A stretch of 64,000 bases of DNA from Bacteroidales bacterium (GTDB lineage Bacteria; Bacteroidota; Bacteroidia; Bacteroidales; P3), in NCBI GenBank assembly GCA_017522105.1, contig JAFXAA010000008.1, forward strand, positions 1-64,000, written 5' to 3'. The notes beneath the pieces were generated by a model. That model made no database searches and was not told where the DNA came from. It saw only the letters and a list, made by a program, of their open reading frames with translations. The stretch's first letter is position 1. Every line of letters begins with the position of its first letter. The translations under genes were made by a program, and so were the position numbers. Of the stretch, positions 1 to 64,000 are shown in pieces.

Positions 1-168
1 ACTATCCACTGACCACTATCCACTGACCACTATCCACTGACCACTATCCACTGACCACTATCCACTGACCACTATCCACTGACCACTATCCACTGACCAC
101 TATCCACTGACCACTATCCACTGACCACTATCCACTGACCACTATCCACTAGTCACTATCCACTCTGG
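1..168. repeat. Heptamer tandem array (ACTATCC/ACTGACC)
   Basis: About 24 consecutive 7-bp units, mostly the alternating pair ACTATCC and ACTGACC, so the array also reads as a 14-bp repeat. The last units degenerate (ACTAGTC, ACTATCC, ACTCTGG). It starts at the window edge and may extend further left. The unit ACTATCC recurs inside the murL coding sequence near 59823. Confidence 0.95.
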
Positions 169-211
169 CTGGGGTGCTGGTCGGTGGAGCCGAGAGAAGG
201 TGGGGTGGGGG

Positions 212-382
212 CTATTGCCTGCTGCGCTTGAGTAGGAAGGGGGGTATGACCTGGTGGAAACCCTGTGCGACGTCGACGGGGACGTAGTCGATGTGGTACT
301 GCAGGGCGTGGCGCTGCAGTTCGCCCTGCTGGCCGACCATAAGCTTGCTGTACGCCTCCGCTGCAAAGCTTAAACTAAAAAC
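212..382 (-). pseudogene. Remnant of a gene, C-terminal end only (possibly DUF58-like)
   Basis: The minus strand holds an open stretch of 57 codons ending at TAG (212-214). Its translation ends in a protein-like sequence containing HIDYVPVDVAQGFHQVI and PPFLLKRSRQ. This resembles the C-terminus of Bacteroidota DUF58 (von Willebrand-like) proteins, but the match is from memory and weak. There is no plausible start: the 5' side runs into the heptamer array at 371-496, which supplies an in-frame TGA at 383-385. It therefore looks like a gene tail whose upstream part was lost or replaced by repeats. A short non-coding stretch is the alternative. Confidence 0.35.
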
Positions 383-496
383 TCACCGCTCACCGCTCAC
401 AACTTAAAACTCGCAGCTTAAAACTCACCGCTCGCCGCTCACCGCACGCCGCTCACCGCTCACAACTTAAAACTCACAGCTTAACCCTTAACCCTT
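371..496. repeat. Heptamer array (AAAACTC/ACCGCTC/ACAACTT words)
   Basis: Eighteen contiguous 7-bp units in strict register: TAAACTA, AAAACTC, ACCGCTC (several), ACAACTT, GCAGCTT, GCCGCTC, AACCCTT and others. Unit sequence varies but unit length does not. A C-rich run and AT-rich promoter DNA follow. Confidence 0.9.
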
Positions 497-547
497 TCCC
501 CCCCCCCTTATTTATAAATATTTAACCTTTATGTCGGGAAAATTTGT

Positions 548-555
548 TATCTTTG
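548..555 (+). promoter_or_regulatory. Bacteroidota -7 box for the small gene at 672
   Basis: TATCTTTG followed by CA matches the Bacteroidota -7 consensus TAnnTTTG. No perfect -33 TTTG lies 19 bp upstream; the sequence there is an AT-rich TTTA-type stretch. The resulting 5' untranslated region would be roughly 110 bases. Confidence 0.6.
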
Positions 556-671
556 CATCATGATATACCGTGCCGACATGGGGTGAAAAACGCTCTATGT
601 TGTTGTGGCACAGGTATATGGTATAGAGTATAAATATAAGCAGAAATAACAGAAAAACAAAATACACACGC

Positions 672-944
672 ATGAAAAAGCAACAATACATCCGTCCGGA
701 GCTCACCGTCGTGGCTTTCCGCACCGAACGCGGCTATGCCGCCTCCTCCGCCATCGACGAGGCCGCCAGCCGCGTCAACGGACAACTCGAACAATGGGCC
801 GGTCAGACCGGGCAGGAGCAGATAGGTACAGCCACAGAAGATGGCCTTTGGGCAGCTGAACAGCAGGTTGCCGGCATCGGCAATGGGACCGACGGCCTCC
901 AGGCCGGCTACTTCGGCACAGGCAGCACCGAGGGGTGGTTTTGA
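672..944 (+). CDS. Small hypothetical protein, 90 residues
   Basis: The start MKKQQYIRPELTVVAFRTER resembles the openings of many short Bacteroidales proteins of unknown function (MKKxYxxPxxxVV pattern). No signal peptide or membrane segment is visible. The middle is rich in Gln, Ala and Glu, and the end is Gly-rich, finishing in STEGWF. A -7 box lies about 115 bp upstream, and a heptamer cluster begins four bases after the stop. Its codon use matches the neighbours, so it is probably a real gene. I do not recognise a function. A short precursor-like or secreted peptide is conceivable, but nothing here proves it. Confidence 0.6.
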   Translation: MKKQQYIRPELTVVAFRTERGYAASSAIDEAASRVNGQLEQWAGQTGQEQIGTATEDGLWAAEQQVAGIGNGTDGLQAGYFGTGSTEGWF

Positions 945-947
945 ACA

Positions 948-968
948 GTTAAGAGTTAAGAGTTAGGT
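948..968. repeat. Heptamer cluster (GTTAAGA)
   Basis: Three units, GTTAAGA, GTTAAGA, GTTAGGT, begin immediately downstream of the stop codon of the 90-residue gene. Confidence 0.8.
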
Positions 969-1001
969 TGAGTTTCAAGAGTGGAGACAAAAATCAAGAC
1001 A

Positions 1002-1340
1002 ATGGAAAAGACTCAATTCGACATATCAATCTATGTGTTCCGCGAGGCGGACTACTACGTTGCCTACTGTCCGGCGCTCGACCTGTCGACGTCAGGCACC
1101 GACTATATTGATGCCGTCAAGAACTTCTACGAGTGCCTGCAGCTCTATGTGGACAGCTGCACAGCCATGGGCACCCTGGCCGACGACCTGCGCGCCCACG
1201 GATGGCAGCTGAAAGGCGACACCATTGTGCCGCCGGCTTTCCGTACACTCCTTGACAAGCCGCAGATGGCTGACCTCGTGGACGGAGGAAGTTCGTTTGA
1301 GCGCATAGTGACACCGATGCAGATGCCCGCGATAGCATGA
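1002..1340 (+). CDS. hicB: HicB-like antitoxin
   Basis: The protein of about 112 residues has the HicB fold signature: an N-terminal beta-rich segment with FREADYYVAYCPALDLSTSG, then DAVKNFYECLQLYVD (the A-helix of the partial RNase H-like fold). The ATG at 1002 is preferred to the in-frame GTG at 981, because the HicB core begins right after it. It overlaps hicA by four bases (ATGA), as expected for a co-translated toxin-antitoxin pair with the antitoxin first. HicB binds HicA and blocks mRNA cleavage, and many family members also repress their own operon. The C-terminal part lacks an obvious helix-turn-helix or ribbon-helix-helix, so DNA binding is uncertain. Confidence 0.85.
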   Translation: MEKTQFDISIYVFREADYYVAYCPALDLSTSGTDYIDAVKNFYECLQLYVDSCTAMGTLADDLRAHGWQLKGDTIVPPAFRTLLDKPQMADLVDGGSSFERIVTPMQMPAIA

Positions 1341-1570
1341 GAAAACTGTCCAACATATCTGTCAGGGATTTGCGTGAAATCCTTGCCTCCAACGGGCTTG
1401 AGTGCATACGTACAAACGGAGGCCACGAGGCATGGGCGAGAAAAGGCATGCTGCGCCCCGTGATATTCCAGACGCATGTGGAGCCTGTGCCGGAGTTCGT
1501 GGTGAAGAACATCATAGGCAATCTCGGCATGACAAGACAGGAGTTTCTGGATATGCTGGAAAAGCAATGA
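1337..1570 (+). CDS. hicA: HicA-like mRNA interferase toxin
   Basis: A 77-residue protein typical of HicA in length, with the double-stranded RNA-binding-like start SVRDLREILASNGLECIR. The conserved catalytic His lies in NGGHEAWARKG, where the usual motif is GSHxxY/F. The C-terminal half PVPEFVVKNIIGNLGMTRQEF matches the family helix that ends in a conserved basic or acidic stretch. HicA cleaves mRNA until neutralised by HicB, encoded just upstream with a four-base overlap. Confidence 0.85.
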   Translation: MRKLSNISVRDLREILASNGLECIRTNGGHEAWARKGMLRPVIFQTHVEPVPEFVVKNIIGNLGMTRQEFLDMLEKQ

Positions 1571-1610
1571 TAATGAACATTTTGAGAAAAGAAAATAAAC
1601 ACACACAACG

Positions 1611-2351
1611 ATGAAAAAGATATACATAGCTATGGCGGCGGCGCTGATGCTGGTCGCCTGCGGCAAGGAGAACGACGGCGTGGCCGAGCAGGGCTACGAC
1701 AGCTTCGTGATCAGCGTGGCCGACCTCGGCGGCGCCGGCAATGCCAAGGCCCAATGGGGCAGCGAAAACCCCAACGGCTTCTACTGGGAAGATGGCGACA
1801 AGGTGCTCATCAACGGCATAGAGCACACCGTCCATGGCAGTGGCAACGGCCCATGGTCCACCGAGGGCGTCCAGGTGTACTCCATCGACAACGGCTTCTT
1901 CTACGTGGCCTCCTACAACGGTGAGGCAAATCCGGACTATAAGATCAACGAAGGGCGTAGCTACGGCCCCGTGAACTTCGACGGCGGCATCCCCCTGGCC
2001 TGCAAGGGCAAGACCAACAAGCTCACCCTATACCCCTGCTGCGCGGTGCTGAAGGTGGTCAATGCCGGCCGCGACGTGGCAACGCTCTTCCTCAGTCAGC
2101 CAGTGCCTAGCGCTGGCACCATCGACATTGCCTCTGCCACGGTGCAGGTGCAGGGCCCTGACTACTACACCGACGCCTTCGAGGAGGTGCAGGGCAGCGA
2201 CGGCACTGTGTACTTCGTGCTGCCGATGGAAAGAGGCTCCATAAGCACAACCATCTCTATTGAGGACGGCGACGGCAACAGCAAGGAGACCCCTGACGAG
2301 GTGACGATACAGAAGGGCTGCCTGTACGAGATTGACATGCTGGCAGAATAA
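1611..2351 (+). CDS. Hypothetical lipoprotein, 246 residues
   Basis: A lipoprotein signal peptide ends in the lipobox LVAC (Cys17), after MKKIYIAMAAALM. It is therefore probably exported and lipidated. The mature part is acidic and beta-rich with many Gly, Asn and Asp residues, and it ends EVTIQKGCLYEIDMLAE. The overall look recalls fimbrillin-like or adhesin-type lipoproteins of Bacteroidales, but I see no diagnostic motif. It lies 51 bases upstream of the giant T9SS repeat protein in the same direction. They may be cotranscribed, and it could be a surface partner of that protein; this is inference only. Confidence 0.75.
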   Translation: MKKIYIAMAAALMLVACGKENDGVAEQGYDSFVISVADLGGAGNAKAQWGSENPNGFYWEDGDKVLINGIEHTVHGSGNGPWSTEGVQVYSIDNGFFYVASYNGEANPDYKINEGRSYGPVNFDGGIPLACKGKTNKLTLYPCCAVLKVVNAGRDVATLFLSQPVPSAGTIDIASATVQVQGPDYYTDAFEEVQGSDGTVYFVLPMERGSISTTISIEDGDGNSKETPDEVTIQKGCLYEIDMLAE

Positions 2352-2402
2352 ACGGCGACAAGACACCAGAATATATAATAGAGAAAAAAATACAATAATT
2401 AT

Positions 2403-5400
2403 ATGAAAAAGCTTCTAACCGTTATTGCAGCTTTTGCGCTTATGATGCCCATGGCGTCGGCGCAGACAGTGAAGATGCGCATAGAGACCACTGCCGGGGC
2501 CACGGCAGGCACGACGTCGAACGACGTGCCTGTGATGGCGTCGAAGACCTACTCGTATGTGCAGACCATCTACGACGCATCGCTTTTCGGCCTCAGCGGG
2601 TCGGCGACCATAGACACGCTGTGGTTCAACTGCACCAGCGTCGCCTCCTCTCCGGCCACCGACAGCAAGTTCGTCGTCTATATGGGCCACACCGACAAGT
2701 CTATCGCCGCGTCGGCCAAGGACTGGCTGGCGCTGACCGAGGTGGCCAACTACAACACCACCATGCAGCCCACCGCTACGGGGTGGTTCGCAATACCGCT
2801 CAACGTGGCCTCGTTTGAATACAACGGCACCCAGAACCTGGTCATAGCCATCGACCGCGAGGGCAACGAGGTAGAAGGGCAGACCTATGCCACCGACAAT
2901 AGCGGCTCTGGCCGTCTGTCGCTGCGCTACGGCAACTCCACCACCATGTGGGGTCCGACGCGCAACGGCACAACACGTGCCCAGGTGCCCGACGTGCGCC
3001 TCTCGGTGCGTGCCGCGCGCTCCAACCGTCCGGTGGAGAACCTCGCTGTTGCTGCCGTCGGCGCCACCAGCGCCACGCTCACTTGGAGCGTCAGCCCCGA
3101 CGCCATCACTCCCGACCACTTCGTTGTCGAGTATGGCCTGGCAGGTTTCGCCGAAGGTACAGGCACGCAGGTCAACGTGAACGAAACCAGCTATACCATC
3201 GCCGGCCTCGAGGCTGCCAGACGCTATGACGTCTATGTCAGTGCTGTCAGCGGCAGCAACACCTCGGTGAGCCGCTATGTGCAGGTCGTCACCCCCTGCT
3301 CCCGCAAGGCACTGCCTTGGCGATGGGCCGACGAGCTGGCCTCCATCGACAGCTACCTCTCGTGGAACATCAACAACAACCTGCCCCTCTGCTTCGACTT
3401 CCCCGGTCTCAGCACCACGCAGGCTGGCTACCCAAGAGCCTACACACGTGTCAGCGGCGATAGTCCAGCCCTAATTATCCGCTCCAACGGCACGGTGCCC
3501 GCCGTGGCCGTGATGCCTGAGGTGGACGCCGACCTCAACCACGTTCGTTTCAGCTACAAGGCCAACAACGTGCATGAGTTCGGCTACGTCACCGACGCCT
3601 CCGACGCCTCCTCATTCGTCAGCCTCGGCAGCTTCGAGACCAGCGCCGACATCCGCTATGTGGACTTTGAGGAGCTCGGCGTGGCCATCCCCGGCGCCAC
3701 GCGCATAGCCATACGCAGCACCGACAACCATGATTGCTCCATCAGCGACATCACCATTGAGGCTGCACCTGCCTGCAAGCTGCCCACGGGCTTCGCCGCC
3801 GACGCCGCGGCCACCACCACGGGGAGCATCAAGCTCACCTGGGGCGGCGTGCAGAACGCCGGCGACACCTACCGCCTCTACTGGACGGCCTACAACGCCG
3901 GCAAGGACGGCGCCCAGGTGGGCTCCGCCGACGGCATCACCGCCCAGGAGTACACCGTGGCGAGCCTCGCCATGGGCACCTACTACGACTTCTACCTCTG
4001 CAAGATTTGCGGCGGCAGCGCCACAGACACCGTGAAGCTCAGCTACAGCACCCTCGGCCAGGTGAATGCCTATGCCAACAACGCCAGCTACGGCACCGTG
4101 ATAGGCTCCACCACCGGACGCTACGGTGACTATGGCACCTTCACGGCCAACGCCAACGAGCACTACCACTTCGACCACTGGACATACCGTGGCAGCAACT
4201 ACACCGCCAACCCGCTGGTTGGTATAGCGAGATACAACCCCGAGAACCCTGCCCTTGTGGCTTACTTCGAGCCCGACGTGTACAGCGTCAGCGTGGCCAC
4301 CAACGACGGCACGCAGGGCACTGTGAGCGCCACGCAGGGCGGCAGCCCCGTGAGCAGCGCGGCCTACGGCAGCACGGTGACCTTCAGCGCCACGCCCGGC
4401 GCCGGCAGCTGGGTGGGATGGAGCGACGGCAGCACCGACCTGCAGCACAACGTCGTGGTGAACGGCAACATCAACCTTGAGGGTGTCTTCTGCCCGGCGG
4501 GCTACGCCGTGGTGCGCGCCGTGCTCAGCGACCCGACGCTGGGCGTGGTGAACATCACCAGCGGCGGCAGCCCCCTGCCCGCCAACGGCCAGGTGGCAGC
4601 AGGCAGCAGCATAGTGGTGCGCGTGTCCGTCAACGACCCGGCGCACTACAACATAGGCACCGTCACGGGCATGCCCGGCGGCAGCTCCTTCAGCGAGGTG
4701 AGCACGGGCACCTATGAAGCCACCTTCGTGGCCAGCACCTCCGTGGTGCTCGGCGTCGAGGTGCGCCCCCTGAGCTACGCCCTCAGCGTCAGCGTCAACG
4801 ACGACCGCCTGGGCAGCGCCAGCGGCGCCGGCACCTACCTCTACGGCCGCAGCGTCAACGTCATGGCCGTGGCCGGCGAGCACTGCGCCTTCAAGTGGTG
4901 GGCCGACGACCACAGCAACACCACGCCACTGCGCACCGTCACCATGGACGGTCCGGTGAGCCTGGAGGCCGTCTTTGAGAAAGACAGCTTCGCCGTCACC
5001 GTGGCCCGCAACATCGACGCCGCCGGCAGCGTGGAGATCACCGACGGCGACACGCGCAGCAACACCACGACGCTCAACTTCGGCTATGGCGACTACGCCT
5101 TCCCCGTGGCGGGCACCAACGACCACTACACCTTCAGCCGCTGGACCAATGGCAACGTGAGCCACAACAACCGCGCGCCCTACTTCCGCGTGTACAGCAA
5201 CCAGACCTGGACGGCCATGTACGGCTACGAGCAAGTGAGCCTGACGGGTGCCGTGAAGGCCCCGGCCGACGGCACCGTGAGCCCCGCCACGCTGCAGGCC
5301 AACTGGAGCAGCACCGTGCAGTTCACCGCCGCCGAGGGCGAGCACTACACCTTCGACCACTGGGAGGAAGGCGCCAACAACCTGGGCACCGCCAACCCGC

Positions 5401-8400
5401 TGACGGTGACCGTGAGCAGCGCCAAGACCTACACCGCCGTGTACACGCCGAGAGTGTACACCGTCACGGTGGAGACCGACGGCCACGGCGACGCCGCGGC
5501 TGCCAGCACCAGCGTGGCCTACGGCGAGAACGCCGACCTCACGGCCACGCCCTCCACAGGCTACCACTTCGACTACTGGGAGAAGGACGGCGTGCGCATC
5601 AACGGCGGCGCCACCATCACCCCGGTGGTGGAAGGCAACGTCACCTACAAAGCCTATTTTGCACAGAATATATATAATGTAAGCATCAGCGCCAGCGAGG
5701 GCGGCCTGATAGTGGGCGGCTCCATAGCCCGCACGGCCACCCACGGCGAGAACATCGTGGTGGAAGCCCTCAGCACCAACGCAGGCCTCTACACCTTCTC
5801 GCAGTGGAGCGACGGCATCAGCGACAACCCCCGCACCTTCACCGTCGAGGGCAACATAGCCGTCGTGGCGCAGTTTGTCACCGCCGGTGCCTACACCATC
5901 AGCGGTGTGGCCGACCCCACGGAGGGCGGCGTCATTGAATACGGCAACGGCACGGGCAGCTACCTGCCCGCCGAGGTGGCCATCATCAGGGCTATACCCA
6001 ACGCCAACTATCGCTTCGTCAACTGGACCTGGGCCGGCGGCAGCAGCACCTCGCAGGAGTACCGCACCAACCTCGGCGCCAACCTCAACATGACGGCTCA
6101 CTTTGAGCTCGTGGAGCACCGCGTGAGCATTGCCGCCGCCGCCAACGGCCACGCCACAGGCGCCGGCAACTACACCCACGGCACCGGGGCCACCCTGACG
6201 GCCTACCCCAACGCGGGCTACCACCTGGTGAACTGGACGGTGGACGGAGTGCCCACCACGGGCGACGGCAACGTGCTCAACATAGCCGCCGTGAACGCCG
6301 ACATGAGCATCACCCCCAACTTTGCCATCAACACCTACACCGTCAGCCTGAGCGGCGACAACGTCAGCCTTGACGGTGCCGGCACCTACGACTACAACGC
6401 AGAGGTTACCCTCACGGCCACCCCGGCGGAGCACTACGACTTCCTGCGCTGGAGCAACGGCGACCTGCGCCAGAGCTACAGCTTCCGCATCAGCGAAGAC
6501 GTGACCCTCACGGCCATCACCGGCCAGCATGACTACACCGTCAGCGGCCAGAGCGCCGATGCCGCCATGGGCAGCGTCAGCGGCAGCACGACGGCTCATG
6601 TGGGCCAGGTGGTGAACCTCACCGCCGTGGCCAACGACCACTACCGCTTCGTGAGCTGGGACAACGCCTCCACCGCCAACCCGCTGAGCGTCACCGTGGA
6701 CGGCGATGTGACCCGCACGGCCACCTTCGCCCCGGTGCACTACAGCGTCACCCTTGTGCAGCCCGCCGCCGCTGACGGCACCATAGTGCTCGCCGCAGGC
6801 GACAGCGCCACGGCAGTCTACGGCACCGAGCTCACCTACAGCGTCAGCCTGCAGCCCGGCAAGAAGTTCGTGCGCTGGGCCGACGGCAACACGCAGAACC
6901 CCCGCACCCTCGTGGTGCGTGGCAACACGACCCTCGAGGCCGTGGTGGAGGACGAGGTGTACAACGTCACCGTGCTCAGCAACAACCCGCTGTACGGTGT
7001 CACCACCGGCACCGGCACCTACGGATGGCATGACGTGGTGACCCCCACGGCCACCGTGAACAACGAGAGCCTCTACCAGTTCATCAGCTGGGGCGACGGC
7101 GAGAGCAACGCCACCCACAGCGCCATCACCATAGAGAATGACGTCAACCTCACCGCCATCTTCGGCGAGCGCGACGCCTACACGATAGCCCTGCTGTGCA
7201 ACGACAACACCATGGGCAGCGCCACGGCCACGGCCTATACGGCGCACGACGGCGACGAGGTGACCATCACGGCCGCCGCCAACGCCAACTACCACTTCGT
7301 GCAGTGGAGCGACGGCAACAGCGAGGCTGTGCGCACCCTCACCGTGCACAACAATGTGGTGCTCACCGCCACCTTCGCCATCAACCAGTACACGTTGACC
7401 CTCAACAACGGCACCAACGGCCACGTCAGCGGTGCCACGAGCGGCCTGGTGGACCATGGCAGCAGCGTGACCTTCTTTGCGCAGGCTGACCAGAACTACC
7501 ACTTCGTCTACTGGATGGACGAGAACGGCGACAGCGTGGCAGTGGAGAACCCCCTGACCGTCACCATGACGGCCGACGCCACCTATGAGCCCCTCTTTGC
7601 CAAAGACCGGTATGAGATCAGCGCCTACATCGCCGTCGGCACCATCGACGGCGACGGCACCTACGAGCACGGCACGCCGGTGACCCTCACCGCCACCCTG
7701 CCCGCCAACTACGACTTCCTCGGCTGGAGCATCAACGGTGTGGCACAGCCCGGCACCAGCCTCACCCTCACCTTCACCGCCACGGAGAACGCCCATGTGG
7801 TGGCCACGGTGGGCAAGCACCAGTACCAGCTGGCCGCCAGCAGCCACTCCAACGCCATGGGCTACATCACCGGCAGCGCCAACGGCAGCTATGACTTCGA
7901 CCAGACCTTCAGCGTCACCGCCGTGCCTACCAATGCGGCACAGTACCAGTTCGACAACTGGAACAACGACGCCAGCATGAACGAGGCCACCGTGGACAGC
8001 AACTTCACGGCAGGCGACGTCACCCTGGAGGCCTACTTCAGCGTGCGCAGCTATGACCTCGCCGTCGGCACCGAGGGTGACGGTCAGGTGAGCGCCGTCA
8101 GCGGCACCTACGACTACGGCACCATGGTGACCGTGGAAGCCACTCCCGGCACAGGCATGGCCTTCAGCCATTGGAGCGACGACTACAGCAACACCAACCC
8201 GCGCACACTGCAGGTGACGGGCGACATGGCCTTCAACGCCGTCTTCGTGCCTGCCGACTACATGCTGACCCTGGCCAGCAACGACATGAGCAAGGGTACG
8301 GTGGTCATTGACTCCAACAACGCCGCCACCTACCGCTACGGCGACATGGTGAAGCTGCACGCCCGCACGCTGAACAGCGACACCTATAAGTTCAACCAGT

Positions 8401-11400
8401 GGCAGGACGGCGTCACCGACTCCATACGCACCATCACCATCACCGGCGACGCCGTGTACACGGCCTTCTTCGGCATGGCCAATATGCTTAGCGTCAACGT
8501 GCTTGGCACGGAAGGCGGCGGAGCCCAGGCCAGCCAGACCAGCGTGTACAACAACACCGACGTCACCATAGACACCGCCGACGTGCAGGAGCACTACCAC
8601 TTCGTGGGTTGGTACAACGCCGCCGGAGAACTTGTCTTCACCGCCACGCAGAACGTCATCACCGTAACCAGTGACACCCTGCTCACGGCCCGTTACGCCC
8701 TCGACACCCACTACCTCGATGTCACGGCTTCTGACTACGGCACCGTGACCGGCGCGGGCTGGTACAGCTACGGCGCTACGGCCACCGTCTTTGCCCAGGC
8801 TGACAGCAAGTGCCACTTCGTTGGTTGGAGCGACGGCGAGAGCGCCAGCGTCAACCCCCGCCAGGTGGTCATGAACGGCGACGTGGCCTTCACGGCGCTC
8901 TTCGAGCGTGACATGGTGACCATCACCGCCTCGGCAGTGAACGGCACCCTGGACAACTACAGCCTTGACGTATACGTCGACAGCACCTTCAGCATCACCG
9001 CCACCGCCGACGAGCACTACAGCAACTTCAAGGGCTGGACGCGCAACGGCGTGCTGGTGGGCACCGACGAGACTCTTGAGGATGTGGCTACGGCCAACGC
9101 CGCCTATGTGGCGACCTTCGCCATAGACACTGTGAACCTCACGGTGAACACCAACGACGTGGCCATGGGTTCTGTGAACGGCGCCACGACGGGCAAGTAC
9201 ACCTACGGCACCGCAGTGACCCTCACGGCAGTGCCCGCAGCGCACCACCACTTCGTCAACTGGAACGGCGACGACGAGATGGATGACGTCAGCATCGACA
9301 CCATACTGAACAGCAATGTCGACATGACGGCCTACTTCGCCATCAACAGCGCCAGCATCACCATCGCCGTGGCCGGCGGTCAGGAGACTTGGGGCACGGT
9401 GAACGACGACGTGAACGGCGAGTATGACTACGGCGAGGTGGTGACCATCGAGGCCACTCCCGCCACTGGCTTCCGCTTCGTGAAGTGGAGCGACAACGAC
9501 ATCAACCCCGTCCGCAACATCACCATCGGTGAGAGCTCCATCAGCCTCACCGCTCAGTTCGACTATATTAACTATGACGTGCGCGTGAACGTCAGCGACC
9601 CGACCATGGCTTGGATTGAGGGCGCCCAGCCGGTGTACCACTACGGCGACGTCGTCACCTTCGTGGCCCACAACCGCGACACCAACCTCTACAAGTTTGT
9701 TGGCTGGAGCGACAACGGCAGCACCGACACCATGCGCACTGAGACCATCACCGGCGACCTCGACATCACGGCCCGCTTCTCGAACCGCGACAAGTGGAAC
9801 GTCTTTGTGCAGAGCGAGAACATGAGCAAGGGTACGGTGGAAGGCAGTGGCTCGTACAACAACAACGAGACCGCCCACCTCGTGGCCCACAGTGCCGCCC
9901 ACTACCACTTCCTTGGCTGGAGCAACGGCGCCACCGACAGCGTCTATGACATCACCGTCACCAGCGACACCAGCCTCATCGCCTACTTCGAGGTTGACAC
10001 CCACAAGGTGACCCTCTTCGCCACCCAGCACGGCACCCTCGGCGGGGCAGGCTGGTACGACTACGGCACGCAGGCCACGCTGACCGCCACGCCCGAGGAG
10101 CACTACCAGCTGCGCATGTGGACCAACGTCGACGGCGACAGCCTGAGCAACGCCAACCCCTATGTGGTCACCGTGGAGAGCGACATGACCCTCAGCGCAG
10201 TCTTTGAGCTGAAGACCTACACCCTCACCGTCAGCGGCGAGCACACCCAGGTGACCGGTGGCGGCGACTATACCGCCCTGACCAGCGCCACCCTGACCGC
10301 TGTGGCCGACGACGACTACACCTTCAGCCACTGGACCAAGAATGGCGCCTACTTCACCGCCGAAGCCGACACCACCTTTGTGGTTGAGGAGAGCGCCGAG
10401 TATGTGGCCGTCAGCACCGAGAACGCCGCCTACACAGTCTATGTGCAGAGCGCCAACATCAGTGAAGGCACTGTGAACGGCAACGGCAGCTACCACGTTG
10501 GCAACATGGCCACCGTGACCGCCACGCCGGCCGAGCACTACCACTTCGCCTACTGGATGAACATGGGCGCTGTGGTGAGCACCGAAAGCACCTATACCTT
10601 CGCGGTGAGCGAGGAGATGGCCGACAACGGCATCATCACAATGACCGCCTACTTCGCCATTGACACCTTCGAGGTGACCTTCAGCGAGGTGGAGAACGGC
10701 ACCCTCAGCGGCGAAGGCTCCTATGCCTGGAACAGCCCCGTGACCCTCACCGCCACGCCCGACCAGCACTACGACCTGGTGCGCTGGGTTGACGAGGATG
10801 GCAATACCCTTGGCACCGCCGAGGAGCTGAGCTTCAACATGCCCGACAGCAACATCACCGTGGGTGCCGAGTTTGGCCTCCACACCTATAATGTCACTGC
10901 CAGCGCCATCAACGGCTCCATCGTCCGCGGTGGCGGCGCCCTGGTGGCCTTCAGCACCGACACCATCGTGGCTCAGGCTGACGAGAACTACCACCTCCTT
11001 GGATGGCAGATTGACGGTGTCTCTGTTGCCGACGCCGAGAGCGATACCCTGGTGATAGCCAGCGTTGAGGGCGACTACAACGTTGTCGCCGTCTACGGCA
11101 TCGACGGCTATAGCTTCGCCTTCAGCGTCAACGACAACGACCTTGGCGACGTCATGGCTACCGCCGACGGCATGTACACCATGGGTGGCACCTACAACAA
11201 CGGTACCGCCATAGAGATGGTTGCCCGCAAGCGCGGCCACAACGACTTTGTTGCATGGGTCAACGCCAACGGTGGTGACACCTTGAGCACCAACGACACC
11301 CTCGCCTTCATCCTCACACAGGACACCAACATCACTGCAATCTTCGAGCCCCACATGTACGAGGTTGCCGCTGTTGTTGACCCGGTAGAGAATGCCGACA

Positions 11401-12827
11401 GCACCATGGGTTACACCCTCGGTAGCGGCTTCTATGGCTGGCAGAGCCTTGCTATGGTCTCGGCCGTTGCCAGCGAGGGCTACCACTTCACCGGCTGGAG
11501 CGACGGCGTGACCACCGCCGAGCGCCAGATATATGTCACCAGCGACACCACTGTTGTGGCCTACTTCGCCATCAACACCTACAATGTGGTTGTCGAGGTG
11601 AACGACACCAACATGGGTTACGTCACCGGTGCAGGCGAGTATAACTATGGCGACACGGCGCGTCTCTACGCCTATGCCGCCGACCATTGCCAGTTTGAAG
11701 GCTTCAACGGCAGTGCCGACCAGATAGACAGCCTTGTCTTCGTCGTCACTGGCGACGTCACCGTCACCGCCACCTTCGGACACAGCTTCCTCAACCTCTA
11801 CACCTCGGCCCAGAACGGTACCGTCTCTGTGCTCATTGAGGGCAACCCCGCCAACGTTGAAGTGCAGCCCATGCAGGCCGTCTACAACGACAGCATCGTC
11901 CTCACCGCACAGGCCGACAGCAACTACAGATTTGCCTATTGGGTGATTACCAGCATTGACTTCGACACCCAGATCAGCAATGTGGTTGTCGTTGATTCAA
12001 CGTGGCTCGACTCCACCTACATTGACGACGATGGTGTTGAACACGAGGTTTGGGATTCCACCTACCACATTGAGGAGGTTGTCACCGTTAACCAGATACG
12101 TACCGAGGTGGGTCGCGACTACGCCAACCCCATGGGTATGCGCATAACCGACCACACCGACATTCAGGCAGTGTGTGAGCTCAACACATACACTGTGACC
12201 CTTATGGGTGAGTATGTGGAACTTGTCGGCGCCGGTGTTGTCAACCATGGCGACTCTGTAACAATTACTGCTACAGGTACCGACTTCCACCACTTCGTGG
12301 CTTGGGTCAACCTTGATGGTGACACCATCAGTACGGACAACCCCTACACCTTCGTGGTTACCAGTGACACGACCCTCGTGGCTCTAACGGCTCTTGACCT
12401 CATGCACCTCACCGTCACTTGCTCCGAAGGCGGCTCCGTCACCGGTGGTGGCTACTACGAGTATGGCGCCATGGCTACCATCGTTGCTGTTCCCGACAGC
12501 GGATATTACTTCATCCGCTGGAGTGACGGCGACACCAACGCTACCCGTGAGGTCTACGTCTACGAGGACCTTAGTTTCCATGCCATCTTCTACCATATAG
12601 GTATTGACGACATTGACTTCAGCAATGTCAGCGTCTATGCTGCACAGCGCGCCATCATCGTCAAGGGCGCTGCCAAGCAGACCGTCAGGGTGTTCGACGC
12701 TGTTGGCCGCCAGGTGGTATCCACCGTTGCCGACTCCGACATCCTCCGTATGCCAATGGAAGCCACAGGCATATACATGGTGCAGATCGGCAACAGCCGT
12801 GCACGCCGTGTCATGGTCATGCAGTAA
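2403..12827 (+). CDS. Giant T9SS-secreted protein with InlB-type repeats
   Basis: A 3,474-residue protein. A Sec signal peptide (MKKLLTVIAAFALMMPMASAQ) is followed by an N-terminal beta domain to about residue 200. Next come a fibronectin type III-like domain (about 205-300, PVENLAVAAVGATSATLTW), a jelly-roll-like region and a second FnIII-like domain (about 455-545). From about residue 550 to 3395 there is a long run of roughly 75-residue divergent InlB B-repeat (Flg_new_2-like) units, which I estimate at 35 to 40. Typical landmarks are HYxFxxWSDG, TLTATP and VTAxF. The last 75 residues form a T9SS type A sorting domain (VRVFDAVGRQVV, GIYMVQIGNSRARRVMVMQ). It is expected to cross the outer membrane through T9SS and be surface-attached or released, probably as an adhesin. 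Third codon positions are extremely GC-rich in the first two thirds and less so near the 3' end. Confidence 0.92.
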   Translation: MKKLLTVIAAFALMMPMASAQTVKMRIETTAGATAGTTSNDVPVMASKTYSYVQTIYDASLFGLSGSATIDTLWFNCTSVASSPATDSKFVVYMGHTDKSIAASAKDWLALTEVANYNTTMQPTATGWFAIPLNVASFEYNGTQNLVIAIDREGNEVEGQTYATDNSGSGRLSLRYGNSTTMWGPTRNGTTRAQVPDVRLSVRAARSNRPVENLAVAAVGATSATLTWSVSPDAITPDHFVVEYGLAGFAEGTGTQVNVNETSYTIAGLEAARRYDVYVSAVSGSNTSVSRYVQVVTPCSRKALPWRWADELASIDSYLSWNINNNLPLCFDFPGLSTTQAGYPRAYTRVSGDSPALIIRSNGTVPAVAVMPEVDADLNHVRFSYKANNVHEFGYVTDASDASSFVSLGSFETSADIRYVDFEELGVAIPGATRIAIRSTDNHDCSISDITIEAAPACKLPTGFAADAAATTTGSIKLTWGGVQNAGDTYRLYWTAYNAGKDGAQVGSADGITAQEYTVASLAMGTYYDFYLCKICGGSATDTVKLSYSTLGQVNAYANNASYGTVIGSTTGRYGDYGTFTANANEHYHFDHWTYRGSNYTANPLVGIARYNPENPALVAYFEPDVYSVSVATNDGTQGTVSATQGGSPVSSAAYGSTVTFSATPGAGSWVGWSDGSTDLQHNVVVNGNINLEGVFCPAGYAVVRAVLSDPTLGVVNITSGGSPLPANGQVAAGSSIVVRVSVNDPAHYNIGTVTGMPGGSSFSEVSTGTYEATFVASTSVVLGVEVRPLSYALSVSVNDDRLGSASGAGTYLYGRSVNVMAVAGEHCAFKWWADDHSNTTPLRTVTMDGPVSLEAVFEKDSFAVTVARNIDAAGSVEITDGDTRSNTTTLNFGYGDYAFPVAGTNDHYTFSRWTNGNVSHNNRAPYFRVYSNQTWTAMYGYEQVSLTGAVKAPADGTVSPATLQANWSSTVQFTAAEGEHYTFDHWEEGANNLGTANPLTVTVSSAKTYTAVYTPRVYTVTVETDGHGDAAAASTSVAYGENADLTATPSTGYHFDYWEKDGVRINGGATITPVVEGNVTYKAYFAQNIYNVSISASEGGLIVGGSIARTATHGENIVVEALSTNAGLYTFSQWSDGISDNPRTFTVEGNIAVVAQFVTAGAYTISGVADPTEGGVIEYGNGTGSYLPAEVAIIRAIPNANYRFVNWTWAGGSSTSQEYRTNLGANLNMTAHFELVEHRVSIAAAANGHATGAGNYTHGTGATLTAYPNAGYHLVNWTVDGVPTTGDGNVLNIAAVNADMSITPNFAINTYTVSLSGDNVSLDGAGTYDYNAEVTLTATPAEHYDFLRWSNGDLRQSYSFRISEDVTLTAITGQHDYTVSGQSADAAMGSVSGSTTAHVGQVVNLTAVANDHYRFVSWDNASTANPLSVTVDGDVTRTATFAPVHYSVTLVQPAAADGTIVLAAGDSATAVYGTELTYSVSLQPGKKFVRWADGNTQNPRTLVVRGNTTLEAVVEDEVYNVTVLSNNPLYGVTTGTGTYGWHDVVTPTATVNNESLYQFISWGDGESNATHSAITIENDVNLTAIFGERDAYTIALLCNDNTMGSATATAYTAHDGDEVTITAAANANYHFVQWSDGNSEAVRTLTVHNNVVLTATFAINQYTLTLNNGTNGHVSGATSGLVDHGSSVTFFAQADQNYHFVYWMDENGDSVAVENPLTVTMTADATYEPLFAKDRYEISAYIAVGTIDGDGTYEHGTPVTLTATLPANYDFLGWSINGVAQPGTSLTLTFTATENAHVVATVGKHQYQLAASSHSNAMGYITGSANGSYDFDQTFSVTAVPTNAAQYQFDNWNNDASMNEATVDSNFTAGDVTLEAYFSVRSYDLAVGTEGDGQVSAVSGTYDYGTMVTVEATPGTGMAFSHWSDDYSNTNPRTLQVTGDMAFNAVFVPADYMLTLASNDMSKGTVVIDSNNAATYRYGDMVKLHARTLNSDTYKFNQWQDGVTDSIRTITITGDAVYTAFFGMANMLSVNVLGTEGGGAQASQTSVYNNTDVTIDTADVQEHYHFVGWYNAAGELVFTATQNVITVTSDTLLTARYALDTHYLDVTASDYGTVTGAGWYSYGATATVFAQADSKCHFVGWSDGESASVNPRQVVMNGDVAFTALFERDMVTITASAVNGTLDNYSLDVYVDSTFSITATADEHYSNFKGWTRNGVLVGTDETLEDVATANAAYVATFAIDTVNLTVNTNDVAMGSVNGATTGKYTYGTAVTLTAVPAAHHHFVNWNGDDEMDDVSIDTILNSNVDMTAYFAINSASITIAVAGGQETWGTVNDDVNGEYDYGEVVTIEATPATGFRFVKWSDNDINPVRNITIGESSISLTAQFDYINYDVRVNVSDPTMAWIEGAQPVYHYGDVVTFVAHNRDTNLYKFVGWSDNGSTDTMRTETITGDLDITARFSNRDKWNVFVQSENMSKGTVEGSGSYNNNETAHLVAHSAAHYHFLGWSNGATDSVYDITVTSDTSLIAYFEVDTHKVTLFATQHGTLGGAGWYDYGTQATLTATPEEHYQLRMWTNVDGDSLSNANPYVVTVESDMTLSAVFELKTYTLTVSGEHTQVTGGGDYTALTSATLTAVADDDYTFSHWTKNGAYFTAEADTTFVVEESAEYVAVSTENAAYTVYVQSANISEGTVNGNGSYHVGNMATVTATPAEHYHFAYWMNMGAVVSTESTYTFAVSEEMADNGIITMTAYFAIDTFEVTFSEVENGTLSGEGSYAWNSPVTLTATPDQHYDLVRWVDEDGNTLGTAEELSFNMPDSNITVGAEFGLHTYNVTASAINGSIVRGGGALVAFSTDTIVAQADENYHLLGWQIDGVSVADAESDTLVIASVEGDYNVVAVYGIDGYSFAFSVNDNDLGDVMATADGMYTMGGTYNNGTAIEMVARKRGHNDFVAWVNANGGDTLSTNDTLAFILTQDTNITAIFEPHMYEVAAVVDPVENADSTMGYTLGSGFYGWQSLAMVSAVASEGYHFTGWSDGVTTAERQIYVTSDTTVVAYFAINTYNVVVEVNDTNMGYVTGAGEYNYGDTARLYAYAADHCQFEGFNGSADQIDSLVFVVTGDVTVTATFGHSFLNLYTSAQNGTVSVLIEGNPANVEVQPMQAVYNDSIVLTAQADSNYRFAYWVITSIDFDTQISNVVVVDSTWLDSTYIDDDGVEHEVWDSTYHIEEVVTVNQIRTEVGRDYANPMGMRITDHTDIQAVCELNTYTVTLMGEYVELVGAGVVNHGDSVTITATGTDFHHFVAWVNLDGDTISTDNPYTFVVTSDTTLVALTALDLMHLTVTCSEGGSVTGGGYYEYGAMATIVAVPDSGYYFIRWSDGDTNATREVYVYEDLSFHAIFYHIGIDDIDFSNVSVYAAQRAIIVKGAAKQTVRVFDAVGRQVVSTVADSDILRMPMEATGIYMVQIGNSRARRVMVMQ

Positions 12828-12852
12828 CGAGATTTAATCACATCAATCAATC

Positions 12853-12883
12853 AAAGCCCCCCGGCTCCACGTCGGGGGGCTTT
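12853..12883 (+). terminator. Strong hairpin terminator after the giant gene
   Basis: AAAGCCCCCCG and CGGGGGGCTTT form an 11-bp stem around a short loop. The hairpin sits between the end of the giant gene and the threonine aldolase start at 12903. It is similar to the hairpin at 54647. Confidence 0.85.
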
Positions 12884-12902
12884 CTATAGAACAGAAAGAA
12901 AT

Positions 12903-13931
12903 ATGAAAAGAGGCTTCGGGAGCGACAACCACTCGGGCATCAGCCCTGAGATAATCACAGCAATAGAAAAAGCAAACAACGAACACGCGCTTGCCTACGG
13001 CGACGACGAAATCACCGCACGCCTGGAGCAGCTCTATCGTGACACCTTCGGACTGCAGGCGCGCCCATACCTTGTCTTCAACGGCACGGGAGCCAATGTT
13101 CTGTCCATAGATGCCATGTGTCGTTCCCACGAGGCCGTCATCTGTGCCGAGACGGCGCACATCAACGTTGACGAATGTGGCGCTCCGCAGCGCATCGTCG
13201 GCTGCCGCCTCTTGACCGTGGACACTCCCGACGGCAAACTTACACCGGCACTCGTCAAGACCCGCCTGCATGGCTTCGGCTTCGAACATCACTCTCAACC
13301 CAAAGCCATAAGCATCAGCCAGCCTACGGAGTTGGGTACACTGTACACCATCGGCGAGATAAAAGCCCTCGCCGACTTGGCCCATGAGCACGGGATGTAC
13401 CTCCACATGGACGGTGCACGCCTTGCCAATGCAGCTGTGGCGCTCGGCTGTTCATTCAAGGAGATGACAACAGATACAGGCGTAGACGCCCTCAGTTTTG
13501 GCGGCACAAAAAACGGCCTCCTCATGGGAGAGTCCTGCGTCCTGCTCAACCCGGTGCTCGATGTGGACATCAAATACCGTCGCAAGCAGATGACTCAGCT
13601 TGGTAGCAAGATGCGTTTCATGGCTGCGCAGATGGAAGCCTACCTTACAACCAGCCTGTGGCAGCGCAATGCCGAACACAGTAACCGCATGGCACGTCTC
13701 TTGGCAGAGAAGGTCAAAACGGTTGAAGGTGTAAGAATAGTCTACCGGGTGCAGGCCAACAGCGTGTTCGCCCAACTCCCGTCAGACGTATGGCATGCAT
13801 TGCAAAAGGAATACTTCTTCTACGACTGGGACGAATCGCAGGACATCGTCAGGTGGATGTGTTCTTTTGACACCACAGAACAGGATATCGACGACTTTGT
13901 GGCAACGTTAAAGTCTCTTATGGGGGCATAG
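12903..13931 (+). CDS. ltaE: Low-specificity L-threonine aldolase
   Basis: A 342-residue PLP enzyme of the beta-eliminating lyase/threonine aldolase family. It cleaves L-threonine or L-allo-threonine to glycine and acetaldehyde in the cytoplasm. Visible landmarks are FGSDNHSGISPEI at the start, FNGTGANVLS (cofactor phosphate region), HMDGARLANA (Asp that contacts the pyridine nitrogen) and SFGGTKNG with the Schiff-base Lys. The length is normal for the family. It starts 19 bases after a strong terminator hairpin, so it probably has its own promoter or depends on read-through. A gap of 51 bases separates it from trmO. Confidence 0.93.
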   Translation: MKRGFGSDNHSGISPEIITAIEKANNEHALAYGDDEITARLEQLYRDTFGLQARPYLVFNGTGANVLSIDAMCRSHEAVICAETAHINVDECGAPQRIVGCRLLTVDTPDGKLTPALVKTRLHGFGFEHHSQPKAISISQPTELGTLYTIGEIKALADLAHEHGMYLHMDGARLANAAVALGCSFKEMTTDTGVDALSFGGTKNGLLMGESCVLLNPVLDVDIKYRRKQMTQLGSKMRFMAAQMEAYLTTSLWQRNAEHSNRMARLLAEKVKTVEGVRIVYRVQANSVFAQLPSDVWHALQKEYFFYDWDESQDIVRWMCSFDTTEQDIDDFVATLKSLMGA

Positions 13932-13982
13932 GCCGACGGGCGGCAGTCACCTGTCGTGAATGATAACAACACAAAACCGTAG

Positions 13983-14681
13983 ATGAAGCAGATTGCTCAT
14001 ATAGAGACTGTGTACAAAAGCAAGTTCGGCGTGCCACGTCAGGCAGGCCTTGTCGATACGTCAGCACGTGTCGTCTTTGAGCCTGAATACCGTGTGGCAG
14101 AGGCCTTGCGTGGGCTGGAGGACTTTGAGTATATTTGGCTCCTGTGGGGATTCCATCTTGCCAAGCAGGAAGATTGGCGTCCTACAGTGCGCCCTCCGCG
14201 CCTCGGGGGAAATAAAAGGGTAGGGGTCTTCGCCACACGCAGCCCCTTCCGCCCAAACCCCATCGGTCTGTCGTCTGTCCGGCTGCTCCGCATTGAGCGA
14301 GATGAAAGCCTCGGTATGGTACTCGTCGTTGCCGGTGCCGACCTCGTGGACGGTACACCTATATATGACATAAAACCGTACCTGCCTTATGCCGACAGTC
14401 ACCCTGAAGCACGTGCAGGTTTTGCCACTGTATCGCCGACACAAACCCTCAAGGTTGTTATCTCCGAGTCTTTGCTTAGCCGGATACCTAAACCTTTGCA
14501 ATCGTCACTCATCGATACAATCGCTCTCGACCCTCGTCCGCATTATCATGCCGATCCGCAGCGCACTTATGCTATGAGCTTCGACCAGTATGAGGTGTAT
14601 TTCAGGGTCAATGACGACGTGGCGACAGTAGAGGATGTGGTGTTAAATAGTGTTAAGGCGGCAACAAACGACGTAAAATAG
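13983..14681 (+). CDS. trmO: tRNA (t6A37) N6-methyltransferase, TrmO/YaeB family
   Basis: A 232-residue protein with the TsaA/TrmO beta-barrel core: VYKSKFGVPRQ at the start, then FEYIWLLWGFH, and the signature GVFATRSPFRPNPIGLS with LVDGTPIYDIKPYLPYAD after it. The enzyme uses S-adenosylmethionine to methylate N6-threonylcarbamoyladenosine at position 37 of tRNA. The C-terminal extension ending in the FDQYEVYFRV region is also found in the E. coli protein. It is followed 13 bases later by the ECF sigma gene in the same direction. Confidence 0.92.
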   Translation: MKQIAHIETVYKSKFGVPRQAGLVDTSARVVFEPEYRVAEALRGLEDFEYIWLLWGFHLAKQEDWRPTVRPPRLGGNKRVGVFATRSPFRPNPIGLSSVRLLRIERDESLGMVLVVAGADLVDGTPIYDIKPYLPYADSHPEARAGFATVSPTQTLKVVISESLLSRIPKPLQSSLIDTIALDPRPHYHADPQRTYAMSFDQYEVYFRVNDDVATVEDVVLNSVKAATNDVK

Positions 14682-14694
14682 CGTCTATGTCTCG

Positions 14695-15219
14695 ATGAGC
14701 ATGACTTATGCACAGATTGTAGAAGGCTGTCGCCACCGTAAACCCACGGCTCAACGTGCGCTCTATGACGAGCTGTCTCCTATGGCCATGGGCGTATGCC
14801 GTAGGTACACCTCCAATCGCGACGACGCCAATGATATGCTGCAGGATGGTTTTGTGCGTGTCTTTGAGAAGATAGGCACTTTGCGCGACCCACAGAAGCT
14901 CCGTTCCTGGGTTTACAATATCATGGTCAACGTCTGCATACAGCACTTCCGCCGTTCCCGCAACACCGTGCTGCAGGAGATGGATACGTTTGTCGACGAG
15001 GAAGACGAGGAGCTGCCTTACACGATGGAGGATATCGTGGAAGCCATGCAGACCGTCACTGCAGCGCAGCGGATGGCCTTCAATCTATGCTGTGTAGAAG
15101 AACTCCCCATGGACAAAGCTGCCGGCATAATGAGGTGCAGCGAAGTCAATGTCAGAGCACTTCTATGCAAAGCACGAAAAAGAATGCGCGCGTATTTAAC
15201 GAACAAATATAAAGACTGA
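14695..15219 (+). CDS. ECF-family RNA polymerase sigma factor
   Basis: A 174-residue sigma-70 of the extracytoplasmic function type. Region 2 includes ALYDELSPMAMGVCRRYTSN and the -10-recognition helix DANDMLQDGFVRVFEKI. Region 4 includes AAQRMAFNLCCVEELPMDKAA followed by the helix-turn-helix IMRCSEVNVRALLCKARKRM. The start could also be the ATG at 14701. The next gene begins three bases after its stop and encodes a one-pass membrane protein, the usual arrangement for a sigma and its anti-sigma. In Porphyromonas gingivalis the ECF factor SigP controls T9SS genes, and the T9SS-like domain in the partner makes a related role plausible here. Confidence 0.93.
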   Translation: MSMTYAQIVEGCRHRKPTAQRALYDELSPMAMGVCRRYTSNRDDANDMLQDGFVRVFEKIGTLRDPQKLRSWVYNIMVNVCIQHFRRSRNTVLQEMDTFVDEEDEELPYTMEDIVEAMQTVTAAQRMAFNLCCVEELPMDKAAGIMRCSEVNVRALLCKARKRMRAYLTNKYKD

Positions 15220-15222
15220 AAT

Positions 15223-16074
15223 ATGGACTGGAAAGAATATGAAGAAAAGCCGGCTGATGGCATCTTTGCATCTGTGCAGCGCCGCCTCAGGCGTCGCAGG
15301 CTTTTGAGAGGCATTGCCTCCGCCGTTGTGGCCATTGTTGTGATAGCTGTGCTCTTCGCCGCTGTCTCGCGCGGTCATGATGTGCCTGAAGAACAGGTTG
15401 CAGTGGCTGAAACCGTATCTGTGTTTCCGGAACAAACAACAACAGGTCTTAGCGATAGTAGGCAGCAGGAAGCGGGGAGTGGAGAGCGCGGAGCGGAAAC
15501 CGTAAACAGTGGAGCTCTAAACTCTCGACCGTCAACTGTCAACAGTTCTTCCGTTGCAACAGACACGCTCCTCCCTCAGCCTCGCATGCAGCTTGTCGCC
15601 GTCAGCGTACCCATAGAGGAACCGTCGTTCGATACTTCGCTATTCATCTTGCTGTCTGTGCCGTCCAGAGCGACGGATGGTGTAAAATCCCTTGGAGAAG
15701 CCGATACCTCTGTCGGTACATTCTCTCATACGGTGTCCGACGGCACCATACAAGCCAAGATTGATGCAGACCCATCGGGCGCAGACCTCCATGATGCAAT
15801 ACTTTGGGCCCCCAACATCATAACCCCTGCCTCCGACAATGAAGCAAACCGTGTCTTCAAAGTTGTCGCCACCACTCCTGTCAGCGACTTTCGCATCCAT
15901 ATCTATAATCGTGGCGGCAGGCTCCTCTTCCGCAGCAATGATATCGACCAGCCGTGGGATGCCACAAGCAAGGGTATTGAAATGCCGCAGGGTGCCTACG
16001 TTTGGGTCGCCACATTCCGCTCTGCCGACGGCGCTTCCCATCGCGAAGCTGGCACTGTCACCGTGGTCAGATAG
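15223..16074 (+). CDS. Putative anti-sigma factor with a C-terminal T9SS type B-like (CHU_C) domain
   Basis: A 283-residue protein with no signal peptide. A short Arg-rich cytoplasmic N-terminus (about 1-28, MDWKEYEEKPADGIF then RRLRRRR) precedes one transmembrane helix (about 31-49) and a low-complexity linker. Residues about 84-107 of the linker are encoded by a heptamer tract. The final 90 residues match the gliding-motility/T9SS type B sorting domain: LWAPNIITPASDNEANRVF, IYNRGGRLLF, PWDATSKGIEMPQGAYVW and GTVTVVR. Topology would put that domain in the periplasm. Cotranscription with the sigma factor suggests an anti-sigma that senses export or T9SS state. The short N-terminus resembles Bacteroidota anti-sigma openings but is not diagnostic. 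Confidence 0.75.
   Translation: MDWKEYEEKPADGIFASVQRRLRRRRLLRGIASAVVAIVVIAVLFAAVSRGHDVPEEQVAVAETVSVFPEQTTTGLSDSRQQEAGSGERGAETVNSGALNSRPSTVNSSSVATDTLLPQPRMQLVAVSVPIEEPSFDTSLFILLSVPSRATDGVKSLGEADTSVGTFSHTVSDGTIQAKIDADPSGADLHDAILWAPNIITPASDNEANRVFKVVATTPVSDFRIHIYNRGGRLLFRSNDIDQPWDATSKGIEMPQGAYVWVATFRSADGASHREAGTVTVVR
15474..15543. repeat. In-frame heptamer tract inside the anti-sigma-like gene
   Basis: Ten 7-bp units in register: GGGGAGT, GGAGAGC, GCGGAGC, GGAAACC, GTAAACA, GTGGAGC, TCTAAAC, TCTCGAC, CGTCAAC, TGTCAAC. The reading frame stays open. The encoded peptide (GSGERGAETVNSGALNSRPS) falls in the periplasmic linker between the membrane helix and the C-terminal domain. Confidence 0.8.
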
Positions 16075-16102
16075 TTGAAGATAGTCGTTTTATAATCTCT
16101 TT

Positions 16103-16133
16103 TTTGCCATATTGAAAAAAAGTCGTACCTTTG
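16103..16133 (+). promoter_or_regulatory. Promoter of rnpB
   Basis: A perfect Bacteroidota promoter: -33 TTTG at 16103-16106, a 19-bp spacer, and -7 TACCTTTG at 16126-16133. Transcription should start about 10 bases further on, just before the first RNase P RNA helix. Confidence 0.85.
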
Positions 16134-16149
16134 CACCCTGAAAAGGTAT

Positions 16150-16533
16150 AGGCAGGGATTGTTCTATCGCTGGGCGGAAACGCCGAGAGGAAAGTCCGGG
16201 CAGCACGAGCCACCATGCTTCCTAACGGGAAGTGGCCTTGTCCGTAAGGGCTGGGTCAAGGAAAGCGCCACAGAGAAAATACCGCCTTTTGTGAGGTGAA
16301 ACATCCTCCGCTAAGGGTAAGGGTGAAAACGCGGGGTAAGAGCCCACGACGTGCTTCGGTGACGGACACGATGGCAAGCCCCATGGGCTGAAAGACCAAA
16401 TATACCGGCAGGTCTACTGACAGCAGGCTGGCTCGCCTGCATTGCCGGGGGGTAGGTTGATAGAGGCCGTCGGCAACGGCGGCAGTAGATTGATGATAGA
16501 ACGCGACAGAACCCGGCTTACAGATCCCTGCCT
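16150..16533 (+). ncRNA. rnpB: RNase P RNA (type A)
   Basis: The catalytic RNA of RNase P, which matures tRNA 5' ends. The conserved core GAGGAAAGTCCGGGC lies near 16186-16201, and the 3' core ACAGAACCCGGCTTACAG near 16506-16523. The terminal helix P1 is visible as GGCAGGGAT at 16151-16159 pairing with ATCCCTGCC at 16524-16532. A run of six T follows as a terminator. The length of about 384 nucleotides is normal. Confidence 0.96.
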
Positions 16534-16555
16534 TTTTTACGCAACAACGGCAAAG

Positions 16556-17428
16556 ATGAAGAACGAAGAAACAAATACAGGAAACTATAAACCAAAGAGG
16601 AGACAGAAGCCAAATGTAGGCTTCCTGACCGTGATTCTTTGTTTTCTGACCACGATTTTTCTTGCTGGCTGTTCGGGCCGTTTCGTTGGCACTCCGCGGG
16701 CTGCCATGCTCGACTATCAGACCAACAGCACCTACGGCTCACTCTATTCCCTCGCCCTTGCCAACGCGCAGAGCCTCAATGATGCCGTGAAGGCAGATAC
16801 TCTCCATCCCGGCATGTACGCCGAATACGGAGTGGCGCTGGCCCTTATGGGGCATGACGGTGAGGCCTGCCGGATGCTCAACGCTGAAGCCAAAGCTTTT
16901 CCGGAGAGTCGCCTCATGGTGCGCCGTATCAAAGAACGCCTTCTGCCGGGAATGGTAAGTGACACTCTTGTAGGCTCGCGCGACACCGCCGACATTCTGC
17001 GCCTCCAGTCATGGGCCTACGACAGTATCTCCGCCCTGCGCCCACTGCCGTGGGTCGCCGCTGTCATCGACAGTACCGACACCGTCCGCATCATGCAGCA
17101 GACTCCTGTGGACTCCATCGAATATCCTATACGCCTTACTGCCAACCAGAAGCGCGAAATGCTTGTGCAGGAACAGCACAAGGCCGAACTCCAGCGCAAG
17201 GCCGTTGCCGACTCCATCGCCGCCGCCAAGCAGGCCAAGATAGACGCCCGCAAGCAGGCCAAGCTCGACAAGAAAAAAGCCAAGAAGGAAAAGGAAAAAG
17301 CAAGGAAAGCCGCCGAGAAGGAAAAGAAACGCATCGCCAAGGAGAAAGCCAAGCAGCGTGAAGCGGAAAAACAACGCCGCTCCGAAGAACGCAAGAACAA
17401 CAAGCAACAGAAGGAGGCCAACGGATGA
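16556..17428 (+). CDS. DUF4810-type lipoprotein with long basic C-terminal helix
   Basis: The open frame runs back into rnpB, so the ATG at 16556 is chosen; it gives 290 residues. The N-terminus MKNEETNTGNYKPKRRQ precedes a hydrophobic stretch and the lipobox FLAGC. The core PGMYAEYGVALALMGHDGEA followed by FPESRLMVRRIKERLLP matches the DUF4810 family. The last 90 residues are an almost uninterrupted Lys/Glu/Ala-rich coiled coil (KKAKKEKEKARKAAEKEKKR), unusually long for this family. The stop overlaps the next gene by four bases. DUF4810 and DUF799 lipoproteins usually accompany a CsgG/HfaB-like outer-membrane protein, which is not next to them here. Confidence 0.8.
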   Translation: MKNEETNTGNYKPKRRQKPNVGFLTVILCFLTTIFLAGCSGRFVGTPRAAMLDYQTNSTYGSLYSLALANAQSLNDAVKADTLHPGMYAEYGVALALMGHDGEACRMLNAEAKAFPESRLMVRRIKERLLPGMVSDTLVGSRDTADILRLQSWAYDSISALRPLPWVAAVIDSTDTVRIMQQTPVDSIEYPIRLTANQKREMLVQEQHKAELQRKAVADSIAAAKQAKIDARKQAKLDKKKAKKEKEKARKAAEKEKKRIAKEKAKQREAEKQRRSEERKNNKQQKEANG

Positions 17429-18183
17429 AACGAAACATATTTTTGCTCATCGCCATTATGCCGCTCCTTCTCTGCTCTTGCAAGGGCGAGAAGAAGATGG
17501 TCAAGTTCAACGAACTCTATCAGCAGGAACCCTCGGTCATCTATGTCGCGCCGCTCAACGACCTCTCCGCCAGGCACGCCGTCAGGGAATCCGCCGACTC
17601 CGTCTACAACGCTTCCCTCAACATCGCTTCGCGCCAGCTCTACCTCACTGCCTCCGACCCACTGACCAACCTCGGCTACTATGTCCTTGGCCCTCTGGCT
17701 TCCGCCCAGCTTGCCGCCACCGAGCACCGCACAGGAAAACAGCTCCGCAACGACAACATCAACGACCTGTACACCAATCTCGGTATTGATGCCGTCTTGT
17801 TCATAGACCTCCTTTCATGGTCCAACACCAACAACTCCTGGAGTGCCTCGGTCGAGTATGTCCTCCGTTCAACCCACAACGGTTCGGAGATGTTCCACGT
17901 CCATGTCAACGCCACCAAGATGCTGCCTACAGATTATAAGGGCAACCCCAAACCCCTCAAGGCCGACATCGACTTCGCCGAGCAGTACGGCTGCGACCTC
18001 GAGACAGCACAGCGCTGCCGTATGGTTGAAACCCTCAACAAATACGTCCTCAAAGACATCCCCTCCGGCAAGCGTGCTCGCCATCAGCAGGCGGAACAGT
18101 ACTCCAAGCCACACCCCGAATACTTCAACCTCCGCATCCGTCGCGACGGCAGTGTGGAAATGCTCAAAGACTCCGAACTATGA
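17425..18183 (+). CDS. DUF799 (GNA1162-like) lipoprotein
   Basis: A 252-residue lipoprotein with lipobox LLCSC after MKRNIFLLIAIMPL. The family pattern is visible: VIYVAPLNDLSARHAV, YLTASDPLTNLGYYVLGP, LRNDNINDLYTNLGIDAVLFIDLLSW. The GNA1162/DUF799 fold resembles TolB or nucleoside transferases. Members are outer-membrane-associated and encoded with DUF4810 and CsgG-like proteins, possibly forming an export or surface complex. The start overlaps the DUF4810 stop by four bases, and its own stop overlaps comB by four, so the three are translationally coupled. Confidence 0.82.
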   Translation: MKRNIFLLIAIMPLLLCSCKGEKKMVKFNELYQQEPSVIYVAPLNDLSARHAVRESADSVYNASLNIASRQLYLTASDPLTNLGYYVLGPLASAQLAATEHRTGKQLRNDNINDLYTNLGIDAVLFIDLLSWSNTNNSWSASVEYVLRSTHNGSEMFHVHVNATKMLPTDYKGNPKPLKADIDFAEQYGCDLETAQRCRMVETLNKYVLKDIPSGKRARHQQAEQYSKPHPEYFNLRIRRDGSVEMLKDSEL

Positions 18184-18890
18184 ACATAGAGGTATCCCTG
18201 TCGCCCGCACTCTATCCCTTCCGCACCCTCAAGGAGCGCCACGTCACCGTGGCCATTGACCTCCTCCGCGCCACCACCGCCGTCTGTGCCGCCTTCCAGG
18301 CCGGATGCACCTGCGTCCTTCCGCTCGACACCCTTGAAGGCATTGCCCGTTTCCGTGAACAGGGCTTCCTCCTCGCCGCCGAACGCGACGGCAAGAAAGT
18401 AGGCGACGCCGAATACGGCAACTCGCCCACCGAATATCTGCGCAACAACCTCTCCGGCGTCAAGCTCGCCTATAGCACCACCAACGGCACCGTCTCCATT
18501 CTCCGCGCCGCCGACGCCGCCGTCACCCTCGTCGCCTCCTTCGCCAACCTCTCTGCTCTGTGCTCGCGCCTCTCCGCCCTTGGTCTCGACGTCGTCCTGC
18601 TCTGCTCCGGTTGGAAGCAAGACTTCTGCATCGAAGACACCCTTGTCGCAGGAGCAATCATAGAGAAACTCAAAACCCAAAACCGCGAACTGTCGCTGCT
18701 CAACGACGCCGCCAACATGGCCTTCGACCTTTGGCAAGTGGCAAAGGACGACCCGTACCAATACTGCCAGCGCTGCACCCATGTGCACCGCCTCCGTCGG
18801 CTCGGTGCCTCCGACGACGTCCTCTTCGCCTTCCGGCAAGACACATGCCCCGTGGTGCCAACACTCAAAGACGGCCTCCTCACACTATGA
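18180..18890 (+). CDS. comB: 2-phosphosulfolactate phosphatase family (ComB)
   Basis: A 236-residue protein with the ComB signatures VAIDLLRATTAVCAAFQAG, YSTTNGTVSILRAADA, and LLCSGWKQDFCIEDTLVAGA. The enzyme hydrolyses (R)-2-phospho-3-sulfolactate to sulfolactate with Mg2+. It is known from coenzyme M synthesis, but homologues are widespread in bacteria that make no coenzyme M, so its role here (sulfonate metabolism?) is open. It overlaps its neighbours by four bases on both sides. Confidence 0.87.
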   Translation: MNIEVSLSPALYPFRTLKERHVTVAIDLLRATTAVCAAFQAGCTCVLPLDTLEGIARFREQGFLLAAERDGKKVGDAEYGNSPTEYLRNNLSGVKLAYSTTNGTVSILRAADAAVTLVASFANLSALCSRLSALGLDVVLLCSGWKQDFCIEDTLVAGAIIEKLKTQNRELSLLNDAANMAFDLWQVAKDDPYQYCQRCTHVHRLRRLGASDDVLFAFRQDTCPVVPTLKDGLLTL

Positions 18891-19519
18891 AACAGCTGCT
18901 CGCCATACTGCTCCTGTTCTCCACCCTCACCGTCCGCGCACAGTGGGACACCGCAGGTCTGCGTCTGCAGCGTTTCAGTGTGGCGCCAGCCCTGTCGGCG
19001 ACAGCCCTCATGGCCACAGGCACCATCTTCACCTACAACTCCACCGCCAACAGCGTCTCACTCTCCATCCGCAACGCCGTCGTCTCCTCCCGCAACCCGC
19101 GCCTGCACTTCGACGACTACATCCAATACCTGCCCGCAGCCCTCCCCCTCGCGCTCAATCTCTGCGGCGTCAAAGGCAAACACTCCTTCGGCAGACTCTT
19201 GATGCTCGAAGGCGGCAGCTACCTCCTCGGAGCGGGATGGCTCACAGCCTTCAAATACGGCCTCGCCGTCCAGCGCCCCGACGGCTCCACCTTCAACAGC
19301 TTCCCCAGCGGCCACACCTTCACGGCCTTCACCGGAGCCGAAATCATCCGCCGCGAATACGGCGCGGAATATCCCTGGCTCGCCGTCGCAGGCTATGCCG
19401 TAGCCATCACCGTCGCCGCCATGCGCGTCTACAACAACCGCCACTGGCTCGGCGACGTATGTGCCGGCGCCGGACTCGGCATCCTCAGCGTCACACTTGT
19501 CTACTGGACCCTCGAGTAA
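18887..19519 (+). CDS. PAP2-family membrane phosphatase with signal peptide
   Basis: The open frame extends upstream inside comB; the ATG at 18887, overlapping the comB stop, gives 210 residues and a proper signal peptide (MKQLLAILLLFSTLTVRAQ). The phosphatidic acid phosphatase type 2 motifs are present: KYGLAVQRPDG (motif 1), SFPSGHTFTAF (motif 2) and VYNNRHWLGDVCAG (motif 3). Several hydrophobic helices flank them. Family members dephosphorylate lipid phosphates such as undecaprenyl pyrophosphate or phosphatidate at the periplasmic face. The substrate cannot be told from sequence. A heptamer array begins right after its stop. Confidence 0.9.
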   Translation: MKQLLAILLLFSTLTVRAQWDTAGLRLQRFSVAPALSATALMATGTIFTYNSTANSVSLSIRNAVVSSRNPRLHFDDYIQYLPAALPLALNLCGVKGKHSFGRLLMLEGGSYLLGAGWLTAFKYGLAVQRPDGSTFNSFPSGHTFTAFTGAEIIRREYGAEYPWLAVAGYAVAITVAAMRVYNNRHWLGDVCAGAGLGILSVTLVYWTLE

Positions 19520-19521
19520 AA

Positions 19522-19612
19522 ATGAGAAATGAGAAAGGAGAAATGAGAAAGGAGAAATGAGAAAGGAGAAATGAGATAACCAATAAACCTTAAACCTTAA
19601 ACCTTAAACCCT
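19522..19612. repeat. Heptamer array filling the PAP2-sulP gap
   Basis: Thirteen 7-bp units in register: ATGAGAA and AGGAGAA alternating, then ATGAGAT, AACCAAT, AAACCTT three times, AAACCCT. The array occupies essentially the whole intergenic gap and ends one base before the sulP start codon, so it forms the sulP leader. Confidence 0.93.
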
Positions 19613-19613
19613 G

Positions 19614-21404
19614 ATGAACATCTTCAGCAACCTCAAAGGCGACCTCTTCGGCGGCATCACCGCCGGCATCGTCGCCCTCCCCCTCGCCCTCGCCTTCGGC
19701 ATACAGGCCTTCAGCGGCGTCTCCGACCCCTCGGCAGCCTCCATCGGCGCCTATGTCGGCCTCACCGGCGCCATGCTCCTCGGCTTCTTCGCCGCCCTCT
19801 TCGGCGGCACCCACAGCCAGATCTCCGGCCCCACAGGCCCCATGACCGTCGTCACCGCCACCCTCGTCACCGGCGCCTGGACAGCCTCCGGCGGCAGCAT
19901 CTCCCAGGTGCTCCTCTCCATGGCCCTCGCAGCCATCTTCTGCGGCCTCTTCCAGATCCTCTTCGGCTTCATCAAAATCGGCAAATACGTCCGCTACATC
20001 CCTTACCCCGTCCTCAGCGGCTTCATGTCCGGCATCGGCGTCATCATCATCATCCAGCAGCTCTATCCGCTCCTCGGCGCCAGCAAGGGCGGCTCCATGA
20101 TCGACCTCCTCGTCGGCTTCCCCGAAGCGGTGGCCTCCACCAGCATCACCGCCCTCCTCCTCGGCCTCGCCACCGTGGCCATCATCTACCTCTTCCCGCT
20201 GCTGACCAAAAAGGTGCCCTCAACCCTCGTCGCTCTCATCGTGATGACCGTCGTCCCCCTCTTCATCGACATGGACGGCGTGGCCACCATCGGCCGCATC
20301 CCCTCCGGCATCCCCATGCCTTTCTTCGCCAAAGAAGGCGTCTCCCTCGTCGGCATCGACTGGGGCGCCGTCCTCGTCGCCGCCATCGTCCCCGGCCTCA
20401 CCCTCGCCGGCCTCGGCTCCATCGACACCCTCCTCACCTCCGTCGTCGCCGACAACATCACCAAGACCAAGCACAACTCCAACCGCGAGCTCATAGGGCA
20501 GGGCATAGGCAACGCCGTCGCAGGCCTCTTCTGCGGCCTCCCCGGTGCCGGCGCCACCATGCGCACCGTCGTCAACGTCAAGAGCGGCGGCCGCACACAG
20601 CTCTCCGGCATGGTCCACGCCCTCCTCCTCCTCGCCATCATGCTCGGCCTCGGCTCCATCGTCCAGTACGTGCCTCTCTCCGTCCTCGCCGGCATCCTCA
20701 TCACCGTCGGCATCGGCATCATCGACTTCCGCGGCTTCAAGGATCTCCCCAAGATACCCCGCGCCGACGCCGTCGTCCTCATCGTCGTCTTCCTCGTCAC
20801 CGTCCTCGTCGACCTCCTCACAGCCGTCGGCATCGGCATGGTCATCGCCTGCGTCCTCTTCATGAAGCGCGCCTCCGACCTCGTCGAGGGCGGCTACAGC
20901 TCCTCCGTCATGACCGACAGCGACCTGCACCGCGGCCTCCCCGCACCCCCGCAGCCCAACTTCGACAAGAGCCTACCCTGGTCCGACGAAGGCGGTATCA
21001 CCGACGAGATGCGGCAGCGCATCTACATCCAGCGTCTCAACGGCCCCATCTTCTTCGGCTCCATCACCAAATTCAAGGAAGTCATGTCCGACGTGCCGGA
21101 CGACGTCAGAACCGTCATCATCCGCATGCGCCTCGTCTCCTTCATGGACCAGAGCGGCCTCTACGCCATGGAAGAAGCCGTCAAAGACCTCCAGGCACGC
21201 GGCATCGAGGTCCTGATGACCATCATCCAGCCGCAGCCCATGTACATGCTCACCACGATGAAAGTCATCCCGGAAGTGGTCCCCGCCGAGCACACATTCC
21301 CCACCTTCGAAGCCTGTACCGAATACCTGAAAAAGCAAGTGGCAGAGCAGCAGGCGGCAAGTAGCAGAGTGGCGGATACCAGCCACCACAACCTTAAACC
21401 TTAA
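19614..21404 (+). CDS. SulP-family inorganic anion transporter with STAS domain
   Basis: A 596-residue SLC26/SulP transporter. The N-terminal half carries the family start GDLFGGITAGIVALPLALAF and the GPTGPMTVVTATLVTG region. About 10 to 14 membrane helices run to about residue 425, including PGLTLAGLGSIDTLLTSVVAD. A cytoplasmic STAS domain follows (about 470-580, RIYIQRLNGPIFFGSITKF, MDQSGLYAMEEA). It probably moves sulfate, bicarbonate or another anion; the substrate is not predictable. The final residues HNLKP and the TAA stop are encoded by the heptamer array that follows. Confidence 0.92.
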   Translation: MNIFSNLKGDLFGGITAGIVALPLALAFGIQAFSGVSDPSAASIGAYVGLTGAMLLGFFAALFGGTHSQISGPTGPMTVVTATLVTGAWTASGGSISQVLLSMALAAIFCGLFQILFGFIKIGKYVRYIPYPVLSGFMSGIGVIIIIQQLYPLLGASKGGSMIDLLVGFPEAVASTSITALLLGLATVAIIYLFPLLTKKVPSTLVALIVMTVVPLFIDMDGVATIGRIPSGIPMPFFAKEGVSLVGIDWGAVLVAAIVPGLTLAGLGSIDTLLTSVVADNITKTKHNSNRELIGQGIGNAVAGLFCGLPGAGATMRTVVNVKSGGRTQLSGMVHALLLLAIMLGLGSIVQYVPLSVLAGILITVGIGIIDFRGFKDLPKIPRADAVVLIVVFLVTVLVDLLTAVGIGMVIACVLFMKRASDLVEGGYSSSVMTDSDLHRGLPAPPQPNFDKSLPWSDEGGITDEMRQRIYIQRLNGPIFFGSITKFKEVMSDVPDDVRTVIIRMRLVSFMDQSGLYAMEEAVKDLQARGIEVLMTIIQPQPMYMLTTMKVIPEVVPAEHTFPTFEACTEYLKKQVAEQQAASSRVADTSHHNLKP

Positions 21405-21452
21405 ACCTTAAACCTTAAAACTTAAAACTTAAACCTTATACCTTAAACCTTA
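21390..21452. repeat. Heptamer array supplying the sulP stop and abutting the yebC start
   Basis: Nine consecutive units: AACCTTA four times, AAACTTA twice, AACCTTA, TACCTTA, AACCTTA. The sulP stop codon TAA (21402-21404) lies inside it, and the last base of the final unit is the A of the next gene's ATG. Confidence 0.95.
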
Positions 21453-22162
21453 TGGGTCGAGCATTTGAATACCGTAAAGCACGAAAACTGAAACGTTGGG
21501 GCCACATGGCCCGCACCTTCACCAAGATCGGCAAGGAAATTGAACTGGCAGTCATTGCCGGTGGCCCCGATCCCTCCTCCAACCTCCGACTCCGACTCCT
21601 CATGCAGACAGCCAAGAGCGAGTCCATGCCCAAGGACAACGTCGAACGCGCCATCAAGCGCGCCACCGAGAAGGACAAGTCCGCCTACAAAGAAGTCGTC
21701 TACGACGGCAAAGGCCCTCACGGCACCGCCATCGTCGTCGAGACTGCCACCGACAACCCCACTCGCACCGTCGCCAACCTCCGCGCAGCCTTCGTCCGCG
21801 GCAAAGGCGAACTCGGCACCATGGGCATGAACGACTTCCTCTTTGAGCGCAAGTGCTCGTTCGTCGTCGCCTGGCAGGACGGCATCGACATGGACGAACT
21901 CGAACTCGAACTCATCGACTGCGACATCGACGAGGTCTTCCGCGACGAGGACGAAATCCTCATCTACGCCGACTTCAAAAACTACGGCCCCATCTCCAAA
22001 TTCCTCGAAGACAAAGGCCTTGAAATAAAAAGCTTCAAGTTCGAACGCATCCCACTCACAATGCGCGAACTCTCTCCCGAAGAGCAGGAAGACGTCAACG
22101 CCCTCATCGAACGTCTCGAAAACGACGACGACGTCGTCAACGTCTTCCACAACATGGCCTAA
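21452..22162 (+). CDS. yebC: YebC/PmpR-family regulator or translation factor
   Basis: A 236-residue TACO1/YebC-type protein. Family landmarks are MGRAFEYRKARKLKRWGHMA (usually MAGHSKWxNIK in other phyla), FTKIGKEIELAVIAGG, SMPKDNVERAIKRATEK, GKGPHGTAIVVETATDNPTRT and an acidic C-terminal domain. Members bind DNA in some species and help ribosomes pass difficult stretches such as polyproline in others. The ATG directly follows the last heptamer of the upstream array, leaving no conventional leader. Confidence 0.92.
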   Translation: MGRAFEYRKARKLKRWGHMARTFTKIGKEIELAVIAGGPDPSSNLRLRLLMQTAKSESMPKDNVERAIKRATEKDKSAYKEVVYDGKGPHGTAIVVETATDNPTRTVANLRAAFVRGKGELGTMGMNDFLFERKCSFVVAWQDGIDMDELELELIDCDIDEVFRDEDEILIYADFKNYGPISKFLEDKGLEIKSFKFERIPLTMRELSPEEQEDVNALIERLENDDDVVNVFHNMA

Positions 22163-22195
22163 AGAGGGCTTTTGATACCCAATCCTGCACGGAGC

Positions 22196-22294
22196 CCCTA
22201 CGGACCCCCTACGGAGTCCCTACGGCCGTTCTTCAGTGGAAGACCGAAACTCAGCCGTAGGGACTCCGTAGGGGGGCCGTAGGGGCTCCGTATG
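22196..22294. repeat. 11-bp-register palindromic repeat element (copy 1)
   Basis: Nine units of exactly 11 bp: CCCTACGGACC, CCCTACGGAGT, CCCTACGGCCG, TTCTTCAGTGG, AAGACCGAAAC, TCAGCCGTAGG, GACTCCGTAGG, GGGGCCGTAGG, GGCTCCGTATG. The left and right halves are inverted copies and could form a long hairpin. The remainder of the 271-bp gap to arcA is AT-rich and holds its promoter. Confidence 0.88.
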
Positions 22295-22360
22295 GGGTGC
22301 ACCACACCTCCTGTGGATATTTTTTTTTATAACAGTTGCTCTATATTGGATTTTTGTTCG

Positions 22361-22368
22361 TATATTTG
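22361..22368 (+). promoter_or_regulatory. -7 box of the arginine deiminase gene
   Basis: TATATTTG followed by CA fits TAnnTTTG and lies 66 bases before the arcA start codon. The -33 element is not well defined. Confidence 0.6.
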
Positions 22369-22433
22369 CATTTTGTATAAATAGTGGCGGGTGAATGTTG
22401 TTGGGTGATTAGAGTAGTGATTAATAGAACTAT

Positions 22434-23684
22434 ATGAAGACAATGGAACTGAAACCGTGCAGGGTGAATGTGTCGTCGGAGACAGGCAGGCTGCGTGCTG
22501 TGCTGCTGCACCGTCCCGGCGTGGAGATTGAACGCATGACCCCACTGAATGCAGCACATGCGCTGTACAGCGATATTTTGAACAAGCCGATAGTGGACGA
22601 GGAGTATGCAGCCTTCAGCGGAGTGCTGGAGAAGTGGACGGATGTCTACTATGTGGAGGATGTACTTGAGGAGCTGCTGAAAGACAGTGATATACGTCGC
22701 CACCTCGTGGAGGAGAGCTGCGACATGGACAACTGCGACGACGACCTCAGCGAGAAGCTGATGGACATGCCGTCGGCCGACTTGGCCAGGGTGCTCGTCG
22801 AGGGTTTTGAAGACCCCGAATGGGACGGCGCATCGGACGACCGCTACCTGCTCAAGCCGCTCTACAACCTCTTCTTCACCCGCGACGCGAGCAGCACCGT
22901 CTACAACCGTGTGCTCATCAACTCGATGAGCTTCGAGGTGCGCGTGCGCGAGACGCTCATCTACGAGGCCATTTTCAAGCACTTCTTCAAGGTCGACACG
23001 CTGAACGCTATGGCGTGGGACCGCGACGCAAGAACCGAGGGCGGCGACGTGCAGATCGCCGGCCCCGACCTGCTGTGCATAGGGCAGGGGATAAGGACCA
23101 ACACCAAGGGTATCAAGTACCTGGCGCAAACCATGGCCAAGGAGCGCGAGCGCTTCCACATACTGGTGCAGGAGCTGCCGAAAAGCCCGGAGAGCTTCAT
23201 ACACCTTGACATGGTATTCACCTTCCTCGGCAAGCACCAGTGCATGGCCTTCGAGCCGATGCTGAAGAAGACAGGCCTCTTTGCCGGCAAGGACACCACG
23301 CTGATAACCATCGAGAAAGGCAATATCAGCTACACCAAGGTGCCCAACATTGTCAAAGGCCTGCAGGGTCTGGGTTGGGACATCGAGCCTGTCATCGGCG
23401 GCGGCAGCGACCCGTGGGTGCAGCTGCGCGAGCAGTGGCACAGCGGCGCCAACTTCTTCTCGCTGGGCGACGGCAAAGTGCTCGGCTACCGCCGCAACGC
23501 GCACACCATAGACGCGCTCGACAAGGCCGGCTTCGCCGTGCTCAACGCCGAGGACATCGTGAGCGGCAAGGTCGACATGAACAGCTACGAGAAGTTCGTG
23601 GCAGCCTTCCGCGGCAGCGAACTGCCACGTGCCGGCGGCGGCGCCCGCTGCATGACCATGCCGATCCTGCGTGATGCGCAGTAA
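22434..23684 (+). CDS. arcA: Arginine deiminase
   Basis: A 416-residue guanidino-group hydrolase that converts L-arginine to citrulline and ammonia, a step that feeds ATP production and acid resistance. Motifs visible are FTRDAS, the EGGDV loop with catalytic acidic residues, FIHLDMVFTFLG with the catalytic His, and GGGARCMTMP with the nucleophilic Cys near residue 406. The length is normal. Ornithine carbamoyltransferase and carbamate kinase genes are not adjacent. It has its own promoter and is separated from the upstream gene by an 11-bp-register repeat. Confidence 0.94.
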   Translation: MKTMELKPCRVNVSSETGRLRAVLLHRPGVEIERMTPLNAAHALYSDILNKPIVDEEYAAFSGVLEKWTDVYYVEDVLEELLKDSDIRRHLVEESCDMDNCDDDLSEKLMDMPSADLARVLVEGFEDPEWDGASDDRYLLKPLYNLFFTRDASSTVYNRVLINSMSFEVRVRETLIYEAIFKHFFKVDTLNAMAWDRDARTEGGDVQIAGPDLLCIGQGIRTNTKGIKYLAQTMAKERERFHILVQELPKSPESFIHLDMVFTFLGKHQCMAFEPMLKKTGLFAGKDTTLITIEKGNISYTKVPNIVKGLQGLGWDIEPVIGGGSDPWVQLREQWHSGANFFSLGDGKVLGYRRNAHTIDALDKAGFAVLNAEDIVSGKVDMNSYEKFVAAFRGSELPRAGGGARCMTMPILRDAQ

Positions 23685-23723
23685 GGAGTTAAATAGTCAA
23701 AGAAAACACTAATTATCTAATCA

Positions 23724-26700
23724 ATGAAGCAATACCATTTGGCAAACAACGTTATCGGCTGGGTTATAGGCTTGATAGCGTGCGCTGTGTACATCATGAC
23801 GGCGGAGGCTACGGCGTCGTGGTGGGATTGCGGCGAGTACATAAGCACCGCCGTGAAACTGCAAGTGGGTCACCCCCCGGGAGCACCGACCTTCCAGCTA
23901 TTCGGACGACTGTTCTCGCTGTTTGCAACTCCAGAGACCGCCGCACACGCGGTGAACGTCATGTCGGCTGTATGTAGCGGCCTGACGATACTCTTCCTCT
24001 TCTGGGCCATCACCCTTCTGGGCAAGCACTTGCTGCCCGACCCGAAGAACCCGAGCCTGAAGGACTGGAGGACGTGGGGCGTCTTTGCCGCCGGTGTGGT
24101 GGGCAGCTTGGCCTACACCTTCAGCGACACCTTCTGGTTCTCGGCTGTCGAGGGCGAGGTATACGCCATGAGCTCTTTCTTCACGGCCTTGGTATTCTGG
24201 GCAATACTGAAGTGGGAGGAGCAGAGCGACGACCCGCACGCCATGCGCTGGCTGATACTGATCAGCCTGCTGGTGGGTGTGGCCATTGGCGTCCACCTGC
24301 TCAACCTGCTGACGGTGCCCGCCATCTTCTATGTGGTGTACTTCAAGAAATGGCCCAAGACCACCTGGAAAGGCTTCATAGTCACTGGTGTGCTCAGTGT
24401 GGTGACGCTGGCCGTCATTCTGTGGGGCATCATCCCGGGCATAGTGAACGTGGATTCTGCCATCGACGTCTTCTTCGTCAACACGCTGGGTCTGCCGTTC
24501 AACAGCGGCACGATAGTGTTCTTCACGCTGATGGCAGCGCTGGTGGTATGGGGGTTGTGGTATACGCAACGGAAGCAGAAACCGATACTGAACGCCGCCA
24601 TACTCAGCTTCGCCATGCTGGTGATAGGCTACAGCACCTTCTTCGTGCTCGTCATCCGCGCCAACACCAACACGCCGCTCAACGAGAACGCGCCGAAGGA
24701 CGCCGTGGCCATGCGCGCCTACCTGGGCCGCGAGCAGTACGGCGACACGCCGCTCTTCTCGGGCCAGTTCTACACCGCCGGAGCTCCGACCGGTGTGGAG
24801 GATGGCTACACCAAGTACATACGCGGCAAGAGCCCCGAGGGCAAGGACCGCTACATCGTGGCCGCCCATGCACAGAAGTATATATACAACGAGAAGCACA
24901 CAGGCTTCTTCCCGCGCATGTGGAGCGACGACACCAAGCGCGACCATCCGCGCTTCTACGAGTACTGGGCTGGCAAGTGCTACAACGGACAGCGCCCCAC
25001 GGGCGGACAGAACCTCAAGTTCTTCAACCGCTACCAGCTGGGCTGGATGTACTGGCGCTACTTCATGTGGAACTTCGCAGGACGCCAGAACGACGTGCAG
25101 GGCCACTACTTCAACGACGACGGCACGCGCGACTACCTGAACGGCAACTGGATCAGTGGCATCAAGTTCATCGACGAAAGCCGTCTTGGCCCGCAGGACA
25201 ACCTGCCGGAACACATGGAGCAGAACAAGGCGCGCAACAAATACTACATGCTGCCGCTGCTGCTGGGCCTCATCGGCTTGATATACCACATCCGCAAGCA
25301 TCCGAAAGACGCGTTCATCGTCTTCATCATGTTCTTCATGACGGGTCTGGCCATCGCCATATACCTCAACATGCCGCCCAAGCAGCCGCGTGAGCGTGAC
25401 TATGCCTTCGTGGGCTCGTTCAGCTTCTACGCCATCTGGATAGGCTTCGGCGTGATGGCCCTTGCGGAGTGGATAAGCGCACTGTTCAAGAAGAACAGGG
25501 AGAAAGCCTACAAGGTGGTGCTGCCGGTGGTCTTTGTGGCCTGCATGGCCGGTGTGCCGTGCCTGATGGCCGCTGAGAACTGGGACGACCACGACCGCTC
25601 GCAGAAGACCGCCGCGCGCGACTTTGCGCAGAACTACCTGAAGAGCATCAACAAGAACGGCATCCTCATCACCTTCGGCGACAACGACACCTTCCCCCTG
25701 TGGTATGCCCAGGAGGTGGAGGGCACCCGCACCGACGTGCGTATACTGAACTACACGCTCAGCGGTATGTACTGGTATGTGGAGCAGCTCTTCAACAAGC
25801 TCTACGAGGGCGAAGCGCTGCCCTTCACGCTACCCAAGGAATACTATGGGTTGGGCAAGGATGTGTACTACATCATGGACCGCTCCAACGACTACCTTGA
25901 GGTGACCGATGTGCTGGCCATGCTGCGCGACCATCCCGAACGCTTCACCATACGCGACCAGCGCAGCGGTCAGGAGTTCATGTATCTGCCCACCAAGCGC
26001 TTCAAGATTACGCTCGACGTGCCCGCACTGGTGCAGGCCGGCGTCATACCCGCCGAGATGGCGGACAGCGTGAACCCCGTCATACGCTGGGAGATTGGCA
26101 AGCAGGCTCTCTACCGCCACGAGATGATGATACTCGACATCTTGGGTACCAACCGCTTCATGCGCGACATCAACATCATGAACCCCGGCTATATCCGCGA
26201 TGTCTTCCAGCCCATCTACAGCTACACCATCCAGGACGGCATGAACCATAAACTCATACCGTATCCGCGCAAAGGTGGCCGCTATACGGCACAGACCGCC
26301 GACTACTACCTCAATGGTGTGGACGGCGAGCCGCTGAAGTGGGGCAACCTCAACAGCGACATATATGTCGACCCGATAAGCCTCAACATGGGCACCGTGC
26401 AGCGCCAGTCGCTGACATTGTTAGCCTATGACGAGAACAATGCCGGAAACTTGGAGAAGGCCAAGGGGCTGCTCGACCAGGGCCAGGAGTTTTTCCCCGC
26501 TCCAAACTTCCCAATTGATGTCTATGCCGTCTATATCGTCACCGGCAACACCCGTGTCGACGTCGTGGACCTCTACAAGAAAGTCTACGGTGAAGAGAAG
26601 GCCGTGGCGCTATGGGATGCCGCCTACAAGTACTACAGCCAGGAGGTGGACTATCTGTCGCGCTTCCGCGCCGACAAGGCTGCCGGTGTACGCGGCGACC

Positions 26701-26819
26701 TGCAGGCTGACCTACAGATTTTGTCGCTCCTTGGCGATGTGGCAGAACGTACGCTTGGCGACAAAGTCCGCGTGCAGCAAGTGGACGGCATACTCGGACG
26801 ATTCAACAACATGTACTAA
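23724..26819 (+). CDS. DUF2723 membrane protein (putative GT-C glycosyltransferase)
   Basis: A 1,031-residue protein with about 10 to 12 helices in the N-terminal 600 residues. It has the DUF2723 opening ASWWDCGEYISTAVKLQVGH with PPGAPTFQLFGRLF, where an acidic pair follows the first helix as in GT-C transferases. A second helix block lies around 505-620 (ERDYAFVGSFSFYAIWIGFG). A large soluble C-terminal part contains TFGDNDTFPLWYAQEVEGTR. Bacteroidota DUF2723 proteins are proposed protein O-glycosylation or related sugar transferases; the donor is unknown. It is followed by a small gene five bases later. Confidence 0.88.
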   Translation: MKQYHLANNVIGWVIGLIACAVYIMTAEATASWWDCGEYISTAVKLQVGHPPGAPTFQLFGRLFSLFATPETAAHAVNVMSAVCSGLTILFLFWAITLLGKHLLPDPKNPSLKDWRTWGVFAAGVVGSLAYTFSDTFWFSAVEGEVYAMSSFFTALVFWAILKWEEQSDDPHAMRWLILISLLVGVAIGVHLLNLLTVPAIFYVVYFKKWPKTTWKGFIVTGVLSVVTLAVILWGIIPGIVNVDSAIDVFFVNTLGLPFNSGTIVFFTLMAALVVWGLWYTQRKQKPILNAAILSFAMLVIGYSTFFVLVIRANTNTPLNENAPKDAVAMRAYLGREQYGDTPLFSGQFYTAGAPTGVEDGYTKYIRGKSPEGKDRYIVAAHAQKYIYNEKHTGFFPRMWSDDTKRDHPRFYEYWAGKCYNGQRPTGGQNLKFFNRYQLGWMYWRYFMWNFAGRQNDVQGHYFNDDGTRDYLNGNWISGIKFIDESRLGPQDNLPEHMEQNKARNKYYMLPLLLGLIGLIYHIRKHPKDAFIVFIMFFMTGLAIAIYLNMPPKQPRERDYAFVGSFSFYAIWIGFGVMALAEWISALFKKNREKAYKVVLPVVFVACMAGVPCLMAAENWDDHDRSQKTAARDFAQNYLKSINKNGILITFGDNDTFPLWYAQEVEGTRTDVRILNYTLSGMYWYVEQLFNKLYEGEALPFTLPKEYYGLGKDVYYIMDRSNDYLEVTDVLAMLRDHPERFTIRDQRSGQEFMYLPTKRFKITLDVPALVQAGVIPAEMADSVNPVIRWEIGKQALYRHEMMILDILGTNRFMRDINIMNPGYIRDVFQPIYSYTIQDGMNHKLIPYPRKGGRYTAQTADYYLNGVDGEPLKWGNLNSDIYVDPISLNMGTVQRQSLTLLAYDENNAGNLEKAKGLLDQGQEFFPAPNFPIDVYAVYIVTGNTRVDVVDLYKKVYGEEKAVALWDAAYKYYSQEVDYLSRFRADKAAGVRGDLQADLQILSLLGDVAERTLGDKVRVQQVDGILGRFNNMY

Positions 26820-26824
26820 TCACT

Positions 26825-27079
26825 ATGAAGCCGGACAAGCCAAAGCTGAAGAAGTACGTGGTAACGCTTAACGAGTGCGAGATGCGCCGCCTGTCTGTCT
26901 ATGCCGCACAGAGCGGGGTGGACAGGCCGACGGCGCTCGCCCGGCTGGTGCGCCACGGGCTGAAGGATGCCGCCGCCGGTGTCCATATAGACAATACCGA
27001 CGAGAAGCAGCTGCGATTGTTCGACTCTGTGCAGATAGACATATTCAACAACACCGCAAAGGTTAATACCAAGGAGTAA
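26825..27079 (+). CDS. Small hypothetical protein, possibly ribbon-helix-helix
   Basis: An 84-residue protein. The part KKYVVTLNECEMRRLSVYAA followed by DRPTALARLVRHGLKD has the strand-helix-helix pattern of small ribbon-helix-helix DNA-binding proteins. The C-terminal half (IDNTDEKQLRLFDSVQIDIF) is unlike that fold. It sits two bases before atpB, the place where ATP synthase operons of Bacteroidota often carry a small accessory gene, so cotranslation with atpB is likely. Function is unassigned. Confidence 0.6.
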   Translation: MKPDKPKLKKYVVTLNECEMRRLSVYAAQSGVDRPTALARLVRHGLKDAAAGVHIDNTDEKQLRLFDSVQIDIFNNTAKVNTKE

Positions 27080-27081
27080 AA

Positions 27082-28152
27082 ATGAAGAGACTGTTTTATA
27101 TGCTTGTGACGGCGTTGCTGCTGGCGACTCCGTTGGCGACTCATGCCGAAGAAGAGGCTTTCGACCCCGGCTCGATGATTATCGGGCACGTCACCGACGC
27201 CCATTCGTGGCATATGTTCGACTATAAGACCTCCGACGGTGCCGAACATGCAGTTGCCATCCCGCTGCCCGTCATCCTCTGGAACGACGGCCATCTGGAT
27301 GTCTTTATGTCCAGCCGCTTCCACCACGGCCACGCCGACTACAAGGGCTACCGTCTCGTGGGCGGCGGCGCCGAGAAGGAAGAGATAGTCTGTGTGGACG
27401 AGGCCGGCGCCCTCACTGGCGTCAAGCCCCTCGACCTGAGCATCACCAAGACCTCGGCGGCCATCATGATTGCCGTCGTCCTGCTGCTGGTCATCGTCTT
27501 CATAGCCCGTGCAGGCTACAAGAAGCGTCCCAACCAGGCTCCCAAAGGCCTGCAGAGCCTCGTCGAGATGCTGGTGGTCTTCGTGCGCGACAGCATAGCC
27601 AAGCCCATGATAGGGGAGAAGCGCTACGAACGTTATCTGCCTTACCTGCTCACGCTCTTCTTCTTCATCTTCTTCTGCAACATCCTTGGCTTGATTCCTT
27701 TCTTCCCGGCAGGCGCAAATATCACGGGCAATATAGCCGTCACAGCCACGCTTGCCGTCATCACCTTCCTCATCACCAACATCAGCGGCAACAAGCACTA
27801 TTGGACCGATATCTTCAACACCCCCGGCGTGCCGGCATGGCTCAAGATATTCCCCCTGATGCCGGTGGTGGAACTGGTGGGTGTCTTCACCAAGCCCATC
27901 GTGCTGATGATACGACTCTTCGCCAATATGACTGCTGGCCATATCGTCATCCTTGGCTTCATCGTCATCATCTTCATCCTCAGCAACCTCTTTGGCATGG
28001 CCGTCGGCGGCGCCGTCTCGGTGGTCAGCGTGCTCTTCAGCGTTTTCATCTCGCTGCTCGAATGCCTGGTGGCATACATCCAGGCCTTTGTCTTCACCAT
28101 GCTCACGGCCCTCTACATCGGCATGGCCGTCGCCGAGCCGCATCATGCATAA
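27082..28152 (+). CDS. atpB: ATP synthase F0 subunit a
   Basis: A 356-residue protein with a signal-like start (MKRLFYMLVTALLLATPLATHA) and a soluble insert to about residue 135, typical of Bacteroidota AtpB. A five- or six-helix core follows. The proton-channel helix LVGVFTKPIVLMIRLFANMT contains the essential Arg, and later helices include CLVAYIQAFVFTMLTALYIG. It forms the stator half-channels with the c-ring. Here it stands apart: no atpE, atpF or other F0/F1 gene follows, and the next gene is pgk. Its TAA stop is the first three bases of a heptamer array. Confidence 0.93.
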   Translation: MKRLFYMLVTALLLATPLATHAEEEAFDPGSMIIGHVTDAHSWHMFDYKTSDGAEHAVAIPLPVILWNDGHLDVFMSSRFHHGHADYKGYRLVGGGAEKEEIVCVDEAGALTGVKPLDLSITKTSAAIMIAVVLLLVIVFIARAGYKKRPNQAPKGLQSLVEMLVVFVRDSIAKPMIGEKRYERYLPYLLTLFFFIFFCNILGLIPFFPAGANITGNIAVTATLAVITFLITNISGNKHYWTDIFNTPGVPAWLKIFPLMPVVELVGVFTKPIVLMIRLFANMTAGHIVILGFIVIIFILSNLFGMAVGGAVSVVSVLFSVFISLLECLVAYIQAFVFTMLTALYIGMAVAEPHHA

Positions 28153-28184
28153 GGTTTAAGGTTTAGAGTTTAAGGTTTAAAGTT
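28150..28184. repeat. Heptamer cluster at the atpB stop
   Basis: Five units: TAAGGTT, TAAGGTT, TAGAGTT, TAAGGTT, TAAAGTT. The first TAA is the atpB stop codon. Confidence 0.92.
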
Positions 28185-28218
28185 ATAGGATAATTAACCC
28201 AATAAATCCATACTATAC

Positions 28219-29415
28219 ATGAAATCGATCAAAGATATCAACTTTGCCGGCAAGAAAGTCTTGCTGCGCGTGGACTTCAACGTCCCGATGAACGATAAGA
28301 AAGAAATCACCGACGACACCCGCATGCGCGAGTCGATGCCCACCATCGAGAAGCTGCTGAAGGATGGCGCTGCCGTCATCATCATGGCCCACTTCGGCCG
28401 CCCCAAGAAGGGTGGCTTCGAGCCTGAACTGACCCTCGAGCCGGTGGCCAAGTACCTGGAGACCCTCGTGGGCCGTCCCGTGAAGTTCACGCAGGAACTT
28501 CTCGGCAGCGGCAAGCCCGAGCAGATGGCCAAAGAGCTGAAAGGTGGTGAGGTGATGCTGCTCGAGAACATCCGCTTCTATCCCGGCGAGACCAAGGGCG
28601 ACGAAGAGCTGGCCCGCCAGCTGGCTGCTCTCGGCGACTGCTACATCAACGACGCCTTCGGTGCCGCCCACCGCGAGCACTCCTCCACGGCCGTCATCGC
28701 CAAGTTCTTCCCCAACGACAAATACTTCGGCTTCCTGATGGAGAACGAGGTGCGCAACCTCGAAAAGCTGATGCAGAATCCTCCGCGTCCCTTCACCGCC
28801 ATCATCGGCGGCTCGAAGGTCAGCAGCAAGATTGGCATCCTCGAGAACCTCCTCGACAAGGTCGACAACATGATCATCATCGGCGGCATGCGCTACACCT
28901 TCACCAAGGCCCTCGGCGGCAAGATCGGCAACTCTATCTGCGAGGACGACAAGCTCGACCTGGCCCGCGAACTCATGCGCCGCATGGACGAGAAGGGCGT
29001 GAAGTACTATCTGCCCGTCGACAGCGTCATCGGCGACAAGTTTGGCAACGACGCCAACACGCAGATCGTCCCCAGCGGCGAGGTTCCCGACGGCTGGGAG
29101 AGCATGGACTGCGGCCCCGAGAGCTGCAAGGCCATCCGCGACATCATCATGCAGAGTAAGACCATCCTCTGGAACGGTCCTGCCGGCGTCTTCGAGCTCG
29201 AAACCTTCGCCAAAGGCACCAACCACATCGCCCAGAGTGTCGCCGACGCCTGCAAGCAGGGTTGCTTCGCCGCCGTGGGCGGTGGCGACAGCGTTGCTGC
29301 CGTCAAGCAGATGCACCTCGCCGACCAGATGAGCTACGTCTCCACCGGCGGCGGCGCCATGCTCGAGTACCTCGAAGGCAAAGTCCTCCCCGGCATCAAA
29401 GCCATCCAGGACTAA
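28219..29415 (+). CDS. pgk: Phosphoglycerate kinase
   Basis: A 398-residue glycolytic enzyme that transfers phosphate from 1,3-bisphosphoglycerate to ADP. Motifs are KKVLLRVDFNVPMNDKKEI, AHFGRPKKGG (substrate-binding Arg), FYPGETKGDEE, FIAIIGGSKVSSKI-type hinge (here FTAIIGGSKVSSKIGILENL), and the nucleotide loop WNGPAGVFELE with GGGDSVAAVKQ. Length is normal. The stop TAA begins a heptamer cluster, followed at once by a strong terminator. Confidence 0.97.
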   Translation: MKSIKDINFAGKKVLLRVDFNVPMNDKKEITDDTRMRESMPTIEKLLKDGAAVIIMAHFGRPKKGGFEPELTLEPVAKYLETLVGRPVKFTQELLGSGKPEQMAKELKGGEVMLLENIRFYPGETKGDEELARQLAALGDCYINDAFGAAHREHSSTAVIAKFFPNDKYFGFLMENEVRNLEKLMQNPPRPFTAIIGGSKVSSKIGILENLLDKVDNMIIIGGMRYTFTKALGGKIGNSICEDDKLDLARELMRRMDEKGVKYYLPVDSVIGDKFGNDANTQIVPSGEVPDGWESMDCGPESCKAIRDIIMQSKTILWNGPAGVFELETFAKGTNHIAQSVADACKQGCFAAVGGGDSVAAVKQMHLADQMSYVSTGGGAMLEYLEGKVLPGIKAIQD

Positions 29416-29450
29416 GTAGTTAAGAGTTAAGAATTTAGAGTTATGAGTTA
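29413..29450. repeat. Heptamer cluster at the pgk stop
   Basis: Units TAAGTAG, TTAAGAG, TTAAGAA, TTTAGAG, TTATGAG lie between the pgk stop (which is the first TAA) and the terminator. Confidence 0.88.
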
Positions 29451-29484
29451 GTCGGGCGCACCAACGGTGCGCCCGACTTTTTTT
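29451..29484 (+). terminator. Rho-independent terminator of pgk
   Basis: GTCGGGCGCACC and GGTGCGCCCGAC form a near-perfect 12-bp stem with a short loop, followed by seven T. The 170 bases after it (to about 29650) are AT-rich, pyrimidine-rich and without any gene I can support. Confidence 0.93.
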
Positions 29485-29654
29485 ACTTTTACCCATTGCT
29501 CTCATTATACTCTTTACCTGTTGCCCCCTTTATACTCTTTACCTTTTACTCCCCTTTTACTCAAACTTTACTAAAAAACTACCTCCCTCAATGGCAACAA
29601 GATGATTCCTCCATCATCACTCCCACTCTCCTCTGTTGAACCCCCAAAATAGAT

Positions 29655-29685
29655 TTTGCCGATTCAAAAAAAATGCTTATTTTTG
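29655..29685 (+). promoter_or_regulatory. Promoter of the restriction-modification island
   Basis: A perfect pair: -33 TTTG at 29655-29658, a 19-bp spacer, and -7 TATTTTTG at 29678-29685. It lies 65 bases before the endonuclease start and should drive the R-M genes. Confidence 0.85.
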
Positions 29686-29749
29686 CAAATTAAAAACCGC
29701 TTTTAAAAAGGATAATAACTATATAACATAATCATCCAGAAAAGGCTCT

Positions 29750-31171
29750 ATGTCAATGAATCCAAACACGAAAAACACACTCCCTTACGACATTACAAAG
29801 GCTACAAACATCTTTGAATACAGCAAAGGTTTGTTAGGTAAAACTTTGCGTGATTTTGTGTGGGAAGGTTATGAACCAAAGAAAGGTAAGGGAAGCCTCG
29901 GACAAATGGTGGAAAACATATTCTTTTTGCTGGAAACTAACAATTACGCTGGTGCTGACTTTTCAGAAGCCGGAATGGAACTGAAATGCACTCCGCTGAA
30001 GAAAAGCAAACAAGATGACTACCTCATAAAAGAACGTCTGGTATGTAATATGATTAACTATTGTGAGGTGGTGAAGGACGATTTTGAGAATTCCCATTTT
30101 TACCTCAAGTGTCAATTGATGTTGTTGCTTTTCTATCTACATCAATCGAATTGTGACAACCTCGACGTTGAGTTCATATATTCCGTCCTTTGGAAATTAC
30201 CAAAAAAAGACCTTTTGATCATCAAACACGATTATGAAGTCATCATTGGCAAGATTAAGCAGGGAAAAGCCCACGAACTTTCCGAAGGCGACACAATGTA
30301 CCTTGGGGCATGTCGTAAGGGACAGAAGGGTGATAGCCTGATGAAGCAGCCAAACAGCGACATCGATGCTCCGCGCAGAGCATTCAGTCTCAAAATGGCT
30401 TATATGCGCACCATTTTAGAGTATGTTGTAAAGAGTGGGAAAAATGCGGTTTCGAATGTTGTGGGTGCAAAATCAGAACTTGTCAGTACTAATGCACTTC
30501 TGAAACAATCTTTTGACGATATTCTTCTAGGTCGTTTTAAACCTTTCTTAAACATGTCCTTCGAGATAATTGCGAAACGAAAGAAAGTAAATATTTCAAA
30601 CAATCCAAAGAATAAGTTTGCGATGGTGTCGAATGCCATAGCTGCTTCTGCTAAATGTGCCAATGTAAATCGCTCGGAGGAATTCCTCAAAGCAGGGCTT
30701 ACGATGAAGACGATTCGTCTGCAAGCCAACGGCATTATCAAGGAAGCTATGTCGTTCGAGAATATTGACTACATCGAAGTGGCAGAGTGTGATGAATGGA
30801 TTGAGTCTCGTTTGTATGAACTTTTTTCCAGCAGATTCATGTTTGTTGTTTTTAGAGAGCAAACAGCAGGTAAAGAGGATTATGTGTTAGATGATGTCTT
30901 CTTTTGGACGATGCCTCAAAAAGATTTGGCGTGGGCTGAAGAATATTGGAACCACGTTAAAAGCAATATCCTTGCGGGTCATATCTCTGAGGAGTATTGG
31001 TGGAAAGGTGCGGACAAGAAGAAGTTCCATGTACGTCCAAAGGCACAAAAGGCGGCTGACCTTGCTCCAACACCGGACGGCAAAGGTGCCAAGAAATTCT
31101 GCTATTGGTTTAATAATGACTATGTGCGTGAGATAGTAGATAATAGGAGAAAGGAGAAACATAATGCCTAA
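29750..31171 (+). CDS. Sau3AI/MutH-family type II restriction endonuclease
   Basis: A 473-residue protein with the MutH/Sau3AI signature in its N-terminal half: GLLGKTLRDFVWEGYEPKKG, GSLGQMVENIFFLLETNN, and the catalytic D-x(n)-E-x-K set in ADFSEAGMELKCTPLKK. The second half resembles a degenerate repeat of the domain, as in Sau3AI, which uses two such domains to bind and cut GATC. The gene is clearly more AT-rich than the flanking DNA. It overlaps the methyltransferase start by eight bases. Specificity for GATC is inferred from the family. Confidence 0.85.
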   Translation: MSMNPNTKNTLPYDITKATNIFEYSKGLLGKTLRDFVWEGYEPKKGKGSLGQMVENIFFLLETNNYAGADFSEAGMELKCTPLKKSKQDDYLIKERLVCNMINYCEVVKDDFENSHFYLKCQLMLLLFYLHQSNCDNLDVEFIYSVLWKLPKKDLLIIKHDYEVIIGKIKQGKAHELSEGDTMYLGACRKGQKGDSLMKQPNSDIDAPRRAFSLKMAYMRTILEYVVKSGKNAVSNVVGAKSELVSTNALLKQSFDDILLGRFKPFLNMSFEIIAKRKKVNISNNPKNKFAMVSNAIAASAKCANVNRSEEFLKAGLTMKTIRLQANGIIKEAMSFENIDYIEVAECDEWIESRLYELFSSRFMFVVFREQTAGKEDYVLDDVFFWTMPQKDLAWAEEYWNHVKSNILAGHISEEYWWKGADKKKFHVRPKAQKAADLAPTPDGKGAKKFCYWFNNDYVREIVDNRRKEKHNA

Positions 31172-32888
31172 ACATCGTATAAGGGTGGTTGAATTATTTG
31201 CCGGTGTGGGAGGATTCCGCATCGGATTGGAGGGAGCATCGGATGCCTACGAAACCATATGGAACAACCAGTGGGAACCATCGACGCAGCATCAAGACGC
31301 ATCTCTAGTATATAGAGCGAGGTTCGGCTCCAAGGGACATGTAAACAAGGACATCAACCTCATAAAAACAGAAGAAATACCTGACCACGACCTACTTGTG
31401 GGTGGATTCCCTTGTCAAGATTATTCAGTGGCTGCAACACTGAGTCGTTCGGGAGGTATAGAAGGGAAAAAAGGTGTGCTCTGGTGGCAAATTTATCGTA
31501 TTCTTGAGGAAAAGGAAGAAAATCGCCCAAAATACATTTTTTTCGAAAATGTTGACCGATTATTGAACTCTCCTGCTGCACAGCGGGGACGCGACTTTGC
31601 CATCATCCTTGCGTCGCTGTCTGATCTTGGATATGCTGTCGAATGGCGTGTTATTAATGCTGCCGATTATGGAATGCCTCAACGCAGACGTAGAACATAC
31701 ATCGTTGGCTATTTGAAGAACTCTGTTGTCGCCAACAAGATTGAGGGTATGGAAAATTGGGTGCAATTTGATGGTGTTATGGCACAGGCATTCCCTTTCA
31801 AGGTAAGCGAAGGAACTCAGTCGGAATTTGACATCAAAGGCACCATCCAAGAGGTCTCTGCCATATTTAATAAGGGGAAAAAAGATAGTCCTTTCGGGAA
31901 TGCAGGCCTCATGATTGACCGTCATGTTTACTCTGTTGACGCAATTCCGGTATACGACGGCACAGCTCAAATGTTGGGAGACATACTTGTTGATGAAGAC
32001 TTTGTTCCGGATGAGTTTTTTATTTCAGAAGAGGAATTACCCAAATGGCAATATGAGAAAGGTGCCAAGAAGATTAATCGAGTGTCAAAAGAGGGATACG
32101 AATATGTGTTTTCCGAGGGTGGAATGGCTTTCCCCGACTACTTGGATAAGCCATCGCGTACGATGATTACAGGTGAAGGCGGTCCTTCTCCTTCACGCTT
32201 CAAGCATGTGGTTCAGATGCCTTCCGGACGCTACCGTCGATTGATTCCTATTGAAATGGAACGCCTGAATATGTTTCCTGACAATCACACGTATCACCCA
32301 GAGGTGTCAGATGGACGCAGGGCGTTCTTGATGGGGAATGCATTGGTGTGCGGCATTGTACAAGAGATTGGTAGAAGCTTGTATCGCTTCATCTACGACG
32401 AGGCGCCCGTTTCTACCCGCCTAATATTTATGCAGCGGAACCCACGCCCAGCTTTGACTCCTGACTTGTTCAATACCGAGGTCAGAGAGCTGGTATACAA
32501 CAAATCCAAGAAGACGTATACTTTGGATTCCACAAAGCGGTTGCTTGTGGGCATTGTTAAAAAAGACAACGAAGATTATTTTCTTGCTGAAGAGCCTACC
32601 AAACTATACTACACCGACACAATCAGGAAATTTCCATCGACCATTGCGCTTAACAAATTGTACTACTTTATGCCTTATATAAAAGGCAAAGGCGTTCGGG
32701 ACATCTACTTGATAAAGATGCTTCGCCTGGGAAGCAAAACCGAGGTGCATCACGAAAGTGAGAAAGACCTTAAAGCGCCTCGATTCGTCTTCGAACTGGA
32801 ATACCTTGAAAGTCTGCCTAAATACCAGATGATTACCCTGAGATTCCAAAGAGCGTTCACAGATACATTCTTGGGAAGAATTGTTTGA
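31164..32888 (+). CDS. DNA (cytosine-5) methyltransferase of the R-M pair
   Basis: A 574-residue C5-cytosine methyltransferase. Motif I is VVELFAGVGGFRIGLEGA, motif IV is LLVGGFPCQDYSVA with the nucleophilic Cys, motif VI is YIFFENVDRLL, and motif VIII is GMPQRRRRTYIVGY. Motifs IX and X include KPSRTMITGEGG and GNALVCGIVQEIG. It should protect the host at the site cut by the neighbouring Sau3AI-like enzyme, consistent with M.Sau3AI being a C5 enzyme for GATC. About 170 residues follow motif X (from NPRPALTPDLFNTEVRELVY on), an extension absent from short family members whose function I do not know. Confidence 0.93.
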   Translation: MPKHRIRVVELFAGVGGFRIGLEGASDAYETIWNNQWEPSTQHQDASLVYRARFGSKGHVNKDINLIKTEEIPDHDLLVGGFPCQDYSVAATLSRSGGIEGKKGVLWWQIYRILEEKEENRPKYIFFENVDRLLNSPAAQRGRDFAIILASLSDLGYAVEWRVINAADYGMPQRRRRTYIVGYLKNSVVANKIEGMENWVQFDGVMAQAFPFKVSEGTQSEFDIKGTIQEVSAIFNKGKKDSPFGNAGLMIDRHVYSVDAIPVYDGTAQMLGDILVDEDFVPDEFFISEEELPKWQYEKGAKKINRVSKEGYEYVFSEGGMAFPDYLDKPSRTMITGEGGPSPSRFKHVVQMPSGRYRRLIPIEMERLNMFPDNHTYHPEVSDGRRAFLMGNALVCGIVQEIGRSLYRFIYDEAPVSTRLIFMQRNPRPALTPDLFNTEVRELVYNKSKKTYTLDSTKRLLVGIVKKDNEDYFLAEEPTKLYYTDTIRKFPSTIALNKLYYFMPYIKGKGVRDIYLIKMLRLGSKTEVHHESEKDLKAPRFVFELEYLESLPKYQMITLRFQRAFTDTFLGRIV

Positions 32889-32964
32889 TAAATGTTCCAC
32901 ATTAGAAATCAGGCAAAAAACAATAAAAAAATAAGAAAAACCGTCAACAAACAATGCAAAATAT

Positions 32965-33846
32965 ATGGCACAAAGAGTACCAAGAGAGATGACCTATAAA
33001 GTTCAAATGCTTAACATGAAGCTGTTGTCCAATGAACGACATGGCGACGAAGCATATAAAAGCATCATTAAGGATATTTTCCGAAGAAAAATAAAAATAC
33101 CAGTATACGGTGATGCAAATATGATTTTCAAAACTCAATTCGAAGATGTAGTAAACGTCAATGGATTGGATTGTACTATATTACATGGGAAAATATCAAG
33201 ATTCACTCTAATAGATGGCAATGACTGGATTAATCTCGATAACATGGAGGTTGAAAATATTGACTTACCTTTAAATACTTTCCCAAATTACAAGGAATCA
33301 GAGTACGTTTTTGTACCAGAGGCTCATAGGCTCGCAATAGTAATCAAAGACGGAATATCGGTAAGTCTTGTGGAGAAATTTCTTAAGGGTGCAATAAAAA
33401 ATGTCATCAATTGTGAGGAGGATTTTGAGGTTTGCATTGAACAATCCGAGGACGTTTTCACTCGGATTACTACAGCCGAAAAAATATTAAAGCTACAGAT
33501 AGACATTACTTACAGCAACAACGACATAGGCGATGACCCCTATGAATTTATGGATTCCCAATTAAGAGCCGGAGAAGTTGGGCGAATGAAGATGGATGTC
33601 TCACCCAATCACAATAAAAACATTAAAACAGATGTAAAGATAATCGATGGGGCATTGAAAGTGGCCCAAAGTAATGGGTATGTCAAGGCTACAATAATCG
33701 AAAATGGGAAAAAAATAAAAGTTGAGACGAAGGAACATCCCAAAATTATTCCAATTAAATGTATGGAAACATTATTACGTCAAAATATTGTACAAACAGT
33801 TATAAATCTATTCAGAAATAATCATGGACGAAGTCGAGAAGACTGA
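32965..33846 (+). CDS. Unknown protein of the island (possibly DUF4747-like)
   Basis: A 293-residue soluble protein in strongly AT-rich DNA. It starts MAQRVPREMTYKVQMLNMKL; the Met of MTYKVQ (32989) is an alternative start. Visible features are FVPEAHRLAIVIKDGISVSL and many Lys, Ile and Asn residues, with no signal peptide, membrane helix or nuclease motif that I recognise. Size and the YKVQMLN opening recall the DUF4747 family, but this is from memory and weak. It overlaps a membrane-protein gene by 23 bases and follows the R-M pair, so a defence role as the cytosolic half of a two-gene module is plausible but unproven. Confidence 0.55.
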   Translation: MAQRVPREMTYKVQMLNMKLLSNERHGDEAYKSIIKDIFRRKIKIPVYGDANMIFKTQFEDVVNVNGLDCTILHGKISRFTLIDGNDWINLDNMEVENIDLPLNTFPNYKESEYVFVPEAHRLAIVIKDGISVSLVEKFLKGAIKNVINCEEDFEVCIEQSEDVFTRITTAEKILKLQIDITYSNNDIGDDPYEFMDSQLRAGEVGRMKMDVSPNHNKNIKTDVKIIDGALKVAQSNGYVKATIIENGKKIKVETKEHPKIIPIKCMETLLRQNIVQTVINLFRNNHGRSRED

Positions 33847-34441
33847 CTTGAGAAATGCTCATATCATGGGCATTAAAGGTATCTTTAACAGATATACATG
33901 GTCAAAACTACTATATTCAAACGGTACCGCCATATGTATAATAGCTGTTGCTATTTTCATGTGTTTTATTATATGTCCATGCCGGACAAATGAATACTAT
34001 TTTGACTTGTTGAATGGTATTTCAAATATGCTTTTGTCGTTATTGCCTAATTTGCTGGGTTTTTGCATCGGTGGATATGCACTTATTATTGGTGCTTGTA
34101 ATCTAGACATAATAAAAAAAATGTCTATGCCATATTCTGACAAACATGGATTTAGCTATTATCAAGTACTTAGTGCGGTATTTGCATCCACATTGGTATG
34201 CCAATGCATTGCGCTGGTCTATGTTTTTTCCGTCCATGTCATTATTAAATTAGATATAACACCGATTACCGAAACAATTGGCCGAATAGCAAATGTTATT
34301 GGAATCGCCTTAATGTTACTACTGTCAGGGTTGTCATTGTCCCTATTGTACTATACAATAGTCAATATTTTTTCATTTGGACAAACGATACATTTTTGTA
34401 TTAGAAAAGACGGTAGCGAGAAATGTGATAATAACAAATAA
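33824..34441 (+). CDS. Four-helix membrane protein of the island
   Basis: A 205-residue protein with four predicted transmembrane helices: AICIIAVAIFMCFIICPC (about 42-60), LLSLLPNLLGFCIGGYALII (about 68-92), VLSAVFASTLVCQCIALVYV (about 118-145) and NVIGIALMLLLSGLSLSLLY (about 158-188). Both ends are probably cytoplasmic. The start overlaps the upstream gene by 23 bases, so the two are coupled; a start at MGIKGIF is also possible. I recognise no family. Small multi-helix proteins paired with a cytosolic sensor are common effectors of abortive-infection systems, which is the main reason to suspect one here. Confidence 0.6.
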   Translation: MDEVEKTDLRNAHIMGIKGIFNRYTWSKLLYSNGTAICIIAVAIFMCFIICPCRTNEYYFDLLNGISNMLLSLLPNLLGFCIGGYALIIGACNLDIIKKMSMPYSDKHGFSYYQVLSAVFASTLVCQCIALVYVFSVHVIIKLDITPITETIGRIANVIGIALMLLLSGLSLSLLYYTIVNIFSFGQTIHFCIRKDGSEKCDNNK

Positions 34442-34453
34442 ACCAATTCTGAG

Positions 34454-35476
34454 ATGAATAATTTAGACTATATCGTTGTCCATTTTGTAGGAAACAAAGC
34501 CTATGAGGAAAATCTTACGCTATCTTATTCAGAATGCATATTGCAGTCATCATTAAAAGATATACTCGGCAAAGCTTTGTATTCACAATTTATTCCAGGT
34601 TCGACATGTTCTTTTTTCCACGAATCTCGTCTGGAGTTAAATGAGATGTACACTTATTCCAAAGAGTTGTTCGATAAACCAGAAAAAATTGTTGACATTT
34701 CTCAAAAAATCGCAAAACATCTATATGTTCATAGCACGCACCCGAAAATCAAAGGGGGCGAGTTCTATACGGTCTATTTCAAAGACTGCATCGTGGATGG
34801 TGAAACAGTGGATGCCATTGGTCTGTTCAAGTCGGAGAATAAGGACACTTTCTTAAAGGTGTTACGAGAGGGGGGCAATTTCAATCTCGAAAGCGAGCAG
34901 GGCATTAATATCAAGAAGCTCGATAAGGGATGCCTTATCTTCAACAAGGACCGGGAGAATGGATATGTGGTCGCTGTGGTGGACAACACCAATCGTGGCG
35001 TGAATGCGCAGTATTGGATTGACGACTTCCTGCATGTGCGTCAGAGAAAGGACGAGTATGCTAATACCGAGAACGTTATGGCTATGGCCAAGCACTTCAT
35101 CACCAAAGAACTACCCAAGGAATTCGAGGTGCCCAAGGCTGACCAGATAGACCTGCTGAACCGCTCGCTGCAGTTCTTCAAGGAGAAAGACTCTTTCGAT
35201 ATGGAAGAATTCGCCAACGAGGTGATTGAGCAGCCAGAGGTGATAGAAAGTTTCAAAAGCTACAAGAAGAGCTACGAGGAAGAGCACGCGACGGAAATCG
35301 ACGACAGTTTCACCATCTCGCAGCACGCCTTCAAAAAGCAGCAGCACAGCTATAAGCGTATCATTCGCCTAGACAAGAAAATCCAGATTATCATCGATGG
35401 TAACCGCGACCACATTGAACAAGGCGAAGACGAACGCGGCAAATATTACAAGGTGTACTACAGCACAGAAGAGTAG
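34454..35476 (+). CDS. Nucleoid-associated protein, NdpA/YejK family
   Basis: A 340-residue homologue of the 37-kDa nucleoid-associated protein. Family blocks are VHFVGNKAYEENLTLSYSE, IAKHLYVHSTHPKIKGGEFY, IGLFKSENKDTFLKVLREG, LDKGCLIFNKDRENGYVVAV and AQYWIDDFLHVRQRKDEYAN. It binds DNA nonspecifically; its biological role is unclear. The first 290 bases are AT-rich like the island, while the rest is GC-rich like the chromosome, so the edge of the acquired segment seems to fall inside this gene. It lies 12 bases downstream of the membrane protein. Confidence 0.87.
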   Translation: MNNLDYIVVHFVGNKAYEENLTLSYSECILQSSLKDILGKALYSQFIPGSTCSFFHESRLELNEMYTYSKELFDKPEKIVDISQKIAKHLYVHSTHPKIKGGEFYTVYFKDCIVDGETVDAIGLFKSENKDTFLKVLREGGNFNLESEQGINIKKLDKGCLIFNKDRENGYVVAVVDNTNRGVNAQYWIDDFLHVRQRKDEYANTENVMAMAKHFITKELPKEFEVPKADQIDLLNRSLQFFKEKDSFDMEEFANEVIEQPEVIESFKSYKKSYEEEHATEIDDSFTISQHAFKKQQHSYKRIIRLDKKIQIIIDGNRDHIEQGEDERGKYYKVYYSTEE

Positions 35477-35514
35477 ACCATGCTGATGTGAATTCTATGA
35501 GTAGCTGAAAAACT

Positions 35515-37353
35515 ATGGGACATTTTTTGCCGATTACGTTGGAGGAGGTGAAGAGGTTGGGGTGGGAGCAGGTGGATGTGGTGCTGGTCACGGGGGACGC
35601 ATACGTGGATCATCCGTCGTTTGGCACCGCCGTTATCGGGCGGACGCTGGAGGCGGCGGGGTACCGCGTGGCAATCATTCCGCAGCCGAACTGGAGGGAT
35701 GACCTCAGGGATTTCCGCAAGTTCGGGCGGCCGAGGCTGTTCTTTGGGGTGACGAGCGGGGCGATGGACTCCATGGTGAACCACTACACGGCGGCGCGGC
35801 GCCTGCGCCACGACGACGCCTATACGCCCGGCGGGCAGTTCGGCTTCCGGCCCGACAGGGCGACATACGTGTACACGCGGATACTGAAAGAGATATACCC
35901 CGATGTGCCGGTCATCATCGCGGGCATCGAGGCCTCCATGCGGCGGCTGGCGCACTACGACTACTGGGACGACAAGTTGTTTCCCTCCATCCTCATCGAC
36001 ACGCCGGCTGACCTGCTCCTCTACGGGATGGGGGAGAGGTCGACGTTGAAGATAGCCAAGCTGATTGAGAGTGGAGAGTGGAGAACGGAGAGTGGGGAAC
36101 TCAGCGTGGCGGTGAGGGGGCTGCCGCAGGTAGCCTTTGCAGTTAAGAATTATGAGTTAAGAGTTAAGAGTGACATCATAGAACTTCACTCGTTTGAGGA
36201 ATGCCAGCGGAGCAAGCGGGCGGAGGCGGAGAACTACCAAATCATTGAGCGGGAGAGCAACAAGATTGAGTGCGCGACGCTGGTGCAACGGCACGGCGAC
36301 CGCCTGGTGGTGGTGAACCCGCCGGAACCGCCAATGACGACGGAGGAGATCGACGCCAGCTTCGACCTGCCGTACATGCGGCTGCCGCACCCCAAATACA
36401 AGAAACGCGGGCCGATACCGGCCTTCGAGATGATACGGTGGAGCGTGAACACGCACCGCGGCTGCTTCGGCGGCTGCTCGTTCTGCACCATCAGCGCCCA
36501 CCAGGGCAAGCAGATAGCCTCGCGCAGCGAGGAGTCTATTCTCAATGAGGTGAACCTCATCGCCCAGGACCCGGAGTTCCACGGCGTGCTGACGGACCTC
36601 GGCGGGCCGTCTGCGAACATGTGGAGGATGAAGGGCAAGAACCAAGAACTCTGCCGCAAGTGCAGCCGCTACAGCTGCTCAATGCCCACGATGTGCAAGA
36701 ACCTGGACAGCGACCACAGCGCGATGACCTCATTGCTAAAGAAAGTGGCCTTGCATCCTAAGGTAAAGCATCTCTATGTCGGCAGCGGCATCCGCTGCGA
36801 CCTCTTCACCGAAGGCAACGGAGGCTGGCAATACTTCCGCGAGGTGGTTGTCAACCACACCAGCGGGCGGCTGAAGGTGGCGCCGGAGCATACGTCTGAC
36901 GCGGTGCTGGCGCTGATGCGCAAGCCGTCGTTCAGCCTCTTCAAAGAGACGAAACGCCGCTTCGACGAGATATGCAAGCAGGCGGGGCTGCGCTACCAGC
37001 TGATACCCTACTTCATCAGCAGCCACCCCGGCTGCCGTCTGCAGGACATGGCGGAGCTGGCGCTAGAAATGAAACGCATGGGCTACCGGCTGGAGCAGAT
37101 ACAGGACTTCACGCCCACGCCCATGACGCTGAGCACCGAGATGTACTACACCGGCATCGACCCCACGACGATGAAGCCCGTCTACGTGGCCACCACCCCT
37201 GGCGACAAGGCCGACCAGCGCCGCCTCTTCTTCTTCTACAAACCCGAGATGCAACGCGACATCGTCGCCTCGCTCCGTCGCAAAGGCCTCACGGACTATG
37301 TTTCCAAACTCTTCGGTAACAGTGGGTTAGGCAATGGTGTGCGTAGAAAATAG
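35515..37353 (+). CDS. YgiQ-family radical SAM protein
   Basis: A 612-residue protein. The N-terminal domain is DUF4080/B12-like (LGWEQVDVVLVTGDAYVDHP, GVTSGAMDSMVNHYTA). The radical SAM core has the iron-sulfur motif CFGGCSFC after INTHRG-type SVNTHRG, and further conserved parts are DLGGPSANMW and VAPEHTSDAVL. The C-terminal DUF3362 part is short (IQDFTPTPMTLSTEMYYTG). The reaction is unknown. Two heptamer-coded peptides interrupt the variable linker before the core: ESGEWRTESGEL (about residues 185-196) and VKNYELRVKSD (about 208-219). The frame stays open through both. Confidence 0.93.
   Translation: MGHFLPITLEEVKRLGWEQVDVVLVTGDAYVDHPSFGTAVIGRTLEAAGYRVAIIPQPNWRDDLRDFRKFGRPRLFFGVTSGAMDSMVNHYTAARRLRHDDAYTPGGQFGFRPDRATYVYTRILKEIYPDVPVIIAGIEASMRRLAHYDYWDDKLFPSILIDTPADLLLYGMGERSTLKIAKLIESGEWRTESGELSVAVRGLPQVAFAVKNYELRVKSDIIELHSFEECQRSKRAEAENYQIIERESNKIECATLVQRHGDRLVVVNPPEPPMTTEEIDASFDLPYMRLPHPKYKKRGPIPAFEMIRWSVNTHRGCFGGCSFCTISAHQGKQIASRSEESILNEVNLIAQDPEFHGVLTDLGGPSANMWRMKGKNQELCRKCSRYSCSMPTMCKNLDSDHSAMTSLLKKVALHPKVKHLYVGSGIRCDLFTEGNGGWQYFREVVVNHTSGRLKVAPEHTSDAVLALMRKPSFSLFKETKRRFDEICKQAGLRYQLIPYFISSHPGCRLQDMAELALEMKRMGYRLEQIQDFTPTPMTLSTEMYYTGIDPTTMKPVYVATTPGDKADQRRLFFFYKPEMQRDIVASLRRKGLTDYVSKLFGNSGLGNGVRRK
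36066..36100. repeat. In-frame heptamer tract 1 in the ygiQ-like gene
   Basis: Five units in register: TGAGAGT, GGAGAGT, GGAGAAC, GGAGAGT, GGGGAAC. The peptide IESGEWRTESGEL is encoded. Confidence 0.88.
36141..36168. repeat. In-frame heptamer tract 2 in the ygiQ-like gene
   Basis: Four units: AGTTAAG, AATTATG, AGTTAAG, AGTTAAG. The same words occur between genes at 948, 21418 and 29413, but here they encode NYELRVK. Confidence 0.88.
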
Positions 37354-37378
37354 TTGATTTTCATACTTTTGAGCGAGT

Positions 37379-37422
37379 CCCTACGGAGCCCCTACGGAGT
37401 CCCTACGGCCTTCCTACGGCCG
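37379..37422. repeat. 11-bp-register repeat (copy 2, half element)
   Basis: Four 11-bp units: CCCTACGGAGC, CCCTACGGAGT, CCCTACGGCCT, TCCTACGGCCG. They match the left arm of the elements at 22196 and 51852; no right arm is present. Confidence 0.85.
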
Positions 37423-37551
37423 TGGGTGGGCGATGGATGGACCGGATGCGATAGGGGAGGCGTAGAAAAGGCGAAGAGGGGCCGACGGGGTGGCGTAGAA
37501 GTGTGTCTGCTGTGTGTGATTTATGCTGGGAATAAGCGTGTTATGATTTAA

Positions 37552-37583
37552 TTTGCATTGTTTTGAAAAAACTATTATCTTTG
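37552..37583 (+). promoter_or_regulatory. Promoter of the 37600 gene
   Basis: -33 TTTG at 37552-37555 and -7 TATCTTTG at 37576-37583, with a 20-bp spacer, and followed by CA. The start codon is 17 bases downstream. Confidence 0.75.
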
Positions 37584-37599
37584 CACAATAGTTTTTGTC

Positions 37600-38922
37600 A
37601 TGGCGAGGTTGCTGCTGAAGATAAGTGTTTTGGCTCTTTTTTGGGCCTTCGGAACCGCTGCCGCTGGACAGGAGGCGGTGACGGTGCTGACGGGGCGAGT
37701 GACCTGCGGCGGCCGCGCTGTGCCTTACGCCACGCTGCAGCTCAAGGGCACCTCGGTCGGCGTAGCCTGCAACGACGATGGCGAGTACAGGCTGAAAGTG
37801 CCGGCAGGGCATGAGGAGGACACGGTTGTGGTGCGCTCGGTGGGCTATGTGGCAGTCAAGCTCACTGTGGCACAGCTCCTTGCCAAGGGCGATGTGAGGC
37901 TGCGGGAGCAGAGTGTGTCGCTGCGCGAGGTGAAGGTGGAGAGCTACCGCACGCCGCAACACCTGCTGGAGGCTGCCAAGAAGCGCTTTGCCGAGAACTA
38001 CTGTCAGCAGACGGCTTGGAGCACATTCTTCTACCGCGACTGGCGCGCCGTGGACGGCGAGATGTACCTCTTCGACGAGGCCGTGATGAGTGTGCGCCGC
38101 GCGAGCTACGGGAGCAATGCCAACAAGGAAGCCTACCGCTTCGACAGCGACCGGCGCGAGTTGAAGTCGAACTACAAGAGTGTGTTGCGCCATCGCATGG
38201 TGGTGCACGACCGCGTGCTGCTCGACGACAAGGTTGGCGACCCTCAGGGAGAGGACGAGCTGCTGCAGTATGCCGACAATGAGGAGTTCTACGACCCGGT
38301 GGCGACGCCGAGGGCCAGCTTTGCGCTGTCTCACAGTACCATGGCGATGCACAAGTTCGAGCCCATACAGGAGTTTCTGGATGGCGACGACGTATACTAC
38401 CTGCTGCGCAGCGTTGGGCCTGGACGTATGGCCAAGATCAAGGTGCGCTACACCTACACGGTGCGGAAGAGCGACCTGGCCATTGTGGCCATCACGGCTG
38501 CGGTGGACAGCGCCAACGTGGAGGCTGGCAGTGACTCGTGGATCAACATCAAGTACGACCGCATGGCACTGACCACTGACAGCTCGTCGTGGCGCTACGA
38601 TGTGCGCGACGGGCGCTATACGTTGACGCACTACTACAACGAGCGGCGCGTGGTGCTGGGCTACGGCGACCGGTTCCGCTTCCGCGGCGACCAGGAGTGG
38701 CGCCAGTGTGTGGACTGGACGCTGACTGACTTCACCACCACCGAGCCCTCGGTGCATGGCGACACCATCTACGTGCGGCAGCAGACGCTGGCGGAGGCCT
38801 TCGGCGCGAGCGACTACGACGGCGACTACTGGGGACGCTACAACAGTGTGCCCGTGGACATGCTGCCCCTGCGCATGCTGCGCGAGAAACTGATGAAAAT
38901 CAAGAATAAAACAAAACAATAG
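37600..38922 (+). CDS. Exported protein with CarboxypepD_reg-like domain
   Basis: A 440-residue protein with signal peptide (MARLLLKISVLALFWAFGTA). Residues about 27-105 form a carboxypeptidase regulatory-like beta-sandwich (VLTGRVTCGGRAVPYATLQL, GTSVGVACNDDGEYRLKVP), common at the start of TonB-dependent receptors and surface proteins of Bacteroidota. The remainder (about 110-440) is a mixed domain of unknown function with LLEAAKKRFAENY and many charged residues. There is no C-terminal sorting domain or beta-barrel signature. It precedes a related small exported protein by five bases, so the two form an operon. Confidence 0.82.
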   Translation: MARLLLKISVLALFWAFGTAAAGQEAVTVLTGRVTCGGRAVPYATLQLKGTSVGVACNDDGEYRLKVPAGHEEDTVVVRSVGYVAVKLTVAQLLAKGDVRLREQSVSLREVKVESYRTPQHLLEAAKKRFAENYCQQTAWSTFFYRDWRAVDGEMYLFDEAVMSVRRASYGSNANKEAYRFDSDRRELKSNYKSVLRHRMVVHDRVLLDDKVGDPQGEDELLQYADNEEFYDPVATPRASFALSHSTMAMHKFEPIQEFLDGDDVYYLLRSVGPGRMAKIKVRYTYTVRKSDLAIVAITAAVDSANVEAGSDSWINIKYDRMALTTDSSSWRYDVRDGRYTLTHYYNERRVVLGYGDRFRFRGDQEWRQCVDWTLTDFTTTEPSVHGDTIYVRQQTLAEAFGASDYDGDYWGRYNSVPVDMLPLRMLREKLMKIKNKTKQ

Positions 38923-38927
38923 CGGCT

Positions 38928-39629
38928 ATGAAAACAAAGATATTTCTTTTGGCGGCGGCCTTTCTGCTCGCGGTGCAGGGAGCCGGTGCCCAGCAGGAGG
39001 CGGCGGAGGTGGACAGCGTGATGTTGGCGGGCAAGGTGGTTAATCACCACAGCCACTGTATATACCGCAACTGCTACATGCGCTTTGTGCAGGAGGGGCG
39101 CACGGTGGCCGAGACCGTGACCGACACGGTGGGTGAGTTCGTGGTGGCGGCGCTGCCTGTGGGGCGTGTGGAGCTGCATGTGAAACTGAAGGGACTGCTG
39201 TTCCATCAGGCCGACCTCGACCTGCATGAGAACGCATACCTCACAGTGGCGGTGGATACTATCAAGCTCATCACCCTGAAGGCGATCACCGTGGTGGCTA
39301 CCAAGCACATGCTTGGCAGCATGCAGATTACGTCAATCCATGACCGGCGTCTGTGGGGCTTCAATGGCGGCTACCGCGACGCCAATGCTAGTGTGGCGCT
39401 GCCGCCCGACGCACATGGCAACTCGGATGCCGGTGAGGACGGTGGGGTTGGTGGCGACGGACCCGTAGGCACGCCATTGTTCGACCCGGCGATGCCGTGG
39501 CAGATACGCCATGCACTGATGACAGGCAAACTCGGCACCCTGCTCATGTCGCCGCCGATATGGGAGGTGGTGCCCGACCGTGTCGTCAAGGCCGACAGCA
39601 CAAGGGCCGACACTGCTGTGTCGGAATAG
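38928..39629 (+). CDS. Exported hypothetical protein with regulatory-like beta domain
   Basis: A 233-residue protein with signal peptide (MKTKIFLLAAAFLLAVQGAGA). The segment MLAGKVVNHHSHCIYRNCYM followed by VTDTVGEFVVAALPVGRVEL again looks like a CarboxypepD_reg-type fold. The second half (from ITVVATKHMLG) has no recognisable domain and ends with an acidic tail. It lies downstream of the 440-residue gene in the same operon and may work with it at the cell envelope. Confidence 0.7.
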   Translation: MKTKIFLLAAAFLLAVQGAGAQQEAAEVDSVMLAGKVVNHHSHCIYRNCYMRFVQEGRTVAETVTDTVGEFVVAALPVGRVELHVKLKGLLFHQADLDLHENAYLTVAVDTIKLITLKAITVVATKHMLGSMQITSIHDRRLWGFNGGYRDANASVALPPDAHGNSDAGEDGGVGGDGPVGTPLFDPAMPWQIRHALMTGKLGTLLMSPPIWEVVPDRVVKADSTRADTAVSE

Positions 39630-39663
39630 TGTGTTTGGCTGATGGGTGCGAGAGATGAGGCCC

Positions 39664-40362
39664 TCAGAAGGCGAAGGTAAGGCCTGCCGATGTCGGGCCG
39701 ACGTTGAGGCACAGACTCCAGTCGGGCTGCATGTCGCCGTAGTCGGGCAAGAGTTCTGCGTGTCTGGGGTTGCTTCTGGCGGGGCCTTTGCGTCTGACAC
39801 GGTGCGGTCTGGTGCTCTTGCTGCGGGAGTAGCCACCGCTGTTGGAGGTCAACAACACGATGCCGGTGCCTACAAGAACGGCACCTACAGCAGTACCAAT
39901 AATGCCTGCAATCTTGACGCCTTTGCCTATATTATTTGCCCGTTGCAGATTGGGGTCCTGCGAGTTGTTTTCCATGCTGGCTGCCATATCGGCTGCCGTG
40001 GTTGGATCCATGTTGGCTGCCATGTTGACATCCATAGTTGCTGCCTGTTCGGTGGCGGTGGAGAACAGTGCGCCCCACAGCCATAGGGTTGCGCCGCCCA
40101 GCATGGTGACGCCGCCCGCAACGATGCTGGCGATGCCCCAGCCCTTTGCCGAAGCGTATTGTTGGGTGTTGAACTGGTTGCCGGTGGCGAAATCGGTGGT
40201 GGGCATGGGAAGCGAGTATATGCTGCTGATGTTTGTCTGCGGTTGCTCGGAGAGACTTGTTTGGAATGAGTTGTCGGTGTTGAAGGCGCAGGCCAGATCC
40301 TGGGCGTTCACTCCGGTGCAGAGAAGCGCTGCAACAGCGATAAAGAAGAGTGATTTTTTCAT
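39664..40362 (-). CDS. Exported hypothetical protein with two hydrophobic segments
   Basis: A 232-residue protein with signal peptide (MKKSLFFIAVAALLCTGVNA). Two Gly-rich hydrophobic stretches (WGIASIVAGGVTMLGGATLW and VKIAGIIGTAVGAVLVGTGI) flank a Met/Ala/Asn-rich loop. A basic segment (SRSKSTRPHRVRRKG) follows, and the end NVGPTSAGLTFAF finishes in Phe like many outer-membrane proteins. The function is unknown. It is convergent with the upstream exported protein and has its own perfect promoter. Confidence 0.75.
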   Translation of the reverse strand: MKKSLFFIAVAALLCTGVNAQDLACAFNTDNSFQTSLSEQPQTNISSIYSLPMPTTDFATGNQFNTQQYASAKGWGIASIVAGGVTMLGGATLWLWGALFSTATEQAATMDVNMAANMDPTTAADMAASMENNSQDPNLQRANNIGKGVKIAGIIGTAVGAVLVGTGIVLLTSNSGGYSRSKSTRPHRVRRKGPARSNPRHAELLPDYGDMQPDWSLCLNVGPTSAGLTFAF

Positions 40363-40388
40363 GGTCTATGTTTGTTTTAAATCCGGTG

Positions 40389-40419
40389 CAAAATTACTGT
40401 TTTTTCCCGATATGGCAAA
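40389..40419 (-). promoter_or_regulatory. Promoter of the 39664-40362 gene
   Basis: On the minus strand, -33 TTTG (40419-40416) is followed by a 19-bp spacer and -7 TAATTTTG (40396-40389), a perfect consensus match. Confidence 0.85.
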
Positions 40420-40428
40420 ATGTTTTAA

Positions 40429-40455
40429 GGTTTAAAGTTTAAAGTTTAAGGTTCA
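40429..40455. repeat. Heptamer cluster at the ABC-F stop
   Basis: Units GGTTTAA, AGTTTAA, AGTTTAA, GGTTCAG. On the minus strand the last one contains the TGA stop codon of the ABC-F gene (40455-40453). Confidence 0.88.
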
Positions 40456-42270
40456 GTTGATGATCTCGTCGAGCTCGAGCCAGCGCATCTCCTTCTCGTC
40501 GAGGATGGCTATCACCTCGCCGATGCGGGTGCTGGCGTTGGTGATGGCCGCAGGGTCGGTGAGGGTGCCGCTGCTCAGCTGCTGCTCCAGCGTGGCCTTT
40601 TCGGCGGTGAGCGTCTCTATCTCCGCCGTCAGCGCCTCGTATTCCTTCTGTTCCTTGTAGGTGGCCTTCTTCTTGGTGGTCGGAGTCGGGCGTTCGGTGT
40701 TCACTTGTCGGTCAGCGGCCTTGCGCTCGCGCTGCTCCAGCATCTCAGCGCGCTCGCGGCGCTGGCGCTCAAGGCGATACTGGGTGTAGTTGGAGTGGTA
40801 GTCGCGTATCTTGCCGTTGCCCTCGAAGACCAGCAGGTGGTAGACGATGTGGTCCATGAAGGAGCGGTCGTGGCTTACGATGACGAGGCATCCCTTGTAG
40901 GTCTGGAGGAACTGCTCGAGGATCTGGAGGGTGTAGATGTCGAGGTCGTTGGTGGGCTCGTCGAGGATGAGGAAGTTGGGGTTGGCCATGAGAACCTGCA
41001 GCAGGTAGAGGCGGCGTTTCTCGCCACCGCTGAGGTTGCCGAAGTAGTTGAACTGCGTGGTGCCGTCGAAGCCGAAGTAGGTGAGGAACTGGTGTGCCGA
41101 CATACTCTTGCCGTTGTCGAGATCTATCTCCTCGGCGATGTCCTTGACGAGGTCTATGACGCGGCGGTCGGGCGGTGCCGACATGCCGGCCTGAGTGTAG
41201 TAGCCGAACTGGATGGTCTGTCCGACGACGACGCGGCCGCTGGTGGGCTTCAGCCGCTCTGTGATGATGTTGAGGAAGGTGCTCTTGCCCACGCCGTTGG
41301 GGCCCACGATGCCTATCTTCTCGCCGCGTTTGAATACGTAGGAGTAGTCGTCGATGATGTCGCGGTAGCAGATGTTGTACAGCTCGAGTATCTTGCCGCC
41401 GATGCGCTCGGTCTTGACGGTGAGCTGAGGGCGGCTGTCGTCGAAGCGAGTGTGGGCTTTGGCCTCGAGCTCGTAGAAGGCGTCGATGCGTGCCTGAGCC
41501 TTGGTGCCGCGGGCCTGCGGCATGCGGCGCATCCACTCCAGCTCGGTGCGGTAGAGGCTGCGTGCCTTGGTCACCTCGGCGCGTTCGTTGGCCTCGCGCT
41601 CGGCCTTCTTCTCAAGGTAGTAGTCGTAATGCCCCTTGTAATGATAGAGTCGGGCGTTGTCGAGCTCGTAGATGTCCTGGCAGACGTTGTCGAGGAAGTA
41701 GCGGTCGTGGGTGACCATGAGCAGTGCCAGCCGCTGTCGCGAGAGGAACTCCTCGAGCCACTCTATCATGTCGATGTCGAGGTGGTTGGTGGGCTCGTCG
41801 AGTATGAGCAGGTTGCAGTCGTCCATCAGCAGGCGGCAGAGGGCCACCTTCTTCTGCTCGCCGCCGCTGAGGGTCTCCATGGGTCGGTCGAGAAGGGAGT
41901 CCACCTTCATGCGGCTGAGGATCTCCTCCATGCGCTGCTCGAAGGTCCAGGAGTCCTCGGTCTCAGGGCGCTGGACGTTGTAGACGAAGTCGCGCACAAC
42001 CTGGTGCGGGTAGGCTTCGGGGCTCTGCGGCAGGTAGGCCAGCTTGAGGTCGCTGCGGAAGGTTATCTTGCCGCTGTCCTGCAGGGTGTTGTAGCCATGC
42101 TGTCCTGTCGCCGTGATTATTATGTTGAGCAGGGTGGACTTGCCGTAGCCGTTGCGGGCGATGAGGGCGGACTTCTGTCCGGCGTTGATGCCGAAGGAGA
42201 TGTCTTCGAAGAGGAGCTTGTCGCCGAAGCTCTTGGTGAGGTTTTCTACGGTGAGTAGTGCGTCAGCCAT
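40453..42270 (-). CDS. ABC-F family ATPase (Uup-like)
   Basis: A 605-residue protein with two ATP-binding cassettes and no membrane part. Cassette 1 has Walker A ARNGYGKST, signature LSGGEQKKV and Walker B LLILDEPTNHLD. Cassette 2 has GPNGVGKST, LSGGEKRRL and FLILDEPTNDLD. The interdomain linker includes RRMPQARGTKAQARI. A coiled C-terminal domain (KKATYKEQKEYEALTAEIET) is typical of Uup. Such proteins act on ribosomes or on branched DNA. The first Walker A lacks its leading Gly, as in many Bacteroidota Uup proteins. It is the last gene of a nine-gene minus-strand operon and overlaps the PAP2 gene by eight bases. Confidence 0.93.
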   Translation of the reverse strand: MADALLTVENLTKSFGDKLLFEDISFGINAGQKSALIARNGYGKSTLLNIIITATGQHGYNTLQDSGKITFRSDLKLAYLPQSPEAYPHQVVRDFVYNVQRPETEDSWTFEQRMEEILSRMKVDSLLDRPMETLSGGEQKKVALCRLLMDDCNLLILDEPTNHLDIDMIEWLEEFLSRQRLALLMVTHDRYFLDNVCQDIYELDNARLYHYKGHYDYYLEKKAEREANERAEVTKARSLYRTELEWMRRMPQARGTKAQARIDAFYELEAKAHTRFDDSRPQLTVKTERIGGKILELYNICYRDIIDDYSYVFKRGEKIGIVGPNGVGKSTFLNIITERLKPTSGRVVVGQTIQFGYYTQAGMSAPPDRRVIDLVKDIAEEIDLDNGKSMSAHQFLTYFGFDGTTQFNYFGNLSGGEKRRLYLLQVLMANPNFLILDEPTNDLDIYTLQILEQFLQTYKGCLVIVSHDRSFMDHIVYHLLVFEGNGKIRDYHSNYTQYRLERQRRERAEMLEQRERKAADRQVNTERPTPTTKKKATYKEQKEYEALTAEIETLTAEKATLEQQLSSGTLTDPAAITNASTRIGEVIAILDEKEMRWLELDEIIN

Positions 42271-42976
42271 TTTTGCGCATCTTTCTGTATTCTTTGCGTG
42301 CTTTTTTCATGAGTTTCATGAAGCGGCAGTCGGCGTGCAGGCGTGCCACGGCGGCGCTGGCCACGAGACGTGCGGCGTCTACGTCGCTCTGCCAGTGGTA
42401 GCCGGCAATGACGCGGCTCTGGCCGTACATATAGCCGCGGGCGAGGATGGTGTCGGCGCGGTCGGGCGCCAACTCGGTGAGCAGCAGGGCGGCACTCCAG
42501 CCGAGGATGGTGTGGCCCGAGGGGTATGAGCCGTTGGTGCGAAGCCACTTCTCGTCTTGGGGGTAGATGGTGGGCTCGTCGTAGTAGACGTAGGGACGAG
42601 TGCGCATGTAGTGGTTCTTGGGCAGTTTGCCGGCCTGATCGGTGGAGAGGAGGGCGATGGTGAGCATGCGGTAGATGGCAGGGGTGTTCTGCTCGGATAT
42701 GTCGAAGCCAAGCACGCCGCTGAAGATGTGGCAGATGTTGTCGATGCTCCAGATGGCGTCGTTCACGGCTATGGCCAGCCTGGTGCTGTCTTTGCGCTGC
42801 TCCTTGCCCCAGCGGTACTGGGCCTTGTCATACATGAAGGCGGCGCTGGCTGTGTCGGGTGGAGCTGGCAGGAAGTAGACGGCGTTGGGCATCTGTGTTG
42901 AGTCGAGCAAAGGTTTCTGTGCGGTGGCGACCATGCTGAGCAGCAGGGCCGAAAGGATAATGAGTGTGTGTTTCAT
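42263..42976 (-). CDS. PAP2-type class A acid phosphatase, exported
   Basis: A 237-residue protein with signal peptide (MKHTLIILSALLLSMVATAQ). The class A nonspecific acid phosphatase pattern is present: KNHYMRTRPYVYY, GSYPSGHTILGWSAAL and SRVIAGYHWQSDVDAARL, with the catalytic His in each of the last two. It hydrolyses phosphomonoesters in the periplasm. The tail FMKLMKKARKEYRKMRKNG is strongly basic. It overlaps its neighbours on both sides, four bases with YkvA and eight with ABC-F. Confidence 0.9.
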   Translation of the reverse strand: MKHTLIILSALLLSMVATAQKPLLDSTQMPNAVYFLPAPPDTASAAFMYDKAQYRWGKEQRKDSTRLAIAVNDAIWSIDNICHIFSGVLGFDISEQNTPAIYRMLTIALLSTDQAGKLPKNHYMRTRPYVYYDEPTIYPQDEKWLRTNGSYPSGHTILGWSAALLLTELAPDRADTILARGYMYGQSRVIAGYHWQSDVDAARLVASAAVARLHADCRFMKLMKKARKEYRKMRKNG

Positions 42977-43332
42977 TGTTTGAGCAGTTTGTCGGTTTGT
43001 TCTTTGGCGCGGGCGTTGATGTCGGGGGTGAGGTATTTGTTGAGAGTGCGGAGGGCGACCATGAGGGCGGTGAGGTCGTCGGTGAAGCCAAGGGCGGGGA
43101 TGAAGTCCGGCATGAAGTCTGTGGGCAGAATCAGGTAGCCCAGGGCGCCGATGATGAGGGTCTTGGCTTTCGCTGGCACGTCCTTGTCCTGCAGCAGGAA
43201 GTAGAGTTGCAGGGCAGGGTAGAGCACCTTGCGGCCCACCTGTGAGGCTATGTGGCGCAGCTTCTTCAGGAAGCCGTCTTCGTCGTAATGCTGCTCGAAG
43301 CGCGGCGCGTTCTCAATGCTGAATCTCTCCAT
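42973..43332 (-). CDS. YkvA/DUF1232 family protein
   Basis: A 119-residue protein. The DUF1232 core is visible: ALQLYFLLQDKDVPAKAKTL, then ALGYLILPTDFMPDFIPALG with FTDDLTALMVALR. Members are small, with one or two hydrophobic helices, and of unknown biochemical role. It lies six bases downstream of nfnAB and overlaps the phosphatase start by four bases. Confidence 0.88.
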   Translation of the reverse strand: MERFSIENAPRFEQHYDEDGFLKKLRHIASQVGRKVLYPALQLYFLLQDKDVPAKAKTLIIGALGYLILPTDFMPDFIPALGFTDDLTALMVALRTLNKYLTPDINARAKEQTDKLLKQ

Positions 43333-43338
43333 GGTGTG

Positions 43339-45594
43339 CTATTGCTCCAGAGCCTGTATGATGGCTGCCGCAGCTTTGCGTCCGGCACCCATGGCGAGGA
43401 TCACCGTGGCGGCACCGCTGACGGCGTCGCCGCCGGCGAAGATGAACTTGCGGCTCGTCTGGCCGTTCTCGTCGGCCTTGATGCCACCCCAAGGCTCGCA
43501 CTCCAGACCTGGTGTCGAGGTGCGGATGAGGGGGTTGGGGCTCGTGCCGAGTGCGGCCACGATGGTGTCGGCCTCCACGTCGGTCTCGCTGCCTTCTATC
43601 TGCTTGAACGAGCGGCGTCCCTTGGCGTCGGGCTCGCCCATCTCCATCTTGACGCAGCGCAGGGCGCGCACGGTGCCGTCTTCATTGCCGAGGATCTCCA
43701 CGGGGGCTGTCTGGAACATGAACTGCACGCCCTCCTCCATGGCGTGGTGCACTTCCTCGCGGCGGGCGGGCATGTCCTCCTGGCCGCGGCGGTAGACCAC
43801 CGTCACCTCGCTGCCGAGGCGCAGCGCCGTGCGGGCGGCGTCCATGGCCACGTTGCCTCCGCCCACGACGATGACCTTGCGGCCCAGATAGATGGGGGTG
43901 TCGTAGTGTTCGTCGTAGCCGTGCATGAGGTTGGTGCGCGTCAGCAGCTCGTTGGCGCTGACGACGCCGATGAGGGTCTCGCCCTTGACGCCCATGAACT
44001 TGGGCAGGCCGGCGCCGGAGGCTATGTAGACGGCGTCGTACTCCATCTCGCTAAAGAGCTGGTCGATGGTGATGCTCTTGCCGATGATGACGTTGGTGCG
44101 TATCTCGACGCCCAGACGGCGCAGGTTCTCAATCTCGGGTTCCACCACCTTCTGCTTGGGCAGGCGGAATTCTGGGATGCCGTAGACGAGCACGCCGCCA
44201 GCGTGGTGCAGCGCCTCGAAGACTGTGACCTGGTAGCCGTGCTTGGCGAGGTCGCCGGCGCAGGTGAGGCCGCTGGGGCCGCTGCCGATGACCGCCACCT
44301 TGCGGCCTGCGGGGTAGCACTGGCTCTGCGGCTTGGCCTGTGCGCGGTGGTTGTCGGCCACGAAGCGCTCCAGAGCGCCGATGGCTATGGGCTCGTTCTT
44401 CACGCCCATCACACAGCTGCCCTCGCACTGGGTCTCCTGCGGGCAGACGCGTCCGCAGACGGCCGGCAGGGCGGAGTCGTGGGTGATGGTGATATAGGCC
44501 TGGTTGAAGTTCTCTTCCTTGATGTTCTGTATGAACTGCGGTATGTTGATGCCCACGGGGCAGGCCTCGACGCAGCGCGGCTTTTTGCACTGCAGGCAGC
44601 GGCTTGCCTCGACGAGGGCCTGGTGCTCGGTGAGGCCGAAGGAGACCTCGTCGAAGTTGTGTGCGCGCACGGCGGGGTCTTGCTCGCGCGGTTTCTGGCG
44701 CTGCTTTGCTTCGGCCATGGCGGCCTCCACGGCAGGGGCCAGATTGCACTGGTGGCCGCTCTCCGAGGTGGCTATGCGGTAGCGCCGTGCGTCGGGAGTC
44801 TTCAGTTTGCGCGCTGCCTCGTCGAAGTCAACCAGGTGGCCGTCGAACTCCGGACCGTCCACGCAGCAGAACTTCACCTCGTCGCCTACGCGCACGCGGC
44901 AGGCGCCGCACATGCCGGTGCCGTCGACCATCATGCAGTTGAGGCTGACGATGGTGGACAGGTTGTATTTCTTGGTGGTGAGGCTGACGAACTTCATCAT
45001 CGGCAGCGGCCCGATGGCCACGCAGTGGCTGTATTCCACGCCCTTGGTGCAGAGTTCGTCGACCTTGGCTGTCACCAGCCCCTGCTCACCGTAGGAGCCG
45101 TCGTCGGTCATGATGTGCAGGTTGTGGCACACGGCGCGCAGCTCGTCCTCATAGAAGAGGAGGTCTTTCGAGCGTGCGCCGATGATGACGTCGGTGGGGA
45201 TGCCCTGGCGGAAGGCCCACTTCACCTGCGGGAACACGGGCGCTATGCCCACGCCGCCGGCCACGAAGAGCAGTCGTTTCAGCTCACCTTTCTCGTGTTT
45301 CTCTATCAGTTCGCTGGGCCTGCCCAGAGGGCCTACGATGGTGTAGAGGTCGTCGCCCTCGTTCATGGCTGCCAGCTGGCGTGTGGTCTCGCCCACCACC
45401 TGGAAGACGATGACCACCGACTGGCGTTGGTACACGATGTCGCTGATGGTGAGCGGTATGCGCTCGCCGTTCTCGTGCGGTATGACGATGACGAACTGGC
45501 CCGGCTTGCCGCTGAGCGATATCCACGGAGCGTGGATCTCCATCCTGTATATCTCGTGGCTGTTGAGCAGCCGCTTGCTGATAATCTCGTACAT
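43339..45594 (-). CDS. NfnAB-type fusion (NADH/NADPH-ferredoxin transhydrogenase)
   Basis: A 751-residue fusion. Residues 1-280 resemble the FAD/NAD and [2Fe-2S] subunit (PyrK/NfnA-like; RIPLTISDI, LFVAGGVGIAPVFPQ, MMVDGTGMCGACRVRV). Residues 300-751 resemble the glutamate synthase small chain/NfnB: the [4Fe-4S] motifs CLQCKKPRCVEACPVGI and CGRVCPQETQCEGSCVMG, then FAD binding VAVIGSGPSGLTCAGDLA and NADPH binding VIVVGGGNVAMDAARTALRL. Annotation pipelines often call this a bifunctional dihydroorotate dehydrogenase B/glutamate synthase. It likely bifurcates electrons between NADH, NADPH and ferredoxin in an anaerobe. No glutamate synthase large subunit is adjacent. It starts six bases after the HD gene. 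Confidence 0.9.
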   Translation of the reverse strand: MYEIISKRLLNSHEIYRMEIHAPWISLSGKPGQFVIVIPHENGERIPLTISDIVYQRQSVVIVFQVVGETTRQLAAMNEGDDLYTIVGPLGRPSELIEKHEKGELKRLLFVAGGVGIAPVFPQVKWAFRQGIPTDVIIGARSKDLLFYEDELRAVCHNLHIMTDDGSYGEQGLVTAKVDELCTKGVEYSHCVAIGPLPMMKFVSLTTKKYNLSTIVSLNCMMVDGTGMCGACRVRVGDEVKFCCVDGPEFDGHLVDFDEAARKLKTPDARRYRIATSESGHQCNLAPAVEAAMAEAKQRQKPREQDPAVRAHNFDEVSFGLTEHQALVEASRCLQCKKPRCVEACPVGINIPQFIQNIKEENFNQAYITITHDSALPAVCGRVCPQETQCEGSCVMGVKNEPIAIGALERFVADNHRAQAKPQSQCYPAGRKVAVIGSGPSGLTCAGDLAKHGYQVTVFEALHHAGGVLVYGIPEFRLPKQKVVEPEIENLRRLGVEIRTNVIIGKSITIDQLFSEMEYDAVYIASGAGLPKFMGVKGETLIGVVSANELLTRTNLMHGYDEHYDTPIYLGRKVIVVGGGNVAMDAARTALRLGSEVTVVYRRGQEDMPARREEVHHAMEEGVQFMFQTAPVEILGNEDGTVRALRCVKMEMGEPDAKGRRSFKQIEGSETDVEADTIVAALGTSPNPLIRTSTPGLECEPWGGIKADENGQTSRKFIFAGGDAVSGAATVILAMGAGRKAAAAIIQALEQ

Positions 45595-45600
45595 GTGGCT

Positions 45601-46167
45601 TTATGCTTTTGTATTGATGAATGTCTTTTCCAGGAGGTCGACGAACTCCTTGTGGGCAGCTGTTGCGGCGAGGGGGCTGAGGGCCTTGGCCAGCCCGCCG
45701 TAGTACCACGCCAGGTCGGCCTTGCCTTTGGGGGCCTTGAAGCGTTTCCACAGGTCGTCGCCGTGCTTCTTGTAGTCGTTGGCTATGGAGCGCAGGTTAG
45801 ACAGCTTGTCGCCCAGGGCCACCATCTGTGCGTCGCGGCTTGCTGCCGCCAGGCGGTCGATGGCCTCCTGCTTGCGGGAGTACCAGGTGTCGCCCTCGCG
45901 GTGTGGCGGGTTGCTGTCGGCGCCCACCAGGTCGGCCACGCGGTCGCCAAACAACGCGCGCAGCTCGTCCATGGTCACGCCGGTGTCCTCCACCACGTCG
46001 TGCAGAGCAGCGGCGGCCAGCATCTCCTGGTCTTCGCTCTCGGTGGCCACGATGCTCATCGCCTCCATCGGGTGCACGATGTACGGCAGGTTGGAGCCTT
46101 TGCGCGTCTGTCCCTTGTGGGCGTCGGTGGCCACGGCTATGGCTTTGTCTATTATGTCGGTGTTCAT
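45601..46167 (-). CDS. HD-domain alarmone hydrolase (MESH1/SpoT-like)
   Basis: A protein of about 188 residues, close in size to stand-alone MESH1-type (p)ppGpp hydrolases. The HD motifs include IVHPMEAMSIVATESEDQEM, AAALHDVVEDTGVTMDEL and VALGDKLSNLRSI. The Met at 46167 is chosen because it starts one base after the synthetase stop; an upstream Met (46176) would overlap it. It should remove pyrophosphate from ppGpp made by the synthetase encoded immediately upstream. The C-terminal part (KGKADLAWYYGGLAKAL) is unusual but seen in related HD proteins. Confidence 0.88.
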   Translation of the reverse strand: MNTDIIDKAIAVATDAHKGQTRKGSNLPYIVHPMEAMSIVATESEDQEMLAAAALHDVVEDTGVTMDELRALFGDRVADLVGADSNPPHREGDTWYSRKQEAIDRLAAASRDAQMVALGDKLSNLRSIANDYKKHGDDLWKRFKAPKGKADLAWYYGGLAKALSPLAATAAHKEFVDLLEKTFINTKA

Positions 46168-46168
46168 G

Positions 46169-47239
46169 CTATACAATGTTTATTTTCTGTGCCTGGTTGT
46201 AAATCCTTTCGGCACGCGAGTGGTTGACTTCCTTGTTGCCGCCGAGGGAGTTGAAGATGAACTCCAGCCCGTTGACGCCTGCCCCTTTGCGGAGGGCGTA
46301 GACGCAGCAGAGGTTCTGTAGCGTCACCGAGAGAGCCATGATGTCGAGGTCGGTGCCGCTGATCTGGTGCAGTGCCAGCTGGTAGGCGTCGTCGCTGTAG
46401 TCGTGCAACAGCCGTTCCAGGTCGCCCAGAGTCTTGAATTCCATGCGCAGCAGCACCTGCAGGTATGGCATCAGATTGTCGCGGTAAATCTCAGCCTGGT
46501 TGATGGAGGCTATGCGGTCGGCAAGCTTGTGGAACGGGTCGAGCTCCAGGTAGCTGCGGAAGGTGTCGCCGTCCAGCGGCACGCGGTCAAAGTCGCCGTC
46601 GGCCACCAGCGCCTGCACCTGCCTCCTGTAGTCGGTGATCTCCATGCGTATGCGGCTGAACTGCTCGTCGGCCAGCTCCAGCATGCCGGCAATGCGGTTC
46701 ATGTTGCGCAGGTGTTCGCGCGGTATCTCGATGTCCGTCTTGTAGCCCAGGTCGTGGTTTATGGTAGCCCACACGTGCTGCAGCGCCGTGCGCATCTGCA
46801 CCTCGAAGCGGTATTCGTGCATCTCAGGCTCTTTGCAGCGTTCCAGCGGCAGGCGGCATATATAGTGCAGCGACATGTAGCCGAAGCGGTCCAGGTCGAG
46901 CAGCCGGCGCTTGTCCACAGAGTTGTCCCAGTCCACCTCGAAGTTCTTCTCTATCAGTGCCGCTATCTTGTCGACCTCTTCGGTGTAGAAGGTGATGATG
47001 CGGCATCCCAGTATGTCCGTGATGTCGCTCAGCGTGGCGTATTTGTTTCCCTTGAGTTCAAGCTTCCCTGCCAGGCTTTTCTCTTTCTTGATGCGGCTTT
47101 CCATGGCCGTGACGTATAGGTGGTTGTCGGACACTATACGCCTGATCTCGCCGTCCACCGCGGTCTGCATCCGCTCGAAGAGGGGCCTCTTCTCGCGGTA
47201 CTCGTCGAGAATCATCTCGCTGTGCAGGTCGAGGTTCAT
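46169..47239 (-). CDS. RelA/SpoT-type alarmone synthetase without HD or TGS domains
   Basis: A 356-residue protein with a (p)ppGpp synthetase fold near residues 45-195: TAMESRIKKEKSLAGKLE, DITDILGCRIITFYTEEV, GYMSLHYICRLPLER, and the catalytic block EYRFEVQMRTALQHVWATIN with HDLGYK. There is no N-terminal hydrolase or C-terminal TGS/ACT domain, so it is a small-synthetase type with a 160-residue helical extension. It overlaps the STAS gene by four bases and precedes the HD hydrolase, so synthesis and breakdown are coupled in one transcript under a partner-switching module. Confidence 0.9.
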   Translation of the reverse strand: MNLDLHSEMILDEYREKRPLFERMQTAVDGEIRRIVSDNHLYVTAMESRIKKEKSLAGKLELKGNKYATLSDITDILGCRIITFYTEEVDKIAALIEKNFEVDWDNSVDKRRLLDLDRFGYMSLHYICRLPLERCKEPEMHEYRFEVQMRTALQHVWATINHDLGYKTDIEIPREHLRNMNRIAGMLELADEQFSRIRMEITDYRRQVQALVADGDFDRVPLDGDTFRSYLELDPFHKLADRIASINQAEIYRDNLMPYLQVLLRMEFKTLGDLERLLHDYSDDAYQLALHQISGTDLDIMALSVTLQNLCCVYALRKGAGVNGLEFIFNSLGGNKEVNHSRAERIYNQAQKINIV

Positions 47240-47538
47240 TGTATGGTGATGATGTTGGAGAATCCTGTGATGTCAAAAACCTCGCGCACCTGTGCCTTCA
47301 TGTTCTTCAGCACCAGCTTGCCTTTGCGGCTGCCGACGCTCTTCTGCAACATGAGGAAGATGCGCAGTCCCTGGCTCGACGTGTAGTCCATTCCCGAGCA
47401 GTCCATCTCGATGTCCATGGCGTCGCCCTGCATCAGGGGGGTGATGTCTTTCTGGAACTGGTCGGCGTTGGTTGTGTCTATGCGCCCGTTGAGCTCCACG
47501 AGGGTCTTTGCGCCCTCGGTGTTTATCTTTACTTCCAT
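47236..47538 (-). CDS. STAS-domain anti-sigma factor antagonist
   Basis: A protein of about 100 residues of the SpoIIAA/RsbV type. The start MEVKINTEGAKTLVELNGRI at 47538 is preferred because it lies six bases after the kinase stop; a longer frame begins at 47577. The phosphorylation loop is visible in DCSGMDYTSSQGLRIF, where a Ser of TSS would be the target of the adjacent kinase and of the SpoIIE phosphatase. Its partner may be a sigma factor or some other effector. Confidence 0.9.
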   Translation of the reverse strand: MEVKINTEGAKTLVELNGRIDTTNADQFQKDITPLMQGDAMDIEMDCSGMDYTSSQGLRIFLMLQKSVGSRKGKLVLKNMKAQVREVFDITGFSNIITIQ

Positions 47539-47543
47539 AGTCC

Positions 47544-47948
47544 TTACAATCTCTTTTTCATCGTTAATATGTTGCACCCTTCTTCGTAGCGGTACTCTAT
47601 GCTGTCCATCATCTGCTTGCAGAGGAAGATGCCGAGGCCGCCGATGTCGCGGTCTTCGGCGGCTGCCGTCACGTCGGGGTCCTCGCGCTCCAGCGGGTTG
47701 AAGGGGGTGCCGGCGTCGCGCAGCACGATGGTCAGCTCCAGCCCGTCGTCGCTCAGTTCGGTGCCGGCCTCAAGCCACCCTATGCCGCCCTGGTAGGCGT
47801 AGCGCACCACGTTCTCCACGGCCTCCTCCACCGACAGGCGTATCTTGAACTGCAGCCCCTCGTCGTCGGGTATGTCGGGCGAGGCCATGATGTATTCTAT
47901 TATCTCGGCGCTCTTGTCCTTGATGGGGTTGAATTTCCTTTTGTTCAT
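47544..47948 (-). CDS. RsbW-like anti-sigma serine kinase (HATPase_c)
   Basis: A 134-residue GHKL ATPase of the RsbW/SpoIIAB type. The N box is LSVEEAVENVVRYAYQGG, the G1 box is IVLRDAGTPFNP, and the G2 box is DIGGLGIFLCKQMMDSI. It should phosphorylate the STAS protein encoded next. It lies three bases after the SpoIIE-type phosphatase, forming a complete switch of phosphatase, kinase and antagonist. Confidence 0.92.
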   Translation of the reverse strand: MNKRKFNPIKDKSAEIIEYIMASPDIPDDEGLQFKIRLSVEEAVENVVRYAYQGGIGWLEAGTELSDDGLELTIVLRDAGTPFNPLEREDPDVTAAAEDRDIGGLGIFLCKQMMDSIEYRYEEGCNILTMKKRL

Positions 47949-47951
47949 GTT

Positions 47952-49823
47952 TCAGTATTTTACCGACATGATTGTTATGTCGTCGTTCTGTGGGTTGTCT
48001 CCTGTGTATTCCTTGACGCTCTCGTAGAGGCCTTCCACGAAGGCTTCCTCCGAGGTTTCTCCGCTGTGGTTGCCGGCCCACGCCAGCAGGCGTCCTTCGC
48101 CGTACTGCTCCTTGTCGGCGCATTCGGCCTCGGTGACGCCGTCGGTGTACAGCAGCAGGCGCGTGCCGTGCTCCAGCTGCATCCGCTCGGCTTCGTAGCG
48201 GAAGCCCTCCATCACGCCCAGCGCCAGGTTGGGCTTGGCCTTCAGGAAGCGCACGTGGCGGTCGGGGCCCATGACGATTATCGGGTTGTGGCCGCCGTTG
48301 CAGTACTCCAGCACCCCCGTGGCGGGGTTCAGCCGTCCGATGAAGAGGGTGACGAACATATCGCCCGAATTGGCCTCGGCTATGCTGTCGTTCACGCGGC
48401 TCATGGCCTGCGCCATGTCGAGCCCCAGGCCCGCCACGAAGCGCAGGGCGGCGCGCGTGATGCTCATCATCAGCGCCGCCGGGGCTCCCTTGCCGCTCAC
48501 GTCGCCCACGGCGAAATACAGCGTGCCGTCGTCGAGTGTCATGAAGTCGTACAGGTCGCCGCCCACCTCCTTGGCGGGCACCAGCTTGGCGTGCAGCGTC
48601 GGCGGGAAGTCGCTCTGCAGCATGCCCATCTGTATGTCGCGCGCCACGCTCAGCTCGCCCTCCATGCGGTTGTTGGCAGCCGTGGTGGTCTTCAGCTCGT
48701 TGATGTAGTCCGTCAGCGACCGCTGCATGTAGGCGAAGGAGTCGCGCAGTTGCAGCACCTCGTCGCGGCTCTTCACTTCGGGCAGCGGCACGTCGAGGTT
48801 GCCGCCGCTCATGTTGCGCGCCGCGGCGCTGAGGTCCACGATGGGCCTCGTCACGCGGCGCACGATGAAGTAGCACAGCAGGAACAGCACCAGCAGCCCA
48901 ACGAGCCCCACATAGAACAGCACGCTGTATATGCGGTTGGTGTCCTCAACCACCTCGCTGTACAGCACCGAGATGGCCGCCGACCAGCCCGTGCGCATGG
49001 GCTCGTACACCGTGTACGAGGCGTCGCGCCCCTTGCCGTTGCGCACCATGCTGTCGATACCGCGCAGCATGTTGCCGAGCAGCCGCGCCACCGTGGTGTC
49101 GCTCTTCATGCTCTCGATGATGCCTTTGGCCACCACCTCGTTGGTGTAGGCCAGCAGCGTGGTGTCGGTGCACAGGATGGTGACGAACGACTTCTCGTAG
49201 GGTTTGTTCTTTTCCAGCACATCGCGGAGCCACTCCACGGGCACGTCGGCCGTCACCACGGCTATCAACTCGCCGTCGGCATCCTTTATGGGGTAGCTGT
49301 AGGTCGTCATCAGCCGTTGCCCGCCGCCGTCGTCGTAGTAGGGGTTGCTCCAGTGGGGCTGGCCCGTCTCCGCGGGCACGCGGAACCACTCCATGCCGTA
49401 GTAGTCGTAGCCCTCGTGGCCCAGCTGTATGCTGTGCAGCGTGCCGTCGGCGTCGAGGTAGCTGTAGGGGGCGTACCAGCGGTCGTCGCCGTGGCGCCCG
49501 CGGGCGAAAGCCACTGTGCTGCCGCACACCATGGAGTCCTGCATCACCAGTTGCTCGGTGATGCGCTGCAGCATCTTGTCGTCGCCGATCATGGCGGCGG
49601 CGAACTTGCCGGCGCTCTGGGTGGAGACCTCCACGCCGACCAGCGGCGCCTCGATGTCCCTCACCATGGCGTGCAGCTTGCTCTTCGTGGCCTCCTCGGC
49701 GGCCTCCACAATCTCCCTGTAGTTGGCAAAAGCCATCACCGCCAGCGCCCCTATGAACAGCACAGAGACGAACAGCAGTATGTTGAGGCTCAGCCTCAGC
49801 GACAGCGAGCGTATCTTCTTCAT
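47952..49823 (-). CDS. Membrane sensor SpoIIE-type PP2C phosphatase
   Basis: A 623-residue protein. A first membrane helix (about 12-35) precedes a periplasmic Cache-like sensor domain (about 36-310, with WYAPYSYLDADG and TADVPVEWLRDVLEK). A second helix (about 312-335), a HAMP linker (RRVTRPIVDLSAAARNMSGG) and a C-terminal PP2C phosphatase follow: DIQMGMLQSDFPP, EVGGDLYDFMTLDDGTLYFA, GDVSGKGAPAALMMS, and the final NPQNDDITIM with metal-binding Asp. It should dephosphorylate the STAS protein in response to an envelope signal. It opens the nine-gene operon. Confidence 0.93.
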   Translation of the reverse strand: MKKIRSLSLRLSLNILLFVSVLFIGALAVMAFANYREIVEAAEEATKSKLHAMVRDIEAPLVGVEVSTQSAGKFAAAMIGDDKMLQRITEQLVMQDSMVCGSTVAFARGRHGDDRWYAPYSYLDADGTLHSIQLGHEGYDYYGMEWFRVPAETGQPHWSNPYYDDGGGQRLMTTYSYPIKDADGELIAVVTADVPVEWLRDVLEKNKPYEKSFVTILCTDTTLLAYTNEVVAKGIIESMKSDTTVARLLGNMLRGIDSMVRNGKGRDASYTVYEPMRTGWSAAISVLYSEVVEDTNRIYSVLFYVGLVGLLVLFLLCYFIVRRVTRPIVDLSAAARNMSGGNLDVPLPEVKSRDEVLQLRDSFAYMQRSLTDYINELKTTTAANNRMEGELSVARDIQMGMLQSDFPPTLHAKLVPAKEVGGDLYDFMTLDDGTLYFAVGDVSGKGAPAALMMSITRAALRFVAGLGLDMAQAMSRVNDSIAEANSGDMFVTLFIGRLNPATGVLEYCNGGHNPIIVMGPDRHVRFLKAKPNLALGVMEGFRYEAERMQLEHGTRLLLYTDGVTEAECADKEQYGEGRLLAWAGNHSGETSEEAFVEGLYESVKEYTGDNPQNDDITIMSVKY

Positions 49824-49865
49824 TCCAGAATGTTTTGTTTTGCGGTCAATCCCTATTCACCCTCG

Positions 49866-49910
49866 CCAATACTCAATAACCAATAATCAATACCCAATAA
49901 CCACTACTCA
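49866..49910. repeat. Heptamer cluster at the dipeptidase stop
   Basis: Units CAATACT, CAATAAC, CAATAAT, CAATACC, CAATAAC, CACTACT. Read on the minus strand, the first is GAGTAGT-like (AGTAGTG) and contains the dipeptidase stop codon TAG. Confidence 0.9.
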
Positions 49911-51256
49911 GCGAAATACTTGTAGAACAGCGGTATGGTCTCTATGCCCTTGAAGAACTGCTCCAGGGGGTAGTTCTCGTTAGGGGCGTGGATGTCGTCG
50001 CTCGCCAGGCCGAAGCCCATCAGGATGCTCTTCAAGCCCAGTATCTTCTCGAAGCCTGCCACAATTGGTATCGAGCCGCCGCTGCGTGTCGGTATCGGGC
50101 GCTTGCCGTAGGTCTCCTGCATGGCGCGCTCGGCGGCCTTGTAGGCCTTCAGCTCCAGCGGTGCCACGTAGGCCGCGCCGCCGTGGCACGGCGTCACCTT
50201 TACCGTCACATAATCCGGCGCCACGCTCTCAAAGTATTCCTGGAACTGCTTGCTCACCTTCTCGAAGTCCTGGTTGGCCACCAGGCGCGTGCTGATCTTG
50301 GCGTAGGCCTTGCTCGGCAGCACCGTCTTGGTGCCCTCGCCCGTGTGGCCGCCCCAGATGCCGCACACGTCGAGGCACGGCCTGATGCCCGTGCGCTCCT
50401 TCGTGCTGTAGCCCTTCTCGCCCTTCAGCGCCTTCACGCCGAGCTCGCGCTTGTAGGCCTCCTCGTCGAAGGGCGCCTGCGCCATCAGCGCGCGCTCCTC
50501 GGCGCCGAGCACCAGCACGTCGTCGTAGAAGCCCGGTATGGTGATGTGGCCGTCGGCATCGTGCAGGTCGGCAATCATCTTGCACAGCACGTTGATCGGG
50601 TTGGCCACGGCGCCGCCGAAGATGCCGCTGTGCAGGTCGTGGTTGGCGCCGGTGACCTCCACCTCCCAGTAGCACAGGCCGCGCAGGCCGCTGGTGATCG
50701 ACGGCACGTCGGGCGCTATCATCGAGGTGTCGCTCACCAGGATGACGTCGGCCTTCAGCAGCTCCTTGTTCTTCTCGCAGAAGCCGTAGAGGCTGCCGCT
50801 GCCTATCTCCTCCTCGCCCTCAAGCATGAACTTCACGTTGCAGGGCAGGTTGCCAGTCCGCACCATGTACTCGAAAGCCTTGGCGTGCATGAAGCTCTGA
50901 CCCTTGTCGTCGTCGGCGCCGCGGGCCCAGATCTTGCCGTCCTTCACCACAGGCTCGAACGGCTCCGTGCGCCACAGCTCCAGCGGAGCCACGGGCATCA
51001 CGTCATAGTGGCCGTACACCAGCACCGTGGGCTTCTTCGGGTCAATGATTTTCTCTCCATAGACAACGGGGTTGCCCTCTGTCGGCATCACCTCCGCACG
51101 GTCGGCACCGGACGCCAGCAGCAGCTCGCGCCAGCGCTCGGCACAGCGTACCATGTCGCCCTTGTGCTCCTGCTCCGAGCTGATAGACGGAATGCGGATA
51201 AGGCTGAAGAGTTCTTCAAGAAAACGATCCTTGTTCTGTTCAATGTATTGTTTCAT
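49904..51256 (-). CDS. M20-family dipeptidase
   Basis: A 450-residue metallopeptidase of the M20A/ArgE/CNDP type. Metal-binding motifs are VLVYGHYDVMP, ARGADDDKGQSFMHAKAFEY and MLEGEEEIGSGSLYGFCEKN, with the later His in NHDLHSGIFGGAVANP and the last ligand in FGLASDDIHAPNENYP. It hydrolyses dipeptides in the cytoplasm with two metal ions. No signal peptide is present. It has its own promoter at 51306 and ends inside a heptamer cluster, 80 bases upstream of the SpoIIE gene. Confidence 0.93.
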   Translation of the reverse strand: MKQYIEQNKDRFLEELFSLIRIPSISSEQEHKGDMVRCAERWRELLLASGADRAEVMPTEGNPVVYGEKIIDPKKPTVLVYGHYDVMPVAPLELWRTEPFEPVVKDGKIWARGADDDKGQSFMHAKAFEYMVRTGNLPCNVKFMLEGEEEIGSGSLYGFCEKNKELLKADVILVSDTSMIAPDVPSITSGLRGLCYWEVEVTGANHDLHSGIFGGAVANPINVLCKMIADLHDADGHITIPGFYDDVLVLGAEERALMAQAPFDEEAYKRELGVKALKGEKGYSTKERTGIRPCLDVCGIWGGHTGEGTKTVLPSKAYAKISTRLVANQDFEKVSKQFQEYFESVAPDYVTVKVTPCHGGAAYVAPLELKAYKAAERAMQETYGKRPIPTRSGGSIPIVAGFEKILGLKSILMGFGLASDDIHAPNENYPLEQFFKGIETIPLFYKYFAE

Positions 51257-51298
51257 ATTCAGTGCATTTTATTTTTATTCACTATTGTATGCTGGGTG

Positions 51299-51306
51299 CA
51301 AATATA
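51299..51306 (-). promoter_or_regulatory. -7 box of the dipeptidase gene
   Basis: On the minus strand TATATTTG followed by CA fits TAnnTTTG, 43 bases before the start codon. A -33 CAAA complement occurs at 51330-51333, but the spacer is 23 bp, longer than optimal. Confidence 0.55.
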
Positions 51307-51379
51307 CGAAACTTTTTCCATATACGTCACAAATTTTATCAACACCGCCCCTCCGCCCGCGCCGTCCCGCCACACGGCA

Positions 51380-51845
51380 ACATCCCCGTAAGGGCTCCAG
51401 TTCGATAGCCAACCCATAACACCCCGACCATATCCATACCCCGCAGGGGTTCCCGTTTTATAGCCAACCCATAACACCCCGACCATATCCATACCTCGTA
51501 GGGGTCCCCGATTGATAGCCAACCCATAACACCTCGACCAAATCCATACCCCGCAGGGGTTCCTGTTTGATAGCCAACCCATAACACCCCGACCATATCC
51601 ATACCCCGTAGGGGTCCCCGATTGATAACCAACACATGAAACCCCTCCTGTAGCCATACCCCGTAGGGGTCCCCGTTTGATAGCCAACCCATAACACCCC
51701 GACCATATCCATACCTCGTAGGGGTCCCCGATTGATAACCAACACATGAAACCCCTCCTGTAGCCATACCCCGTAGGGGTTTCATTTTAATAGCCAATGG
51801 TTTACGTATTTTTGTCAATGAACCCTGTAGGGGTTCCATTACTCC
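51380..51845. repeat. 55-bp tandem array, about eight units
   Basis: The word ATAGCCAAC (or ATAACCAAC) recurs at 51405, 51460, 51515, 51570, 51625, 51680, 51735 and 51790, a period of exactly 55 bp. Each unit contains an ACCCCGTAGGGGT-type inverted repeat. Two unit types alternate late in the array: type A with CACCCCGACCATATCC and type B with GAAACCCCTCCTGTAGC. The last unit is degenerate. There is no gene here; minus-strand frames with GYGRGV-like peptides are by-products. Confidence 0.93.
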
Positions 51846-51851
51846 CTGGCT

Positions 51852-52016
51852 CCCTACGCACCCCCTACGCACCCCCTACGGCCCCTCACCGGAGCCCCTA
51901 CGGCCGTTCTTCAGTAGTTCTTCAGTAGTTCTTCAGTCAAACACTGAAGAACTACTGAAGAACTACTGAAGAAATGCCGTAGGGACTCCGTACCGGCTCC
52001 GTAGGGACTCCGAAGA
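51852..52016. repeat. 11-bp-register palindromic repeat element (copy 3, longest)
   Basis: Fifteen consecutive 11-bp units. The left arm has CCCTACGCACC twice, CCCTACGGCCC, CTCACCGGAGC, CCCTACGGCCG, TTCTTCAGTAG twice and TTCTTCAGTCA. The right arm is its inverse: AACACTGAAGA, ACTACTGAAGA twice, AATGCCGTAGG, GACTCCGTACC, GGCTCCGTAGG, GACTCCGAAGA. The central arms (about 32 bp each) pair almost perfectly around a four- to five-base loop. Confidence 0.94.
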
Positions 52017-52047
52017 AAAAATATTTTACCGGAACGGAAATTATATG

Positions 52048-52055
52048 TATCTTTG
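52048..52055 (+). promoter_or_regulatory. -7 box of the 52075 gene
   Basis: TATCTTTG followed by CA, 20 bases before the start codon and 32 bases after the palindromic element. Confidence 0.65.
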
Positions 52056-52074
52056 CATTTCAAAACCTTTTGTT

Positions 52075-53397
52075 ATGAAAAAGATATTGTTATTGGCGTT
52101 TTTGTTGATGCATTGTTTGACAGCCGCCGCGGCAAACGATGGCGACACTATTTATGGAAGGTATCGTTATTATTACTACCCTTATGCTTTCGAGGATTTC
52201 CGAAATGGCATGCCTGTAATTGATGGAGTTCAGTATAATATTGGCCGATACCATACGGAATATGTGTTCGATGCCAGTGATTCAATGTATTTTAACACGT
52301 CTGTATGTCAACCCAAATATATTTATAGCAAAGAGTTTGCTTGCATGAGGCATAGTGACGATACGTTGCATATCATTGGAATATCGTTTATTGAGGATTC
52401 TATTTATTGGAGAGGCTGGTCTGCCGATGAACCTTTTTTGCCCGAGAACCGTTTGTATACGGTAACATTGTTTGACTCGAATATGAATGAGCTGCGTACT
52501 GCTTCATCGTTAGCCGACGATCTTCTGCGTGGTCCAATGTGGCTTTTGCACGAAAGGTCTACTATTATTGGCAGGTTTAGGGAAATATACTTCAATGATA
52601 CCATTGATATCGCAGGGACATTTTATATGAGTATGAAGATGTTTCATAAGGATACGATGTGCTATTCCAGCACAGAGGTGATGAGTGAAACGCATCATTG
52701 GCACGGTGCTTATCCGACAGATCCCTATTATTACCATATCCCATACGAACACCGCAAATACAGGACTTCGTTGGGCGACAGCTGGCACGACGAGCCGTGC
52801 GGATATGGGCATACTACATTGATATATCCGATATTGGAGTTTGGCGAAGACAGTTGTGTCGCCCCCGAGGTACGGTATCAGCCTGCGGGTTTGGCATCAT
52901 CGGCGACAGCGGCTATTGTGTATTGGCAGCAAGATGATAACCATGATTTTTATGAAATAAGTTACGGGCCTGAGGGTACACCTCCGGGGGAGGGTACGGT
53001 GGCGACCACTTCGTTGACTCACTATCTCATCCAAAACCTTGACCGCAACACGCGCTATGATGTCTATGTACGTGCACGGTGTGATTTTGCACAGACACAG
53101 TGGAGTCCGTGGAGCGACACGCTGCATATCCATCTGGCTACCTATGGCATTGACGATGTTGAGACTGTCTCATGGAGCGTGACGCCGAACCCGGCGCGGG
53201 GCACGGCGACGGTGCGCTGCGAGGCGGGGGTGCAGGGTGTGGAGGTGGTCTCGGCCACAGGCGCCACGGTGCTGAGCCTCGACGGCGGCGGGGCGCAGGC
53301 CTGCGTGCTGGACCTCGCGGACCTGGCCAAGGGCATTTACATAGTGCGCATCACCACGCCGCAGGGCACCGCCGCGCAGAAGCTGGCGGTGGAGTGA
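52075..53397 (+). CDS. T9SS-secreted protein with fibronectin type III domain
   Basis: The ATG at 52075 gives 440 residues with a clear signal peptide (MKKILLLAFLLMHCLTAAAA); a longer frame begins at 52045 inside the promoter. A Tyr- and Asp-rich N-terminal region of unknown function (to about 270) is followed by a fibronectin type III-like domain (about 275-360, VRYQPAGLASSATAAIVYW, NTRYDVYVRARCD). The last 75 residues are a T9SS type A sorting domain (WSVTPNPARGTATVRC, GIYIVRITTPQGTAAQKLAV). The first 1.1 kb is AT-richer than usual for this genome, while the sorting-domain DNA is extremely GC-rich. This suggests the tail was joined or evolved separately. Confidence 0.88.
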   Translation: MKKILLLAFLLMHCLTAAAANDGDTIYGRYRYYYYPYAFEDFRNGMPVIDGVQYNIGRYHTEYVFDASDSMYFNTSVCQPKYIYSKEFACMRHSDDTLHIIGISFIEDSIYWRGWSADEPFLPENRLYTVTLFDSNMNELRTASSLADDLLRGPMWLLHERSTIIGRFREIYFNDTIDIAGTFYMSMKMFHKDTMCYSSTEVMSETHHWHGAYPTDPYYYHIPYEHRKYRTSLGDSWHDEPCGYGHTTLIYPILEFGEDSCVAPEVRYQPAGLASSATAAIVYWQQDDNHDFYEISYGPEGTPPGEGTVATTSLTHYLIQNLDRNTRYDVYVRARCDFAQTQWSPWSDTLHIHLATYGIDDVETVSWSVTPNPARGTATVRCEAGVQGVEVVSATGATVLSLDGGGAQACVLDLADLAKGIYIVRITTPQGTAAQKLAVE

Positions 53398-53406
53398 AAA
53401 AAATAT

Positions 53407-53437
53407 TTTGCAGATACGGGAAAAAAGTGTATCTTTG
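53407..53437 (+). promoter_or_regulatory. Promoter of kdd
   Basis: -33 TTTG at 53407-53410, a 19-bp spacer and -7 TATCTTTG at 53430-53437, a perfect match. The start codon is 66 bases further on. Confidence 0.87.
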
Positions 53438-53503
53438 TAGTCTTCAATTCCGTCAAGGAAGGGTAAAAATAATTAATAACCAAAAAGATAAACAACAAGT
53501 ATT

Positions 53504-54577
53504 ATGCAGAAAAAAGGCAACAAGTACGGTACCCACCGCGTCATCGAGCCCAAAGGTGTGCTGCCCCAGCCCGCCAACAAGCTTGACAACAACATGGACG
53601 AAATCTACGACAACGAGATCCTCATCGACGTCCAGACCCTGAACATCGACTCCGCCAGCTTCACGGACATTCACAACTACGCCAAGCAGCAGGCCGGCGA
53701 AGGCGCCAGCCAGGAGAAGATCATGGAAGAGGTGAAGAAGGAGATGCTCCTCAACGTGGAACTCCAGGGCAAGCACCGCAACCGTCGCACCGGCTCGGGC
53801 GGCATGCTCCTCGGCAAGGTGGAGAAGATCGGCGACGCCCTGAAGGGCAAGATTGACCTCAAGGAGGGCGACCGCATCGCCACCCTCGTCAGCCTCTCAC
53901 TGACCCCCCTGCGCATCGACGAGATCCTGGAGATCCGTCCCGATGTGGACCAGGTGGACATCAAGGGTAAGGCCATCCTCTTCGAGAGCGGCATCTATGC
54001 CAAGATCCCGACCGACATGCCCGAGAAACTCGCCCTGAGCGCCCTCGATGTGGCCGGCGCCCCCGCCCAGACCGCCAAGCTGTGCCAGTACGGCCAGACC
54101 GTCGTCATCCTCGGTGCCGGCGGCAAGAGCGGCATGCTCTGCGCCTACGAGGCCAAGAAGCGCGTCGGCGTCACCGGCTGCGTCATCGGCATCGCCAACA
54201 GCCCCAAGAGCACCCAGCGCATCAAGGACCTCGGCTTCTGCGACATCGTGGAGTCTGCCGCCGGCATGACCCCCGTTCAGGTCTATGAGCTCATCGAGCG
54301 CCTCACCAACGGCAAGATGGCCGACGTCACCATCAACTGCGTCAATGTTCCCGACCAGGAGATGACCGCTGTGCTCTGCACCAAGGACGACGGTATCGTC
54401 TACTTCTTCAGCATGGCTACCAGCTTCACCAAGGCCAGCCTCGGTGCCGAGGGCATCGGTGCCGACGTGAACATGATTATGGGCAATGGCTACACCAAAG
54501 GCCACGCCGAGTTCACCCTGCAGGAGCTCCGCGAGTGCCCGAAGCTGCGCAAGATCTTCGAGGAGCTGTATGCCTAA
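53504..54577 (+). CDS. kdd: L-erythro-3,5-diaminohexanoate dehydrogenase
   Basis: A 357-residue NAD-dependent enzyme of the lysine fermentation pathway; it deaminates 3,5-diaminohexanoate to 5-amino-3-oxohexanoate. Recognised by the start KYGTHRVIEPKGVLPQPANK, by NVELQGKHRNRRTGSGGMLL and by the Rossmann motif VVILGAGGKSGMLCAYEAKK, with DVTINCVNVPDQEM downstream. The other fermentation genes (kamA, kamDE, kce, kal) are not adjacent. It stands alone between a perfect promoter and two terminators. Confidence 0.9.
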   Translation: MQKKGNKYGTHRVIEPKGVLPQPANKLDNNMDEIYDNEILIDVQTLNIDSASFTDIHNYAKQQAGEGASQEKIMEEVKKEMLLNVELQGKHRNRRTGSGGMLLGKVEKIGDALKGKIDLKEGDRIATLVSLSLTPLRIDEILEIRPDVDQVDIKGKAILFESGIYAKIPTDMPEKLALSALDVAGAPAQTAKLCQYGQTVVILGAGGKSGMLCAYEAKKRVGVTGCVIGIANSPKSTQRIKDLGFCDIVESAAGMTPVQVYELIERLTNGKMADVTINCVNVPDQEMTAVLCTKDDGIVYFFSMATSFTKASLGAEGIGADVNMIMGNGYTKGHAEFTLQELRECPKLRKIFEELYA

Positions 54578-54601
54578 CCTCGGAATGCGATAGACTCTAT
54601 A

Positions 54602-54638
54602 TACCGGGGGTGCTTCATCAGAGCGCCCCCGGTTTTTT
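54602..54638 (+). terminator. Rho-independent terminator of kdd
   Basis: ACCGGGGGTGC and GCGCCCCCGGT form an 11-bp near-perfect stem around a short loop and are followed by a T run. Confidence 0.9.
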
Positions 54639-54646
54639 GTATATAA

Positions 54647-54682
54647 AGAAAGCCCCCCGTCGCGTTGACGGGGGGCTTTCTG
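54647..54682. terminator. Bidirectional terminator between kdd and the exbD operon
   Basis: AAAGCCCCCCGTC and GACGGGGGGCTTT form a 13-bp stem with A-rich and T-rich flanks, so it can stop transcripts from both sides. It lies just past the end of the convergent exbD gene. Confidence 0.88.
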
Positions 54683-54700
54683 TTAGGTTCAGCGTTGCCC

Positions 54701-55177
54701 TTAGTTACTCTTGCGTGTGCCTTTGCTGGCGTTGTAGAATATCTTGAGGGCACCGGCCTGGCGCAGCTCCTGCTTGATGTCCGAAATCATGCCCATGCGC
54801 ACCTGCTTGTCGGCTTTGATGGCGGTGGTGATGAACGGACGGTCGGCTTCGGGGCGTGCAGAGCGCTCCAGCTCGCAGAAGGTGATGATGTCGGAGACCT
54901 CCGATATCTGGTCGTTGAGCTGTATACGGGGTTCTGTACCGTATTTGCGCTGCTGGTCGGCCAGGGGCACACCCACATTGATGTAGCTGACGAGGCTCTT
55001 CTTCTCAAGCTTGGAGACTTCGCTGCCTTGCGGCGGGATTATTTTCACGTAGAGCGAACTCTCGCGCATGGTGGTGATGACCATGAAGAAGAACAGCAGC
55101 ATGAAGATAATGTCACTCATGGAGCCCATGTTGAGCTCAGGTGTAGACTTTGCTTTCTTTCCTGTAAAACGTGCCAT
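54701..55177 (-). CDS. ExbD/TolR-type biopolymer transport protein (second copy)
   Basis: A 158-residue protein with the ExbD pattern: short basic cytoplasmic start, one transmembrane helix with the essential Asp (TPELNMGSMSDIIFMLLFFF), then a periplasmic domain (about 45-158). With ExbB it converts proton motive force to energise TonB or a related system. It starts at the last base of the preceding exbD stop (TAATG type overlap). Confidence 0.92.
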   Translation of the reverse strand: MARFTGKKAKSTPELNMGSMSDIIFMLLFFFMVITTMRESSLYVKIIPPQGSEVSKLEKKSLVSYINVGVPLADQQRKYGTEPRIQLNDQISEVSDIITFCELERSARPEADRPFITTAIKADKQVRMGMISDIKQELRQAGALKIFYNASKGTRKSN

Positions 55178-55746
55178 TATTTTCCTCCTATCTTTGTGGG
55201 CTCTGCCTCAGAGATGGCCACGGGGATGGCCTGCTCTATGGCTTCGCGCTGTTGTTCGGTGATGTCGGCAAACTTCTTGCCGAAATGAGCTGTCGATAGG
55301 TCGTCGCGCATCTCTTTGATGGCTGCAGTCAACTCGTTCTGCACCTGAAGGTACATGTCGTAGGACGTGCCGCGGTCGTTGCGCAGCGAGATGACGCCTT
55401 TGGAGACGTCCACCGTTCCCAGCAGGGGGATCTCGGTGGCCACCTTTTCAGGCAGGTTGGGGAGGTTGTTGGGGTTGCCGAGGAATTCCTTGGCACGGTC
55501 CTTCAAGTCCTCAATGCGGCCATACTCGTTGTTGTAGAGCAACCGGTCGTCTTTGTTGACCAGCACTACGAAGATATTGCGCTCACGAACATCGGGAGCT
55601 TCCGCATCCTCCGGCAGGGGAGGGGGAAGCTTACGGGCTATACCCATATCTGTGTTGATGTTGGAGACCATCAGGAAGAAGGCCAGCAACAGGAACGAGA
55701 TATCGGACATTGAGCCAGTGTTGAGTCCGGGAGTCTTTCTTGCCAT
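55177..55746 (-). CDS. ExbD/TolR-type biopolymer transport protein (first copy)
   Basis: A 189-residue protein with the same layout: TPGLNTGSMSDISFLLLAFF contains the membrane Asp, followed by a longer periplasmic part (VRERNIFVVLVNKDDRLLYN, and a Glu/Ala-rich tail). Pairs of ExbD copies behind one ExbB are common in Bacteroidota. It starts six bases after the stop of the upstream membrane gene. Confidence 0.92.
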   Translation of the reverse strand: MARKTPGLNTGSMSDISFLLLAFFLMVSNINTDMGIARKLPPPLPEDAEAPDVRERNIFVVLVNKDDRLLYNNEYGRIEDLKDRAKEFLGNPNNLPNLPEKVATEIPLLGTVDVSKGVISLRNDRGTSYDMYLQVQNELTAAIKEMRDDLSTAHFGKKFADITEQQREAIEQAIPVAISEAEPTKIGGK

Positions 55747-55752
55747 AGTGTG

Positions 55753-56223
55753 TTACTTTTTAAAAGATTTGGCAATGGCGGTGTAGATGATGGCTACGGC
55801 GGCTGCAATGACCAGGATGTACACCATGTAGCAGGCGGCTCCAATGAGTTTGGAGGTGCCTTCAGAGATGTCGAATTTCTCCATGACGGCGGGGCTTACG
55901 TCGGTGCCGCTGGAAAGGACGTAGCTCAGCACGCAGACCACCACAACGGCGGCGACGATGCCGAGGAATTTCTTCCAGTAGCCCTTGTCCTCGCTGAATT
56001 TCTTGCCCAGGCCGGCGCACACAAACACCAAAATGGCGATGATGGAGACGGCAATAAGGCAAAGGAGGATATAGAAGGTGGCGTCGAAGAGGCCGTTGGC
56101 CTGCACGGCCGAGAGCTCTTTGACATCACCGTTCTGCATGGCGAAGATGATGCTCAGCACGGTGCAGATGCCCGCGATGATCAATCCCGCCCAGGTGATG
56201 AGTTTTCTTGTTGATTCTTTCAT
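55753..56223 (-). CDS. Three- or four-helix membrane protein of the exb operon
   Basis: A 156-residue protein with hydrophobic helices near residues 8-28 (LITWAGLIIAGICTVLSIIF), 48-72, 86-104 and 128-150. No enzymatic motif is visible. Its place between exbB and the exbD genes is conserved in Bacteroidota, so it is likely an accessory part of the energising complex. The family has no firm functional name that I know. Confidence 0.8.
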   Translation of the reverse strand: MKESTRKLITWAGLIIAGICTVLSIIFAMQNGDVKELSAVQANGLFDATFYILLCLIAVSIIAILVFVCAGLGKKFSEDKGYWKKFLGIVAAVVVVCVLSYVLSSGTDVSPAVMEKFDISEGTSKLIGAACYMVYILVIAAAVAIIYTAIAKSFKK

Positions 56224-56281
56224 AATGGTTGTTCTTTTTTAGGTTTAGTACTTATTATTTACCGTCCAAAAGAGTAGACCA

Positions 56282-57112
56282 TTATTTGTGGTACTTCACG
56301 AGGATATCCATGAAGCTGATGCTGCCGTCTTCCATCTGGTCGACGAGGCTCTCGATTTTGGTGAGGATGTAGTTGTAGAATATCTGAAGGATGATAGCGG
56401 TGATGAGACCGAAGATGGTCGTCAACAGAGCAACCTTCATACCACCAGCCACGACGGTCGGGCTGATATCACCGGCGGTCTCGATGTCATCGAAGGCCTG
56501 GACCATACCGACGACGGTGCCGAGGAAACCGAAGGAAGGAGCAAGGGCGATGAACAGACCGATCCAGGTCATGTTGTTCTCGAGGCGGGCCATCTGCACG
56601 CCACCATAGCTGGTGACGGCTTTCTCGACGTTGTCAAGACCCTGGTCGATACGGTCGAGACCCTGCACGAAGATGCTGGCCACAGGGCCGCGGGTGTTGG
56701 CGCAAAGCTCACGGGCACCTTTCCAGTCGCCCTTCTTGGCGTTCTCCTCAATGCCGTCGAGGAGCTTCTTGACGTTGGTGGTGGCCATGTTCAGGTAGAG
56801 GATACGCTCGATGATGAGAGCCATACCGAAGATAAGGCAGAGGAGCACGGGGGTCATCCAGCCGGCACCACCCTGAATGTACTTCTCTTTCAGCATCTGG
56901 TGGAACGACTTGGTGTCGTCGGCAGGAGCGGCGGCAACGGTCTCTTCCTCGGCAGCGGGTTCGGCTACGGCGGCGTCAGCAGCGGGAGCCTCTTCGTTGG
57001 CGGCTACTTGTTCTGTTCCTTCAGCGGGGGTGGCATCCTGGGCCATCACATTGTTGAAGTTGGCAAATGTCAACAGTCCTACTATTGACATCAAGGCAAA
57101 TACTTTTTTCAT
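56282..57112 (-). CDS. exbB: MotA/TolQ/ExbB proton channel protein
   Basis: A 276-residue protein. A cleavable signal peptide (MKKVFALMSIVGLLTFANFN) and an Ala/Glu-rich periplasmic linker (about 26-68, AAEEETVAAAPADD) come before the three-helix ExbB core. Core motifs are GGAGWMTPVLLCLIFGMALI, then RLENNMTWIGLFIALAPSFG with FLGTVVGMVQAFDDI, and ALLTTIFGLITAIILQIFYN. It forms the proton channel with ExbD. The long N-terminal linker is a feature of Bacteroidota ExbB proteins. A -7 box lies at 57183-57176. Confidence 0.93.
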   Translation of the reverse strand: MKKVFALMSIVGLLTFANFNNVMAQDATPAEGTEQVAANEEAPAADAAVAEPAAEEETVAAAPADDTKSFHQMLKEKYIQGGAGWMTPVLLCLIFGMALIIERILYLNMATTNVKKLLDGIEENAKKGDWKGARELCANTRGPVASIFVQGLDRIDQGLDNVEKAVTSYGGVQMARLENNMTWIGLFIALAPSFGFLGTVVGMVQAFDDIETAGDISPTVVAGGMKVALLTTIFGLITAIILQIFYNYILTKIESLVDQMEDGSISFMDILVKYHK

Positions 57113-57175
57113 GATGTTGTTAGTGTGTTGATTATTAATTTAATGTTATTACTCTTCTATTATTGTTTCAGACTG

Positions 57176-57183
57176 CAAATATA
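57176..57183 (-). promoter_or_regulatory. -7 box of the exbB operon
   Basis: On the minus strand TATATTTG followed by CA, with a TTTG complement (57207-57204) 20 bp upstream as -33. The start codon is about 60 bases downstream. Confidence 0.75.
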
Positions 57184-57211
57184 CACATTTTTTCTAATAC
57201 GGCCAAAAAAA

Positions 57212-58195
57212 TCATTTTTTTCTGCCGTTTAGTGTGTCCATAAGCTCCCGGAATGGGGTCTTGAGTGTCTCGTCGGCGTGGATGTCATCAAGGCTTTTTT
57301 TCGCCAGGGCAAACTCGTCGGCTATGCTTCTCTCCACTTTTTCACGTAGGCCGATGGTGTTGTATATCTCCATCACACGGCGCACCTTTTCTTCTTCGTC
57401 CATGTTGTCTTTGGAGGAGAATAGTTGTGAGAGCTCTTTTTGCTGGCCCTGTGACGACACTGTCAGGGCGAGGAGGGGCAGGTAGGACTTCTTGTTGTCG
57501 CGGATGTCCTGGCCTGTTTTCTTGCCGAATACGGCACTGTCGCCATAGCCGTCGAGGAGGTCGTCCTGCAGCTGGAATGCAAGGCCGAGGTGTATTCCGA
57601 AGGCATATAGCTTTTCAACTTCTTTTTCCGGCGCTCCGGCATACAGGGCTCCTGTCTTGAGGGCTCCGGCAAGCAATACGGCGGTTTTCTGGCGTATCAT
57701 CTCCATATATTCTGCAATGGAGACTGTCTCCAGCGCCATGGTCTCGAAGTTCATGTCTTTCTGTTGCCCTTCGCAGACCTCTATGGCGGTTTCATTGAAG
57801 CATTGCAGTATCTCTTGCAGGCGTGGTGATGGCTGTCGCAGGAAGTAGCGCCACGCCAGCGCAAACATGGTGTCGCCACTCAGTATTGCGGCGTTGTCGC
57901 CCCACTTGGTGTATACGGTGGGTTGGCCGCGCCGCAAGGGTGAGCGATCCATTAGGTCGTCGTGAAGCAACGTGAAGTTGTGGAATGTCTCTATGCCGAG
58001 GGCTGCATCCTTCACGGCCTCGATGTCGCCGCCAAACAGGGCGTTGGCGGCCAGCAGCAGGGTGGGGCGTATGCGTTTGCCACCAAGGCGCAGTGTGTAG
58101 TCTATGGGGTCATAGAGCTCGTGTGGCTCGGCGATGAATTGTTCGTTGGCGAAGATGTCCTCAACTTCCTTTAGATAGTGTTTCAGGTCGTTCAT
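57212..58195 (-). CDS. Polyprenyl (geranylgeranyl/octaprenyl-type) synthetase
   Basis: A 327-residue trans-prenyltransferase. The first Asp-rich motif is TLLHDDLMDRSPLRRGQPT and the second is LAFQLQDDLLDGYGD, with GGKRIRPTLLLAANAL near the start and KKTGQDIRDNKKSYL. It condenses isopentenyl diphosphate with an allylic diphosphate; chain length cannot be told reliably, although a farnesyl or geranylgeranyl product is likely. It lies downstream of the TPR gene by 12 bases, in the same direction. Confidence 0.92.
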   Translation of the reverse strand: MNDLKHYLKEVEDIFANEQFIAEPHELYDPIDYTLRLGGKRIRPTLLLAANALFGGDIEAVKDAALGIETFHNFTLLHDDLMDRSPLRRGQPTVYTKWGDNAAILSGDTMFALAWRYFLRQPSPRLQEILQCFNETAIEVCEGQQKDMNFETMALETVSIAEYMEMIRQKTAVLLAGALKTGALYAGAPEKEVEKLYAFGIHLGLAFQLQDDLLDGYGDSAVFGKKTGQDIRDNKKSYLPLLALTVSSQGQQKELSQLFSSKDNMDEEEKVRRVMEIYNTIGLREKVERSIADEFALAKKSLDDIHADETLKTPFRELMDTLNGRKK

Positions 58196-58207
58196 ACAAT
58201 GAATGTG

Positions 58208-59314
58208 TTAGTATGTTATCCCGTTTTTCGTACACCACGCTTGCGCCTGAACGTTGCCCAGCTTGGCGGCGCGGCGGTAGTTGTTGCGTTCTTTTGTCGG
58301 CTGCTTCTGCCTCCCGTATAGTTCAGCTATGCGGCAGTAGGTCTCTGAGTCGTTCTTGTCAATCTCCACGGCTTTCTGATAGTTGCGTATGGCTTTGCCA
58401 AAGTCTCCCATTTCGGCATACGTGCGCCCTGTCAGCCTGTAGCCTTCTGTCATGCGTGGCGCGAAGTGGATGGCTTTGCGGTATTGCTCTATGGCGTTGC
58501 TGTATTCTGCCCTGGCGAAATAAATGTCCCCCATGCGGTTGTAGGCGTTGATGTAGCATGAATCGAGGCCTATCACGGCTTTCAGGCACTCGATGGCTTT
58601 GTTGTTGTCGCCTTTGAGCATGTATGCCCATCCGAGACAGTAGTATAGTTTCACAGAGGTCCGGTTTTCCTTGAGACCTTTGCGCAGGGTGTTTATGGCA
58701 TTGTCGTAGCTGTTGTGGTAGCAGTATATTGAGCCTATATTGAAGTGTGCGTCAACATTGTTGGGGTCGTGTTTGAGGGCTTCGCGGAATGCGTTGAGGG
58801 CTTCAATGTCGTTGCCTTTGTGGAAGAGTATCACCCCGGTGACGTTATGCGCGCGTGCTGACTTTGGGGCGGCTTTGGTGGCTTTGTGGGCCCAAGCTAG
58901 GGCGTTGGTGTAGTTCTTGTCTTCGCAGTAAACCAATGCCAAGGTGCCCATGGCCGAGGCCAGCGTCTCGGCATCGTCATCCCCGGCAGCTTCAATGGCT
59001 CTCTCGGCGGAGCGCTTGGCTTCGGCCCAGTCTTTCAGTTCGGCGTGGCATTCGGCCAGGTGCGCCATTGCCACAGCTCCGCTGTCGGCCTGTATAAGCC
59101 ATTGGCGAGCCTCGGTGTAGTGCTCTTTCTTCATCAGCAGTATGCCGAGCCTTAATCGTGCTGCGGCACTGGTGTCGGTAGCCTTGCGGTAGTAGCTTTC
59201 TGCCAGGTCGCCAAGGTTTTTGGCTTCTGCGGCAAGGCCTTTTTCAAGCATTCCTTGCCCCATGGCAGCATGGGCAACGCCGAGAATCATGAGCAATATG
59301 GCAATCCTTTTCAT
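58208..59314 (-). CDS. Exported tetratricopeptide-repeat protein
   Basis: A 368-residue protein with signal peptide (MKRIAILLMILGVAHAAMGQ) and roughly eight to nine TPR units, for example AHFNIGSIYCYHNSYDNAIN, LYYCLGWAYMLKGDNNKAIE and YRLTGRTYAEMGDFGKAIRN. The end RNNYRRAAKLGNVQAQAWC is Sel1-like. It should act as a protein-protein scaffold in the periplasm; the partner is unknown. It is divergent from murL, with 75 bases between the two starts. Confidence 0.85.
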   Translation of the reverse strand: MKRIAILLMILGVAHAAMGQGMLEKGLAAEAKNLGDLAESYYRKATDTSAAARLRLGILLMKKEHYTEARQWLIQADSGAVAMAHLAECHAELKDWAEAKRSAERAIEAAGDDDAETLASAMGTLALVYCEDKNYTNALAWAHKATKAAPKSARAHNVTGVILFHKGNDIEALNAFREALKHDPNNVDAHFNIGSIYCYHNSYDNAINTLRKGLKENRTSVKLYYCLGWAYMLKGDNNKAIECLKAVIGLDSCYINAYNRMGDIYFARAEYSNAIEQYRKAIHFAPRMTEGYRLTGRTYAEMGDFGKAIRNYQKAVEIDKNDSETYCRIAELYGRQKQPTKERNNYRRAAKLGNVQAQAWCTKNGITY

Positions 59315-59389
59315 CGCTTCAATTAACGCGGCAGCCTTTTTTTTATTGTGCAGATGTAATATTTGGTTTCTTTTGCCGTTAAATTACAC

Positions 59390-60808
59390 ATGCACAACAA
59401 TGATAAGTTTCAGTCGCTGCGGCGGCAGTACCCTTCGTTCGAGTATGTGGCCTACCATCACGAGGAGACTCCTGAGGGGTTGCGCCTGTGGTTCGACTTC
59501 CGCATGGGCGACATAGAGTTCCACCCTACAGCCCTTGTGGAACGCCGACCGTTCCTCGACTTCAATGCCGCCATCGACGACATCGTCTTCAATATCGGTA
59601 TGGTAGAACTGGTGAGCTACTGGAAGTGTGCCTGTCCGCCTACCGTCAAAGTGCTTTGCGGCAGCCTCTCCGACAGTCAAATAGCCTTCTGGCGCAAGCT
59701 CTACTGGCACGGCCTCGGCGAGTTCTTCTATACGAATGGCATAGATGCGTCCTTCGATGATTTTATGCACCTAAACGGCTACAAGACGGCAGGAGAACAG
59801 CATCAAATACTACCCACTACCCACTATCCACTATCCACTCACTACCTTGTCCCTATCGGCGGCGGCAAGGACAGCGTGGTCACCCTTGAACTGCTGCGCA
59901 GGGCGGGCAGGTCGGTGCGGCCGCTAATCATGAACCCGCGCGGCGCCACCGTGGAGTGTGCCAGGGTGGCAGGTTTCCCGGTGGAGGAGGTCCTTGTCAT
60001 CCGCCGCACCATCGACCCTGTGCTGCTTGACCTTAACAAGCAGGGGTACCTCAACGGTCACACGCCATTCAGCGCCATGTTGGCTTTCTACACCCATCTG
60101 GCCTCCGTCCTCAGCGGTATCCCCAATGTGGCTCTCAGCAACGAGAGCTCCGCCAACGAGAGCACCGTCCTCGGCACCAGCGTAAACCATCAGTACAGCA
60201 AGAGCCTCGAGTTTGAGGACGACTTCCGGAATTATTGCATTAATGCAGCAACGTGTAAATGTGTTAGTGCTGACGCGCCAGCCACTGACGCAATAACGCA
60301 TTCACGCAATAACGCATTCAACTACTTCTCTTTCCTGCGCCCGCTTACCGAGTTGCAGATAGCCATGCTCTTCAGCCGCTTCACGGCCTACCACGATGTG
60401 TTCCGCTCCTGCAATGTCGGCAGCAAGCAGGACATCTGGTGTGGCCATTGCGCCAAGTGCCTCTTCGCCTACATCATCCTCTCGCCGTTCATCGCCCCCG
60501 AGCGCCTCAACGCCATCTTCGGCAAGTCTATGCTCGACGATATGTCGTTGCGTACTGAATTCCTGCAGCTCACAGGCCATGCCGAGACAAAGCCTTTCGA
60601 GTGTGTCGGTACCGTCAGCGAGGTCAATGCCGCGCTGTCTATGGCGATAGAACGCTGGTATCCAGTCTCTCGCCCGGCATTGTTGAATGGCTATGATGTC
60701 AGTGCCATACCTCCTGCCGACACGCTCCATTCCGTCGCCGCTATAGGCAACCTCACAGCCGAAGAGCGTCAAATACTACAAGCAGCATGTACAGAGAAGA
60801 CCAACTGA
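59390..60808 (+). CDS. murL: MurL-type UDP-MurNAc-L-Ala-L-Glu epimerase
   Basis: The ATG at 59390 gives 472 residues (a longer frame starts at 59363). Landmarks are the N-terminal ARRLxF-type region (IEFHPTALVERRPFLDFNAA), the pyrophosphatase-like loop VPIGGGKDSVVTLELLRRAG, GIPNVALSNESSANESTVLG, and a CxxC cluster in WCGHCAKCLFAYIILSP. MurL inverts the terminal L-Glu of UDP-MurNAc-L-Ala-L-Glu to D-Glu using ATP, which replaces glutamate racemase (described in Xanthomonas oryzae). It overlaps murD2 by 22 bases, the typical partner. Heptamer and octamer tracts lie inside the gene (59809 and 60288). Confidence 0.85.
   Translation: MHNNDKFQSLRRQYPSFEYVAYHHEETPEGLRLWFDFRMGDIEFHPTALVERRPFLDFNAAIDDIVFNIGMVELVSYWKCACPPTVKVLCGSLSDSQIAFWRKLYWHGLGEFFYTNGIDASFDDFMHLNGYKTAGEQHQILPTTHYPLSTHYLVPIGGGKDSVVTLELLRRAGRSVRPLIMNPRGATVECARVAGFPVEEVLVIRRTIDPVLLDLNKQGYLNGHTPFSAMLAFYTHLASVLSGIPNVALSNESSANESTVLGTSVNHQYSKSLEFEDDFRNYCINAATCKCVSADAPATDAITHSRNNAFNYFSFLRPLTELQIAMLFSRFTAYHDVFRSCNVGSKQDIWCGHCAKCLFAYIILSPFIAPERLNAIFGKSMLDDMSLRTEFLQLTGHAETKPFECVGTVSEVNAALSMAIERWYPVSRPALLNGYDVSAIPPADTLHSVAAIGNLTAEERQILQAACTEKTN
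59809..59843. repeat. In-frame heptamer tract in murL
   Basis: Five units: ACTACCC, ACTACCC, ACTATCC, ACTATCC, ACTCACT, encoding LPTTHYPLSTHY just before the GGGKDS loop. ACTATCC is the same unit as in the array at the window start. Confidence 0.92.
60288..60319. repeat. Octamer tract in murL
   Basis: Four 8-bp units, ACGCAATA, ACGCATTC, ACGCAATA, ACGCATTC, preceded by a degenerate stretch with similar words (about 60232-60287). The frame stays open (DAITHSRNNAFNYF) and the family-typical FSFLRPLTELQ follows. Confidence 0.85.
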
Positions 60809-61902
60809 GAGCCTGTCTCGCCGGCAAGACGATACTCATCGCCGGCTACGGCCGCGAGGGGCAGAGCGCCGAGCGCCTCGTCAAGCGTCTCGTCCCCGAA
60901 GCGCAATACACCATAGCCACAAAGGTGGAGAACAACAGATGGAGAGGCACGGATGAACAGTGGCACGACGAATGGCCGTTCGATATGGTCATCAAGTCGC
61001 CCGGCATCCCTACCTTTCATCTTCCATCCGCTTCCTTCAGCCTTACCAGCCTGACAGATATCTTCCTGCAGGTCTACGGCGACCTTACCGTCGGCGTCAC
61101 CGGCACCAAGGGCAAGTCCACCACCGCCAGCCTCATCCACCATTTGCTCCCGGGTAGCATCCTCGCCGGCAATATCGGCATCCCCCTCTTCGACATCCTC
61201 GACGACATAAATGAAGACAGCATCGTGGTGGCCGAACTCTCTTGCCACCAGCTGGAGAACATACACCGCGCACCACATATCTCGGTGCTGCTCAACCTCT
61301 TCCAGGAGCATCTCGACCACTACGAGGACTACCTCGGCTACAAGATGGCCAAGTTCCAGATTGCCCTCCGTCAGCATCCCGGCGACCATTTCTTCTACTG
61401 CACCGACAATCAAGAGCTTCACAATCTGGTGCGTGACAATGAGACCGCCGTCTTGAGTACCGTGCATCCCTACAGCCTTGGCGACGCCACCGACGAAGAA
61501 CGCCGTCTTCTCGACGCCTGCCCCCTCAGCGGCGACCACAACCGCAGCAACGCCCTCGTGGCATGCCGTGTGGCAAGCCTGGTGACGCGTCAGCCACTTT
61601 CCACTGTCCACTTTCCACTTTCCACTTTCCATGGCCTCCGCCACCGCTTGGAGAAAGTCGGCACCTGTCAGGGCATCACGTGGTACGACGACAGCATCTC
61701 CACCATCCCTGCCGCCGCCATCGCCGCCGTGCGCGCCCTCGGCCGCGTCGACACCCTCATCCTCGGCGGCTTCGACCGTGGCATCGACTACTCGCCGCTG
61801 GTCGCCTTCCTGAAGGTGACGCCTTTGAAGAATGTCGTATTTGTCGGAAAGGCGGGCAGGAGGATATACGAAGACCTTGCCACTTGCCACTTGCCACTTT
61901 AA
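60787..61902 (+). CDS. murD2: MurD2-type UDP-MurNAc-L-Ala:L-Glu ligase, broken by a repeat
   Basis: A Mur ligase N-terminal part of 371 residues. Landmarks are the Rossmann-like start [31 protein letters not shown], the P-loop [11 protein letters not shown] (about 103-112), [24 protein letters not shown] and [20 protein letters not shown]. It should add L-Glu to UDP-MurNAc-L-Ala, acting with MurL. A heptamer tract at 61594-61628 encodes [13 protein letters not shown] between the central and C-terminal domains. A second tract at 61876-61903 ends the frame with TAA at 61900-61902, cutting off the last 50 residues, which continue in another frame (61903-62057). One extra 7-bp unit would restore the frame. 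Confidence 0.88.
61594..61628. repeat. In-frame heptamer tract in murD2
   Basis: Five units: CCACTTT, CCACTGT, CCACTTT, CCACTTT, CCACTTT. By my recollection of MurD alignments the peptide here is about as long as in relatives, so the tract seems to stand in for native sequence rather than add length. Confidence 0.9.
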
Positions 61903-61903
61903 T
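61876..61903. repeat. Frame-breaking heptamer tract in murD2
   Basis: CTTGCCA three times, then CTTTAAT. The upstream frame reads LATCHLPL and stops at TAA. With one more CTTGCCA the reading becomes [18 protein letters not shown], which joins the C-terminal MurD sequence in frame. Confidence 0.95.
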
Positions 61904-62057
61904 CGAGGACGACTACTCCAAGATAGTGCCTTGGTGCGCCGCGCACACGCCGCAGGGTGGGGTGGTGCTCCTCTCGCCGGCGGCAGCCAGCTACGACGCT
62001 TTCCGCAACTTCGAGCACCGCGGCGACTTCTTCCGCGAACAGATCGAACGGTTGTAA
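61903..62057 (+). pseudogene. murD2: Out-of-frame C-terminal end of murD2
   Basis: In the frame of codons starting at 61563 plus multiples of three, the sequence [20 protein letters not shown] and [20 protein letters not shown], ending FREQIERL, is the normal C-terminus of MurD proteins (SPACASFDMFxNFxxRG motif). It has no start of its own. It is either lost in this genome copy, recovered by slippage, or an assembly artefact. Confidence 0.85.
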
Positions 62058-62072
62058 CTTATTTATAGCGTT

Positions 62073-63206
62073 ATGACAGATTATACAGATATAAGACATC
62101 GTTTGCACGAGCATCCGCAGACCGCCGGCAACGAGCAGTTTGCCCACGATACCATCATCCGTCACCTCCAGCAGCTGCACCCCGACAAGGTCTACACCCA
62201 TGTCGGCGGCTACGGCGTCATCGCCGTCTGGGGCAAAGACCCGCAGAGGCCCACCGTCGCCTTCCGCGCCGACATCGACGCCCTGCCCATAGGCCACCGC
62301 TGCGGCCACGACGGCCACAACACCATCCTCCTCCGCCTGGCAGAGCTGATAGATAATGAAGAATTGAGAATGAAGAATGATGAATCGGCTACCGCAGCCA
62401 TTGATTCTTCATTCTTCACTCTTCACTCTTCATTCAATTATCTTCTCCTCTGGCAGCCCGCCGAGGAAACCGGCACAGGCTCGCGCGCCATCCTCGACAG
62501 CGGCATCCTGCAGCAGTACAATATTTGTGCAATCTATGGCCTGCACAACATCCCCGGCTATCCGCTCGGCACCGTGGTCCTCTGTCCGCGTACTTTTGCC
62601 GCCGCCTCCACGGGCGTCGTCTACCACCTCGACGGTCGCGAGACCCACGCCTCCACCCCCGAGTTGGGCGTCAACCCAGGCCTCGCGGTGGCCGAGATAA
62701 TGCAGCGTTTCGCAAGTTTCAACAACAGTAAAGGCGAATTCCGCCAGAGCACACTCATCTGCGTCCATGTTGGGCAGCCCGCATTCGGCACCTCCGCCGG
62801 ACACGGCGAGGTGATGTTCACCCTCCGCGCCTTCACCAACGACGAGATGGAACGCCTGATTCATGACGCCAACAGCGCCGTCGACGAGATTGCCGCCCGC
62901 CACAAACTGACAGTCAGCCGCACATTAGTCGAACCTTTCCGCGCCACCGAGAACAACGGCGATTGCGTGGAGGCAATAGAAAAAGCGGCAGAGGATGTGC
63001 CGCTTCGTGTCCGTTATCAGATGGAGCCCAACCGCTGGAGCGAGGACTTCGCCGAGTATTTGCTGGAGTTCCGCGGTGCCATGTTCGGCATCGGCAGCGG
63101 CGAGCGGCAGCCCGAGCTGCACCACCCCTCCTACGACTTCCCCGACGCACTCATTGAGCCTGCCGCCCAGCTGTTCTTCCGCCTGGCAGTCGGCTATAAC
63201 CAATAA
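62073..63206 (+). CDS. M20D-family amidohydrolase/aminoacylase
   Basis: A 377-residue enzyme of the hippurate hydrolase/N-acyl-diaminopimelate deacylase group. Metal-binding motifs are FRADIDALPIGHRCGHDGHN, WQPAEETGTGSRAIL, YGLHNIPGYPLG and the final LHHPSYDFPDALIEP. It removes an acyl group from an amino-acid amide; the substrate is unknown, but its place after murL and murD2 suggests cell-wall amino acids. A heptamer-coded segment at residues about 95-122 (EELRMKNDESA then SSFFTLHSSFNY) precedes the PAEETG motif and lengthens the loop by about 20 residues relative to relatives. Its stop codon lies in a heptamer cluster. Confidence 0.88.
   Translation: MTDYTDIRHRLHEHPQTAGNEQFAHDTIIRHLQQLHPDKVYTHVGGYGVIAVWGKDPQRPTVAFRADIDALPIGHRCGHDGHNTILLRLAELIDNEELRMKNDESATAAIDSSFFTLHSSFNYLLLWQPAEETGTGSRAILDSGILQQYNICAIYGLHNIPGYPLGTVVLCPRTFAAASTGVVYHLDGRETHASTPELGVNPGLAVAEIMQRFASFNNSKGEFRQSTLICVHVGQPAFGTSAGHGEVMFTLRAFTNDEMERLIHDANSAVDEIAARHKLTVSRTLVEPFRATENNGDCVEAIEKAAEDVPLRVRYQMEPNRWSEDFAEYLLEFRGAMFGIGSGERQPELHHPSYDFPDALIEPAAQLFFRLAVGYNQ
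62356..62438. repeat. Inverted heptamer pair inside the amidohydrolase gene
   Basis: Left arm: ATGAAGA, ATTGAGA, ATGAAGA, ATGATGA. Right arm: ATTCTTC, ATTCTTC, ACTCTTC, ACTCTTC, ATTCAAT. The arms are inverted relative to each other, so the mRNA could fold into a hairpin. The frame stays open throughout. Confidence 0.92.
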
Positions 63207-63214
63207 CCTATAAC
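63194..63214. repeat. Heptamer cluster shared by two convergent stop codons
   Basis: CTATAAC, CAATAAC, CTATAAC. The plus-strand TAA of the amidohydrolase (63204-63206) and the minus-strand TAG of the LolA-like gene (63210-63208) are both inside this 21-bp tract, one base apart. Confidence 0.93.
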
Positions 63215-63738
63215 CTGATCTCGTAGGTGTTCACGATGCCCGAAGCCTCTTCGAGCACCATCTTCAGCAGTTTGCCGTCTTTGCTGCGGTAGGTGAGCAC
63301 CACCGAGGCATAGCCTCCGCGCTTCACCTTGCCGGTGGCCGTGAGGGTCACCGTGCGCGTGCCTTTGCCGTTCACGGTCTCGCTCTTGGCGTTGTTGGCT
63401 TTGGCGGCCTCCTCCCAGTTGCCGGCGAGGCAGTTGAGCAGTGTGGCGCGCTGCAGGCCCACGGCCTTCACCTTGTCGGCGTTCACTTCGCCCTTCTTGC
63501 CGTTGAGGTTCATCCTCACGGTCTTGCCCTCCACGGTGAAGTATTCCCCTTCGGGGTCGCTGTAGTCCATGTTGAGGCTTTCCTTGCCGTCGAAGACCAT
63601 GTGGCCTTTCTTGACGATGCTCTTGCCCGAGGCCTTGATGACGCGTGTGTGGGTGAAGTCGTCGTCGTAGGTTGTCTGCTGTGCCGCCGCGGTCAGCGCC
63701 ATCAGCATAGCTGCAATCAGTATGGTTAAATGTTTCAT
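63208..63738 (-). CDS. LolA-like outer-membrane lipoprotein carrier
   Basis: A 176-residue periplasmic protein with signal peptide (MKHLTILIAAMLMALTAAAQ). The LolA fold pattern is visible in FTHTRVIKASGKSIVKKGHM, VFDGKESLNMDYSDPEGEYF and TVEGKTVRMNLNGKKGEV. It should shuttle lipoproteins or related lipids across the periplasm. It is followed on the same strand (upstream in transcription) by an MMPL-type exporter, a pairing found in lipid- or aryl polyene-type envelope gene clusters. The C-terminus is slightly short for LolA. Confidence 0.78.
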   Translation of the reverse strand: MKHLTILIAAMLMALTAAAQQTTYDDDFTHTRVIKASGKSIVKKGHMVFDGKESLNMDYSDPEGEYFTVEGKTVRMNLNGKKGEVNADKVKAVGLQRATLLNCLAGNWEEAAKANNAKSETVNGKGTRTVTLTATGKVKRGGYASVVLTYRSKDGKLLKMVLEEASGIVNTYEIRL

Positions 63739-63763
63739 AATATTTCTTTTGTACTCTTAAACA

Positions 63764-63805
63764 CTCAAAACTTGCAACTCCTAACTCATAGCTCCTAACT
63801 CCTAA
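63764..63805. repeat. Heptamer cluster at the end of the MMPL gene
   Basis: Six units: CTCAAAA, CTTGCAA, CTCCTAA, CTCATAG, CTCCTAA, CTCCTAA. On the minus strand the last supplies the TAG stop of the exporter (63804-63802). Confidence 0.9.
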
Positions 63806-64000
63806 CCCAAAACCCTCTTCCTGTACGCCGGTATCTTCATCAACTGCCTGAAGGCGAAGGGCTGCAGCGAGTAGGAGATCATTATCGTCGAGGCCATCCC
63901 TATCAGGGTGATGAGGCCTATGGAGCGTATGGCTGGGTGTACGGCGAATATCAGCGAGGCCACCACGATGACCAGTATCGACGCCGAGAAGAAGATGGCC
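63802..64000 (-). CDS. C-terminal end of an MMPL/RND-type exporter (partial)
   Basis: The window edge cuts this gene; only the last 65 or so codons are present. They encode two hydrophobic helices (AIFFSASILVIVVASLIFAV and LITLIGMASTIMISYSLQPF) and a basic tail RQLMKIPAYRKRVLG. The FAVHPAIRSIGLITLIGM pattern matches the last helices of MMPL-family transporters found beside LolA-like proteins. The N-terminal part lies outside the window. Confidence 0.65.
   Translation of the reverse strand, partial: AIFFSASILVIVVASLIFAVHPAIRSIGLITLIGMASTIMISYSLQPFAFRQLMKIPAYRKRVLG

Follow-up and report, generated by a model that had tools for sequence, protein, structure and literature searches.

Several bacterial genes are known in which a tandem tract of seven-nucleotide units changes its length and, with it, the state of the gene; the papers are cited here on the basis of the available passages. 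In prophage CUS-3 of Escherichia coli K1, a coding (AAGACTC)n heptamer switches the capsule-modifying gene neuO; the tract lies at the 5′ end of the gene and holds 3 to 53 units, and the gene is off in 42 of 64 genomes (PMC13001214). In Haemophilus influenzae, 7-nt tracts of changing length (13 to 38 units) are found mostly in the promoters of the adhesin genes hmw1A and hmw2A, and a frame shift in strain PittAA goes together with such a tract inside the hmw1A open reading frame (PMC2651432). At the genome level, heptanucleotide repeats (Mrazek 2007, as cited) are reported to outnumber every other repeat class in most of the repeat-rich genomes that one survey covered, with period 7 predominant, many loci per genome and polymerase slippage as the proposed origin; these known sets are mainly intergenic and made of few unit types, such as TAACTGA and GGGAATC (PMC4679880, PMC4692102), and repeats are said to be suppressed in the middle of genes (PMC4692102).

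A second point of comparison is the MurD2-MurL route of Xanthomonas oryzae, where murL adjoins murD2, MurI is not found, and Glu and Arg occupy the residues that decide for L-Glu (PMC8788868, PMC5808125). Bacteroidales are not among the MurD2-MurL taxa listed in the available passages of these two papers, in which "bacteroid" occurs 0 times.

The window analysed here, a stretch of 64,000 nucleotides, belongs to contig C5 of a 2.28 Mb assembly (92% complete; genome G000 below) whose closest kin are uncultured Bacteroidales of the rumen. Its murD2 carries, like neuO, a heptanucleotide array within the coding sequence in which the unit number sets the frame and slippage would act; unlike in neuO, the array lies near the 3′ end, holds about 3-4 units, is in frame in the relatives and belongs to a cell-wall housekeeping gene. 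The neighbourhood resembles that of Xanthomonas oryzae in all the features named above, although the MurL of G000 scores below the Xanthomonadales cut-off and coding arrays are present here. In contrast to the known heptanucleotide sets, the arrays of the surrounding clade comprise many unit types and lie inside conserved genes with the frame kept; they are long heptanucleotide repeats in a new setting. At the DNA level they resemble the known heptamer switches, and they lack two properties of phase variation, as developed below. Among the titles listed by word searches of open-licence papers, none concerned in-frame heptamer arrays in Bacteroidales genes.

The murD2 tract in the window and in relatives

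The frame of murD2 runs from ATG 60787 (1 mod 3) to a TAA directly behind a CTTGCCA array, and the MurD C-terminus continues in another frame, at GAG 61905 (0 mod 3), to the stop that ends at 62057 (Table 1). The first part comprises the N-terminal and ATP-binding domains, with a Pfam Mur_ligase_M match, and half of the C-terminal domain. The first-pass annotation had held that murD2 is broken by a three-unit heptamer tract which one added unit would repair. The break is borne out, with 3.4 exact copies and a stop at 61900, and the frame arithmetic was right; moreover, the protein of the nearest sister genome, G023, reads ELSTCHLPLSTLIEDDYTK at the array, close to the peptide that had been inferred. 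With up to 3 mismatches allowed, the window matches the array once, and no match arises in 100 dinucleotide shuffles. As in a contingency locus, a non-triplet tandem tract within the gene sets the frame by its unit number.

Table 1. Features of the murD2 region and of the other loci discussed (window positions unless a contig or locus is named)
Feature	Position	Strand	Evidence
murL (epimerase), frame open	59363-60808	+	NF041275, 246.5 bits, cut-off 700 not reached
Arrays in murL: heptamer; 8/16-base	59809-59839; 60288-60320	+	Tandem Repeats Finder and array count
murD2, first part, 371 aa	60787-61902	+	TIGR01087, 202.4 bits, model 1-387 of 441, cut-off 211.95 not reached
Second heptamer array in murD2 (CCACTTT), frame kept	61594-61631	+	Tandem Repeats Finder and array count
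Heptamer array CTTGCCA x 3.4 in murD2	61876-61899	+	Tandem Repeats Finder, 24 nt, period 7, 100% match
murD2, last part, other frame, with MurD C-terminal motif	61905-62057	+	TIGR01087 positions 394-440 of 441, E 4.7e-11
Amidohydrolase (M20 family), frame open	62073-63206	+	Pfam PF01546
Arrays in amidohydrolase, roughly inverted complements	62355-62385; 62404-62435	+	Tandem Repeats Finder and array count
ygiQ (radical SAM), frame open	35515-37353	+	TIGR03904, 786.7 bits, above cut-off
Arrays in ygiQ	36067-36095; 36141-36171	+	Tandem Repeats Finder
Period-11 arrays	22189-22297; 37375-37419; 51852-52012; G000:C31:1-90		Tandem Repeats Finder and contig ends
Stand-alone MurD C-terminal domain, 176 aa, between mraY and ftsW (outside the window)	L143:4717-5244 = G000:C31:40216-40743	-	murD model 296-419

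Protein identity between G000 and its sister genome G023 is 94%. Over positions 60317-62044 the DNA of G000 and G023 is 94.8% identical, with 7 gap positions in total, and the single gap of the 1735-column alignment is formed by 7 bases at the CTTGCCA array, where G000 is one unit shorter; the murD2 of G023 is open. Among the 30 genus loci read, the early end at 371 aa occurs in G000 only, the other 29 reaching at least 413 aa. The copies of G005 and G017 are open as well, that of G017 starting at a contig end, and G014 was omitted from the displayed alignment as its frame continues into the next gene. Outside the 30 loci, the murD2 of G013 (locus L174, G013:C199:9500-11764) has an internal TAG, without an array at the break, and runs off the contig end. 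The TAG is real in that assembly, which has 280 contigs and is 83% complete, so that the murD2 of G000 should not be called the only broken copy of the genus.

For a wider comparison, 80 loci of the murD2 region were collected, and gene counts use 66 of them, namely 32 of an array-bearing clade and 34 others, L123-L129 and L131-L137 being excluded as distant. The limits of the clade (L058-L088 and L090) follow the ranking of loci by identity together with whether arrays occur at the site, so that the clade is not blind to the trait; it contains the sister G023 itself (as L084), and several of the loci and numbered genomes are the same genomes. A quick tree places L089 inside the clade, yet its murL, murD2 and amidohydrolase genes are free of arrays, and for this reason it was grouped with the non-clade loci.

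The distance between the AGRRI and EDDY codons, which flank the array, is divisible by 3 at every readable site, 31 among the 32 clade loci (the contig of L082 ends at the site, which is not counted) and is 38 in G000. The clade lengths are 36 (3 loci), 39 (12), 42 (6), 45 (9) and 81 (1). The repeats themselves are heptamers in 24 loci and octamers in five, with no clear array in two, both the sequence and the length of the unit (7 or 8) varying among species. Intact copies are found in 29 of the 30 genus loci and in 31 of the 31 readable clade sites. The occurrence of both on and off lengths among relatives, which a contingency locus should display, is not seen, G000 alone being off against these 31 sites.

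Past the break, the 46 codons that follow the array differ from those of G023 by 3 nucleotide changes (2 codons synonymous, 1 non-synonymous), against 56 nucleotide changes (26 codons synonymous, 20 non-synonymous) in the 360 codons before it. In these small numbers, the relaxed constraint of a decaying pseudogene is not apparent, and so little change past the break agrees with either an error or an event of very recent date.

The predicted MurD2-MurL route in the genus

Profile searches of the 37 genomes of the genus set detected MurD (TIGR01087, E up to 1e-40) once in 33 genomes and twice in none; it was not found in G012, G018, G019 and G035, four absences where 4.4 are predicted from completeness. 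MurI, the glutamate racemase, was found in 0 of the 37. The other Mur-type ligases of G000 are MurE, MurF, MurF-Alr, MurC, a MurC/Mpl-like protein and FolC. In a wider set of 61 genomes, MurL occurs in 38 and MurI in 17, both together in none and neither in six, the MurL match lying below the curated cut-off in all 38. A predicted MurD2-MurL route is thus widespread in a genus of Bacteroidales.

The homology to MurD is clear in the sister protein, with 12 PDB MurD/MurC matches (best 8.5e-42), and the TIGR01087 cut-off is passed in G023. Aligned to 2jff, this protein has Glu and Arg at the equivalents of E. coli MurD positions 182 and 348, the L-Glu-deciding residues according to the available passages of PMC8788868; the Arg is not exclusive, being found in S. 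mutans MurD too. As befits a murD2, the gene adjoins murL in a genus where MurI was not found, though MurL stays under its cut-off (246.5 versus 700). On these sequence grounds, murD2 is a predicted L-Glu-adding MurD2 paired with MurL. Regarding other sources of D-Glu, a D-amino-acid aminotransferase (TIGR01121, 1e-30) was found in none of the 25 genus genomes searched, a weak test since only 1 of 14 control genomes was over the cut-off. With murD2 as the sole MurD that the genus searches detected, and MurI in 0 of 37 genomes, the MurD2-MurL route looks indispensable there, and an off state of murD2 should stop wall synthesis. Judged by these searches, murD2 would not be the dispensable, typically surface-related gene that a contingency locus contains.

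The part of murD2 that is lost in G000 includes the motif with most positions invariant in 34 aligned relatives, and E. coli MurD Ala414 and Leu416, which lie near D-Glu (PMC8788868, available passages), map into it in the alignment. Having lost this motif and these residues, the truncated MurD2 is probably inactive. A fold predicted for the sister protein from 34 sequences (mean pLDDT 87) places the array-coded residues 364-374 at the end of a helix, in a loop and where a strand begins.

What is left of the canonical murD in the genus is a conserved C-terminal domain that stands alone. A short frame in the dcw cluster of G000 matches this section of the murD model only, with 75.8 bits, below the cut-off (Table 1). 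Such a match exists in 36 of the 37 genus genomes (it is missing in G026), the order mraY-domain-ftsW holds in 30 of 30 loci checked, and a conserved end like FRxEVNEL replaces the MurD motif; weaker matches lie in open frames of 193-216 aa in G037, G039, G041 and G051. The canonical MurD N-terminal and ATP-binding domains were not found at the mraY-ftsW slot, and the 176-aa frame gives no ATP-binding-domain match, so that this domain is no substitute for MurD. That it is conserved suggests a task other than catalysis. No stand-alone MurD C-domain was found described in a title-word search of open-licence papers.

Frame-keeping arrays and their turnover

The murD2 tract is not isolated. Counting exact runs of at least 16 nt, 126 arrays occur in 95 clade copies of murL, murD2 and the amidohydrolase gene (40 in 32, 72 in 32 and 14 in 31 copies, respectively, of 32 loci), and no frame is broken by them: all 95 copies are open, that of L082 as far as its contig end. 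The 34 non-clade loci hold 2 arrays in 84 gene copies, all 84 open. Among the latter, an apparent break in the murL of outgroup L093 proved to be a counting artefact, as the match starts a few residues ahead of the start codon and so spans a stop upstream of it, past which the frame is open. Furthermore, in G000 the genes rsmH, prmC, alaS and ygiQ, all above their NCBIfam cut-offs, carry heptamer arrays in open frames.

Period-7 tandem runs reach 27.8 per 100 kb in the clade loci, a density that is no genome average because these loci were chosen around murD2, against 4.8 in the other 48 loci and 9.0 in the G000 sample; this is the excess at period 7 that distinguishes long heptanucleotide simple repeats. 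Periods 14 and 21 follow, with 14.6 and 19.1 in the clade versus 4.0 for each period in those 48 loci. A second peak is found at periods 11 and 22 (10.3 and 6.8 in the clade versus 1.4 and 2.0 elsewhere), period 11 standing at 13.1 in the G000 sample, while periods 5, 10 and 13 give 0, 1.1 and 0.6 in the clade.

At the array sites in identified genes, the length difference between G000 and G023 is a multiple of 3 in six of seven, the seventh being the murD2 tract. These six differences are 0, 0, 0, 9, -12 and -12, the last two being neighbours and not independent; an unnamed frame at C31:27650, with +102, was kept out of the count. The arrays of the relatives keep the reading frame by their lengths, presumably owing to purifying selection. 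Loss of mismatch repair was considered as a source of the arrays and rejected, since MutS is matched in G000 (over model positions 2-840 of 840) and in all genus genomes but G021 and G026 (35 of 37). Loops of 7 nt escape MutS.

The identity of the units turns over. On the quick tree (32 clade-site rows and four outgroup rows, with 17 of 33 inner forks open and no shuffled control), at least 21 changes of unit class are required, part of which are point changes because some classes differ by one base only. In the sisters L059 and L060, identity along murD2 is mostly 92-100% but drops at the array, over three consecutive windows of 60 columns, to 77, 57 and 75%; the repeat there is a heptamer in one sister and an octamer in the other. 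A lesser dip (88, 85%) accompanies the other array of the gene. The pattern suggests the exchange of a short patch in which the array was replaced along with its surroundings, one clear case from which generality may be inferred. For G000 and G023, the proposal that arrays are recombination hot spots found no support, identity in the array flanks being 0.877 versus 0.868 elsewhere. At the prmC array (G000:C31:87607-87642), the coding strand is mainly G-free in G000 and mainly C-free in G023 with equal net length, a replacement with opposite strand make-up.

The 215 heptamer arrays in 1.03 Mb have units with C and without G in 115 cases, with G and without C in 63, with both in 34 and with neither in 3. 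Inverted-complement arrays make up 10 of 19 pairs spaced by 8-60 bp and 36 of 584 far pairs (P 4e-8; 3e-6 once three orthologous sites are merged). Such pairs, tens of bases apart and hairpin-capable, lie at window 62355-62435, G000:C15:82271-82668 and G000:C9:39066-39150, partly inside open frames.

Other repeats are found in the genome. A period-11 family (CCGTAGGGACT, GTTCTTCAGTA and others) is G+C-rich or palindromic and occurs at contig ends too (Table 1); a 55-bp unit is repeated 7.2 times at window 51384-51780 with 83% matches; and a palindromic dispersed repeat of about 100 bp (L045:487-589, G000:C15:40487-40589) has dozens of matches, on both strands, across G023. The contig itself starts inside an 11.7-unit array of the 14-mer ACTATCCACTGACC (window 1-164), a sign of an assembly break at a repeat.

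Origin and meaning of the break

Since the differing repeats of the relatives at this site keep the gene readable, we read the break, with a probability of about 0.75, as an error of assembly or consensus or a slippage loss that arose recently in the sampled population, rather than a functional on/off switch. The tract is one of many coding heptanucleotide arrays which a rumen Bacteroidales clade carries in housekeeping genes, held in frame in the relatives presumably through purifying selection. The units turn over among species, in one clear case by the swap of a short patch holding the whole array. At the murD2 array, the shortfall of one unit with respect to the sister removes the last ~55 residues and the conserved C-terminal motif. 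If murD2 is indeed the sole MurD and MurI is lacking, a cell with this short allele should not build its wall. The array-free stop of G013 is evidence to the contrary: either breaks of this kind come from noise in assembly, or murD2 can be broken with less fatal effect than inferred.

Both forms of this reading are given equal weight, each somewhat short of even odds. If one unit was dropped in assembly from an array that is in frame in the organism, both the location of the break in an apparently indispensable gene and the little change past it are accommodated. The other stop-bearing copy of the genus, that of G013, is found in a poor assembly, and tandem repeats lie within the last 90 bases at 4 of 10 contig ends examined, so that repeats do trouble the assembly of G000. 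Nevertheless, a collapse would be surprising in an array of only ~31 nt, which fits inside a short read, and arrays of up to 73 nt were assembled within G000 contigs, with the other coding arrays in frame. A real and recent variant of the sampled population, deleterious and bound for purging, agrees equally with the little change past the break and also with a difference of exactly one unit, slippage having been proposed for heptamer repeats (PMC4679880, PMC4692102, available passages); a lethal allele would, however, be expected to be rare and not to form the consensus.

An unlikely, though broader, proposition is that the clade owns a coding-repeat system, made of heptamer and octamer arrays, some in inverted pairs, which would keep the frame, sit in helix ends and loops of housekeeping proteins and be swapped as whole cassettes between species. 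Each gene would then risk a lethal one-unit slip, and the murD2 of G000 would be a captured failure.

The first-pass annotation had named phase variation or an assembly collapse as possible; the interruption of murD2 stood, with one 7-nt unit fewer than in the nearest sister, and phase variation as a function found no support. A non-triplet tract inside the gene, a sister with one more unit and in frame, and the existence of coding heptamer switches speak for an adaptive toggling of murD2 by array slippage, as in neuO. We nevertheless consider it very improbable: this is a housekeeping enzyme and no surface structure, the only MurD found in a genus where MurI was not found; its tract is short (3.4 units) and near the gene end; the 31 readable clade sites are all at the on length, against 42 of 64 neuO genomes off (PMC13001214, available passages); and no frame is broken by the 126 non-triplet arrays that relatives carry in 95 gene copies. 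Recoding at the array in translation or transcription is less credible still, for although the frame past the array is conserved and open to its natural stop, inspection by eye of the junction revealed no slippery run or homopolymer, and the relatives hold the frame by length instead.

Non-triplet repeats in bacterial genes are usually taken as phase switches, and this clade has conserved genes in which they are carried with the frame kept. In such a clade one could study, in nature, how fast slippage occurs, what unstable DNA costs a gene that is indispensable, and how rumen species swap short DNA patches. A further lesson is one of caution: when a metagenome assembly shows an indispensable gene as broken, a repeat can be the cause. 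In addition, the predicted MurD2-MurL pair in a Bacteroidales genus, together with a canonical MurD that appears reduced to its C-terminal domain, bears on the roles of MurD besides catalysis.
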